From Melioribacter sp. (lineage in GTDB: Bacteria; Bacteroidota; Ignavibacteria; Ignavibacteriales; Melioribacteraceae), in assembly GCA_012026935.1 (NCBI GenBank), contig VEPI01000084.1, positions 1 through 41,765 on the forward strand: a stretch of DNA of 41,765 nt. Reading direction: 5' to 3'. A program made the position numbers and the translations under genes. Shown one piece after another: positions 1 to 41,765 of this stretch; position 1 is the first letter of the stretch; the number at the start of each line of letters is the position of its first letter. The notes under the pieces were generated by a model. It saw nothing but the letters and a program-made list of their open reading frames with translations. It did no database searches and was not told the DNA's origin.

Positions 1-60
1 AATGCCGGAATTGGTGATGTTTATAGAATACAGTTTTCTGTAAGATATATTTTCAACTAA
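1..60 (+). CDS. C-terminal end of an outer-membrane-like protein (partial)
   Basis: Frame 1 is open from the first base to a TAA at 58-60 and encodes 19 residues ending in VRYIFN. The alternating hydrophobic and polar pattern with aromatic residues near the end resembles the last beta-strand of an outer-membrane barrel or TonB-dependent receptor. A rho-independent terminator follows about 20 bases later, which fits a gene end. The family cannot be assigned from this fragment. Confidence 0.55.
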   Translation, partial: NAGIGDVYRIQFSVRYIFN

Positions 61-79
61 AACTGTAGATTGTTAAGAT

Positions 80-109
80 AAAGGCTGCCTTTAATTGGCA
101 GCCTTTTTT
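80..109 (+). terminator. Rho-independent terminator
   Basis: A perfect 10-bp stem (80-89 with 97-106) has a 7-base loop, and the T run continues to 109. It closes the outer-membrane-like gene ending at 60. The opposite strand has a weaker T run after the stem, so it may also help stop the convergent YajQ gene. Confidence 0.85.
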
Positions 110-144
110 ATTTTAAAGTTTATTGATTATTAAGAAGAGAAAAA

Positions 145-642
145 TTATTTGTAGTTAGTAAACTGAACAGGGAAATCGTAATCCGCTTCTTTAACAAGTT
201 TCATAATTGACTGAAGGTCATCAATTTTAGGAGCTTGTACTCTAATCTGTTCATCTTGAATCTGTGCATTAACTTTCAGTCTGCTTTCCTTAATCATTTT
301 TGTTATCAACTTTGCATTTTCCTTAGAGATTCCGCTTTGCAGATTAATTACTTGTTTTAGTCTTCCGTTTGCTGCGGGCTCCGGATCTGAAAATTTCAAA
401 GCCTTTATAGAAATTCCACGCTTAATAAATTTTGTTTGCAAAATGTCTATAGATTGTTTACGTGAGTAATCATCTTTTGTGTTAAGTGTTATTAATTTTT
501 CTTTTTTATTTAGAATAATTTCCGTGTTGGAGTCTTTTAAATCATAACGCTGTTGAATTTCTTTAGCAGCTTGGTTTAAAGCGTTATCAACTTCTTGGAA
601 ATCAATTTCCGAAACGATATCAAATGAGTGATTTGAAGCCAT
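145..642 (-). CDS. yajQ: YajQ/UPF0234 family nucleotide-binding protein
   Basis: This 165-residue cytoplasmic protein matches the YajQ (DUF520) family in length and in landmarks: an N-terminal SFDIVSEIDFQEVDNA, a central KRGISIKAL, and a C-terminal KLKVNAQIQDEQIRV stretch followed by FPVQFTNYK. YajQ proteins have two similar ferredoxin-like domains. In Xanthomonas a member binds cyclic di-GMP and works with a transcription factor, but the role in most lineages is unsettled. The ATG at 642 gives the family-typical start, and no Shine-Dalgarno sequence is visible upstream. It lies 31 bases downstream of tRNA-Pro on the same strand and could share its transcript. Confidence 0.9.
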   Translation of the reverse strand: MASNHSFDIVSEIDFQEVDNALNQAAKEIQQRYDLKDSNTEIILNKKEKLITLNTKDDYSRKQSIDILQTKFIKRGISIKALKFSDPEPAANGRLKQVINLQSGISKENAKLITKMIKESRLKVNAQIQDEQIRVQAPKIDDLQSIMKLVKEADYDFPVQFTNYK

Positions 643-673
643 AAAAATGATTATATTTAATTGTTTAATTGTG

Positions 674-748
674 TCGGGGTGGGGAGATTCGAACTCCCGA
701 CCTCTTCGTCCCGAACGAAGCGCGCTAACCGGGCTGCGCTACACCCCG
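674..748 (-). tRNA. tRNA-Pro (anticodon CGG)
   Basis: The minus strand folds as a full cloverleaf. The acceptor stem CGGGGTG (742-748) pairs with CACCCCG (675-681) and the discriminator A is at 674. The D arm is GCGC...GCGC, and the anticodon stem CTTCG/CGAAG encloses loop TTCGGGA with anticodon CGG. The T arm is GGGAG-TTCGAAT-CTCCC. The C1-G72 pair and overall sequence are typical of tRNA-Pro reading CCG. The 3' CCA is not encoded. Confidence 0.95.
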
Positions 749-843
749 TATTTAACTGGGCAAAGATAAAAGTTTTATTATAGATATAAAAATCGAAAGC
801 ATTGGTTAGGAAATATTTTCCTTAGTTAAAAGGAGGAAGAAAC

Positions 844-1935
844 ATGAAAAAAATTTCTTTGCTATTGTTTTTTATGATTGTTGTTTCGGATATAAGTAAA
901 GCTCAGCTTGCAAAAGATAGTTGGTCATTTAGTTTTGGGGTTAGATATCCAAGATTTGTTAGCATTAACTTAACAACCCGTGATGTGAACTATGGCGGTT
1001 TTCTTTCTCTTCAAAGAAATTTTTCGGAACATGTTGGATTACGACTTAAAGGCGCCTTCTCCCATATCGAAAGTGAATATTTAAATCCTGTTTCTGTTCT
1101 TACTACAGAGAGTACAAATGCAATAACAGGCGATCTTGATCTGTTATTTTATTTTGTTCCTTGCGAACCGGTATCACCGTATCTTTTTGGTGGTTTTGGA
1201 GGTGTTTATAAAATGCTTAGAAATAAAGCAACGATTGGACTAGAAGATAATACTTTCAATTATGAACTTAATGCAGGCGCTGGTCTTGAATGGGATCTTG
1301 ATACTGATTGGCGATTAGTTACAGAGTTTGGATATCACATAACAAACAATTCTGAATTTGATGGAGCCCCGGGTGTCGGTGAAATTAACGGTCGGGATAC
1401 TTATATGAGTATTGATCTTGGTCTTCTTTATTTTATTGATAAGGGTGAAACTTCTAGATTATGCCAACTTTATTTTGGGATATCACAAGAATATAAAGAT
1501 ATGACGGATTATGACAGAATTGAAGAGATGATTAAAAAACATATTCCAAGAGAAGTTACAAAAGAAGTTGTTGTAGAAAGACCTCCAACTTCTGTATCAG
1601 AAAAATGGGTTTTAGTTGGAGTTAACTTTGATTTCAACAGATCTAAATTTACACCTGAATCATATCCTATTCTTTATGATGCGGCAAAGACTTTGTTAAA
1701 GAATCCAGATCTGAAAGCTGAGATACAGGGGTTTACGGATAATATCGGTGCTGAAGGTTACAATAAAAAACTTTCGCAAAAGAGAGCAGATATTGTAAAA
1801 AATTATTTAATCTCAAAAGGTATTTCTGCAAACAGACTTAATGCTGTTGGTTATGGAGAAGTTAATCCGGTTGCTGATAATAAAACCTCCGACGGAAGAG
1901 CAATGAACAGGCGTATCGAATTTAAGGTGCAATGA
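844..1935 (+). CDS. OmpA-family outer membrane protein
   Basis: This 363-residue protein has a signal peptide (residues 1-20, ending SKA before Q21). An N-terminal part of about 200 residues is rich in aromatic, alternating strands and contains PVSPYLFGGFGGVY, as in an 8-stranded outer-membrane barrel. The C-terminal OmpA-like domain (about 255-363) carries NFDFNRSKFTPES, an IQGFTDNIGAEGYNKKLSQ core and the NRRIEF end, motifs that bind diaminopimelate-type peptidoglycan. It probably tethers the outer membrane to the wall. A strong AAAAGGAGGA ribosome binding site sits just before the ATG, and a terminator follows directly, so it looks monocistronic. Confidence 0.9.
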   Translation: MKKISLLLFFMIVVSDISKAQLAKDSWSFSFGVRYPRFVSINLTTRDVNYGGFLSLQRNFSEHVGLRLKGAFSHIESEYLNPVSVLTTESTNAITGDLDLLFYFVPCEPVSPYLFGGFGGVYKMLRNKATIGLEDNTFNYELNAGAGLEWDLDTDWRLVTEFGYHITNNSEFDGAPGVGEINGRDTYMSIDLGLLYFIDKGETSRLCQLYFGISQEYKDMTDYDRIEEMIKKHIPREVTKEVVVERPPTSVSEKWVLVGVNFDFNRSKFTPESYPILYDAAKTLLKNPDLKAEIQGFTDNIGAEGYNKKLSQKRADIVKNYLISKGISANRLNAVGYGEVNPVADNKTSDGRAMNRRIEFKVQ

Positions 1936-1943
1936 TTTTAATT

Positions 1944-1979
1944 AAAAAGTCATCTCAATGAGCCGGATGACTTTTTTTT
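1944..1979 (+). terminator. Rho-independent terminator after the OmpA-like gene
   Basis: The arms AAAAAGTCATC (1944-1954) and GATGACTTTTT (1966-1976) pair perfectly around an 11-base loop, and the T run reaches 1979. It isolates the OmpA-like gene from the pyrimidine operon. Confidence 0.9.
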
Positions 1980-1988
1980 CTACATATA

Positions 1989-2020
1989 TTTTGTAATAAC
2001 AAAAAATTAATCTAATTTTA
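1989..2020 (+). promoter_or_regulatory. Possible Bacteroidota-type promoter for the pyr operon
   Basis: TTTTG at 1989-1993 is followed after 19 bases by TAATTTTA at 2013-2020. This resembles the Bacteroidota promoter pattern (TTTG, about 19 bases, TAnnTTTG), with the last base off consensus. Transcription would then start just upstream of the PyrR-type hairpin. In AT-rich DNA such matches arise by chance, so this is tentative. Confidence 0.35.
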
Positions 2021-2040
2021 CTCAAGAAATTTTCCTTTAA

Positions 2041-2072
2041 CTTTATCCGGAGAGATAGGCAAGGGATGAAAG
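2041..2072 (+). promoter_or_regulatory. PyrR-binding-type RNA hairpin in the pyrR leader
   Basis: CTTTATCC (2041-2048) pairs with GGATGAAAG (2064-2072) with one bulged G. The enclosed loop holds GGAGAGATAGGCAAG. This closely follows the PyrR-binding consensus ARUCCNGNGAGGYU and the GGCAAGG continuation seen in pyr attenuators. It lies about 30 bases before a terminator that abuts pyrR, so PyrR bound to UMP probably represses its own operon through this site. The match and position are seen; the regulation is inferred. Confidence 0.7.
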
Positions 2073-2103
2073 ATAGAATTAAAATAAAAAACAAAAATGG
2101 AGA

Positions 2104-2138
2104 CCTCGACGACTGAAAAGTCAACGAGGATTTTTTTT
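2104..2138 (+). terminator. Attenuator terminator abutting the pyrR start codon
   Basis: CCTCG (2104-2108) pairs with CGAGG (2125-2129), and inside it GACT (2111-2114) pairs with AGTC (2119-2122) around a short A-rich loop. Eight T residues follow (2131-2138). The pyrR ATG begins two bases after the T run. The 3' arm contains GAGGA (2126-2130), the only plausible Shine-Dalgarno sequence for pyrR. The hairpin could therefore both end transcription and hide the ribosome binding site. Confidence 0.75.
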
Positions 2139-2140
2139 AT

Positions 2141-2689
2141 ATGGACATAAAAGCAAAAATAATTGATGAAGAAGGACTTAACCGGACACTCACCCGACTT
2201 GCGCACGAAATTTTAGAAAAAAATAAAGGATCAAAAAATCTTGTGCTGATAGGGATGAGGACTCGTGGTGAATTTATAGCTGAACGAATCAAACAAAAGA
2301 TTAAAGAGATTGATAAATCAGAACCGAGTTATGGTGTTCTTGATGTTACTCTTTATCGCGATGATTTCCGTACAAGGTTAAAACAACCGGAAATTTCCGT
2401 CACCAATATAACTTTTGATGTTAATGATCGTGATGTAATTCTGATTGACGATGTTCTTTACACCGGAAGAACAGTACGTGCTGCACTTGATGCACTAATG
2501 GATCTTGGCAGACCAAACACAATTCAACTTTGCGTTTTGGTAGATCGCGGCCATCGTGAATTACCAATCCGTGCGGATTTTGTCGGAAAGAATATTCCAA
2601 CATCAATTAATGAGGAAGTACGTGTTCGAATTAGAGAAACCGATGGTGAAGACGGTGTTTTTTTAGTGAACGTTCCAAGTAAAATTTAG
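2141..2689 (+). CDS. pyrR: PyrR bifunctional regulator/uracil phosphoribosyltransferase
   Basis: This 182-residue protein follows Bacillus PyrR almost end to end: an LTRLAHEILEKNKG opening, a TLYRDD segment, the PRPP-binding loop VILIDDVLYTGRT (about residues 99-111), and VDRGHRELPIRADFVGKNIPTS near the C-terminus. PyrR binds UMP and pyr leader RNA to promote termination; many members also convert uracil and PRPP to UMP. It is the first gene of pyrR-pyrB-pyrC, 10 bases before pyrB, with its own probable RNA target upstream. The start at 2141 gives the standard N-terminus. Confidence 0.95.
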   Translation: MDIKAKIIDEEGLNRTLTRLAHEILEKNKGSKNLVLIGMRTRGEFIAERIKQKIKEIDKSEPSYGVLDVTLYRDDFRTRLKQPEISVTNITFDVNDRDVILIDDVLYTGRTVRAALDALMDLGRPNTIQLCVLVDRGHRELPIRADFVGKNIPTSINEEVRVRIRETDGEDGVFLVNVPSKI

Positions 2690-2699
2690 AGAGAAAATT

Positions 2700-3620
2700 A
2701 TGTCATTATCAAACAGACATTTATTAGGCCTTAACGGTGTACCCAAAGAAGATATTCAATTGATTCTTGATACCGCAACTACATTTCGAGAAGTTCTTGA
2801 ACGACCAATCAAGAAGGTACCGACTCTTCAAGGAAAAACAATTGTAAATCTATTTTATGAAGATTCTACACGTACAAGAATATCTTTCGAGCTGGCACAG
2901 AAACGTCTTTCAGCGGACACAATAAATTTTTCGACTTCAACAAGCAGTGTAAAAAAAGGTGAAACTTTTAAAGATACTGTCCGCAACATAGAAGCTATGA
3001 AAGTAGATATGATAGTTGTTCGTCATAAATCAGCAGGAGTACCGCAGTATCTAACAAGAATTTCAAAAGCAAATATTATTAATGCCGGCGACGGTCTTCA
3101 TGAACATCCAACCCAAGGATTGCTTGATATGTATTCAATAAAGGAACGTCTTGGAAGACTAGAAGGATTAAAAGTCTGCATTGTTGGAGATATAGCCCAT
3201 AGCCGTGTAGCGCTTTCAAATATATTTGGTTTGAGATCAATGGGAGCTGTCGTGTCGGTTTGCGGACCAACTACTATGATTCCGTTTGGGATTGAATCTT
3301 TGGGCGTTAAAATATTTACAAACATAGATGAAGCCATAGCAAAGAATGATGTTCTTAATGTTTTGAGAATTCAGTTGGAAAGGAATGCCGGAACAAGAAT
3401 TCCTTCCTTAAGAGAATATCATAAATATTTTGGAATTACATGCGAGAGGATTGAAAAATTAAATAAAGAAATTGTAATACTTCATCCCGGACCAATTAAT
3501 AGAGGCGTTGAACTTTCATCTGAAGTTGCTGATGGTCCTTATCAAGTTATTCTCGATCAAGTTACTAATGGTGTTGCTGTCCGAATGGCGGTTCTATATT
3601 TACTCGGTACAATGCATTAA
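2700..3620 (+). CDS. pyrB: Aspartate carbamoyltransferase catalytic subunit
   Basis: This cytoplasmic enzyme condenses carbamoyl phosphate with aspartate, the first committed step of pyrimidine synthesis. At 306 residues it has the family's usual length. The carbamoyl-phosphate loop STRTR is at about residues 56-60. HEHPTQ follows in the middle, then a VGDIAHSRVA segment of the aspartate domain, and LHPGPINRGVE near the C-terminus. No regulatory pyrI gene is nearby, which fits operons controlled through PyrR instead. It lies 10 bases after pyrR and 15 before pyrC. Confidence 0.96.
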   Translation: MSLSNRHLLGLNGVPKEDIQLILDTATTFREVLERPIKKVPTLQGKTIVNLFYEDSTRTRISFELAQKRLSADTINFSTSTSSVKKGETFKDTVRNIEAMKVDMIVVRHKSAGVPQYLTRISKANIINAGDGLHEHPTQGLLDMYSIKERLGRLEGLKVCIVGDIAHSRVALSNIFGLRSMGAVVSVCGPTTMIPFGIESLGVKIFTNIDEAIAKNDVLNVLRIQLERNAGTRIPSLREYHKYFGITCERIEKLNKEIVILHPGPINRGVELSSEVADGPYQVILDQVTNGVAVRMAVLYLLGTMH

Positions 3621-3635
3621 GATAAAAGGTGAGAA

Positions 3636-4925
3636 ATGAAAATTATACTTAAACAAGTTTTAATCTTAAATCCGGAACAAAAGTTAAATCAAAAAAGTGA
3701 TTTACTGATTAACGATGGAATTATTGAAAAGATTGACGGACTGAATGAAACCGATTTCAAATCATCGAAAGTTTTTGATTTTGATAATAAGGTATGTTCA
3801 CCGGGATTCTTTGATATGCATGTTCACCTAAGAGAACCCGGCAGAGAAGATGAAGAGACTGTTGAAACCGGAAGTAACGCCGCCGCTTCCGGAGGATTTA
3901 CCGGAATAGCCTGTATGCCAAATACCGATCCAAGTATTGACTCTGCAGAAATTATACGCTTTATCAAAGAGAAGGCTAAAGATCACTTAGTTGATGTTTT
4001 TCCTGTCGCGGCAGCAACACTTGCGCGAAAGGGTGAAGCATTATCACCGATGTATGAATTATTTGAAGCTGGTGCGGTTGCATTTTCAGATGATGGTGTT
4101 GCTATTAAGAACGCAGGAGTTTTAAGAAATTCTCTTGAATACTCTTTGAATTTTGGAACACCAATCATTGAACATTGTGAAGATGAATCAATGGCAGACG
4201 GTGTAATGAATGAGGACTTGATTTCTACAACATTAGGATTACCAGGTATACCGAAAGTTGCAGAAGATCTTGTAGTAATGAGAGATATAATGCTCGCGGA
4301 ATTTACAGGAGGTAAAGTTCATATTGCTCATATCAGTTCAAAAAAATCTGTCGAGTTGGTTCGACAAGCAAAGAAAAATAACATTAATGTTACCGCTGAA
4401 GTAACACCGCACCATTTTACATTGACTGATGATCTTCTTAAATCTTATGATACAAATTATAAAATGAATCCTCCATTACGAACTCGGGCGGATATAGAGG
4501 CAATGATTGAAGGATTGAAAGATGGAACAATTGATTGTATTGCAAGTGATCATGCACCGCATGCAATTGAAGAAAAAGAAATGGAATTTATATTTGCACC
4601 TAATGGCATAATAGGACTTGAGACTGAGCTAAGTTTAGTTATGAGTGAGTTGGTTCATAAAAAACATTTAACGGTTTCTCAGGTAATTGAGAAGATGGCA
4701 ATTAATCCCAGAAAGATTTTAAATATTCCAATTCCTCAAATAAAAATAGGTGAGGTTGCCAATTTTACAATTTTTGATCCGGATTTAATCTGGACAGTTG
4801 ACGTCAATAAATTTAAATCCAAGGCAAAAAACTCACCATTTGATAAACGTCTTATGACTGGTAAATCTATTGCTGTGGTAAACAAAGGTAAAATGTTCTT
4901 CGAAGATCAATTTACTGCAATATAA
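3636..4925 (+). CDS. pyrC: Dihydroorotase
   Basis: This 429-residue zinc amidohydrolase of the longer, Bacillus/Thermus-like class closes carbamoyl aspartate to dihydroorotate. The metal-binding HVH is at residues 62-64 in FFDMHVHLREPG. Further landmarks are an EHCEDES segment, HIAHISSKKS, TPHHF, and the catalytic aspartate in ASDHAPH, all in family order. It is the last gene of the pyrR-pyrB-pyrC operon, and GGTGAG lies just ahead of the ATG. I see no strong terminator in the 190 bases that follow. Confidence 0.95.
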   Translation: MKIILKQVLILNPEQKLNQKSDLLINDGIIEKIDGLNETDFKSSKVFDFDNKVCSPGFFDMHVHLREPGREDEETVETGSNAAASGGFTGIACMPNTDPSIDSAEIIRFIKEKAKDHLVDVFPVAAATLARKGEALSPMYELFEAGAVAFSDDGVAIKNAGVLRNSLEYSLNFGTPIIEHCEDESMADGVMNEDLISTTLGLPGIPKVAEDLVVMRDIMLAEFTGGKVHIAHISSKKSVELVRQAKKNNINVTAEVTPHHFTLTDDLLKSYDTNYKMNPPLRTRADIEAMIEGLKDGTIDCIASDHAPHAIEEKEMEFIFAPNGIIGLETELSLVMSELVHKKHLTVSQVIEKMAINPRKILNIPIPQIKIGEVANFTIFDPDLIWTVDVNKFKSKAKNSPFDKRLMTGKSIAVVNKGKMFFEDQFTAI

Positions 4926-5068
4926 AAATTCATAAAAATTGTTCAGAGCTGTTCAATCGAGAATACAATTCTGATTTTCTAATTACTTCATTCTACTTCA
5001 GCTGTTTAACTTACCTCAAAATCGAACTGAAAAAGCAAATTCTACGTCTTAATGATTAGAAAAAATAG

Positions 5069-5085
5069 TTGGCATTATGATTGCA
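5069..5085 (+). promoter_or_regulatory. Candidate sigma-54 promoter
   Basis: TTGGCA (5069-5074), six bases, then TTGCA (5081-5085) has the exact -24/-12 spacing of RpoN promoters (TTGGCACGnnnnTTGCW). Only the two bases after TTGGCA differ from consensus. Transcription would start near 5096, leaving a leader of about 20 bases with GGAGGA (5107-5112) before the ATG at 5117. A competing reading is a sigma-70 promoter using TTGGCA and TATAAT (5090-5095), but its 15-base spacer is short. Confidence 0.5.
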
Positions 5086-5116
5086 CTATTATAATCAGAA
5101 ATTTACGGAGGATACT

Positions 5117-5947
5117 ATGAAAACTTTAAAATTATTTTTTAGCGGAATGTTTCTAATTACCATCTTGTTAATTACCGGATGCGATCATTTACATAATTTT
5201 GATAATATTCCGCCAACTGCTCCAAGAAATATATCAACTGTAACCGGCGATAATAGAGTTGATCTTTATTGGGATAATAATCCAGAGAGAGATGTAGCAG
5301 GTTACAATGTTTATTACAGTTATTCTTATAATGGAAAATATACTTTAATAGGCAGCACACAGAGCACTCATTATATTGATGATGGAGCCAAGAACGGAAC
5401 AACATATTATTACGCAGTAAGTGCATATGATTACGACGGCAACGAAAGCGATCTCAGCGAAGATGTTATTTACGATACCCCGCGTCCCGAAGGATTTAAT
5501 CAGGCAATTTTCGATTATAATAAGTCTCCGAATAATGCCGGTTATGATTTTAGTAAATATCTTGTTTTGTCTTACAATGCTACTGATGCAGATATGTTTT
5601 TCGAAAATTATAACGGTACATTTTACCTAAATGTTTGGGATGATTCTGATCTTCAAGATATGGGGCAAACTCAAGATATATGGGATATCAGTTACGCACC
5701 AAGCGGTGGATGGATTCCGGTTAAACAAGGCGAAAATGTAAAATATACTGAAGCAATTGCCGGTCATACTTATGTAATATGGACATGGGATAATCACTTT
5801 GCCAAAGTTAGAATTAAGAACATTACTAATGAAAGAATGGTTTTTGATTGGGCATATCAATTAATCGAAGGTAATAAAGAATTAAAAAGAGGAAATCTGC
5901 AGTCAAGTAGAAATCCAGTACCGGAAAAAGTTGAAAGAAAATATTAA
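5117..5947 (+). CDS. Lipoprotein with fibronectin type III domain
   Basis: I placed the start at 5117, after GGAGGA, because this gives a clean lipoprotein signal: MKTLKL, a hydrophobic stretch, and a lipobox ending ITGC at residues 18-21. An in-frame ATG at 5081 would put 12 polar residues ahead of it and falls inside the promoter. Residues about 31-130 form a fibronectin III domain (APRNISTVTGDNRVDLYWD, VAGYNVYYS, TTYYYAVSAYD). The remaining 145 residues, rich in Trp, Asp and Tyr, match no family I know. It is predicted to be anchored on the periplasmic or outer surface. A terminator follows, so it appears monocistronic. Function unknown. Confidence 0.8.
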   Translation: MKTLKLFFSGMFLITILLITGCDHLHNFDNIPPTAPRNISTVTGDNRVDLYWDNNPERDVAGYNVYYSYSYNGKYTLIGSTQSTHYIDDGAKNGTTYYYAVSAYDYDGNESDLSEDVIYDTPRPEGFNQAIFDYNKSPNNAGYDFSKYLVLSYNATDADMFFENYNGTFYLNVWDDSDLQDMGQTQDIWDISYAPSGGWIPVKQGENVKYTEAIAGHTYVIWTWDNHFAKVRIKNITNERMVFDWAYQLIEGNKELKRGNLQSSRNPVPEKVERKY

Positions 5948-5973
5948 CCCCGATGCATTCCTTCTCCTTGTTG

Positions 5974-6003
5974 AAAAAGCATACCTTAATGGTATGCTTT
6001 TTT
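5974..6003 (+). terminator. Rho-independent terminator after the FN3 lipoprotein
   Basis: The arms AAAAAGCATACC (5974-5985) and GGTATGCTTTTT (5991-6002) pair perfectly around a 5-base loop, and the T run extends to 6003. It separates the lipoprotein from the DUF4783 operon and argues against starting the next gene upstream of it. Confidence 0.92.
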
Positions 6004-6042
6004 ATTTCTTTTAATTATTTTGGTGTAAGATTAGTGAAGAAA

Positions 6043-6486
6043 ATGAAACTAAATAATAAAAATAGAATTATGCTTTTGATAGGCTGTTTGCTGATAATTC
6101 TTAATTTTAATTCGGTGGTAATTAAAGCACAAGGTTCATCCGGAAAAGATGCTTTAAAAGTTTTTTTACGAATTGAAGAAGGCATGGCAGATGCATCGGT
6201 TAACAAATTCTCAAAATATTTTTGCAATAAAAATTATCTTAGTCTGTCAAATGGAGTATCGGGTTATTATAGTTCTAATCAATCTTACTATGTAATCAAA
6301 GATTTTCTAAGTATTTACCAACCAATATCTTTTAAACTGACCAATACTGTTACTGAAACTACAACTCCGTTTGCGTCCGGAATATTAAAATATAATTCGA
6401 AGGGAGTAAGAGGTATCTCAGTAGTTTTTATTTCACTGCATTTCATTGATGGTGCGTGGAAAATTTCTCAGATAACGATTAATTAG
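6043..6486 (+). CDS. Secreted DUF4783-like (NTF2-fold-like) protein
   Basis: This 147-residue protein has a signal peptide ending near VVIKAQ. The frame is open back to 5953, but the terminator at 5974-6003 lies in that stretch, so ATG 6043 is chosen; GTG 6034 is a possible alternative. The mature part (FLRIEEGMADASVNKFSKYF, a variable centre, then GAWKISQITI) resembles the DUF4783 family of Bacteroidota, small secreted proteins with an NTF2/Lumazine-binding-like pattern and no known function. Its stop is one base before the histidine kinase start, so the two are probably co-translated and may act together at the cell surface. Confidence 0.75.
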   Translation: MKLNNKNRIMLLIGCLLIILNFNSVVIKAQGSSGKDALKVFLRIEEGMADASVNKFSKYFCNKNYLSLSNGVSGYYSSNQSYYVIKDFLSIYQPISFKLTNTVTETTTPFASGILKYNSKGVRGISVVFISLHFIDGAWKISQITIN

Positions 6487-6487
6487 A

Positions 6488-9400
6488 ATGATAAACAGAT
6501 TCTTGAATCGGAAGTCAATATTTACAACTCTATTTTTAATTCTCTTATTAGTATTTACTATATCTGCGATCGTATCTCCGGTCATTATCAATAACGAAAA
6601 AAATAATTGGGGAACCATATTAACAGATAAAATTGAAGCTACAGAAACGAATATTGATCAGGCATTAGAAGGAAAATCAAATCTACTTATTAAAACATTC
6701 GATTCGATTAAGCCGACACTTTCCAAAATATTGTCTGATAGTAATGTTGATAATAAAAAGGTCGTTCAACTCTTCACTAAGTACGGTAATGAAAAAATAT
6801 TAATCCAGTTATATAATGGTTCAAATATTTTAATCGGATGGAATTCCGAAGCGGTAATAGATGAAATAAGTTTATCAAGTGTAAGGTATTATTACGGGCA
6901 GACTTTCTTTAGCGGAAAAAAGCTCATTTCATATTTATCGTTTTGTGACTCATTAAAAATTAATAATCAATATTACATTATTGTTATAAGTACTCCAATC
7001 GAAAAACATTTCTCGCTTTCTTATAAAAATGAATCTTTCGAAAACTTACCGGATTCTTTATCAAAAAAACTTTCTGTTAAAATAAATATTGAGTATTCAC
7101 CAACAGCTAAATATTCCAAAGATGGCAGAAAATATTCCTACCCTCTGCTAAATAATTTCAAAAATAAAATAGGAATTGCAACATTCGATAAACCATCCTT
7201 AGAAACTTCTATCAATATGATAAGAGGCTCAATATGGTTATTGCAATCGTTAATATTGATTTTTGCTTTTATAATTTTTGGATTCTTCGGAAGACATTAT
7301 TTCTACAAAATTCAAAGCAAGCTATTTAGAATAATTTTACTGATTATTTATTTAACAATATTACGTATAACATTATTTTATTTTGAAATACCTTCTTCAC
7401 TGATTCATAATTCATTGACTGACTCTTCGAATTTTTCATCTGTTTTTGGATACGGAATCGCCCGCTCACCGCTTGAGTTTACTATTACTGTTCTTTTTTT
7501 ACTTGCTGTAGTAATTAAAGGATATAATTATTTTTTCGAATATTATAAGGTCAATCATTTAAAAGAAAGAAAACATGCTGTTCAAATTCTTATTTTAATT
7601 TTTTCACTAATACTTTATCTATTAGTTTACCGCGGACTTGCCGCATCAATTAGAAGTGTGATATTCGATTCAAACATCAGGTACTTCAAAGATTTTTCAT
7701 TAATCCCCGATTCGGCAGTTCTACTAATGAGTCTAAATATTTTATTGCTAGCACTGGCTGCGGTTTTATTCTCGGTGGTACTTGTTTTATCAATCCTAAA
7801 TTATAAACCGGAATATTTTCTTAAAAAGAAATCTACATTTTATTTAATCTACTTTGTAATTATCCAAATCATAGGATGGCTATTTGATCTACTGCAAAGT
7901 GAGCCTCAGGGCACTCCGTTAATCCGGATTATTTTTATTACAGCAACTTTCTCAATAGCACTAATCATTCTTCAATCCGAAAAAAAAACCATAAAACATT
8001 TTGTTTATTATTCATTTGCCGCTTCTATTCTATCGGTTAGTTTATTAACGTACTACAATTCCGAGATTGAAAGAGAATCGTTAAAAACCACTGCACATGA
8101 TATTACCCGCACTGATGAGAACTTAATTGAGTTTATGGTTTATCAAACACTCAACGAAATCCAAACAAGCGACAAGGTCGTTAATTCGTTTTACAATAAT
8201 GCAGATCTTTCAGCGGATGCTTTTATTGTTTGGACAAATAGTATGCTTTATAAAGAAGGACTTAGTTCATCAATCTATTTCTATGATGATCAAAAAAAAT
8301 ATCTCGGCGGATTTTCATCAACTAATGAATTGTTAACAAATAAGTTCCAACAAATCATAGAGCAATCTGGCGACAGCTTAAAAATTAACAAGCAGTTAAA
8401 TATGTTTGGCGATAGAATTACATTTATTGGAACTTCTCCCATTCTATCAGAAGAAAAAATCATCGGGTATGTTTTAGTTTCGGCAATCTACGATGAAGAT
8501 TATTTTCATTATGCCGAATTGCCAAAATTTTTAATCCCACAAAGAGCAGGAATTACTTCAGCTATTGATTATGATAAGTTAAAAATTTTTGATTTTCATA
8601 ACGGAGAACTTGTAAGATCTTATGGCGGCTTAACATTATCTGATTCAGGCCAATACTCAATTCTAAATGCTCAATTTACTTCATTTAATGAAGCATGGAT
8701 AAATCTTGAATTGAATAATGAGAATTATCTTTTTTATCTGCTTAAAGTTAATACACCGTCCAGCCATAAGATAATTGCTGTTGCAGTTGAAGAAAAAAAC
8801 TTTTCTTGGAGTCTTACTGATTTCTTTAAAATATTTTTTATTCACACAATTATAATCCTAACTATATTATTAATAGTTGCGATCGTAAAACTTAAACAAA
8901 CGATAATTCTTCTATCGGCATATCGAACACGACTGATAGGCGCATTTATGGTCGTATCGCTGATTCCATTAATTTTAGTAGCCATCTATTTTAGAAATTT
9001 GACCGAGGAAAAAAACTTTGATCTGCTCACAAAAAGATTAACTGATCTTGCTCAACAAGTTGAATCATATTTATCGCTTTATTCTACGCAATCAAACATC
9101 AATTCTGAGCTCATATACGAAAAAGCAGCTGTTGATAATAATATTTCCTTTTCACTTTTCAAGAATAATAATATGCTTTACAGTACAAATAGTATCTATA
9201 ATGAAATTGGATTACTTCCCCGGATACTTCCTGCACCGGCTTATAATGAAATCACATTAGGTGTTAATCAAAATTATTATGAGAGAGAAAAAGTTGAGAA
9301 TCATGCTATTAATTCAATTTATCACCGTTCATCAATTAATGGTAATGATTATATAATCAAGGTTTCCGATCTGTTTAATAAAGTTGATCTACCATTGTCT

Positions 9401-10312
9401 GATATAGAACTTGATATTTTCTTATTCGGAATATTTTCTTTGGCCGGAATTCTTCTGTTCATTTTTAGTGCATTACTTGCAGAACAAATATCTTCACCAA
9501 TAAGACGATTAACGGGAGGAGCCAAATCTGTTGGCGATGGAGATCTAAATGTTGAAATTAATTATGGAACGCGAGGTGAGATTAAGGATTTAATAGATGG
9601 ATTTAATGCGATGGTTAAAAGACTTAAGCAAAGCCAAATTGAACTTGCAAAATTAGAACGGGAAACTGCATGGAAAGAAATGGCAAAACAAGTTGCACAT
9701 GAAATTAAAAACCCTTTAACTCCAATGCGACTTAATGTTCAACAATTGATCAAAGCTCATAAAGATAATTCACCAAAGTTCAATACTATATTTGAAAAAG
9801 TTACTTCATCAATAGTTACACAAATAGAGATACTTAAAAACATTGCTTCTGAATTTTCAAACTTTGCCCAAATGCCCAAATTAAGTATTTCAAAATTAGA
9901 TGCTGTTTCTATTATAAAGGAAACACTAAATTTATTTGTAGAAGAAAAGAGGGAAATAATATTCAAACCAAAAAAATCTGAAATATTTATTAGTGCTGAC
10001 CAAGATCAGTTAAAAAGAACAATTGTAAATCTGATAAGAAATTCCATCCAGGCTGATTCCACCATAATCAACATTACAATTGATACCGACGATGATTACT
10101 GTCATCTAAGGTTAAAAGATAATGGAAAAGGAATTTCAAAAGAAAATATTGATAAAGTGTTCGATGAAAACTTTACAACGAAAACAAAAGGAATGGGAAT
10201 AGGATTAAGTATAGCAAAGAGATTCATTGAGAATATCGGCGGAAAGATTTCTGTTGAATCAACTTCAGATGCCGGAACAACATTTTTATTAACAATTCCA
10301 TTAGCCGAATGA
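6488..10312 (+). CDS. NtrY-like polytopic membrane sensor histidine kinase
   Basis: This 1274-residue kinase is much larger than typical NtrY. A first membrane span (about 10-32) and an extracytoplasmic stretch precede roughly eight spans between residues 245 and 530. A second extracytoplasmic sensor region follows, then two spans near 780-840, a third extracellular loop, and a last span near 980. Next come a HAMP domain (SSPIRRLTGGAKSVGDGD), the phosphoacceptor H1071 in VAHEIKNPLTPMRL, N1185 in NLIRNS, the DNGKGI box and the GMGIGLSIAKRF box. The HEIKNPLTP motif is characteristic of NtrY/AtoS-like kinases. No response regulator lies in the window. Its stop overlaps the helicase start (ATGA). 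The signal is unknown. Confidence 0.88.
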   Translation: MINRFLNRKSIFTTLFLILLLVFTISAIVSPVIINNEKNNWGTILTDKIEATETNIDQALEGKSNLLIKTFDSIKPTLSKILSDSNVDNKKVVQLFTKYGNEKILIQLYNGSNILIGWNSEAVIDEISLSSVRYYYGQTFFSGKKLISYLSFCDSLKINNQYYIIVISTPIEKHFSLSYKNESFENLPDSLSKKLSVKINIEYSPTAKYSKDGRKYSYPLLNNFKNKIGIATFDKPSLETSINMIRGSIWLLQSLILIFAFIIFGFFGRHYFYKIQSKLFRIILLIIYLTILRITLFYFEIPSSLIHNSLTDSSNFSSVFGYGIARSPLEFTITVLFLLAVVIKGYNYFFEYYKVNHLKERKHAVQILILIFSLILYLLVYRGLAASIRSVIFDSNIRYFKDFSLIPDSAVLLMSLNILLLALAAVLFSVVLVLSILNYKPEYFLKKKSTFYLIYFVIIQIIGWLFDLLQSEPQGTPLIRIIFITATFSIALIILQSEKKTIKHFVYYSFAASILSVSLLTYYNSEIERESLKTTAHDITRTDENLIEFMVYQTLNEIQTSDKVVNSFYNNADLSADAFIVWTNSMLYKEGLSSSIYFYDDQKKYLGGFSSTNELLTNKFQQIIEQSGDSLKINKQLNMFGDRITFIGTSPILSEEKIIGYVLVSAIYDEDYFHYAELPKFLIPQRAGITSAIDYDKLKIFDFHNGELVRSYGGLTLSDSGQYSILNAQFTSFNEAWINLELNNENYLFYLLKVNTPSSHKIIAVAVEEKNFSWSLTDFFKIFFIHTIIILTILLIVAIVKLKQTIILLSAYRTRLIGAFMVVSLIPLILVAIYFRNLTEEKNFDLLTKRLTDLAQQVESYLSLYSTQSNINSELIYEKAAVDNNISFSLFKNNNMLYSTNSIYNEIGLLPRILPAPAYNEITLGVNQNYYEREKVENHAINSIYHRSSINGNDYIIKVSDLFNKVDLPLSDIELDIFLFGIFSLAGILLFIFSALLAEQISSPIRRLTGGAKSVGDGDLNVEINYGTRGEIKDLIDGFNAMVKRLKQSQIELAKLERETAWKEMAKQVAHEIKNPLTPMRLNVQQLIKAHKDNSPKFNTIFEKVTSSIVTQIEILKNIASEFSNFAQMPKLSISKLDAVSIIKETLNLFVEEKREIIFKPKKSEIFISADQDQLKRTIVNLIRNSIQADSTIINITIDTDDDYCHLRLKDNGKGISKENIDKVFDENFTTKTKGMGIGLSIAKRFIENIGGKISVESTSDAGTTFLLTIPLAE

Positions 10313-13300
10313 TGTTCGATCTAACTCCACAACAAAAAGCAGCATTCGATTATAAAAATCACATTTCATTGACTGCTAATGCCGGTTCGGGAAAAACTTT
10401 TGTTCTCTCTAAAAGATTTGTCGAAATCCTACTAAATGAAGAAATAGATTTATCAAGTATAGTAGCTATCACCTTTACTGATAAAGCAGCCGGCGAACTT
10501 AATAAAAAAATTGCCCGCGAGATAGACGAAAGAATTCTTGCGGAGTTAGACTTTGGCAAACGTAAAAAACTTGAAGAGATAAGAAGACAATTAGTTTCAG
10601 CCAACATATCAACGATACATTCTTTTTGCATTAATATTTTAAGAGAATTTTCACCGGAAGCTGAAGTAGACCCTAACTTCAGTGTAATAGATCAAGCAAC
10701 CGCTAATGAAATATTTCAGTTATGTATCGAAGATTCAATTAGTGCAAATATAAAAAATCCGGAGACTTCTGAAGATTTAAAATATATTATCCGTTTTTTC
10801 GGTTCTAAAAAAACGTTCATTACTCAATTGGAAAATTCACTGAATCAAAAGAATACGATTGGCCAAATATCTAAGAAATTATATTTAAGATCAGATAATG
10901 AGATAGCACTTTATTTCCGCCAAGAATTTGAAACTGTTTTCGATAAAATATTTTCCGTAAGGATTTCGGAAACAATAACAAATCTGAAAATAATAAATGA
11001 CTTCGTTCTTAAACAAAACAATATTAATAAATATGCAGTGGAAACGGAAAATCTCTTAAGTCATTTTACTGCAAATTTATCTTCAGTAAATAAAATAAAA
11101 TTTCTTAAACAGTTTATCGGCTCAGCGCTTACAAAGGAGTGCACAGTTCGAAAGCCCGGTTATTTAAGTAAGGGCCGGGAAGAATATCAGAATAGAATTG
11201 AAATGATTAATTCGCTGTTTCTTGAACTGCAACCTCTCTTTTCTTTTGATGAAGGCAGCAAACATGAAATTGAGTTAGCCCGAATCGGTAAGACATATCT
11301 TAAAATATTTAACATCGTGAACAAATTATATACCGATAGAAAAAAACAAAAAGGCTATCTCGATTTTGAAGATCTTTTAATATTCGTTCAGCAGGTTCTT
11401 CTAAGAGAAGAAGTACAAACTTATCTCCAGGAAAAATTCCGTTATATAATGATTGATGAATACCAGGATACAAATGAACTGCAATATGAAATATTCATGC
11501 CCATACTTAATAATCTTCGCAGCGGAAATTTATTTGTCGTAGGCGATGAGAAACAAAGTATTTATATGTTCCGTAATGCAGAACTGGAAGTGTTCAACAA
11601 AACAAAAAAAGATATTGAGAGTACGGATAAACCGGGCAGACAACTTAGTTTACCTCACAGTTTTAGAATGTCGCCTGCTTTAGTTTTATTCATTAATAAA
11701 ATATTTTCTAACCTCTTTAGTAATCCGGACCAATTTTTCAATGAAGTTGAACATAACGAACTGATTTGTGCTAAAGACGAAAACGAAATTGGTAAAGTTG
11801 AATTGTTAATTTCTGAAGATGAAAATGAAACTAATGAATCTGATCTGGTTGCTGACAAAATATTAAAGTTACTGCATGATAACGAAGCTGAGCTAAAAGA
11901 TATTGCGATACTTTGCCGTAAACGTGATTCATTTGCTGAACTTGAAAAAGTTTTTGTGAAGAAAAATATCCCATATTCAATTATCGGAGGAAAGGGATTT
12001 TACCAACGTCAAACCATTTATGATATTTATAATTATCTCTCGTTCCTGTTGAAGCGGGAAAATGATTCTGCCTTAATGGGAATATTGCGATCACCGTTTT
12101 TTAATATTTCCGATCTTCAGCTTTATAAAATATCTCTTTGTGAGGGAAATACTTTTTATGAAAAACTAAAACACTGTTCAGAAAATAATTCCGAATTAAA
12201 AGATGTTTATAATAGATTAGACGAAAATTTGTTGATTGCATCCAGCATTGAAATTTATTTGCTCATTAGAAAAATTCTGCTCGAAAGCAGGTATTGGGCT
12301 GTGATTGCATCAAAAAAGAATTCGTCTCAAGAAATAGCGAATGTAGAAAAGTTGTTGTTATTGGCGCGTGCATTTACAAAAAAGAGTTTTAAGAATTTGT
12401 ATGATTTCACTGTTTCAATGCGTGAGTCAATTGAAGATCACGAAGATGAAGGGCAAGCTCAGGTTACACGCGATGAAAACTCAGTAAAGATATTAACAAT
12501 ACATCAAGCGAAAGGATTGGAATTTAAAGCCGTATTCCTTTACAACTGCAACGATACCGTAAAAGATAATTCTGTGAAATCGAAATCGTTAATCTGCGAT
12601 AAAAATTATGGAGTGATTGCTAAAGTTCCAACTGATGGAAATTACTTCAACAAATATGATACGGCTCCAATTGTCTCGCTCTATAATTATATTATTTACA
12701 GGAAAAATCTTGCCGAGATAAAACGATTATTATACGTAGGATTGACTCGCGCTAAAAATTATTTATTTATAAGTGCAGAATTGAAAAAAGAAGAACCAAA
12801 TAAAAACTCCTTTCTTGATCTAATATTAAAAGGGCTCAATGCCGATCATTCCGCGGCTGAATTTAGTTTATCTTCCGAAGTTCAATTTATGATGCTGATG
12901 GATGGTGAATATAAATTTTATAATAAAAACATTTCAATGATTGTTCCTATTAAGAGAGAGATCGAAAATGTAAAATCCATTGGACTAAAAGAGAAACCCG
13001 ATCTCGAGGGGAAAAGTATTCTCACTCAGAAAATTTTTGATAGACCAAAGCGTGAAATAATTTCGGCAACAAAAATATCTATGTTTACACAATGTCCTGT
13101 CAAGTATCAGCTTACTTATGAGTTAGGATACTCAACGATTTATAATCTTGTTAAAGAGCGGTCAAATGAATTTGAATTCAATCAGATTGAAGATGATGAA
13201 TTACGTCAATATGCACAATTGAAAGGGAAATTAATTCACACTGTTTTGAAAGAGGAAATACCTCAAGAAGAATTATTGAATTATTTAACGGCTCATTTAG

Positions 13301-13836
13301 CGCCGGAATCGTTTTCAAATGATTCGCAAAGAAATGATTTTCTGTCCTCTTTAATGAATGAAATCGAAAAGTATTACGGCTCGGATACATATCAGACAAT
13401 TTCAAAAATTGATAATTATAAAAATGAATTTGAAGTATATTGCGAAGAAAGAGAACATTATCTTTACGGCATCATTGATAAACTTATTATCGAAAAGGAC
13501 AAATTGATAATAGTAGATTATAAAACAGACAATATTAGTCTTGATCAACTTAGCACAAGAGCAGAAAGTTATATTCCTCAGCTTACATTTTATGCTTATG
13601 TGTTATCAAAACTTTATAGATCATATAAAAATTTTCAGCTAAGATTAATATTCTTAAAATATACGGATGAACTAATTGTAAAAGATATTAATCATGCTGA
13701 TTTGGATAAGTATAGTATTGAATTAAATGAAAGCATTAATAAGATTTATAGCAGTAATTATGAGCCAAACTTAAATCATTGTTTTTCTTGCCACTTTGCT
13801 CTGGATGGAAACAAATGCGTAAAGATATTTTCATAA
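10309..13836 (+). CDS. UvrD/AddA-like helicase with C-terminal Fe-S-type PD-(D/E)XK nuclease
   Basis: This 1175-residue superfamily 1A helicase-nuclease has Walker A ANAGSGKT (K29), ITFTDKAA, STIHSFC, DEYQDT (D383), VGDEKQSIYMFRNA, ILTIHQAKGLEF and LLYVGLTRAK. The C-terminal nuclease has H977, D1057 in GIIDKL and D1070-x-K1072 in IVDYKTD. Four cysteines (C929 in FTQCPVKY, then C1158, C1161 and C1170) surround it in the arrangement of AddB or Cas4-type 4Fe-4S nucleases. The protein probably resects double-strand breaks ahead of RecA. No addB partner is adjacent. It starts by ATGA overlap with the kinase; ATG 10312 is an alternative start. Confidence 0.9.
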   Translation: MMFDLTPQQKAAFDYKNHISLTANAGSGKTFVLSKRFVEILLNEEIDLSSIVAITFTDKAAGELNKKIAREIDERILAELDFGKRKKLEEIRRQLVSANISTIHSFCINILREFSPEAEVDPNFSVIDQATANEIFQLCIEDSISANIKNPETSEDLKYIIRFFGSKKTFITQLENSLNQKNTIGQISKKLYLRSDNEIALYFRQEFETVFDKIFSVRISETITNLKIINDFVLKQNNINKYAVETENLLSHFTANLSSVNKIKFLKQFIGSALTKECTVRKPGYLSKGREEYQNRIEMINSLFLELQPLFSFDEGSKHEIELARIGKTYLKIFNIVNKLYTDRKKQKGYLDFEDLLIFVQQVLLREEVQTYLQEKFRYIMIDEYQDTNELQYEIFMPILNNLRSGNLFVVGDEKQSIYMFRNAELEVFNKTKKDIESTDKPGRQLSLPHSFRMSPALVLFINKIFSNLFSNPDQFFNEVEHNELICAKDENEIGKVELLISEDENETNESDLVADKILKLLHDNEAELKDIAILCRKRDSFAELEKVFVKKNIPYSIIGGKGFYQRQTIYDIYNYLSFLLKRENDSALMGILRSPFFNISDLQLYKISLCEGNTFYEKLKHCSENNSELKDVYNRLDENLLIASSIEIYLLIRKILLESRYWAVIASKKNSSQEIANVEKLLLLARAFTKKSFKNLYDFTVSMRESIEDHEDEGQAQVTRDENSVKILTIHQAKGLEFKAVFLYNCNDTVKDNSVKSKSLICDKNYGVIAKVPTDGNYFNKYDTAPIVSLYNYIIYRKNLAEIKRLLYVGLTRAKNYLFISAELKKEEPNKNSFLDLILKGLNADHSAAEFSLSSEVQFMMLMDGEYKFYNKNISMIVPIKREIENVKSIGLKEKPDLEGKSILTQKIFDRPKREIISATKISMFTQCPVKYQLTYELGYSTIYNLVKERSNEFEFNQIEDDELRQYAQLKGKLIHTVLKEEIPQEELLNYLTAHLAPESFSNDSQRNDFLSSLMNEIEKYYGSDTYQTISKIDNYKNEFEVYCEEREHYLYGIIDKLIIEKDKLIIVDYKTDNISLDQLSTRAESYIPQLTFYAYVLSKLYRSYKNFQLRLIFLKYTDELIVKDINHADLDKYSIELNESINKIYSSNYEPNLNHCFSCHFALDGNKCVKIFS

Positions 13837-14882
13837 GAATCAGTGTTTTATTAATATCAATATTTCTGTTTTCTTGTTCGTCAAAGCCAATCATTCCACT
13901 TTTCGAATATCCCGCTGATTGGAAAAATATTAACGAAAGAGAAAAGGTAATTCTTGATTATTCAAAATATTTAAGCGGAAGAAAAATTTTTTTAGATCCC
14001 GGACACGGAGGGGAAGACAGAAAAAATAAAAACAGCAAGGGAGATGTAATTGAAGCGGATGTTAATTTACGAGTTGCACTAAATCTAAAAAAATATCTTG
14101 AGTCAGCCGGAGTGCAGGTAATTATATCACGTGATAAAGATACTACGGTTCAACTTGGTTACCGCTCCGAATGGGCAAATAAAAGCGGCGCAGAAATTTT
14201 TATCAGTATTCATCATAACGCGCCCGGTAAAACAGAAGATGATTTTACAAACTATACTTCAACTTATTATCACGCAAATGAAACAGATTACGAATACGAA
14301 CCTTCAGATCAGGACATTGCAAGATATATAGAACGTGATCTTGCTTATGTTATGGGCAACCCCGGCGGTCTTGGTTCTTTTGACGGCACCTATTCCGATT
14401 ATAATATTTATCCGGGGGAAGGATTTTCAGTACTGCGTAAAAAAAATATTCCTGGGGTTTTAGTTGAATGTGCTTTTCACACCAGTCATTTTGAAGAATT
14501 ACGTTTGAATAATGAAGAGTTCAATCAAATACAGGCTTGGGGTATTTTTAGAGGATTAGCAAAATATTACCGCGCAGGTAAACCGGAAATTAATTTTCTT
14601 CCGGATAGTTTGAGATTGGATAATAACATATTGAATGCTTCATTCGGACTAAAAGATTCTGTAGGAATAAATCCAAAATCAATTCTAATTTATTTTAACA
14701 AGGAAGAGAAAGAGTTTACATTTGATAAAACAACTAATGTTGTTTCTCTTAAGATTGAAATAATCAATCCTGGTACGTATCAGCTAAGAATTATTGCAGC
14801 AAATAAAAACGGGAACCATTCGTTCCCGTATAGAAAAAATATTATTGTTGATGATTCTCTGAAAGTTAATCTTACAAATTAG
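13815..14882 (+). CDS. Lipoprotein N-acetylmuramoyl-L-alanine amidase (Amidase_3)
   Basis: I chose ATG 13815 because it gives a lipoprotein signal peptide with FLFSC (C21); an in-frame ATG at 13779 would add 12 residues without signal character. This start lies inside the end of the helicase gene (22-base overlap). The Amidase_3 domain has zinc ligands H64 (DPGHGGED), E80 (VIEADVNL) and H133 (ISIHHN), and the catalytic glutamate E218 in GVLVECAF. It cleaves the lactyl-peptide bond between MurNAc and L-Ala in peptidoglycan. About 100 C-terminal residues form a strand-rich extension I do not recognise. Likely roles are cell separation or wall turnover from an outer-membrane anchor. Confidence 0.9.
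   Translation: MRKDIFIRISVLLISIFLFSCSSKPIIPLFEYPADWKNINEREKVILDYSKYLSGRKIFLDPGHGGEDRKNKNSKGDVIEADVNLRVALNLKKYLESAGVQVIISRDKDTTVQLGYRSEWANKSGAEIFISIHHNAPGKTEDDFTNYTSTYYHANETDYEYEPSDQDIARYIERDLAYVMGNPGGLGSFDGTYSDYNIYPGEGFSVLRKKNIPGVLVECAFHTSHFEELRLNNEEFNQIQAWGIFRGLAKYYRAGKPEINFLPDSLRLDNNILNASFGLKDSVGINPKSILIYFNKEEKEFTFDKTTNVVSLKIEIINPGTYQLRIIAANKNGNHSFPYRKNIIVDDSLKVNLTN
14801..14829 (-). terminator. Minus-strand terminator inside the amidase gene
   Basis: ACGGGAAC (14809-14816) and GTTCCCGT (14822-14829) form a perfect 8-bp stem with a 5-base loop. Read on the minus strand it is followed by TTTTATTT (14801-14808), giving a normal intrinsic terminator about 50 bases after the POT transporter stop. 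On the plus strand there is no T run, so it should not stop amidase transcripts. Confidence 0.7.
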
Positions 14883-16228
14883 CTTACGGCGGTTTTTTTG
14901 TTATCAATTCTTTCGGTTACATATTTAAAAATGTAGAGTGCAATTGCAGAAGTAAATCCTATAGCTAAAAAATAGTACCAAATTACATGTGCATCTTGAT
15001 AGTAAACAGCTTTCTGCATCTCTGTTAGACCTAACGGTAATGTTTTGGGATCGGGGCAATATTTATCTAATAAAAATCCCGACATAATAAATCCAACTAA
15101 TGCTGAAATAAAGGAATGCAAATGGCTGAAGCCAAGATAAACTCCCTCTTCACCTTTTGGTGCAAGAAAGGAAAAATATTCCAGGAATCTTGGCGAGATA
15201 AAACATTCTGCAAGACCTTGAATTGCAATGCCGATAATTAGCATTATAGTTATCGGGTGCATCGAAATCAGACCCCAAATAGAAATATCAGTTCCTAAAG
15301 CACTTTCTAATGATTGACTGAACGACATTGCAAAAGCAGAGAACGGCATAAGAATCATTCCAACCAACATGGAGGTCACAGCTTTTCGTTTTTTCATAAG
15401 ATTTGTAATGAGCACAACAAATAAAACAACAACGGCGGGATTAACATTAGCCAGCCACTCCGGGCGGGCTTCATCTCCGCGTAATCGAATAACATATTTT
15501 GGCATTGTTGCATAAAGCTGTTGCTGAATTATCCAGAAGCCGCTCACAATTAAAATTAATATTACTAATCTTGGTTGTAATACAATTTTCTTGAGAGATT
15601 CAAAAACTTCAGCAACTGTTTTTCCTTTGTGTGAATCATTATTCTGTTTGAAAAAGAAAAGTGCAAAAAGCATTGCGAGAAAGGACATTCCTGCAGAAAA
15701 GAAATTCACATATTCTAATCCCATTCCTTGCCTAATGTATGGGACAAAAGTTTTTCCGCTAAAAGCACCGATGTTAACAATCCAATAAAACAAAGCATAA
15801 CCTCTTGCACGGTTATCTTCATTTGTAGTCTTTGCAACAGTTCCCGTAATTAAGGGTTTAATAAATGAACCGCCGATCAAGGTGATCAATAAAAACAATA
15901 TGACTAATCCTTTAGTATGAAACATGCCCAGTAGCGAATACCCGGTTGTAAGCAAACCAAATGCAAGCACAAGTCCGTTCCTAAATCCAATCTTATCTGA
16001 GATAGCACCGACAAACGGCGGAAGAAAATATAAAAGTGCATAAAAAACACCGGCTACAATTCCGGTTTCGGTATCGGTAAATCCAACTATGTTTGTTAAA
16101 TAAAGTGTGAGAACAATAAAGAATCCGTAATAAGCAGCTCTTTCGCAAAGCTCCATAAAATTAGCAATCCAAAATTCCTGTGGAAATTTAAATTTGATTT
16201 TTGGTTGAGGAGTAGATTGTTGGGTCAT
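14879..16228 (-). CDS. POT-family (proton-dependent) oligopeptide transporter
   Basis: This 449-residue inner-membrane protein has about 12 hydrophobic spans. The N-terminal ELCERAAYYG (E26, E29, R30, Y33, Y34) is the ExxER..YY proton-coupling motif of peptide transporters of the PTR2/POT family, and GAISDKIGFRNGLV is the MFS loop motif. It probably imports di- or tripeptides, though some relatives take other substrates. Its stop codon overlaps the amidase stop on the other strand (shared TTAG at 14879-14882). Its probable terminator lies inside the amidase gene. A partner role in recycling wall peptides is possible but only inferred. Confidence 0.88.
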   Translation of the reverse strand: MTQQSTPQPKIKFKFPQEFWIANFMELCERAAYYGFFIVLTLYLTNIVGFTDTETGIVAGVFYALLYFLPPFVGAISDKIGFRNGLVLAFGLLTTGYSLLGMFHTKGLVILFLLITLIGGSFIKPLITGTVAKTTNEDNRARGYALFYWIVNIGAFSGKTFVPYIRQGMGLEYVNFFSAGMSFLAMLFALFFFKQNNDSHKGKTVAEVFESLKKIVLQPRLVILILIVSGFWIIQQQLYATMPKYVIRLRGDEARPEWLANVNPAVVVLFVVLITNLMKKRKAVTSMLVGMILMPFSAFAMSFSQSLESALGTDISIWGLISMHPITIMLIIGIAIQGLAECFISPRFLEYFSFLAPKGEEGVYLGFSHLHSFISALVGFIMSGFLLDKYCPDPKTLPLGLTEMQKAVYYQDAHVIWYYFLAIGFTSAIALYIFKYVTERIDNKKTAVS

Positions 16229-16392
16229 GGTTATCCTATTGATAGAAAATGATTGCCAAGTTAGAAAAATTTGTCCTTTAAAAAAATGCTATCCTCAATA
16301 ATCTTAATGAGATTTGAAAAGAAAAATTCCATAGATTCAACGTCGGAAATAAAAGAATTACTCAAACAGTATTGTTAAGCCTGGAGTTTAAG

Positions 16393-17409
16393 ATGAAAAT
16401 TTATTCTAAACGTGAACTAAACAACTATTCACTTTCTCTTACTTATGATGACATCAGTTTAATCCCAACAGAAATTTCACGAGTTAAAACCAGATCGGAA
16501 GTAAATATAAGATCGAGTTTTCTAGGAAAAGAATTAGCTGTACCAGTAGTTTCAAGTCCGATGGATACTGTAACCGGAGTTGCGATGGCTAAAGAGCTTT
16601 CTAATTCCGGATGCCTTGGAATAGTAAATAGATTCGATTCCTCATTAAACGAATTATTTTCAAACGGAAATGTCGTGGAAGGTATTCAAGCAGTTTCTGT
16701 TAGTTTAACGGCAGAGGATCAACTCTTGGAAAAAATTGCTTCCAACAATTTGATAGTTTGTATTGATACTGCAAACGCGAACAATGCCCATGTTCTTAAT
16801 AAATGCGAAGAGATAAAAAAGAAATACAAAGTAAAAGTTATTGTCGGAAATATTGCTCATGGCGGAACGTTGAAACAACTTGTTGATGCAGGTGCAGATG
16901 CGGTTCGTATCGGGATTGGGGGAGGAAGTGTATGCACGACTTCAGTTCAAACGGGAATTGGGATCGGGCAGGTTTCTTCAGTGTTAGATACTTACTTTAC
17001 GCGCAAGGAACAAAAATTAAAAATAGAATTAATCGCTGACGGCGGAATAAAAAGTCCAGGAGATGTTGCAAAAGCACTTGCGTCCGGTGCGGATATTGTG
17101 ATGCTTGGTAGGATGCTTGCAGGGACAAAAGAAACTCCGGGTGAGGTAATTAAATACAGCGATCAACTTTGGAAAAAATACAGAGGCTCTGCATCGTTTG
17201 GCGTAAAGATGAAAGGCGAATTTATTGAAGGTGAAGAGACGATGGTCCCGTATAAAGGAGCAGTAAAAAGTGTAATCAACGCTATCTCGGACGGATTAAA
17301 AAGTGCAATGAGCTATTTGAATTGCGAATCATTAGAAGAATTAAAAAAAATAAATACTTTTGGAGTTCTAAGCACAAGTTCTTATTTGGAAAGATTGCCG
17401 CGTAAATAA
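16393..17409 (+). CDS. IMP dehydrogenase/GMP reductase family enzyme without CBS domains
   Basis: Start 16393 follows GGAG (16383-16386); an in-frame ATG at 16372 has no such signal. The 338-residue TIM barrel has [21 protein letters not shown], the catalytic-cysteine loop GGGSVCTT (C181), the phosphate-binding [16 protein letters not shown] and [13 protein letters not shown] dehydrogenases usually have about 490 residues with two CBS domains; these are missing, as in GMP reductases. The tail [10 protein letters not shown] and MVPYKGAV looks more like IMP dehydrogenase, while the residue after CTT is Ser instead of the usual Arg. It acts in purine nucleotide balance, but sequence alone does not decide guaB or guaC. 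Confidence 0.8.
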
Positions 17410-17517
17410 TTTTAGAAAATTTTTTCCTCTAATTTTATTTGCTGAATTCAACAGGTTGACTATTGAAGAAAGTTTATGTAACCTCTTTATGATTCTAAAC
17501 ATTTTTAATAGGTACAG

Positions 17518-17958
17518 ATGAAAATAAATGGATCCAAAATACTTTTCTTATTTTTTTATATTTTTTTATTCTCAACTGTTAGTTTCTCACAAACTGTAGG
17601 CAAGATATATAGTAAAGAGGAAGCTAATACTTTATTTGGAAACGTGATTGATTCAGCTTCAGTGAGTCTTTGTGATTTGATCTCTGCAATTAATCAAAAT
17701 CAAAATTATGTTATGTTTCAAATAATCAACGGGGAATTGATAATTCTTGGTGACGGTAGAAAAGTATTATATCCCGTTGGGAAAAACGTTGACCCAAACG
17801 AAGTTTTTGCTCTTTATAGTAAATCTAAAGTTGTGGAATTACTTTGCCTGAGTAGTGGTAATACGGTAGCAGTTGAAAAAAGACAAAGTCATCTAACCGT
17901 AACGTTTGGACTTAATACTTTAGAAGAATCGTGGCTTTGTCCACCATTTTGTCCATAG
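17518..17958 (+). CDS. Unrecognised secreted protein with Cys-Pro C-terminus
   Basis: This 146-residue protein has a clear signal peptide (KILFLFFYIFLFSTVSFSQ). The mature part has a helix-like KIYSKEEANTLFG segment, a strand pair VMFQIINGELIILGDG and an unusual end, ESWLCPPFCP, with two cysteines three residues apart. I do not recognise the family. Seven bases separate its stop from the next gene, a membrane protein, so they probably form a two-gene unit. The terminal cysteines might form a disulfide or be modified, but nothing shows this. Confidence 0.65.
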   Translation: MKINGSKILFLFFYIFLFSTVSFSQTVGKIYSKEEANTLFGNVIDSASVSLCDLISAINQNQNYVMFQIINGELIILGDGRKVLYPVGKNVDPNEVFALYSKSKVVELLCLSSGNTVAVEKRQSHLTVTFGLNTLEESWLCPPFCP

Positions 17959-17965
17959 CTCATTT

Positions 17966-18535
17966 ATGAATATTCCTGTAACCATATCTATAATTTCAAC
18001 GGCTATATGGATTTTACCTCCAATTAAACAATATAAGTCAGATTATTTTTATTTTTTTTTAATACTAGCATTTTTAGATGTGATGCAACCCGTTGTATTT
18101 TTTTTTCTTCATATGGATCCCCGCCACGTTGCAATTATATTCTTACTTTTTCTAATATCTTCTCTACCGTCTAGTCATAAACAAAGATATTTTTTTATTA
18201 TTCTTGGAATTTTCACATCTGTATTTTTTTTAGGTTTTTCTTTTCAAAATAGTACATTAACGCTAATTCGCATGGCGATGCATGTTATTATTGTTATAAT
18301 ATTAATTAACTCTTTTGTAAAATATACTCTGAAGGTTAAGGCGGTTAATTTGTTCTTGATAATATTAATAACTTATGAATTGATTACTGTATTTAAGTTT
18401 ATAGCTGGAATTTTAAGCTTTGAAGAAGGGGCGTTTAGTTATGTAATTGCAACTTTTATTCAAATATTTTTCGGCATTGCCTTTTTGTTTATTTCTTTCA
18501 AAACAAAAGACTTTCCCATACATGTAAAAGACTAA
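17966..18535 (+). CDS. Unrecognised integral membrane protein
   Basis: This 189-residue protein is almost wholly hydrophobic, with about six or seven spans joined by short loops (KQYKSD, HMDPRH, PSSHKQR, KYTLKVK). It has no cleavable signal and no motif I recognise. It lacks the conserved cysteine expected of exosortases, and it has no kinase or transporter domain. Its close spacing to the secreted protein upstream suggests a shared function. The gene is more T-rich than its neighbours, as expected for such a hydrophobic protein. Confidence 0.65.
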   Translation: MNIPVTISIISTAIWILPPIKQYKSDYFYFFLILAFLDVMQPVVFFFLHMDPRHVAIIFLLFLISSLPSSHKQRYFFIILGIFTSVFFLGFSFQNSTLTLIRMAMHVIIVIILINSFVKYTLKVKAVNLFLIILITYELITVFKFIAGILSFEEGAFSYVIATFIQIFFGIAFLFISFKTKDFPIHVKD

Positions 18536-18578
18536 CCTTTATTAAAGTAAAACTCACCGCTATTTATCAGAACTGATT

Positions 18579-18600
18579 TATAAGTATAGCCTTACTTATA
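18579..18600. terminator. Possible bidirectional terminator between convergent genes
   Basis: TATAAGTA (18579-18586) and TACTTATA (18593-18600) form an AT-only 8-bp stem with a 6-base loop between the convergent membrane protein and copA stops. AATTAAATTTTT follows on the plus strand. The stem is weak, so the call is tentative. Confidence 0.35.
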
Positions 18601-18601
18601 A

Positions 18602-20833
18602 TTAAATTTTTGCTTTCTTTAATCTCAGTGAGTTACTTACAACAGAAACCGAACTCAACGACATAGCCAATGCACCGATCATCGGGTTTAACATTCCAAA
18701 GGCTGCAAGAGGAATTAAAACTGTATTGTATATAAACGCCCAAAATAAATTTTGTTTAATTATCCTTATTGTATTCTTTGAAAGATTAATTGCTTTGGCA
18801 ACTGTTAATAAATTTCCTTGCACTAAAGTTATTTGAGCTGTTTCAATAGCAACATCCGTCCCGGTACCAATCGCAATTCCAACATCTGCTTGAGCAAGAG
18901 CAGGCGAATCATTAATACCGTCACCCACCATAGCAACAATTTCACCTTTACTTTGATACTCCTTCACAATATTAGCTTTTTCATCGGGTAAAACTTCAGA
19001 TCTAAACTCTGTAATTCCGACTTTTTCTGCAATCAACTTTGCAGTTTTAGAATTATCACCGGTAAGCATAACTGTTTTGATTTTCATCTTACCTAATTCT
19101 ATTATTGCTTCCGCAGAGGTTACTTTTAATTTGTCTTCAATAGCAATCAATCCTTTCAATTCTCCATCTACACTTATAAATACAATTGTTTTTCCGCTCT
19201 CAATCAATTTATCATATTGTTCGTTCATAACATTTGTATTGATCGAGTACTCACTCATCAAATTTAAGTTTCCAATTATCACGGTATGACTATTAACGAT
19301 TCCTGTTAATCCAAATCCGGATAAATTTTTAAACGTTTCCGGTTGTGATAATGAAATATTTTTTGTCTTTGCTTTTTGTACAATAGCTTCGGCTAATGGA
19401 TGCTGTGATTTTGATTCGAGAGAAGCGCACAAGTAAACCAGTTCATCTTCTGAAATATTATTCACGATGATTTCAGAAACAACCGGTTTGCCTTCAGTAA
19501 TAGTTCCGGTCTTATCAAAAACAATTGTAGAAATATTTTGTGCAAGCTCAAGACTTTCGCCGTTTCTAATTAGTATTCCATTTGATGCACCCAAACCCGA
19601 ACCTACGATTATTGCAGTTGGAGTTGCTAATCCCAGCGCACATGGACAAGCGATAATAAGAACGGCAACAAAATTAACCAGTGCATGGCTGAAAGAATTA
19701 TGACCACCAACAATAAGCCAGACTAAAAATGTTATTAACGCAATTAGAATTACAACCGGAACAAATACTGAAGCAATTTTATCCACTAATTTTTGAATAG
19801 GAGGTTTAGAAGCTTGTGCCTGTTCTACTAATTTAATGATTTGAGCAAGTACAGTATTATCACCAGTCTCTGTTACCTTGAAATTAAATGAACCATTTTT
19901 GTTAATAGTTCCGCCAATTACTTTTGAATCAATTGTCTTTTCAACAGGAAGACTTTCACCTGTTATCATTGATTCATCTACGGATGAACTTCCCCAGATA
20001 ATAATTCCATCCGATGGAATTTTTTCACCTGGTTTAATGACTATAACATCTCCAGCTTTTAAATCGGAAATATTAACAACGGTTTCATTATTATTGACGA
20101 GAACCTTTGCAGTTTTGGGCTTCAGTTCCATCAATTTTTTTATAGCAGAATTGGTTTTTTGTTTTGCCCGGTGCTCAAGAATTTTACCCATTAAGATTAG
20201 AGTAATTATAACACCGGCAGTTTCAAAGTAAACATGAGGTAATTCGTTATGTATAGAAACTACTGATGGAAATAATGTCGCAATTGTACTGTATCCATAT
20301 GCAGCACCGGTACCAATTGCAACAAGTGAATTCATCTCGAAAGAAAAATGTTTTAAGTTTGTCCAAAAAATTTTATAGAATCTTTTCCCGCTAATAAAAA
20401 TTATTGGCGTTGTTAGTATTAATAAAATTTTATATGTCGTATCTACAGAAAAACTCCAGACATTTTGAAAAAAAGAATAATCAATCAACATGCTGATAAT
20501 AAAAAGTGGAAGTGTGAGAATTAAAGCAAGAAGAAAATCTTTTTTGATTTGATCATAATATTTATCTTTTTCAACCTCGATACTATTTTGGTCCAAAAGC
20601 TGTGAATCTTTTGGAGGGATAGAATTTAATTTTAATTTGTATCCGTAACCTTCAAGTTCTTTGGCTATAGAATCTAGGTTGATATTATCATGTTCTAAAT
20701 TAAACGTAGCACGTTCTGTTGCTAGATTAACGCTGACATTTTTAATACCTTCAAAGCCACCAATAATTTTTTCAACACGTGTTACGCAGCTTGCGCAGGT
20801 CATACCCTCGATAGGTAAATTTAATTCTTTCAT
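18602..20833 (-). CDS. copA: Copper-exporting P1B-type ATPase
   Basis: This 743-residue protein has one N-terminal heavy-metal domain (GMTCASC, C13 and C16). The transmembrane metal site CPC is at residues 396-398, the phosphorylated aspartate D440 is in DKTGT, and TGES, HP and GDGIND motifs are in the usual order, with eight predicted spans. CPC with a GMTCASC domain indicates Cu(I) export from the cytoplasm. Two adjacent ATGs exist at 20836 and 20833; AAGG in front is better spaced for 20833. The frame opens further upstream but that stretch overlaps the copZ-like gene. It is the last gene of the regulator-chaperone-pump set. Confidence 0.93.
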   Translation of the reverse strand: MKELNLPIEGMTCASCVTRVEKIIGGFEGIKNVSVNLATERATFNLEHDNINLDSIAKELEGYGYKLKLNSIPPKDSQLLDQNSIEVEKDKYYDQIKKDFLLALILTLPLFIISMLIDYSFFQNVWSFSVDTTYKILLILTTPIIFISGKRFYKIFWTNLKHFSFEMNSLVAIGTGAAYGYSTIATLFPSVVSIHNELPHVYFETAGVIITLILMGKILEHRAKQKTNSAIKKLMELKPKTAKVLVNNNETVVNISDLKAGDVIVIKPGEKIPSDGIIIWGSSSVDESMITGESLPVEKTIDSKVIGGTINKNGSFNFKVTETGDNTVLAQIIKLVEQAQASKPPIQKLVDKIASVFVPVVILIALITFLVWLIVGGHNSFSHALVNFVAVLIIACPCALGLATPTAIIVGSGLGASNGILIRNGESLELAQNISTIVFDKTGTITEGKPVVSEIIVNNISEDELVYLCASLESKSQHPLAEAIVQKAKTKNISLSQPETFKNLSGFGLTGIVNSHTVIIGNLNLMSEYSINTNVMNEQYDKLIESGKTIVFISVDGELKGLIAIEDKLKVTSAEAIIELGKMKIKTVMLTGDNSKTAKLIAEKVGITEFRSEVLPDEKANIVKEYQSKGEIVAMVGDGINDSPALAQADVGIAIGTGTDVAIETAQITLVQGNLLTVAKAINLSKNTIRIIKQNLFWAFIYNTVLIPLAAFGMLNPMIGALAMSLSSVSVVSNSLRLKKAKI

Positions 20834-20843
20834 CATGAACCTT

Positions 20844-21044
20844 TTATTTCTGAACCTTATACCCTGAATCAGATATAGCATTCTCAATTTCTGTTTGGCT
20901 AACTTTAGTCTCATCAAAATTTACTTTTGCAAAACCGATCCCAACTTCAAATGATGAAACATTTAATTTTGATAATTCTTTTTTAACAGCCATTACACAA
21001 TGATTACAAGTCATTCCTTCGATTTTGAACTCTTTGGTTATCAT
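20844..21044 (-). CDS. copZ: CopZ-like copper chaperone (HMA domain)
   Basis: This is a free-standing 66-residue heavy-metal-associated domain with GMTCNHC (C13, C16), the size of CopZ/Atx1 chaperones. An ATG five codons upstream (21059) is in frame, but the GGAG within that codon stretch lies nine bases before ATG 21044, which favours the shorter form. It probably binds Cu(I) in the cytoplasm and passes it to CopA, encoded about 10 bases downstream on the same strand. The alternating strand-helix pattern and ISDSGYKVQ end are typical. Confidence 0.88.
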   Translation of the reverse strand: MITKEFKIEGMTCNHCVMAVKKELSKLNVSSFEVGIGFAKVNFDETKVSQTEIENAISDSGYKVQK

Positions 21045-21086
21045 TTTGCTAAACTCCATTTTTTTGTTGTACGAAAAATAGATTAG

Positions 21087-21106
21087 TGTAACTAATGTAT
21101 GTTACA
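21087..21106. promoter_or_regulatory. Inverted repeat, candidate operator of copZ-copA
   Basis: TGTAAC (21087-21092) and GTTACA (21101-21106) form a perfect inverted repeat with an 8-base spacer. It is the clearest symmetrical element in the 120-base gap between the AraC-type regulator and the chaperone, 42 bases upstream of the chosen chaperone start. A similar but degraded TGTAAT lies beside the regulator's own start at about 21749. The bound factor is unknown; AraC proteins more often use direct repeats. Confidence 0.4.
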
Positions 21107-21164
21107 TAATTCAGGAAAAATGTTATAAAATTTTAATGATGTTTTTAAATAAAAACGAGCGTGT

Positions 21165-21746
21165 TTAACTAACTTTGTCTAACGGCTTACGCAAATTATG
21201 GGTTTTCAATTTGAATTGACTGGCGGTAAAACCTGTTACTTTCTTGAATTGATTTGAAAGATGCTGAACACTGCTATAACCTAAGTTATAAGCTATTTCG
21301 CTTAAAGTATATTCGCCATACTTAATAAGTTCTTTTGCACGTTCAATTTTTTGTAGAATAATATATTGTTCAATTGTAACGCTTTCTAAAGAAGAAAAAA
21401 GACTGCTCAGATAGTTATAGTCCAGTCCCAGTTCTTTTTCGATAAGTATAGAAATTTTTTTTGGTTCATTAATCAGATAGTTGCTATCATAAATAATTTT
21501 AATAATAAAATTTTTTATTTTCTCTATAGTTTTTGCTTTCTTGTCTTCAATAAGTTCAAATCCGTTCTCTTCCAAGATCAATTTTATTTTATTGATAGGT
21601 AAATCTTTGATTGGTGATTCGGTAATTACCTCACCCAGGGAAATTTTTTTAGTCTTAACGCCGATTTTTTCGAATTCTTCTTTTACAACCCGGATACAAC
21701 GGTTGCAAACCATATTTTTTATATATAAAGAATTTTGCGTTTGCAT
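21165..21746 (-). CDS. AraC-type regulator with heavy-metal-like N-terminus
   Basis: This 193-residue protein combines two parts. Residues about 7-65 begin YIKNMVCNRC (C14, C17) and resemble a shortened HMA fold, with the paired cysteines where Cu(I) chaperones bind metal. Residues about 90-185 form an AraC double helix-turn-helix, with LSEIAYNLGYSSVQHLSNQFKKVTGF as its second unit (split here by position only). Similar proteins are common beside copper genes in Bacteroidota. It probably senses copper directly and controls the copZ-copA genes 120 bases downstream on the same strand. The metal and the direction of control are inferred. Confidence 0.83.
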   Translation of the reverse strand: MQTQNSLYIKNMVCNRCIRVVKEEFEKIGVKTKKISLGEVITESPIKDLPINKIKLILEENGFELIEDKKAKTIEKIKNFIIKIIYDSNYLINEPKKISILIEKELGLDYNYLSSLFSSLESVTIEQYIILQKIERAKELIKYGEYTLSEIAYNLGYSSVQHLSNQFKKVTGFTASQFKLKTHNLRKPLDKVS

Positions 21747-21805
21747 TGTGTAATGATTTTAATAAGATAGTTATACAATTATTATTTTAGTTTCAAAAGA
21801 ATCAA

Positions 21806-22309
21806 TTAACTGCTCTTAGGTTTGTTTTTTTGATTTTTCACCTTTAATGTAAACATATCATTTTTCTCTTCATCAGAGTAATTTTCTAAAAGATTACTAC
21901 CTAAAGATTTAAGATTTTGATTCTGTTCGATTTTATCATTAGTTGTCTTCTTGTTTTGAATGGCATTCAATACTTCTATCCTACTATTTCGAATTAATTT
22001 CTTTTTATTGTCTTTTCTGATTTTATCGTTTTTAGTTTTTTTTATTTCAGGTTCTTTTTTGCTGAAGGAATTAATCTTTCTCTCTTCCTTTATTTGAGTA
22101 GTATTTTTAGGGGATAAGATGGAAACAGGTTTTAAGTTTTCGCTTTTGTTTAGATAGGAATTATTCAGCGAAGGTATGGGTTTCTTTGGAAGAATTTCAT
22201 CAACTCCTCCTTGTTTTTTCCTTAATGAGTAAAAGGAAAAAATTAATGTGAAAATAGTTAAAACAATTACAATAATTAATACAGTATATATTATTGGTAT
22301 GATTTCCAT
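21806..22309 (-). CDS. Membrane-anchored basic protein, paralogue A
   Basis: This 167-residue protein has one N-terminal span (IIPIIYTVLIIVIVLTIFTL), then a Lys-, Asn- and Gln-rich, probably disordered cytoplasmic tail ending in NYSDEEKNDMFTLKV. The start of the span, the SLRKK after it, a central RIEVLN and the YSD....DM.TL end are all shared with the next gene upstream, so the two look like diverged duplicates. I do not recognise the family. It is AT-rich, with lysines mostly encoded by AAA, like the rest of the window. Confidence 0.65.
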   Translation of the reverse strand: MEIIPIIYTVLIIVIVLTIFTLIFSFYSLRKKQGGVDEILPKKPIPSLNNSYLNKSENLKPVSILSPKNTTQIKEERKINSFSKKEPEIKKTKNDKIRKDNKKKLIRNSRIEVLNAIQNKKTTNDKIEQNQNLKSLGSNLLENYSDEEKNDMFTLKVKNQKNKPKSS

Positions 22310-22364
22310 ACAGGCAAGATATTAAAATATATTTCCCTTACCAATAGAATGGAAAAGTGTGACC

Positions 22365-22961
22365 TCAAATTGCTTTGCCCGCACGTGATGCCGATAACGT
22401 TACCATATCATATTCATTATTATCACTATAATAATTTAGTACATTCATTTCAGCTAAGTTGGGACCTTGTTTTGGTAGATCCTCTCTATAATTCCTTCTC
22501 TCACCAATAGTTCTAAAATTTTCGTTTTGATTCATTATTTCAAGTCTTCTGGTCTCGATAATTTGTGTGTTTTTGGTTCTCTGATTAGCAGAAGTCTTAT
22601 GGGCTTTTATGTCTTTATTTAGTTCACTTATTCTCGTAAAATATTCACGGGAGTATAATTTGTGTCTATCTGTTTTACTGTTTTCTAAATCCTGTACAAA
22701 ATGTTTTTTGGCTGAAAAATTATTGTTTATAGTTATTGGTAGTCCTGTTTGTATTTGTTTTGTTATTGGTCTCCTAACGTGATTATTTATTTGTAGCGTA
22801 TTACTAGCTAAGACTAAGCGGCGAATTGGTATGGGTTCAATAGAATGCGGTAATTTGCTTCTAGCTTTTGCTCTGTAAGATATATATGAAACAATTATCG
22901 CAAATAAAAGAAACGAGGAAAATATCAATAAACTGGTGTAAATTATTGGAACGAGAGTCAT
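22365..22961 (-). CDS. Membrane-anchored basic protein, paralogue B
   Basis: This 198-residue protein has a single N-terminal span (LVPIIYTSLLIFSSFLLFAI), a YRAKARSK basic flank, then a polar tail with RRLEIMN and a conserved end YYSDNNEYDMVTLSA. The architecture and these landmarks repeat in the gene 55 bases downstream on the same strand. The topology is probably N-out with the tail in the cytoplasm, by the positive-inside rule. The function is unknown. The conserved C-terminal motif could be a docking peptide for a partner, which is conjecture. Confidence 0.65.
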   Translation of the reverse strand: MTLVPIIYTSLLIFSSFLLFAIIVSYISYRAKARSKLPHSIEPIPIRRLVLASNTLQINNHVRRPITKQIQTGLPITINNNFSAKKHFVQDLENSKTDRHKLYSREYFTRISELNKDIKAHKTSANQRTKNTQIIETRRLEIMNQNENFRTIGERRNYREDLPKQGPNLAEMNVLNYYSDNNEYDMVTLSASRAGKAI

Positions 22962-23135
22962 TTCTTTTTTCCTTTTTTATTTATAAAGACAAATGCTATA
23001 CCAGCCAAAATATTGTGAGTTCTTGTTGTTTTTACACTTTTAGAAATTTTGTGGATTGGTTTTTGTATTAAAATGAAACAATAAATCACAATTGAGATTA
23101 AAATGTGCTTTAAAAAATTAAAGTCATTCCATTTA

Positions 23136-23167
23136 TTTGTTTTTACACGACTTTTTAATATTTTTTG
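23136..23167 (+). promoter_or_regulatory. Possible Bacteroidota-type promoter for the HU gene
   Basis: TTTG (23136-23139), a 19-base spacer, then TATTTTTTG (23159-23167) resembles the TTTG/TAnnTTTG promoter with one extra T in the -7 element. It lies about 45 bases before the HU start and the AGAGGTTAGAG ribosome-binding region. The match is tentative in such AT-rich DNA. Confidence 0.35.
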
Positions 23168-23209
23168 TCTTGCAATTACTGTAACTTAGCTAAAAATTAG
23201 AGGTTAGAG

Positions 23210-23512
23210 ATGACGAAAGCTGATATCGTCGAAAAAGTTGCTACGGGTACTGGATTAACCAAATTAGAAACTGAAGCAATAGTTGAAGGATTCTTAAATA
23301 CTGTTATCCAAGCACTTAGAGATGGAAAGGGTATTGAAATTAGGGGTTTTGGAAGCTACAAAGTAAAGAAGAAAAAAGCCCGTTATGCTCGTAACCCCCG
23401 GTCAGGTGAAAAAGTATATGTTGGTGAACATTATGTTCCAACATTCAAATTTTCAAAAGATTTTAAAGCGGCTGTTAATTTAGGAATGAAAGATAATTCT
23501 GTAAGTGAATAG
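23210..23512 (+). CDS. HU/IHF-family DNA-binding protein
   Basis: This 100-residue nucleoid protein has the family layout: helices from MTKADIVEKVATGTGL, the IRGFGSYKVKKKKARYARNPRSGE region leading into the beta arms, and the return strand VPTFKFSKDFKAAV. A Pro in the arm region (RNPRSGE) corresponds to the residue that intercalates into DNA. About ten extra residues follow the usual HU end. HU and IHF subunits bend DNA, and sequence alone does not say which this is. GAGGTTAGAG lies ahead of the ATG, and the zinc-ribbon/TPR gene follows 29 bases later. Confidence 0.92.
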   Translation: MTKADIVEKVATGTGLTKLETEAIVEGFLNTVIQALRDGKGIEIRGFGSYKVKKKKARYARNPRSGEKVYVGEHYVPTFKFSKDFKAAVNLGMKDNSVSE

Positions 23513-23541
23513 TTGATAATTGTAAAGAAAAAGGATTATAA

Positions 23542-24303
23542 ATGATTAAATGTAAAGTTTGCGGAGAAGAAATAGATTATGAAGCTAAGTTTTGTCCCCA
23601 ATGTGGTGCTGCAGTAAAATCAATAGATGATAAACAACGTTTGAAAAAAGAAGATAACAATTCGTTATCAAGTTCTACCAGTTCAAAAAAAAGTAATAAG
23701 AAAGAAAAAAATAAGAATGCAAGTCATCAACAAAATTTGGTAAGAACCTTTTCTTTTACAAAACTAATCTACTTAGTTTTATTCTTGGTTGTTGTTGGTG
23801 TGGTGATTATATATTCTTCCGGAATCTTTGATAGTTCAGTTCCAGTAGTTCCCACTCAATTTAATGACAAGAATAATCCTCATGCAGGTGTTGATCTTAA
23901 TAATCTTGAACAGATTAATACTTATGAAGAATTCTTAAAAAAGAATCCGCGAGATAAAGAGACTTTACTTAATCTTGCACACTTGTTAAATGATTCCGGA
24001 CTGAAAGCAAAGGCAATCGAGAGATATAACGATTATTTAAAACTCGATCCTCAAAATGCAGATGTTCTTGTAGATATGGGAGTTTGTTATTTCGAAACCG
24101 GAAAGAATGATGATGCAATAGCTGCGATGGAAAAAGCACTGAAGTACCAGCCGAGGCATCAAATTGCACATTTAAATTTGGGTATTGTAAATTCTGCAGC
24201 AGGAAACTCCTTAAAAGCTGTTGAGTGGTGGAAAAAAGCTGTAGAAATTAATCCGACAAATGAAATTGGTAAAAAAGCAGAAGAATTAATCAAAACACAT
24301 TAA
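23542..24303 (+). CDS. Zinc-ribbon, single-span TPR protein
   Basis: This 253-residue protein starts with a zinc ribbon (CKVCGEEIDYEAKFCPQCG, residues 4-22), followed by a charged Ser/Lys/Asn linker. One membrane span follows near 73-94 (LIYLVLFLVVVGVVIIYSSG), and about three TPR repeats occupy 130-250 (YEEFLKKNPRDKETLLNLAHLL and the two after it). The ribbon faces the cytoplasm and the TPRs probably face the periplasm, which suggests a scaffold linking both sides. No substrate is evident. AAAAGGA precedes the start, and the small mS38-like gene follows 17 bases later. Confidence 0.8.
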   Translation: MIKCKVCGEEIDYEAKFCPQCGAAVKSIDDKQRLKKEDNNSLSSSTSSKKSNKKEKNKNASHQQNLVRTFSFTKLIYLVLFLVVVGVVIIYSSGIFDSSVPVVPTQFNDKNNPHAGVDLNNLEQINTYEEFLKKNPRDKETLLNLAHLLNDSGLKAKAIERYNDYLKLDPQNADVLVDMGVCYFETGKNDDAIAAMEKALKYQPRHQIAHLNLGIVNSAAGNSLKAVEWWKKAVEINPTNEIGKKAEELIKTH

Positions 24304-24320
24304 TTAAAAGGAGAATGTAA

Positions 24321-24416
24321 ATGCCGTGTGGTAGAAAAAGAAAGCGCCATAAAATGGCTACCCATAAGCGTAAGAAACGCTTGAGAAAAAATCGTCACAA
24401 AAAGAAATTGAGATAA
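24321..24416 (+). CDS. AURKAIP1/COX24 (mS38-like) small ribosome-associated protein
   Basis: This 31-residue open frame, of which 20 residues are Lys, Arg or His, begins MPCGRKRKRHKMATHKRKK and ends HKKKLR. It follows a strong AAAAGGAGA ribosome binding site (24307-24314). This is the short AURKAIP1/COX24-domain protein annotated in many Bacteroidota and relatives, homologous to the mitochondrial small-subunit ribosomal protein mS38. It probably binds rRNA. Bacteroidota versions usually read MPSGKK at the start; here Cys replaces Ser. It is short enough to be missed by routine gene finding. Confidence 0.85.
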   Translation: MPCGRKRKRHKMATHKRKKRLRKNRHKKKLR

Positions 24417-24425
24417 AATAATGTT

Positions 24426-24468
24426 TGATGTATGATGGTTAATGTAAATTATTTTCCATCATCCATCA
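24426..24468. repeat. Imperfect 13-bp inverted repeat between the small gene and tRNA-Thr
   Basis: TGATGTATGATGG (24426-24438) pairs with CCATCATCCATCA (24456-24468), 12 of 13 positions, around a 17-base AT-rich loop. No T run follows, so it is not a standard terminator. Each arm itself repeats a TGATG unit. It may protect an mRNA end or belong to a dispersed repeat family. Confidence 0.55.
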
Positions 24469-24498
24469 ACAATTGTCCATCTTACTTTAATTAAGTAG

Positions 24499-24571
24499 GC
24501 CACCTTAGCTCAGCTGGTAGAGCAACGCATTCGTAATGCGTGGGTCGGCGGTTCAATTCCGCCAGGTGGCT
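24499..24571 (+). tRNA. tRNA-Thr (anticodon CGT)
   Basis: The cloverleaf is complete: acceptor GCCACCT (24499-24505) with AGGTGGC (24564-24570), D arm GCTC...GAGC, anticodon stem ACGCA/TGCGT with loop TTCGTAA (anticodon CGT), and T arm GGCGG-TTCAATT-CCGCC. It reads ACG. The discriminator is T, and no CCA is encoded. It sits 195 bases upstream of mraZ. Confidence 0.95.
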
Positions 24572-24687
24572 CATTCTTTTAATTCCCTTCCCCACTTTTC
24601 AATTTTTCTGTTCAGTCCTCTTCTATAAACTCTAATTCACTCTTAAGTTCACTACTCCCATTTTTTGCATTATTTACAAAAATAATC

Positions 24688-24717
24688 TTGACAATTCCCA
24701 TGAAAAACAGTTATTTT
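24688..24717 (+). promoter_or_regulatory. Candidate sigma-70-type promoter of the dcw cluster
   Basis: A perfect TTGACA (24688-24693) is followed after 18 bases by TATTTT (24712-24717), which also begins the Bacteroidota-like TATTTTG. It lies 50 bases before mraZ and directly upstream of the candidate MraZ sites. The -10 element matches TATAAT at four of six positions. Confidence 0.5.
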
Positions 24718-24722
24718 GCATC

Positions 24723-24760
24723 TGGGTGGGTAATAGTGTTTAATAATCCCAAATAGTGGA
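24723..24760 (+). promoter_or_regulatory. Candidate MraZ operator
   Basis: GTG triplets recur in helical phase at 24726, 24736 and 24756, within TGGGTGGG, AATAGTGT and AATAGTGG. MraZ binds upstream of its own gene at short direct repeats (TGGGN with 5-base spacers in E. coli, AAAGTG-type boxes in Mycoplasma), which gives the same 10-bp rhythm. The repeat expected at 24746 is missing. The GTGGATGAG part may double as a weak ribosome binding site for mraZ. Confidence 0.35.
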
Positions 24761-24766
24761 TGAGCA

Positions 24767-25216
24767 ATGTTTATAGGTAGTTTTAAATACTCTGTTGATA
24801 CAAAGGGGAGAATAAGTATCCCTTCCATTTTTAAAAAATATGTCAATGAATCTGCCAACGAAACTTTTGTAATGACCCGAGGAATTGTTCAGTGCATTGA
24901 TATTTATCCTCAAGATTTTTGGCGGGAAGAAGTATTAACACGAGTAAATCAGCTTGATGATTTTGATCCTGAAGAGGCTGCTTTTAAGAGAATGCTTTTT
25001 GAATTAGCTGCAGAATATAAACTTGATTCTCAATCAAGATTATTAGTTCCAAAAAATTTATTGGAATTCGCCGGTATTGAACGGGAAGTTTTTATTCTCG
25101 GACAAAATAAAAAGATCGAAATCTGGAACCCTGAACTTTACGAATCTCAGAAAAAAGAGAACACTAAGCCGTTTGCTGAAATTGCAAAACAGATAATGCA
25201 AAAAAAACCGAAATGA
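24767..25216 (+). CDS. mraZ: MraZ transcriptional regulator
   Basis: This 149-residue protein has two SpoVT-AbrB-like halves: FIGSFKYSVDTKGRISIPS at the N-terminus and AAEYKLDSQSRLLVPKNLL in the second half, both with the DxxGR or DxQxR signature of MraZ, here the second as DSQSR. MraZ forms a ring-shaped oligomer and represses the dcw operon in E. coli. It is the first gene of the cluster, with candidate operator repeats just upstream. Its stop overlaps rsmH by four bases (ATGA), coupling their translation. Confidence 0.95.
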   Translation: MFIGSFKYSVDTKGRISIPSIFKKYVNESANETFVMTRGIVQCIDIYPQDFWREEVLTRVNQLDDFDPEEAAFKRMLFELAAEYKLDSQSRLLVPKNLLEFAGIEREVFILGQNKKIEIWNPELYESQKKENTKPFAEIAKQIMQKKPK

Positions 25217-26130
25217 GTTTTCATACACCTGTGCTTTTAAATGAAAGCATTGATTTTTTAATTACAAAAAAAAATGGAATTTATTTCGATGGTACGGCGG
25301 GATTTGGCGGACATTCGGAGAAGATTTTAGAAAAAATAAACAGTGACGGAAAATTAATTGCAACAGATAAAGATTCCAAAGCATTTGATTATTGTAAAGA
25401 AAAATTTAGTAAAGACAAAAGATTTTCGATTTACAGAACAAGTTTTACAGACATTGATTCAATATCAAGGATCGAGTTCATTGACGGTTTTGACGGCATC
25501 TTAGCGGACTTGGGTGTGTCTTCTTTCCAATTGGATTCGGTAGAATCCGGGTTTACTTTTAGAGAAGATGCGGCTCTTGATCTCAGGATGGATATTGAAA
25601 AAGGAATTACTGCCTCAGATTTACTGAATAAATTTTCACAAGAAGAAATTACAAAAATCTTATTTGAGTACGGCGAAGAAAAAAATGCCAGAATGATCGC
25701 CCAGAAAATTATCAACTTTAGAGCAGCCGAAAAATTTTCTCGTACAACTCAACTCAAAAATATTATTGAACAGGTTACACCACAAAGATTTCATACCAAA
25801 ACCTTATCAAGAGTTTTTCAAGCATTAAGAATTTATGTAAACAATGAATTGGAAGAATTGAAAATATTTTTAGATAAGTCGGTAACATTATTAAAACCCG
25901 GAGGAAGAATAGTTGTTCTGTCATATCATTCATTAGAAGATAGAATTGTTAAAGAAAAAATTAGATACGAAAGCTTGGATTGTATTTGTCCGCCGGGAAC
26001 ACCGATTTGTATTTGTAACAAAGTGCAAAGATTAAAAAAAATAACAAAAGCATTAACTCCTAGTGAATTAGAAATAAATATCAATCGTAGAGCAAGAAGT
26101 GCTAAAATGCGTGTAGCGGAAAGAGTTTAA
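25213..26130 (+). CDS. rsmH: 16S rRNA m4C1402 methyltransferase
   Basis: This 305-residue RsmH (MraW) uses S-adenosylmethionine to methylate N4 of C1402 in 16S rRNA. The SAM-binding motif is YFDGTAGFGGHSEKIL near residue 23. DGILADLGVSSFQLD is the next family signature, then FREDAALDLRMD, a helical insertion domain, and a C-terminal GGRIVVLSYHSLEDRIVK. It overlaps mraZ by four bases and ftsL by one, the usual gene order of dcw clusters. Confidence 0.95.
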   Translation: MSFHTPVLLNESIDFLITKKNGIYFDGTAGFGGHSEKILEKINSDGKLIATDKDSKAFDYCKEKFSKDKRFSIYRTSFTDIDSISRIEFIDGFDGILADLGVSSFQLDSVESGFTFREDAALDLRMDIEKGITASDLLNKFSQEEITKILFEYGEEKNARMIAQKIINFRAAEKFSRTTQLKNIIEQVTPQRFHTKTLSRVFQALRIYVNNELEELKIFLDKSVTLLKPGGRIVVLSYHSLEDRIVKEKIRYESLDCICPPGTPICICNKVQRLKKITKALTPSELEININRRARSAKMRVAERV

Positions 26131-26453
26131 TGAAAAAAGGATCGTCATTAAAAAGTTTTATTGTAATTATTACAGCAGTTGCAATTTTACTTTTTACTTA
26201 CGTAGCAACTGTAACTGAGATTAAAAGAATGAATAGACTAAAAATAAGCAAACAAGATTCACTCAATGTTAAGCTAAACCTTGCTGAAGGAAAAATGGTA
26301 GAGATCCAAAAATGGACAGCAGAAGATAGAATTGTTGTTTATGCTCAGGATTCTATCGGACTTATCCGCCCTAGTGATAATTTAGAAACAATATCAGTAT
26401 CTAAAGATCAAATCAAACAAGTTGAAAAGTTATTAAGTCAGAAATATGATTAA
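26130..26453 (+). CDS. ftsL: FtsL-like cell division protein
   Basis: This 107-residue bitopic membrane protein has a span at about residues 8-28 (SFIVIITAVAILLFTYVATV), followed by a short helical region and an extracytoplasmic tail with a TAEDRIVVYAQDSIGLI stretch. That Glu-rich, Ile/Leu-patterned segment resembles the part of FtsL/DivIC that contacts the division complex. The assignment rests on size, topology and its place between rsmH and ftsI. FtsL helps activate FtsWI septal wall synthesis. It overlaps rsmH by one base and ftsI by eight. Confidence 0.8.
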   Translation: MKKGSSLKSFIVIITAVAILLFTYVATVTEIKRMNRLKISKQDSLNVKLNLAEGKMVEIQKWTAEDRIVVYAQDSIGLIRPSDNLETISVSKDQIKQVEKLLSQKYD

Positions 26454-28467
26454 TTCACGTGCACTTATTATAGCAGGATTACTTCTACTGGTCTTTGTTT
26501 TATTGATCGCAAAACTATTTACAATTCAGATTTCCAAACATGAATATTATACACTTATTGCAGAGAGACAGCAAAATAAACCGCAAAGCGTTAAAGCTGA
26601 ACGCGGTACAATTAAAGATGCAAACGGAGAAGTTCTTAGTTACACAATGGATAATATTTCATTTTATGTGGACAGAAGAATGATGACACCGCAAAGAGCT
26701 GATTCAGTTGTATCGGTTTTTTCAAGAGTCTTTGGCAAACAAAAAATATATTATAAAAAATTAATAGATGATGGCTTTACAAATGTTTGTTTGGAAAAAA
26801 AAGTTTCTATGGATAAAGCTTTCCAAATAAAAAAGAATGTTATTGAAGGACTCTTCTCGGAAGAAGACTTTAGCCGTATCTATCCATACGGAAGTTTGGC
26901 TTCGCACGTGTTGGGATATGTTAATCGTGATATGATTGGAGTGGAGGGCATCGAAAAAATTTATGAAAATGAATTAACCGGGACCGACGGTATGTACACT
27001 TATGAACGTGATGTATTGGGAAGAATTCTCTCTATTGATGAAAACATATCTAAGGCGGCCGTTACTGGAAATACTATCAACCTAACCATTAATAAAACAT
27101 ATCAGAAAATATTAGAAGAAGAATTATCAACCGGGCTGCAAAAATATAGCGGCCAATCTGCTGTCGGAATAATAATGAATCCTAATACGGGAGAGATTCT
27201 TGCACTTGCAAACTTGCCCGATTTTGATCCGGCGAACTATGAATTATTTCCCGCAGACTCACGGCGTAACAGAGCAATAACCGACACATATGAACCAGGA
27301 TCAACTATTAAAGCTGTCACCATGTCAATTTTATTTGATCGTGGATTAGCGAAAGAGAATGAAGTTATTAATACAGAGAATGGAACATTCGTTTATAAGA
27401 ACGTAAAGATTCAAGATTCTCACAAACACGAGAATCTTACAGTCCGTCAAGTTCTTGAGCAATCAAGTAACATTGGAATGGCGAAGCTTTCAGAAAGAAT
27501 TGATGATGAAACTTTTTATAAATATTTACGTGATTTCGGATTTAGTAATGCAACTTCAGTTGATCTTCCTAGTGAAGCTAAGGGTCTCCTAAAAAAACCG
27601 GGAAGTTTCTCTGCGATAACAAAACCATTTGTTTCATTTGGTTATGAAATAGCTGTTACACCTCTTCAAATGATTACTGCTTATAGTACAATAGTTAACG
27701 GCGGTACATTATTGCAGCCGTTCATTTTGAAATCTATTACAGATCCTAATGGAAAAATCATTTTAGAAAATCAAACGAAAAAAATTAGAAATGTTATCGA
27801 AAAATCAACATCCGATTTAATTAAAAATTTTATGGTTGGAGTTGTAGAACATGGCACTGGTATCGAAGCTCAACTGCCCGATGTTCTAGTCGGAGGTAAA
27901 ACAGGAACATCACAACAACTCGTGAATAAATCATATTCAAATAGGCAGCACAATTCATCGTTCATAGGATATTTCCCGGCAGATAATCCAAAAGTAATTT
28001 GTTTTATTCTTATCAACGCCCCACAAGTTGGTCAGTATGGCGGGTTAGTTGCAGCACCAATTTTCCATGAGGTTGCAAAAAGAATGATAGAAACAGATCT
28101 AAGTTTAGCACCGAACAAAAAGAAAATTGAAAGAAAACAAAATTTAATTGATCAACTGGTAGCTGATATTAAAACTGCACCTAAAACAAAATCCATTTCA
28201 TTCTCAAACATCGGAGACAAATCGTTAACAAATATTTCTTCAAGAAAAATTTATAGTGAAAACACAACGGCTATGCCTAATCTTATTAATCAATCAATGA
28301 GAGATGCGATCGCTCAGTTAAATGAAATCGGGATGCTGTATAAAGTTGTTGGAAGCGGCAAAGTTGTTTGGCAAAATCTTGAACCGGGATCTAATATTGT
28401 TCCCGGCTCAATCTGTCTTATTAAATGTGAACCGTTATTAAAAAAAGTAAGTGCAGGAACGAACTGA
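26446..28467 (+). CDS. ftsI: Septal penicillin-binding protein with PASTA domain
   Basis: This 673-residue class B penicillin-binding protein cross-links septal peptidoglycan. It has one N-terminal span, then a dimerisation domain (VKAERGTIKDANGEVL, GVEGIEKIYENELTG). The transpeptidase domain has active-site S286 in STIK, S340-S341-N342 in SSN and K485 in KTGT. A single PASTA domain follows (about 610-668, from MPNLINQS to IKCEP). A PASTA tail is usual in the SpoVD/PBP2x type and Bacteroidota homologues, and absent from E. coli FtsI. It abuts murE with no gap. Confidence 0.94.
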   Translation: MINSRALIIAGLLLLVFVLLIAKLFTIQISKHEYYTLIAERQQNKPQSVKAERGTIKDANGEVLSYTMDNISFYVDRRMMTPQRADSVVSVFSRVFGKQKIYYKKLIDDGFTNVCLEKKVSMDKAFQIKKNVIEGLFSEEDFSRIYPYGSLASHVLGYVNRDMIGVEGIEKIYENELTGTDGMYTYERDVLGRILSIDENISKAAVTGNTINLTINKTYQKILEEELSTGLQKYSGQSAVGIIMNPNTGEILALANLPDFDPANYELFPADSRRNRAITDTYEPGSTIKAVTMSILFDRGLAKENEVINTENGTFVYKNVKIQDSHKHENLTVRQVLEQSSNIGMAKLSERIDDETFYKYLRDFGFSNATSVDLPSEAKGLLKKPGSFSAITKPFVSFGYEIAVTPLQMITAYSTIVNGGTLLQPFILKSITDPNGKIILENQTKKIRNVIEKSTSDLIKNFMVGVVEHGTGIEAQLPDVLVGGKTGTSQQLVNKSYSNRQHNSSFIGYFPADNPKVICFILINAPQVGQYGGLVAAPIFHEVAKRMIETDLSLAPNKKKIERKQNLIDQLVADIKTAPKTKSISFSNIGDKSLTNISSRKIYSENTTAMPNLINQSMRDAIAQLNEIGMLYKVVGSGKVVWQNLEPGSNIVPGSICLIKCEPLLKKVSAGTN

Positions 28468-29946
28468 ATGAAGCTTTCTGATTTGTTAAATAAGGTGAAA
28501 ACTATTCAAGTTACCGGCAATGCCGAGCTGAAAGAGATCACCGATATAACAATTGATTCACGCACTTCATCAAACAATTCACTCTTTTTTGCTATTGAAG
28601 GATTCAAAACAGACGGACATAATTTTATTAACGATGTAATTAACAAAAGTGTGGCTGCAGTTGTATTACAAAATCCGAAAGTTATTCCGGATCAAATATT
28701 CTCTCACTCGGGGTGTGTTAAGATTGTTGTTCAAAACAGCAGGAAATCTTTAGCGGAGTTCTCAAATATTTTTTACGGAGAACCTTCAAAAAAATTAAAT
28801 CTAATTGGTATAACCGGGACAAAAGGAAAAACAACAACTGCTTTTTTTATAAAGAATATTTTCGAACAAGCTGGATTCAAAACTGGATTGATCGGAACGA
28901 TTGCAAATTATATCGGCAAGAATGAAGTGAAGACTTTGCTAACTACTCCGCAGTCTCACGAGATTAATTCTTTATTGGCACAAATGGTAAACGAAAACTG
29001 TACGCAATGTGTAATGGAAGTTTCTTCCCATGCTCTCAGATTGAATAGAATTGATTACTTGAATTTTGGGACTGGGATTTTTACAAACATTACATCCGAT
29101 CATATGGATTATCACAAAACTTTTAATCACTATCTCGAATCGAAAAAGATTTTGTTTGATTTGATTCCTGCTTCGGGAAAAATCGTTTATAATATAGATG
29201 ATAACAATTCTTCAAAGTTGATAAAAGATTCCTCAGCACAAAAGTTTTCTTTTGGAATAAGCGAAAAGGCTACATGCAGAATAAAAAATATTACGTATTC
29301 ACTCGAAGGAACAAATTTTGATTTAAGCTGGAAAGGAAAGGATTATCATCTAACAACAAGTTTGGTCGGGCATTTTAATGCGTTCAATGCCGCATCCGCT
29401 TTTGAAACTTCAGTTGTAAACGGAATTGATTATCAAACAGCAATTGATGGAATAAAAAATACTCCGCAAGTACCCGGAAGATTTGAAGTTATCTCAAAGA
29501 AAAATAAAAAAGTTATTGTTGATTATTCACACACAGCAGATTCACTTAAACAAGCTTTAACAGCTGTACAGTATATCGTAAAGCAAGAAAGACCAATCTA
29601 TACTGTATTCGGCTGCGGCGGAGATCGTGATAGAACAAAGCGTCCTATCATGGGTGATATAGCCGCTTCAATGAGCGACCGAATTTATGTTACATCTGAT
29701 AATCCGAGAACTGAAGATCCGTTTATTATCATTGATGAAATTTTGAAAGGCATCAAATCAAATAACTATCGAGTTATTGAGAACAGAGAGGAAGCAATTC
29801 GTTCCGCAATCTTTGAGAGCGAGGACAATGCAGTTATTCTTATTGCCGGCAAAGGTCATGAGAACTATCAAGAAATTAACGGTGTTAGAAAACACTTTTC
29901 TGATAAAGAGCTTGCTCAAAAATATTTGGCTGAATGGGCAAAATAA
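28468..29946 (+). CDS. murE: UDP-MurNAc-tripeptide synthetase (meso-DAP adding)
   Basis: This 492-residue cytoplasmic ligase adds the third residue of the stem peptide using ATP. The ATP-binding loop is ITGTKGKTTTAFF (near 110), a TTPQS segment binds the UDP-MurNAc-dipeptide, and EVSSHALRLNR is the central family motif. DNPR at residues 411-414 is the signature for meso-diaminopimelate, as opposed to lysine, so the wall is of the DAP type. It begins immediately after the ftsI stop and overlaps murF by 13 bases. Confidence 0.95.
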   Translation: MKLSDLLNKVKTIQVTGNAELKEITDITIDSRTSSNNSLFFAIEGFKTDGHNFINDVINKSVAAVVLQNPKVIPDQIFSHSGCVKIVVQNSRKSLAEFSNIFYGEPSKKLNLIGITGTKGKTTTAFFIKNIFEQAGFKTGLIGTIANYIGKNEVKTLLTTPQSHEINSLLAQMVNENCTQCVMEVSSHALRLNRIDYLNFGTGIFTNITSDHMDYHKTFNHYLESKKILFDLIPASGKIVYNIDDNNSSKLIKDSSAQKFSFGISEKATCRIKNITYSLEGTNFDLSWKGKDYHLTTSLVGHFNAFNAASAFETSVVNGIDYQTAIDGIKNTPQVPGRFEVISKKNKKVIVDYSHTADSLKQALTAVQYIVKQERPIYTVFGCGGDRDRTKRPIMGDIAASMSDRIYVTSDNPRTEDPFIIIDEILKGIKSNNYRVIENREEAIRSAIFESEDNAVILIAGKGHENYQEINGVRKHFSDKELAQKYLAEWAK

Positions 29947-31343
29947 AAATTACAATCGAGGATTTATTTAATATTTCATCTGCGGTGATTTACAATCCCG
30001 ACGCATTTAAATCGGTATCGAATGTTGAGATTGATTCACGCAGAGTTAAAAAAGGAAGTTTGTTCGTTGCTGTTAAAGGGGAAAAATTTGACGGACATGA
30101 TTTTATTCTCGATGCTCTTAAGAAAGGGGCAGAAGCAGTAATTATTGATTCGAGGAAGTTGAAGAAATTTAGCTTCCTCGAAATTCCTGTTATTACTGTT
30201 AACGACACAACAAAGGCTTACGGGGAGCTTGCTGGAATTTGGCGTAACAAAATTTCAGCAAAGGTAATTTCAATTACAGGAAGTAACGGTAAAACAACGG
30301 TTAAAGAAATGATTGCTGCTCTGCTAAGTGAAAAATATAATGTTATCAAAACTGAGGCGAACAACAACAATCACATCGGTGTACCGTTAACAATTTTAGG
30401 AACAGATGAAAAATGTGAAGCATTAATTCTGGAACAAGGCACAAATCATTTTAATGAGATTGAATATACGGCAAACATTTCAAGACCGGATTATGCATTG
30501 ATTACAAATATCAGTGATTCACATTTGGAATTTTTAAGGAACAGAGAGGGCGTATATAAAGAGAAATCAGCTCTTTTTGATATTACCGAAATACATGGCG
30601 GAACAGTTTTTTTGAACATGGACGATCCAGTTATAAAAAAACATTCTAAAAATTATTGGAACAAAGTTACATATGGATTTAACGGCTCGGCAGATGTGAA
30701 GGGGAAAATTTTAGGCTACACAAATGAAGGTAATTCTCGTGTTCAGCTTAAATCTAAAACCCTCTCTTTCGCCTTTAGGGAGGGTTTTAGAGAAACTATT
30801 CCTCATTTGTATGGAGAAGCAAATGCAAAAAATTTCTTAGCAGCTGCTGCAGTAGCTCTTAAACTAGGGTTGAAAGAAAAAGAAATTCTCAACGGAATGA
30901 AAAATATTAAACCGGTTCATGGAAGATTAGAAGTAAAGAAATTTAAGGAAGCTGTTGTAATAGATGACACTTACAATTCAAATCCAATTTCTGTTGAAAA
31001 CGCAATAGATTTAATTAAAAAAATTAAAACGCATAAAAGAAAAATTATTGTACTCGGAGATATGTTTGAGCTTGGCAAACAATCTGAAAAACTACATAAA
31101 GCTTTGGCAAAACTATTTTCACCGGAGAAAAATTTATTTGTTCTTACTACCGGTATTATGATGAAGCATCTAAACAAAGCACTCAGAAAGAAAAATGTAA
31201 AATCAATTCACTTTCACATTCGCGAAGCTCTGTCTCTCTATTTGCAGTACGAAGAAATAGAGAACTCGGTTATTCTGGTAAAAGGTTCACGCGGAATGAA
31301 AATGGAAGAATTTATTAACGTACTGGAGAAAAGGTTTGAATAA
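29934..31343 (+). CDS. murF: UDP-MurNAc-tripeptide:D-Ala-D-Ala ligase
   Basis: This 469-residue enzyme joins D-Ala-D-Ala to the tripeptide, finishing the soluble precursor. The ATP loop is ITGSNGKTTVKEM. Substrate-region motifs ANNNNHIGVP and LEQGTNHFNEIEY follow, and the C-terminal domain has KPVHGRLEVK, DDTYNSNP and VLGDMFELG. One stretch, TLSFAFREGFRETI, is encoded by a palindrome (30754-30790) and may be an insertion relative to homologues. The start lies inside murE, and its stop overlaps mraY by one base. Confidence 0.94.
   Translation: MGKIKITIEDLFNISSAVIYNPDAFKSVSNVEIDSRRVKKGSLFVAVKGEKFDGHDFILDALKKGAEAVIIDSRKLKKFSFLEIPVITVNDTTKAYGELAGIWRNKISAKVISITGSNGKTTVKEMIAALLSEKYNVIKTEANNNNHIGVPLTILGTDEKCEALILEQGTNHFNEIEYTANISRPDYALITNISDSHLEFLRNREGVYKEKSALFDITEIHGGTVFLNMDDPVIKKHSKNYWNKVTYGFNGSADVKGKILGYTNEGNSRVQLKSKTLSFAFREGFRETIPHLYGEANAKNFLAAAAVALKLGLKEKEILNGMKNIKPVHGRLEVKKFKEAVVIDDTYNSNPISVENAIDLIKKIKTHKRKIIVLGDMFELGKQSEKLHKALAKLFSPEKNLFVLTTGIMMKHLNKALRKKNVKSIHFHIREALSLYLQYEEIENSVILVKGSRGMKMEEFINVLEKRFE
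30754..30790. repeat. Palindromic element inside the murF coding sequence
   Basis: CTAAAACCCTCTC (30754-30766) and GGGAGGGTTTTAG (30778-30790) pair over 13 positions with a single T-G wobble, around an 11-base loop. The outer 11 bp are perfect. The element stays in frame and encodes LKSKTLSFAFREGFRE with its flanks. Its CCCTC/GAGGG arms differ in composition from the AT-rich surroundings, which suggests a small dispersed palindrome tolerated in a protein loop. Confidence 0.7.
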
Positions 31344-32452
31344 TGTTCTACTATTTGTTTGAGTACATAAATAAAACTTTTAATCCGCCGGGATTTGATG
31401 TATTCCGTTTCTTAACATTTCGCTCTGCGATTGCGGCTATTACTGCTTTGTTGATCTCATTCATCTTTGGACCCAAAATAATCGGACGATTAAAGAAAAA
31501 TCAAGTTGATCAGCCGATCCGCGAAGAAGGACCTCAGACTCACAAAAAGAAACAAGGTACACCTACAATGGGAGGTTTAATAATTCTTTTATCCGTAATT
31601 GTTCCGGTTCTGTTGTGGAGTGATATTAAAAGCGCATATATAATTTTAGTTTTGTTTGGAACAGTATTTTTAGGCGGTGTCGGTTTCTTAGATGATTATT
31701 TAAAAGTTGTGAAAAAAGTTCCTCAAGGATTAATTGCCCGTTACAAATTATTAGGACAAATTTTTGTCGGTCTAATTGTTGGGTTTGCAGTTTACTACTT
31801 ACCGGAATTTGCACAGTACAATACACAAACGACTTTGCCGTTTTTCAAAAACCTGAATTGGGACTTTTCCTATCTATATATACCATGGGTTGTTTTCATC
31901 ATTACAGCACTTTCTAACGCAGTTAATCTTACAGACGGACTCGACGGACTTGCAATCGGTTCTATCATAATTGTAATGCTTGCACTTGCAATAATAGTTT
32001 ATGTAACCGGCAACGTTATCTACGCAGACTATTTAAATATAATTTATTTACCAGGCAGTGGTGAATTAACAGTTTTCATCGCGGCATTGATCGGTGCCGG
32101 ACTAGGATTTCTATGGTTCAATTTTTATCCGGCTCAAGTTTTTATGGGTGATACTGGTTCTCTTGCACTAGGTGGTGCCTTTGGTGTGATGATGATACTG
32201 GTTAAAAAAGATTTATTGATTCCTATTCTTGGCGGAATATTCTTTATCGAAACACTTTCTGTAATTATTCAGCGGCTTTATTTCAAATACACAAAGAAGA
32301 AATACGGTGAAGGTAGAAGAATTTTTAAGATGGCTCCGATTCATCATCATTTTGAACAGTTAAATTGGGCGGAACCGAAAATAGTTATCCGGTTCTATAT
32401 CATCACAATAATTTTAGCATTAATGAGTTTAGCTTCATTCAAGATAAGATAA
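31343..32452 (+). CDS. mraY: Phospho-MurNAc-pentapeptide transferase
   Basis: This 369-residue inner-membrane enzyme with about ten spans transfers phospho-MurNAc-pentapeptide to undecaprenyl phosphate, giving lipid I. Landmarks are THKKKQGTPTMGG, the catalytic LDDYLK aspartates, NAVNLTDGLDGLA, FMGDTGSLALG and the MAPIHHHFE loop. It overlaps murF and murD by one base each (TAATG), indicating translational coupling. Confidence 0.96.
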   Translation: MFYYLFEYINKTFNPPGFDVFRFLTFRSAIAAITALLISFIFGPKIIGRLKKNQVDQPIREEGPQTHKKKQGTPTMGGLIILLSVIVPVLLWSDIKSAYIILVLFGTVFLGGVGFLDDYLKVVKKVPQGLIARYKLLGQIFVGLIVGFAVYYLPEFAQYNTQTTLPFFKNLNWDFSYLYIPWVVFIITALSNAVNLTDGLDGLAIGSIIIVMLALAIIVYVTGNVIYADYLNIIYLPGSGELTVFIAALIGAGLGFLWFNFYPAQVFMGDTGSLALGGAFGVMMILVKKDLLIPILGGIFFIETLSVIIQRLYFKYTKKKYGEGRRIFKMAPIHHHFEQLNWAEPKIVIRFYIITIILALMSLASFKIR

Positions 32453-33801
32453 TGGATATACGAGGGAAAAAAATATCGGTCATTGGTGCTGTTCGCAGCG
32501 GATTAGGTGCTGCCAAGCTAGCAAAAAAACTTGGAGCTATTCCGTTTGTGAGCGATAGTAGTTCTGAAAAAGATTTAGCTGATTCAATTTCAGTTTTGAA
32601 TTCTGAATCCATTGCATTTGAGTGCGGCGCTCACACAGAGAAAATTTATGATTGCGATCTTATTGTAACAAGTCCGGGTGTTCCCACAAACTCTGCAGTA
32701 CTAACCAATGCGCTGAAAAAAAATATTAAAGTAGTTAGCGAAATTGAATTTGCGTCGTGGTTTTGTAAAGGAAGTGTTATTTCAATAACTGGTACAAATG
32801 GCAAAACAACTACAACAGCATTGATGAACTATACTTTGAACCAAGCTGGAATTAAATGTTACTCGGCAGGAAATATTGGCGAAGCTTTTTCCGAGATCGT
32901 ACTTGATGTGAAAGAAAATGAATTTGTATCGCTGGAAACTTCCAGCTTTCAGCTGGATTTTATAGAACAGTTCAAACCGCATTTTTCAATGATATTAAAT
33001 ATCACCCAGGATCATCTTGATAGATATAATAACAACTTCGATGAATACATCTCCGCAAAAATTAAAATTACGAAGAATCAAAAAGAAGAAGACTTTTTTA
33101 TTTATAACGCAGATGATAAAAACATAAAAAATAATTTGAAGAACAAGAAAGTTCAGAAACTTGCCTTCTCGTTATTAAGTGAAGTTCCAGCCGGCGCTTT
33201 TTATAAAGAAGGCAAGATCTACTTTTCATGGTTCGGAAAAATTAGTGAGATCTGTTCTGCAAGCGATTTGTTTATAAAAGGTGAACATAATATTGCAAAT
33301 ACACTTCCTGTTCTTATCATAGCCAAATTATTAAATGTTCCTCATCAAAAAATTAGAAATGCATTTTCATCATTTAAGGGAGTTGAACATAGAATTGAAT
33401 TTGTACGCGAATTTAACGGTGTAGAATATTACAACGATTCAAAAGCAACCAATGTTGATTCCGTTTACGTAGCTCTAAAAAGTTTTGATAAACCGTTGTA
33501 CTTGATACTGGGTGGAAAAGATAAAGGAAACAATTACGATCAGATTAAAGAGCTTGTTAAACAGCATGTTGCAAAAATATATGCAATCGGTTCATCAGCA
33601 CAGAAAGTTTATGATTATTTCAATTCTATTGTTTTAACCGAAATCAAAGAATCGCTTAAAGCATGTGTTGAAGCAGGAAGAAATGAAGCACAGCCCGGTA
33701 CAGTTGTATTGCTTTCACCGGCTTGTGCAAGTTTTGATATGTTCAAAAATTATGAACATAGAGGAAAAGTTTTTAAGGAAGAAGTAAACAAATTGGTTTG
33801 A
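32452..33801 (+). CDS. murD: UDP-MurNAc-L-alanine:D-glutamate ligase
   Basis: This 449-residue ligase adds D-glutamate to UDP-MurNAc-L-alanine. ATG 32452 overlaps the mraY stop (TAATG) and gives the normal N-terminus KKISVIGAVRSGLGAA. The frame is also open 87 bases upstream, but that stretch is the end of mraY. The ATP loop is ITGTNGKTTTTAL, with NITQDHLDRY in the centre. GVEHRIEFV, YNDSKATN and LILGGKDKG lie in the C-terminal half. It shares one base with ftsW. Confidence 0.95.
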   Translation: MDIRGKKISVIGAVRSGLGAAKLAKKLGAIPFVSDSSSEKDLADSISVLNSESIAFECGAHTEKIYDCDLIVTSPGVPTNSAVLTNALKKNIKVVSEIEFASWFCKGSVISITGTNGKTTTTALMNYTLNQAGIKCYSAGNIGEAFSEIVLDVKENEFVSLETSSFQLDFIEQFKPHFSMILNITQDHLDRYNNNFDEYISAKIKITKNQKEEDFFIYNADDKNIKNNLKNKKVQKLAFSLLSEVPAGAFYKEGKIYFSWFGKISEICSASDLFIKGEHNIANTLPVLIIAKLLNVPHQKIRNAFSSFKGVEHRIEFVREFNGVEYYNDSKATNVDSVYVALKSFDKPLYLILGGKDKGNNYDQIKELVKQHVAKIYAIGSSAQKVYDYFNSIVLTEIKESLKACVEAGRNEAQPGTVVLLSPACASFDMFKNYEHRGKVFKEEVNKLV

Positions 33802-34910
33802 TGAATACATCCGTTAAAATATTGATTGGTTTAGTTGTGGGATTTATTGCCCTGGGCGCAATTATGGTTTTTACTGCCAGCGGTACTTACAGCTTTTCCA
33901 GGTTTAACAGTTTTTACTTTTTGTTCAAATCACATTTATGGAAAGTAGTTGCAGCGATTGGTATGATGATATTTTTTTCCTACTTCCCGTATGATAAGTA
34001 TCGTGAGTATAGCAAATTGGCGCTAATACTAATTATTGCCGTGCTGATTTTTACTTTTCTTTTCGCACCAAAAGTTAAAGGTGCTCAGCGATGGATTGAT
34101 CTCGGATTTTTGCAATTCCAACCTTCCGAAGCGGCGAAAGTTATTTTGATTGTTCATTTGGCTGTGATGCTGGAAAGAATGGGTGATGAACTAAAAGATT
34201 TTAAGAAAGGATTTAAGCTTCCGTTGTTCTGGATTATAATAGTTAGCGGATTAATTTTTATACAGCCTAATGTAAGTACAAGTCTGATTGTTGCCGTTAC
34301 ATCTTTTGTGATCCTATTTGTTGCCGGTGCAAGAATGAAACACATACTTGGAATTATTGTTCCGTCAATATTAGTTCTTGGATCCGGAATGATGATTTTC
34401 AAACACTCACGTGAACGAGTTATGACATTTATAGAAAGTTTGATAAACGGCGGTGACATAAATATTCAAGTGAAGCAGGCAAAAATTGCTTTAGGGAGCG
34501 GGGGACTTTTGGGAGTTGGATTAGGACATAGCAGGCAAAGTGATTTATTTCTTCCGGAATCATACGGCGATTTTATTTTTTCAATCCTTGGTGAAGAACT
34601 TGGTTTTATCGGCACAATAGCAGTGTTGTTCTTATTCCTTTTTTTGTTCGCTGTTTGTTTGGTCATTGCCAAAAAAGCACAAGATAGATTTGGTCAGCTT
34701 CTCGTTCTTGGTTTAGGATTCAACATAATAGTTAGCGCATTTATAAATGCTTGTGTGGTTACAGGATTAATTCCAACAACAGGAATCACTTTTCCATTTA
34801 TCAGTTTTGGCGGAACATCTATAATTCTATTTGCAGTATCTATTGGAATAATTGTAAACGTTGGAAGACAAACAGTGAAGACAACAGAATTAAAAATTGC
34901 TCAGGTGTAA
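33801..34910 (+). CDS. ftsW: SEDS-family septal glycosyltransferase FtsW
   Basis: This 369-residue membrane protein of the SEDS family has about ten spans and polymerises lipid II into glycan strands together with the ftsI product. Landmarks are GAQRWIDLGFLQFQPSE, QPNVSTSL, ALGSGGLLGVGLGHS, PESYGDFIFSILGEELGFIG, and the final GLIPTTGITFPFISFGGTS. ATG 33801 overlaps the murD stop by one base (TGATG); an in-frame TTG three bases earlier is a less likely start. It overlaps murG by one base. Confidence 0.95.
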   Translation: MNTSVKILIGLVVGFIALGAIMVFTASGTYSFSRFNSFYFLFKSHLWKVVAAIGMMIFFSYFPYDKYREYSKLALILIIAVLIFTFLFAPKVKGAQRWIDLGFLQFQPSEAAKVILIVHLAVMLERMGDELKDFKKGFKLPLFWIIIVSGLIFIQPNVSTSLIVAVTSFVILFVAGARMKHILGIIVPSILVLGSGMMIFKHSRERVMTFIESLINGGDINIQVKQAKIALGSGGLLGVGLGHSRQSDLFLPESYGDFIFSILGEELGFIGTIAVLFLFLFLFAVCLVIAKKAQDRFGQLLVLGLGFNIIVSAFINACVVTGLIPTTGITFPFISFGGTSIILFAVSIGIIVNVGRQTVKTTELKIAQV

Positions 34911-36010
34911 TGAAGAATAGAACTCCATATAGTTTTGTATTTGCAGGCGGTGGAACCGGCGGTCATTTATATCCGGCACTTGCTGTTGCACAGCAAATTC
35001 TGTTAATGAAACCTGAAGCGGAAATATTATTCGTTGGCGCTAAAAATAAAATTGAAGAAAAAGTTGTTCCTGAATATGGTTTTAATTTTAAATCAATTTG
35101 GATTAGCGGATTTTCCAGAAAATTATCTTTAAGCAATCTGTTGTTTCCTTTAAAACTTTTGGTTTCGGCAATTCAATCTCTGATGGTCAATTATAAATTT
35201 AAACCACGAGTTGCAGTCGGAAGCGGAGCTTATGTATCCGGTCCGGTAATTTGGGCAGCTTCGGTTCTAGGATCAAAAGTAATTCTGCTTGAGCAGAATA
35301 GTTACCCTGGTGTTACAAATAGAATGCTTGAAAAGAAAGCAAACGAAATTCATATCACTTTTGAAGAATCAAAAAAATATTTCAAAGACGAATCAAAGTT
35401 GAAATTAAGCGGCAACCCGATTAGAATAAATTTAAAATTGAGCGATAAATCCGAAGCGAGGAAAAATTTCGGTTTGAGTGAATTGAAAAAAGTATTGCTG
35501 ATAATCGGTGGAAGCGGCGGTGCGGGATCAATCAATCTGGCAGTAGCAGAAAATTTAAAACAATTAGTATCGAACAACATACAAATCATCTGGCAGACCG
35601 GTCAATTTTATTTTGAACAGTATAAAGGATTCTCACATGAATCCGTAAAAATATTTCCGTTCATCAGAGATATGTCGGCGGCTTACTCGGCGGCGGACAT
35701 TGTACTTGCACGTTCCGGTGCAACAACAATAGCGGAAGTTTCATTTTTGTCGTTGCCGGCTGTATTTGTTCCTTCGGCAAATGTTGCGGCTAATCATCAG
35801 TATATGAATGCTAAAGCTTTGAAAGTTGCAAACGCGGCAGAGTTGATAGAAGATAAAAATTTGAAAGACGAATTTTTTCCGGTAGTGAATGAATTAATCT
35901 TTAATGAAGTACGCCAGGAAATTTTGAAAAAAAATATTTCATCATTTGCAAAACCATCAGCTGCAAAGATAATTGCTGAAAGTGCAATCAGATTTGCAGA
36001 GATAATATGA
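34910..36010 (+). CDS. murG: UDP-GlcNAc:lipid I N-acetylglucosaminyltransferase
   Basis: This 366-residue peripheral membrane enzyme turns lipid I into lipid II. ATG 34910 overlaps the ftsW stop (TAATG) and starts MKNRTPYSFVFAGGGTGGHL, the first glycine-rich loop. The frame is open further upstream, but only inside ftsW. Later landmarks are a GSGAYVSGPV loop, LLEQNSYPGVTNR, LLIIGGSGGAGSIN and the sugar-nucleotide region ARSGATTIAEVSFLSLPAVFVP. It lies ten bases before murC. Confidence 0.95.
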   Translation: MKNRTPYSFVFAGGGTGGHLYPALAVAQQILLMKPEAEILFVGAKNKIEEKVVPEYGFNFKSIWISGFSRKLSLSNLLFPLKLLVSAIQSLMVNYKFKPRVAVGSGAYVSGPVIWAASVLGSKVILLEQNSYPGVTNRMLEKKANEIHITFEESKKYFKDESKLKLSGNPIRINLKLSDKSEARKNFGLSELKKVLLIIGGSGGAGSINLAVAENLKQLVSNNIQIIWQTGQFYFEQYKGFSHESVKIFPFIRDMSAAYSAADIVLARSGATTIAEVSFLSLPAVFVPSANVAANHQYMNAKALKVANAAELIEDKNLKDEFFPVVNELIFNEVRQEILKKNISSFAKPSAAKIIAESAIRFAEII

Positions 36011-36020
36011 GACTTAAATT

Positions 36021-37400
36021 ATGATGATGACTATTAAAAATGTTCACTTTATAGGTATCGGCGGAATTGGAATGAGCGGTATCGCAGAAATTTTATTAAG
36101 CCAGGGATTTAACATTACGGGTTCAGATTTAAATAAAACAGAAGTTACCGAGCGATTGGAAAGTTTAGGTGTCAAAGTTTATGAAGGACATTCACCGGAA
36201 AACTTGAAAGAAGCCGACGTGGTTGTTTATTCATCGGCAGTTAATCTTGAAAATCCGGAAGTGAAAGAAGCATTAAAAAGAAAAATTCCGGTGATCAAAC
36301 GTTCGGAGATGCTTGCCGAATGTATGAGAATGAAATACGGAATCGGAATTGCCGGTACGCACGGTAAAACAACAACAACATCAATGGTAGGATTAGTCCT
36401 AACGGAAGCAGGAATTGACCCGACAATTATTGTTGGCGGAAAATTGAGCGGTCTTGGCGGAACAAATGCACGTCTAGGTCAAGGAGAATACATTGTTGTT
36501 GAAGCTGATGAATTCGATAGAACGTTTTTAAAATTAACTCCGGTTATTGCTGCTTTGACCACTCTTGAGAGAGAACATTTAGATACATACAAAGATTTGA
36601 ATGATATAAAATCTGCATTCGTAGAATTTGCAAACAAGGTTCCATTCTTTGGTTTTGTTGTTCTTTGTCTTGATGAACCGGCTCTTCAGGATGTTATTCC
36701 GCAGATCAATAAAAAAATCTTTACTTACGGAATAACTCCGCAAGCAGATATACGTGCAACAAATATTTCTCATTCGGAAAATCATTCTGAGTTTAGTGTG
36801 ATTTATCTTGGTAAAGAACTTGGAAGAATCAGAATCAATATTCCTGGATTGCACAACATAAAAAATTCTCTGGTTGCAGTAACAATTGCAAAGGAAATGG
36901 GCGTTGAGTTCAGTGTAATCAGGAAATCTCTAGAATCATTTAACGGTGTTTACCGCAGATTTGAAGTAAAGTACAACAAAGAGGTAATGGTCATTGATGA
37001 TTACGGTCATCATCCGACAGAAATAAATGTAACGTTGGATGGGATCCGACGCGGATGGAATAGAAGATTAGTGGCAGTATTCCAACCGCATTTGTATTCA
37101 CGGACAAAAGATTTTTATGCTGAGTTCGGTCGTTCATTTCTAAACTCGGATGTATTTATCTGTACCGATGTATATCCCGCAAGAGAAAAACCTGTTGAAG
37201 GAATTACAGGTGAACTGATTGCCAACATTGCGAAAGATTTTGGACATAAGAATGTTTATTACGAACCCGATAAAACAAAAATTCCGGAACTGCTTCAAAA
37301 AATTTATAAAAAAGATGACCTCATTATTACAATGGGTGCTGGTGATATATGGAAGTACGGTGAAAAGTTTGTTGCATTTTTAAAAGAGAAAAAGAAATAA
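36021..37400 (+). CDS. murC: UDP-MurNAc:L-alanine ligase
   Basis: This 459-residue enzyme attaches L-alanine, the first stem-peptide residue, to UDP-MurNAc. The N-terminal Rossmann motif is HFIGIGGIGMSGIAEIL, the ATP loop is AGTHGKTTTTSM, and EADEFDRTFL follows. DDYGHHPTEI and AVFQPHLYSRTKDF lie in the C-terminal domain. Three ATG codons in a row open the frame (36021-36029), and any could be used; no clear Shine-Dalgarno sequence is seen. The stop lies three bases before the ftsQ start. Confidence 0.95.
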   Translation: MMMTIKNVHFIGIGGIGMSGIAEILLSQGFNITGSDLNKTEVTERLESLGVKVYEGHSPENLKEADVVVYSSAVNLENPEVKEALKRKIPVIKRSEMLAECMRMKYGIGIAGTHGKTTTTSMVGLVLTEAGIDPTIIVGGKLSGLGGTNARLGQGEYIVVEADEFDRTFLKLTPVIAALTTLEREHLDTYKDLNDIKSAFVEFANKVPFFGFVVLCLDEPALQDVIPQINKKIFTYGITPQADIRATNISHSENHSEFSVIYLGKELGRIRINIPGLHNIKNSLVAVTIAKEMGVEFSVIRKSLESFNGVYRRFEVKYNKEVMVIDDYGHHPTEINVTLDGIRRGWNRRLVAVFQPHLYSRTKDFYAEFGRSFLNSDVFICTDVYPAREKPVEGITGELIANIAKDFGHKNVYYEPDKTKIPELLQKIYKKDDLIITMGAGDIWKYGEKFVAFLKEKKK

Positions 37401-37403
37401 TTA

Positions 37404-38180
37404 ATGACTAAGACTATAAAAATATTAAGCACGCTCTTTTTAATTCTGGCTATTGGATTGATTATCTATCTATCGGTTGGATTGAAAAACGAGGTTGACT
37501 ATAAAATAAGTTTGATCTCTCTTGATGGGAATATTCATTTATCAAAAGAACAGTATTTAAGCTATGCAAATCTGCTTGATAAGAATAATTATGATAAGCT
37601 GACACTTCAAATCATAAAAGATAGGATTGAAAAACATCCTTACGTTCAACAAGCAGAGGTACGTTACGACGGCAACAGTAAGGTTTCAGTAAAAATAATC
37701 GAAAAAACATTTGACTCAATATTAGTAGACAGTACAAACCAATATATAATTACGGAAAGTCTTCAAATACTTCCGGTATTTCCGCAGACTAAGAAAATTG
37801 ATTACCCGATCATTTCAAATCCGCTTCTTGGAAACGGAATGAAAATTTTATCTTCACTAAAAAATATTAACGACATCGTATTAGCATCGAAAATTATAAC
37901 TACGGTAAAATTATTAAATCCGGAGTTGTACGATGGCTTATCTTCAATTGATTTGCAAAACGGAAACGATGTTGTTCTCTATTTCTCAAGTATGAATTAT
38001 CCGGTAATAATTGGAAGGGGAAACGAAATTAGAAAAATAATCTACTTCAATAATTTCTGGACTTATTTGAAGGGAAAAGAAATAAATAATTACATGGAGT
38101 ATGTGGATTTGCGTTACGGCGGACACGTATATCTAGGAATTACAGAACAGAATAGCCAGGAGGGTCAAAATAAATCATGA
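37404..38180 (+). CDS. ftsQ: FtsQ/DivIB-like division protein
   Basis: This 258-residue bitopic protein has a span at about residues 7-26 (ILSTLFLILAIGLIIYLSVG). A POTRA-like domain follows: KISLISLDGNIHLSKEQYLS, then RIEKHPYVQQAEVRYDGNSKVSVKIIEK. A beta domain to about residue 250 corresponds to the FtsQ region. FtsQ links the cytoplasmic and periplasmic division proteins with FtsL and FtsB. Sequence similarity is low, as is normal for FtsQ, but the POTRA pattern and position next to ftsA support it. No murB or ddl intervenes. It overlaps ftsA by four bases. Confidence 0.88.
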   Translation: MTKTIKILSTLFLILAIGLIIYLSVGLKNEVDYKISLISLDGNIHLSKEQYLSYANLLDKNNYDKLTLQIIKDRIEKHPYVQQAEVRYDGNSKVSVKIIEKTFDSILVDSTNQYIITESLQILPVFPQTKKIDYPIISNPLLGNGMKILSSLKNINDIVLASKIITTVKLLNPELYDGLSSIDLQNGNDVVLYFSSMNYPVIIGRGNEIRKIIYFNNFWTYLKGKEINNYMEYVDLRYGGHVYLGITEQNSQEGQNKS

Positions 38181-39421
38181 AAAAAAATGTAATAGCAGGA
38201 CTTGATCTTGGAACAACAAAAGTTTGTGCGGTAATAGCGGAACAGGTTGAGAATAATCTTAACATTCTCGGATTTGGCGTAGCTCCTTCCGAAGGATTGA
38301 ATCGCGGATTGGTTGCTAATATTTCTAAAACTGCTGATGCGATTAATGAAGCAATGCATATTGCTTCCAATAGAGCAGGTCTAACAGTTAAAGAATTAAA
38401 TGTTGGAGTTGCAGGCGAGCACATAACTAGTTTACGTCACAGAAATTATGTAACGATAAATAATCCTGAACGGGAAATAACAGAGCAGGATTTGGATCGC
38501 TTGAGAGCCGATGTTCAGACTATTAGAATTCCTTCCGACCGCCAGATACTTCACATCATTCCCGAAGAATATTCAGTTGATTATCAAGGTGGAATTGATG
38601 ACCCGATCGGTATGTGTGGTTCACGCTTGGAAGCTGTGAATCATGTAGTTCTTGCTTCGATACCTGCAATTCAAAACATAAAAAAATCTGTTGAGCGTGC
38701 GGGATTTATGGTTAAAGATTATGTGCTTCAACCTATTGCGTCAAGTTTTGCTGTGCTTGATGAAAACGAAAAAGATTTAGGTGTGTTGTTGATTGATATC
38801 GGCGGCGGAACAACTGATATAGCTGTCTTTCACCGTAAAGCAATTAAACACACAAAAGTAATTGGAGTTGCAGGTAATCAGGTTACAAACGATGTGCGCG
38901 AGACTTTAGGAATTGTAACTGCCGATGCGGAAAAACTTAAAAAAGAATACGGCTACGCTACCGAACATGCGATCATTAAAGATGAAGATATTTTTATTAA
39001 AGGTGTTGGCGGAAGAGGAAACGTAAAAATTCCTTTATCACTGCTTACACAAATAATCAGTGTCCGGATGAAAGAATTATTTGCACTTATTGATAATGAA
39101 CTGCGTCAAGCCGGATTCAAAAATAAAATTAAGGCAGGGGTAGTACTAACCGGCGGAGGATCATTACTAAAAGGTTGTACGGAATTAGCCGAAGAAGTTT
39201 TTGGAATGCCTGCTAGAATCGGTGTTCCTCTTGATCTTGGTTCAGGTTTATCGAACGAAGTTGAAAGTCCTGAGTTCGCAACGGTTGCAGGATTAATTAG
39301 AGGTATACCGGGAAAATCATCTTCAGAACAATTTACAACAGTAAAAGCAAGTGGCTCAGAACATAAATTCAATGTGAGCAAATTATTCAAAAGATTACAA
39401 GAATTTTTTGATAAACTATAA
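38177..39421 (+). CDS. ftsA: FtsA actin-like division protein
   Basis: This 414-residue protein tethers FtsZ filaments to the membrane. The phosphate-1 loop is AGLDLGTTKVCAVI, the phosphate-2 region is LLIDIGGGTTDIAVF, and the adenosine region is VVLTGGGSLLKGC. The SHS2-like 1C domain lies between residues about 80 and 160. The C-terminus, KLFKRLQEFFDKL, is an amphipathic helix of the kind that binds the membrane. It overlaps ftsQ by four bases (ATGA) and precedes ftsZ by 23 bases. Confidence 0.95.
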   Translation: MKKNVIAGLDLGTTKVCAVIAEQVENNLNILGFGVAPSEGLNRGLVANISKTADAINEAMHIASNRAGLTVKELNVGVAGEHITSLRHRNYVTINNPEREITEQDLDRLRADVQTIRIPSDRQILHIIPEEYSVDYQGGIDDPIGMCGSRLEAVNHVVLASIPAIQNIKKSVERAGFMVKDYVLQPIASSFAVLDENEKDLGVLLIDIGGGTTDIAVFHRKAIKHTKVIGVAGNQVTNDVRETLGIVTADAEKLKKEYGYATEHAIIKDEDIFIKGVGGRGNVKIPLSLLTQIISVRMKELFALIDNELRQAGFKNKIKAGVVLTGGGSLLKGCTELAEEVFGMPARIGVPLDLGSGLSNEVESPEFATVAGLIRGIPGKSSSEQFTTVKASGSEHKFNVSKLFKRLQEFFDKL

Positions 39422-39444
39422 AAATACCACAACAAGGAGGAGTT

Positions 39445-40734
39445 ATGTCCACAATGGAAAAGAGACCCCGTTTCTTCACTCTTGAAACACAAAGACCGAT
39501 GTCTGCACAATTAAAAGTAGTTGGTGTAGGCGGAGGAGGTTGCAACGCAATTGACAGTATGATTGAACGCGGATTATCCGGCGTTGAATTCATTGCTGTA
39601 AATACAGACGCTCAAGTTCTCGAAGAGAGTTTGGCTACTCACAAAATTCAAATCGGGACAAATGTAACACGCGGACTTGGAGCAGGCGCAGATCCTAACG
39701 TAGGAAGAAAAGCAGCTGAAGAAGATCGCGATAAGATTACCCGTATGCTTGAAGGAAGCGATATGGTTTTTGTGACATCGGGAATGGGCGGCGGAACCGG
39801 AACAGGGGCAGCTCCGATTGTTGCATCTATTGCTAAAAGTCTTGGCGCACTCGTCATCGGAATTGTTACTAAACCTTTCACATGGGAAGGTAAACAACGC
39901 ATGAAAAATGCAGATGAAGGAATTACAGAACTGCGTCAATTGGTAGATAGTCTGATTGTAGTACCGAACAGCAGAATACTAAGTATTATTGATACAGCTA
40001 CGGCAGCAAAAGCTGCATTCAACAAACCAAATGAAATTCTATTTGAAGCAACCCGCGGTATAGCTGATATAATTACCGTTAAAGGAATTATCAATGTTGA
40101 CTTCGCAGATGTAAGAACTGTTATGAGAGATAGCGGACAAGCATTAATGGGATGTGGAATTTCCAGCGGAGAAAATCGTTCTGTTGAGGCAGCACAAAAA
40201 GCGATTTCATCACCGCTGCTTGAGGGTGTTTCAATAAAAGGTGCAAAAAATATTCTTCTAAATGTTACCGGTCCTACAAATATGACGATGGCGGAAGTAG
40301 AAGCCGGAAATAATGTGATCTTTGAAGCTGCCGGAGAAGAAGCAAATGTAATCTTTGGAACTGTTATTAAAGATCAGATGAATGAATATGTCTCTTATAC
40401 AGTAATTGCAACCGGATTTGAAACTAAGGCGAGCTCAAATCCAATCAGCAATTTGAAAACGGAAAAAGCAGAAAGAAAACGTGAAGAGAAAAAAGTTGTA
40501 GGCATGGGCGGGTTCCCAACCAAACGCGGTGCAATAGAATTAGAAAACAGTGACGACCTGAATGTTCCTACAATCTTAAGAGTAAAGAAAACAAATCCTG
40601 ATTTGTTTGATCAAAGCGGATTGGAAACCGGATTTAAAGCTGAAAAAAATGATTATGAAGAGAACGATTATTACAGCAATAAGAATAGAGATGAAGAAGA
40701 CAGTTCATCATTCTTAAGAAAGATTATGGATTAA
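39445..40734 (+). CDS. ftsZ: FtsZ tubulin-like division GTPase
   Basis: This 429-residue GTPase forms the division ring. The GTP-binding core has VVGVGGGGCNAID, VNTDAQ, the tubulin signature GGGTGTGAAP and the T7-loop region NVDFADVRTVM. A strong AAGGAGGAG ribosome binding site precedes the ATG, while most genes of this cluster lack one, consistent with the high FtsZ demand. The usual C-terminal peptide motif appears as DDLNVPTILRVKK (370-382), but about 47 further acidic residues follow, ending SSSFLRKIMD. It shares a probable transcript with the 33-residue peptide downstream. Confidence 0.97.
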   Translation: MSTMEKRPRFFTLETQRPMSAQLKVVGVGGGGCNAIDSMIERGLSGVEFIAVNTDAQVLEESLATHKIQIGTNVTRGLGAGADPNVGRKAAEEDRDKITRMLEGSDMVFVTSGMGGGTGTGAAPIVASIAKSLGALVIGIVTKPFTWEGKQRMKNADEGITELRQLVDSLIVVPNSRILSIIDTATAAKAAFNKPNEILFEATRGIADIITVKGIINVDFADVRTVMRDSGQALMGCGISSGENRSVEAAQKAISSPLLEGVSIKGAKNILLNVTGPTNMTMAEVEAGNNVIFEAAGEEANVIFGTVIKDQMNEYVSYTVIATGFETKASSNPISNLKTEKAERKREEKKVVGMGGFPTKRGAIELENSDDLNVPTILRVKKTNPDLFDQSGLETGFKAEKNDYEENDYYSNKNRDEEDSSSFLRKIMD

Positions 40735-40773
40735 AGTTTTTCCTTTATAGTAACAACAAAATAAAGGAGTACT

Positions 40774-40875
40774 ATGAACGGACTAATATTATTAGGTGCA
40801 ATGCTTCTTTTTATAGCGCTCTTTACAACAAAGGCTATCAGGATTATTAAGTATTTAAAATCTGATAGCGAATAA
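40774..40875 (+). CDS. 33-residue single-span membrane peptide downstream of ftsZ
   Basis: An open frame starts 39 bases after ftsZ, behind AAAGGAG (40763-40769), one of the better ribosome binding sites here. It encodes a predicted membrane span (LILLGAMLLFIALFTTKAI) followed by a basic and polar tail, IRIIKYLKSDSE. The N-terminus is short and neutral (MNG), so N-out with a cytoplasmic tail is likely by the positive-inside rule. I know no named family. Its position suggests a role in division or envelope, but that is inference. A long hairpin follows. Confidence 0.65.
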   Translation: MNGLILLGAMLLFIALFTTKAIRIIKYLKSDSE

Positions 40876-40887
40876 TTCGGCATTATT

Positions 40888-40949
40888 AAAGGCCGTTATT
40901 GGTTTTCTCCTTGTTGTGGTGAACAGATATGAAAATCAATGCGGCCTTT
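40888..40949 (+). terminator. Long two-part hairpin closing the dcw cluster
   Basis: AAAGGCCG (40888-40895) pairs perfectly with CGGCCTTT (40942-40949). Inside it, ATTGGTTTTC (40898-40907) pairs with GAAAATCAAT (40931-40940), with at most one mismatch or wobble, leaving a 23-base loop. ATTTATT follows, a weak T-rich tail. It is the best candidate for the end of the dcw transcript, though it is larger than a standard terminator and could be an mRNA-stabilising element. Confidence 0.55.
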
Positions 40950-41040
40950 ATTTATTAATGTAAAGTTAGTGATTAATAATTTCCGTTTTGTTAATGGAAT
41001 TGCTAATTTTATCCACCAAAAAGACACACAAATTAATCCT

Positions 41041-41765
41041 ATGAAAAAATTATTATTCCTTATTTTGATGTTAATTTCACTTTGTACATCGTTTGCCCAA
41101 GAAGGTGAGGATGTAGGCTGGGTCGGAAGATTTGGCGCTGCAGGCGGGTTATCTCCAACTTTTGTTTTTCCAAATGTTGATGCAGTAAATACTCAAATAA
41201 AAATTATGGGTTTAGAAAATCTTTCCAGTAAAGGAATGATTGTTTACGGCGGCGGCGGCTATGCTTACATAATGCTTGTGGATAATTTAAGAATTGGCGG
41301 GATTGGATTAAGCGGAACCCAAACTTCAAGCGGCACTAACAATGGATTTAATAAAGAAGTAAAATATAATTATGGACTTGGTGGAGTAACTGTTGAGTAT
41401 TCTTTACCATTCATAAAAAATATTGCGGTTTCGGTTGGAGCTATTATAGGAGCCGGATCTTCCAGTATAGAGATTTTTCAGAATCAAAATAATTTTTCAT
41501 GGAACGGTATCTGGAATGAAGTTAATAATAAAACTACTCAGAACATTTACAGAAAAATTTCTAATTGTTTCTTAACAATATCTCCCACACTGAATGTTGA
41601 TATTCCGCTAAGCAGATTTATTGCAGTTAGAATCGGCGGTGGTTACATTACAACTTTTGCAAGCAGTTGGGAAGTTGATAATAATCAGGATATAGGAAGT
41701 GTTCCATCTGATTTAAGCAGCAATACATTTTTTATACAAACCGGTATTTACTTTGGATTAATAGC
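41041..41765 (+). CDS. Secreted, probably outer-membrane protein (3' end outside window)
   Basis: The frame is open from ATG 41041 to the window end, 241 codons so far. The signal peptide (KKLLFLILMLISLCTSFAQ) is clear. The mature part is rich in Gly, aromatic residues and short alternating strands (IVYGGGGYAYIML, GIYFGLI at the window end), as in small outer-membrane barrels or PorT-like proteins. No conserved family motif is recognised. There is no Shine-Dalgarno sequence, as is common in this group. It lies about 90 bases after the dcw hairpin and is probably a separate unit. Confidence 0.75.
   Translation, partial: MKKLLFLILMLISLCTSFAQEGEDVGWVGRFGAAGGLSPTFVFPNVDAVNTQIKIMGLENLSSKGMIVYGGGGYAYIMLVDNLRIGGIGLSGTQTSSGTNNGFNKEVKYNYGLGGVTVEYSLPFIKNIAVSVGAIIGAGSSSIEIFQNQNNFSWNGIWNEVNNKTTQNIYRKISNCFLTISPTLNVDIPLSRFIAVRIGGGYITTFASSWEVDNNQDIGSVPSDLSSNTFFIQTGIYFGLI

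Follow-up and report, generated by a model that had tools for sequence, protein, structure and literature searches.

A hairpin loop antisense to the ftsZ ribosome-binding region suggests a possible self-encoded RNA feedback on cell division in bacteria

The ftsZ locus and the peptide gene behind it

The window analysed here is the whole stretch of 41,765 nucleotides from Melioribacter sp. (assembly GCA_012026935.1, contig VEPI01000084.1). On its plus strand ftsA was located at 38177..39421 (open reading frame; Pfam FtsA at 2e-42 and SHS2_FTSA) and ftsZ at 39445..40734 (NCBIfam TIGR00065 at 4.4e-123; Pfam Tubulin and FtsZ_C), with the stop codon of the latter at 40732-40734. Upstream of ftsZ lie ftsA, an FtsQ-type gene and further genes of the dcw cluster. 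The FtsZ protein of one relative (G004) is 99% identical to that of the window.

The region behind ftsZ contains two features on the same strand. The first is a small open reading frame at 40774..40875 (ATG at 40774, TAA at 40873-40875), which encodes a 33-residue single-span membrane peptide, MNGLILLGAMLLFIALFTTKAIRIIKYLKSDSE, and is preceded by the Shine-Dalgarno (SD) sequence AAAGGAG at 40763..40769, four bases before the ATG. The second is a 3'-UTR hairpin at 40887..40950, starting eleven bases past the stop codon of the peptide and supported by its fold, by 58 related hairpins and by a covariance model. It folds with -31.2 kcal/mol (z -4.9; none of 200 shuffles was equally stable), has a U-rich tail at 40947-40957 (TTTATTTATT) and is probably the intrinsic terminator of ftsZ. 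The loop of the hairpin carries the sequence CTCCTTGTTGTGGT (40907..40920, plus strand), which is the exact reverse complement of ACCACAACAAGGAG at 39426..39439 on the same strand, and the two show compensatory changes in relatives. This target forms part of the ftsZ ribosome-binding region, comprising upstream bases and part of the SD, and the ftsA stop codon ends 4 nt upstream of it.

The exact 14-nt site has two copies only in the 3.18-Mb genome, one in the ribosome-binding region of ftsZ and one in the hairpin loop. A general anti-SD mimic was rejected as an explanation because the match runs on for 8 nt upstream of the SD and the genome has no further exact site. The same test on the other 29 genes of the window, with mechanical ORF starts taken as given, yielded complements of 6-12 nt, and both 12-nt cases were A-rich and of low complexity or near-palindromic. 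The Rfam scan of the region to E 10 gave four sub-threshold matches, none of them DicF and none at the strand and place of the hairpin; over the whole window at gathering scores it returned two tRNAs only. Rfam is without such a family.

The initial annotation had drawn attention to the peptide, as a possible small division or membrane regulator that probably shares the dcw transcript, and had overlooked the hairpin about 11 nt past it, which is conserved also in genomes that lack the peptide. Direct reading confirmed the small ORF at its claimed position with a clean start and stop and a strong SD. It was also correct that no terminator separates it from ftsZ: the terminator scan, which covers loops of 3-8 only and also overlooks the hairpin at 40887-40950, found none, and the first strong hairpin is the one past the ORF. 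The ORF therefore lies inside the presumed ftsZ 3' UTR and, since the terminator comes after it, most likely shares the ftsZ transcript. Loss of the reading frame in relatives had been named as refutation, and homologues were found at the same place in two genera.

Peptide homologues between ftsZ and the hairpin were detected in 10 of the 164 Ignavibacteriales genomes, namely in seven of 12 genomes of the window's genus g1 (G000, G001, G004-G008) and in three of four genomes of genus g12 (G022, G125, G126). No such ORF stands there in G002, G003, G009 and G010, four of the 11 g1 genomes with ftsZ; in G011 (g1) and G127 (g12) no ftsZ was found. An eleventh copy, also with the hairpin, occurs in G072 on a 3.5-kb contig (G072:C92, JAKAKL010000021.1; L094, L178). 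The genome is coded as family f3, and the contig is probably mis-binned because its FtsZ, 86% identical to that of the window, resembles genus g1.

The ratio pN/pS over all pairs of the 10 peptide sequences is 0.34 (window against L006: pS 0.65, pN 0.13), which indicates purifying selection; the ORF is therefore in all likelihood a translated gene. Small ORFs with an SD and a transmembrane span follow ftsZ in 19 of 102 loci, nine of them being the peptide of the window; 20 mononucleotide shuffles gave 1.05 on average. Searches with the peptide in Pfam, NCBIfam, PDB and plasmids found no match. Relatives with weaker scores (about 25-55 bits) occur elsewhere in G003, G010, G128, G005, G000, G009, G125, G001, G126 and G143 (fetched loci L231-L240, including L235 at G000:C84), in unrelated places with differing neighbours. 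The varied neighbours therefore suggest a small family of single-span peptides that is not tied to ftsZ. The gene after the relative in L233, L235, L238 and L239 appears by eye to encode a secreted repeat-like protein (..SDNEGLR.S.A...GE..), and the other neighbours, judged by eye without profiles, we take to be argS-like, recN-like and other genes. For the G000 relative (L235) a stop was reported inside the model match. The peptide as the main story was set aside, being too narrow (10 of 164 genomes) and having relatives elsewhere. What stands of the earlier reading is a conserved gene for a single-span peptide with a basic tail; the assignment as a division regulator specifically found no support in that form. 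We take the peptide gene to be a lineage-specific gene in its own right, which sits between ftsZ and the terminator.

In Ignavibacteriaceae-type loci, small single-span peptides of two further types were seen within 200 nt after ftsZ, again with SDs: one of 42 residues with LELFGIVFL or LELLGIVFL near the start (L038, L135, L138, L162) and one of 43 residues starting MMLL[IV]ILL.. (L029, L143).

Conservation and covariation of the loop and its target

The ftsZ loci of 57 relatives (56 matched; the match in G011 was spurious) were combined with the best 80 of 140 named loci, which resulted in 107 distinct ftsZ loci, 99 of them with both ends visible. Eight loci show one end only and are unpairable (L010, L067, L094, L099, L116, L127, L145, L151). 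The ribosome-binding window from -40 to +10 was compared with the 400 nt after ftsZ, and an exact complement of at least 11 nt was present in 57 of the 99 loci among those retrieved. The complements of L063/L064, L118 and L160, of 11-12 nt and other sequence, were set aside as chance (1, 0 and 1 of 60 shuffles as long). There remain 53 of 99 loci with an exact complement of 11-15 nt, to which L103 is added as the 54th; its best match is AT-rich, but the motif is present at +160. For the 53 loci, dinucleotide shuffles of the 3' side equalled the observed length in 0-2 of 60 cases. The other 45 loci, mostly of Ignavibacteriaceae type, reach 6-12 nt and are mostly shuffle-like. The 11-nt complement of L063 and L064 (G050 and G043, one genus of family f3), ACGGAGGTATT/AATACCTCCGT, joins the ftsZ ribosome-binding site to a position +20 past ftsZ (1 of 60 shuffles) and may be a separate case.

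The hairpin is conserved together with the match. The 54 loci and four with the 3' end only provided 58 hairpins, all of which fold, when the site is held unpaired, with a stem of 12-26 bp around it and a loop of 18-57 nt (median 26). In free folds of 53 the site is enclosed by 6-26 pairs, and part of it is often closed in a small inner hairpin. The hairpin consensus ends in a T-run, and the base of the stem covaries, with two-sided changes in four of seven consensus pairs. The predicted stem of L014, L015 and L017 starts no more than about 10 nt past the ftsZ stop, so that a promoter of its own, located outside ftsZ, would have little space. The antisense would most simply be the 3' end of the mRNA itself.

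Covariation between the loop and the ribosome-binding region was analysed over 13 pairs in 54 duplex rows (45 distinct). The share of paired cells is 96.8%, a value biased upward as the rows are anchored on matches; two-sided changes, the fairer measure, were found in eight of 13 pairs (seven core pairs out of 12, plus the outer one) and in 15 cells. The covariation score is 0.113. In none of 500 shuffles was any of these four measures as high, and a fifth, further pair types, was equalled in four of 500. Slid registers gave 39-64% paired cells and 0-4 two-sided pairs. Of the 45 distinct rows, 16 leave the outer pair open.

For the 12-nt core, ten added rows bring the total to 64, and among 768 cells 757 are Watson-Crick pairs, five are G-U and six are unpaired. 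The common 12-mer is present in 54 of the 64 rows and ten variants are each seen once (L016, L021, L023, L056, L058, L069, L120, L201, L213, L215). L213 holds its changed position through a G-U pair, as would be expected for RNA, and L215 also contributes to the G-U cells. L058 was rejected as a case of shared deletion, showing instead two compensatory substitutions plus one G-U. L069 has one internal mismatch, and in L120, L201, L202 and L204 one or two of the outer bases do not pair. The rows outside these pair counts are L211 (shifted), L218/L219 (8-9 nt) and L057, L101/L210 and L216 (no match). For the hairpin alignment A2, MAFFT was run without the 5' sites, on stretches chosen around the matches; alignment A5 is a hand-picked set of 22 of the 64 rows and is no independent test. 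The covariation and the shuffles led to rejection of a chance repeat, and selection on pairing between the loop and the ribosome-binding region is strongly supported by these sequence comparisons.

Distribution across the order and beyond

The covariance model R1 was built from the 58 hairpins and run on 164 genomes of the order Ignavibacteriales. The hairpin of the window scored 81.7 bits (1.2e-20), the window sequence being itself in the model; in general, the 58 sequences used to build R1 are among those it recovered. At E <= 0.001 matches were obtained in 122 of 164 genomes, many of them weak. At E <= 1.1e-6 (36.8 bits or more) they were confined to 61 of the 79 genomes in f1, the family of the window, all five of family f2 and one of the 80 other genomes of the order, which is G072 with its apparently mis-binned contig. 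Of these 80, those among the matches listed belong to family f3, and 22 are without a match. All 66 matches in f1 and f2 lie past ftsZ, within about 500 nt. The best match not beside ftsZ scored 36.0 bits (G027:C17) and lacks the motif, while the weakest ftsZ match counted scored 36.8 bits.

Direct reading added three f1 genomes (G019 at 31.7 bits, G159 and G160), which brings the genomes with the hairpin behind ftsZ to 69 of 84 in f1 and f2, that of the window (Melioribacteraceae) and its sister family; hairpin and match are kept in many genera without the peptide. From the model matches 35 loci were fetched, of which 27 share their hairpin with loci already used and eight are new, seven of these with the ftsZ 5' end. 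Altogether 31 of the 35 have the ftsZ 5' end, and all 31 carry a complement of 10-14 nt. Five further weak model matches (L205-L209) showed no such motif. In G017 (L018, L204) an insertion of roughly 500 nt follows ftsZ, and the hairpin stands about 500 nt behind the gene with the match still present.

Among the 15 remaining f1 and f2 genomes, ftsZ was not found in seven (G011, G029, G120, G127, G133, G155, G163) and is cut by the contig end in G025 and G132, one of which has the 5' motif and the other a one-base variant. No match was detected in G024, G136 and G145, where ftsZ is visible; the 5' motif is lost too in G024 and G136 and degraded to GCCACAATTAAGG in G145, the sequence of which is the same as L101. 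The element is dispensable, since these three and also G134, G161 and G162 are without the standard match. G134 (L211) has a shifted register, AAGGAGGAAAA with TTTTCCTCCTT, which covers the full SD; G161 (L219) has a 9-nt pair of other sequence and G162 (L218) a pair of about 8 nt. The pairs of L218 and L219 lie immediately ahead of a terminator-like hairpin and are too short to tell from chance. Re-invented pairings are possible in L211, L218 and L219.

Samples from the class (294 genomes) and the phylum (296 genomes), which share some genomes with the order set, gave no match outside f1 and f2 at E <= 1e-6. On an FtsZ tree of 113 rows (64 marked as paired) the trait needs six changes, compared to 37.3 with shuffled labels; the tree is a quick one with long-branch warnings, and genus g54 is placed apart.

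Proposed control of FtsZ synthesis and alternative readings

The reading which we consider probable is that the loop is a 3'-UTR anti-RBS element which pairs with the translation start of ftsZ itself and limits FtsZ synthesis. Both sites would lie on one transcript, as they are on the same strand, the predicted stem starts close behind the ftsZ stop in L014, L015 and L017, and no terminator was found between them in the window. The ftsZ transcript would end in the terminator hairpin, whose loop presents 11-15 nt of antisense to the ribosome-binding region. By the cis route the loop would pair on the same mRNA and close its 5' and 3' ends through a long-range pseudoknot; by the trans route the 3' end would be cut off as a small RNA and pair with another ftsZ mRNA. 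The pairing would occupy about positions -19 to -6, with the first half of the SD among them, and block 30S binding, so that FtsZ synthesis would be limited in proportion to ftsZ mRNA. The target starts a few nt past the ftsA stop, and because of this ribosomes finishing ftsA would clear it and could keep it open; the element could thereby set the FtsZ:FtsA ratio.

The binding energies were calculated for the two regions. For the duplex RNAduplex gave -27.7 kcal/mol, with opening cost not included; a generic anti-SD 15-mer that is not from this genome reached -11.2. The cofold of both regions gave -43.5 compared to -38.9 for the two apart (-7.7 and -31.2) and thus favours the duplex by about 4.6 kcal/mol, through opening of the stem and not through loop contact. 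In most rows the loop pairs poorly with the last part of the SD, with a mismatch and wobbles after AAGG; since this part is not cleanly paired, the block of the ribosome-binding site may be partial.

Pairing of a 3' UTR with the ribosome-binding site of its own mRNA is an already known class of mechanism, as indicated by the available portions of the published reports, to which the following comparisons are limited. In icaR of Staphylococcus aureus a 3'-UTR motif pairs with the ribosome-binding site of its own mRNA and represses translation, a complementarity like that at ftsZ. The icaR motif is a short UCCCC that is lacking in S. epidermidis, whereas the ftsZ element has 11-15 nt, sits in a terminator-hairpin loop and occurs in 69 of 84 genomes. 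OppZ and CarZ of Vibrio cholerae are RNAs of operon 3' ends which pair with their own transcript and inhibit translation. RNAs of this type are processed and stable and end in an intrinsic terminator; at ftsZ a predicted hairpin and a T-run are present. OppZ is cut by RNase E and relies on Hfq. Hfq (PF17209) was found in none of 39 relatives including the window's own genome, while five of 14 control genomes were positive. An RNA chaperone of another family may be present in the relatives.

At ftsZ itself, the portions of the reports available describe three RNAs. DicF, a small RNA of the E. coli Qin prophage, likewise pairs with the ftsZ ribosome-binding site and represses FtsZ, but it is prophage-borne, bound by Hfq and has several targets, whereas the present hairpin stands behind ftsZ and has one perfect target. 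DinR of Klebsiella, from the 3' end of dinI, is also a 3'-end RNA occupying the ftsZ ribosome-binding site; it differs in coming from an SOS gene, acting in trans with dependence on Hfq and pairing through a stretch in a Klebsiella-specific variable region. StfZ, a cis-antisense RNA of E. coli, shares antisense regulation of ftsZ, but it is transcribed from the ftsA-ftsZ region, whereas at the present locus the sense strand itself carries the antisense, some 1.5 kb further downstream. By analogy, repression is favoured as the effect of the pairing, because pairing at the ribosome-binding site represses ftsZ (DicF, DinR) and icaR in those accounts.

The main rival is stabilisation of the hbs type, in which the same pairing mainly protects the ftsZ mRNA by shielding the intergenic region from an endonuclease, sets its lifetime and raises or evens FtsZ output. 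As far as the accessible part of its description goes, hbs of Bacillus subtilis has a 14-nt pairing of 5' and 3' UTR within one mRNA, in likeness to the present case, which guards against RNase Y and stabilises the mRNA; that pairing is described as not conserved in close relatives. Protection fits all the sequence data equally well, and the target sits at the ftsA-ftsZ junction. It is nevertheless rated as unlikely, as the ribosome-binding site itself is covered, where the DicF and DinR pairings on ftsZ are described as repressive.

Somewhat less likely again is that the hairpin is cut out as a stable small RNA acting in trans also on other mRNAs, with ftsZ as one target. The terminator-hairpin architecture suits small RNAs derived from 3' UTRs, with OppZ and CarZ as precedent in the portions of the reports at hand, and one site with two mismatches (L079, G000:C68:26823-26836, ATTACAACAAGGAGGATTG) is a candidate ribosome-binding site with a TTG start and a possible second target. 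Against such wider action, ftsZ is the sole exact 14-nt site besides the loop, and sites with up to two mismatches number 18 compared to 25 for the backwards control. The two sites with one mismatch have no start codon 2-14 nt behind them; six of the 14 with two mismatches do, L079 alone with GGAGG. The failure to find Hfq in any of the 39 relatives also speaks against it.

An inverted pair of protein-binding sites, in DNA or RNA, would also make both sites change together, following the recognition of the protein. This is improbable given that the sites keep opposite orientation in 54 rows, one before the ftsZ ATG and the other in a predicted hairpin before a T-rich stretch, that ten different variants arose in single lineages, some kept through G-U, and that the exact site belongs to one gene only. 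That only the peptide is functional, with an ordinary terminator and a loop match due to chance or an inherited repeat, agrees with the purifying selection on the peptide and is very improbable, because hairpin and match persist with compensatory changes in many genera without it, complements at the other 29 window genes are no longer than 12 nt, and compensatory changes between loop and ribosome-binding site, which would tell against it, were found.

Returning to the anti-RBS element that limits FtsZ synthesis, a more specific form of it is put forward tentatively, namely an Hfq-free feedback throughout the clade, in which almost all ftsZ mRNAs of the two families would bear their own antisense in the terminator loop, working in cis by a long-range pseudoknot, reset by ribosomes leaving ftsA and setting the FtsZ:FtsA ratio. 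No report of such an ftsZ element was found in searches of open-licence papers. What is new is the gene (ftsZ), the place (a terminator loop), the lack of a recognisable Hfq and the depth of conservation; the last is counted as new because the icaR motif is missing in S. epidermidis and conservation of the hbs element does not extend to close relatives, according to the portions of those reports available. If the reading is true, the element would be the most deeply conserved bacterial 5'-3' mRNA closure among those compared here, as far as these portions describe them, and a lineage-specific small membrane protein would have been added under the same terminator. The amount of FtsZ influences whether bacteria divide and at what time, and the present case concerns the tuning of ftsZ outside model organisms by a candidate element that is visible in the sequence, offers natural compensatory mutations and can be tested with reporters. 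The case suggests that core genes can be under an old form of control by 3'-UTR anti-RBS elements, and gives a search rule for more cases, that is, the complement of a ribosome-binding site in the terminator loop of the same gene.

Other features were observed in the window. A secreted-looking protein without a Pfam match is encoded at 40939-41763, 3' of the hairpin, and a relative of it (..DVGW..RFG.A.G.., by eye) is found downstream of ftsZ in many loci of the family. The AraC-type regulator at 21165-21746 (minus strand) has the 12-nt near-palindrome CATTACACAATG at its start, and the complement of this sequence recurs 162 nt past the stop of the gene; the two are perhaps an operator pair.
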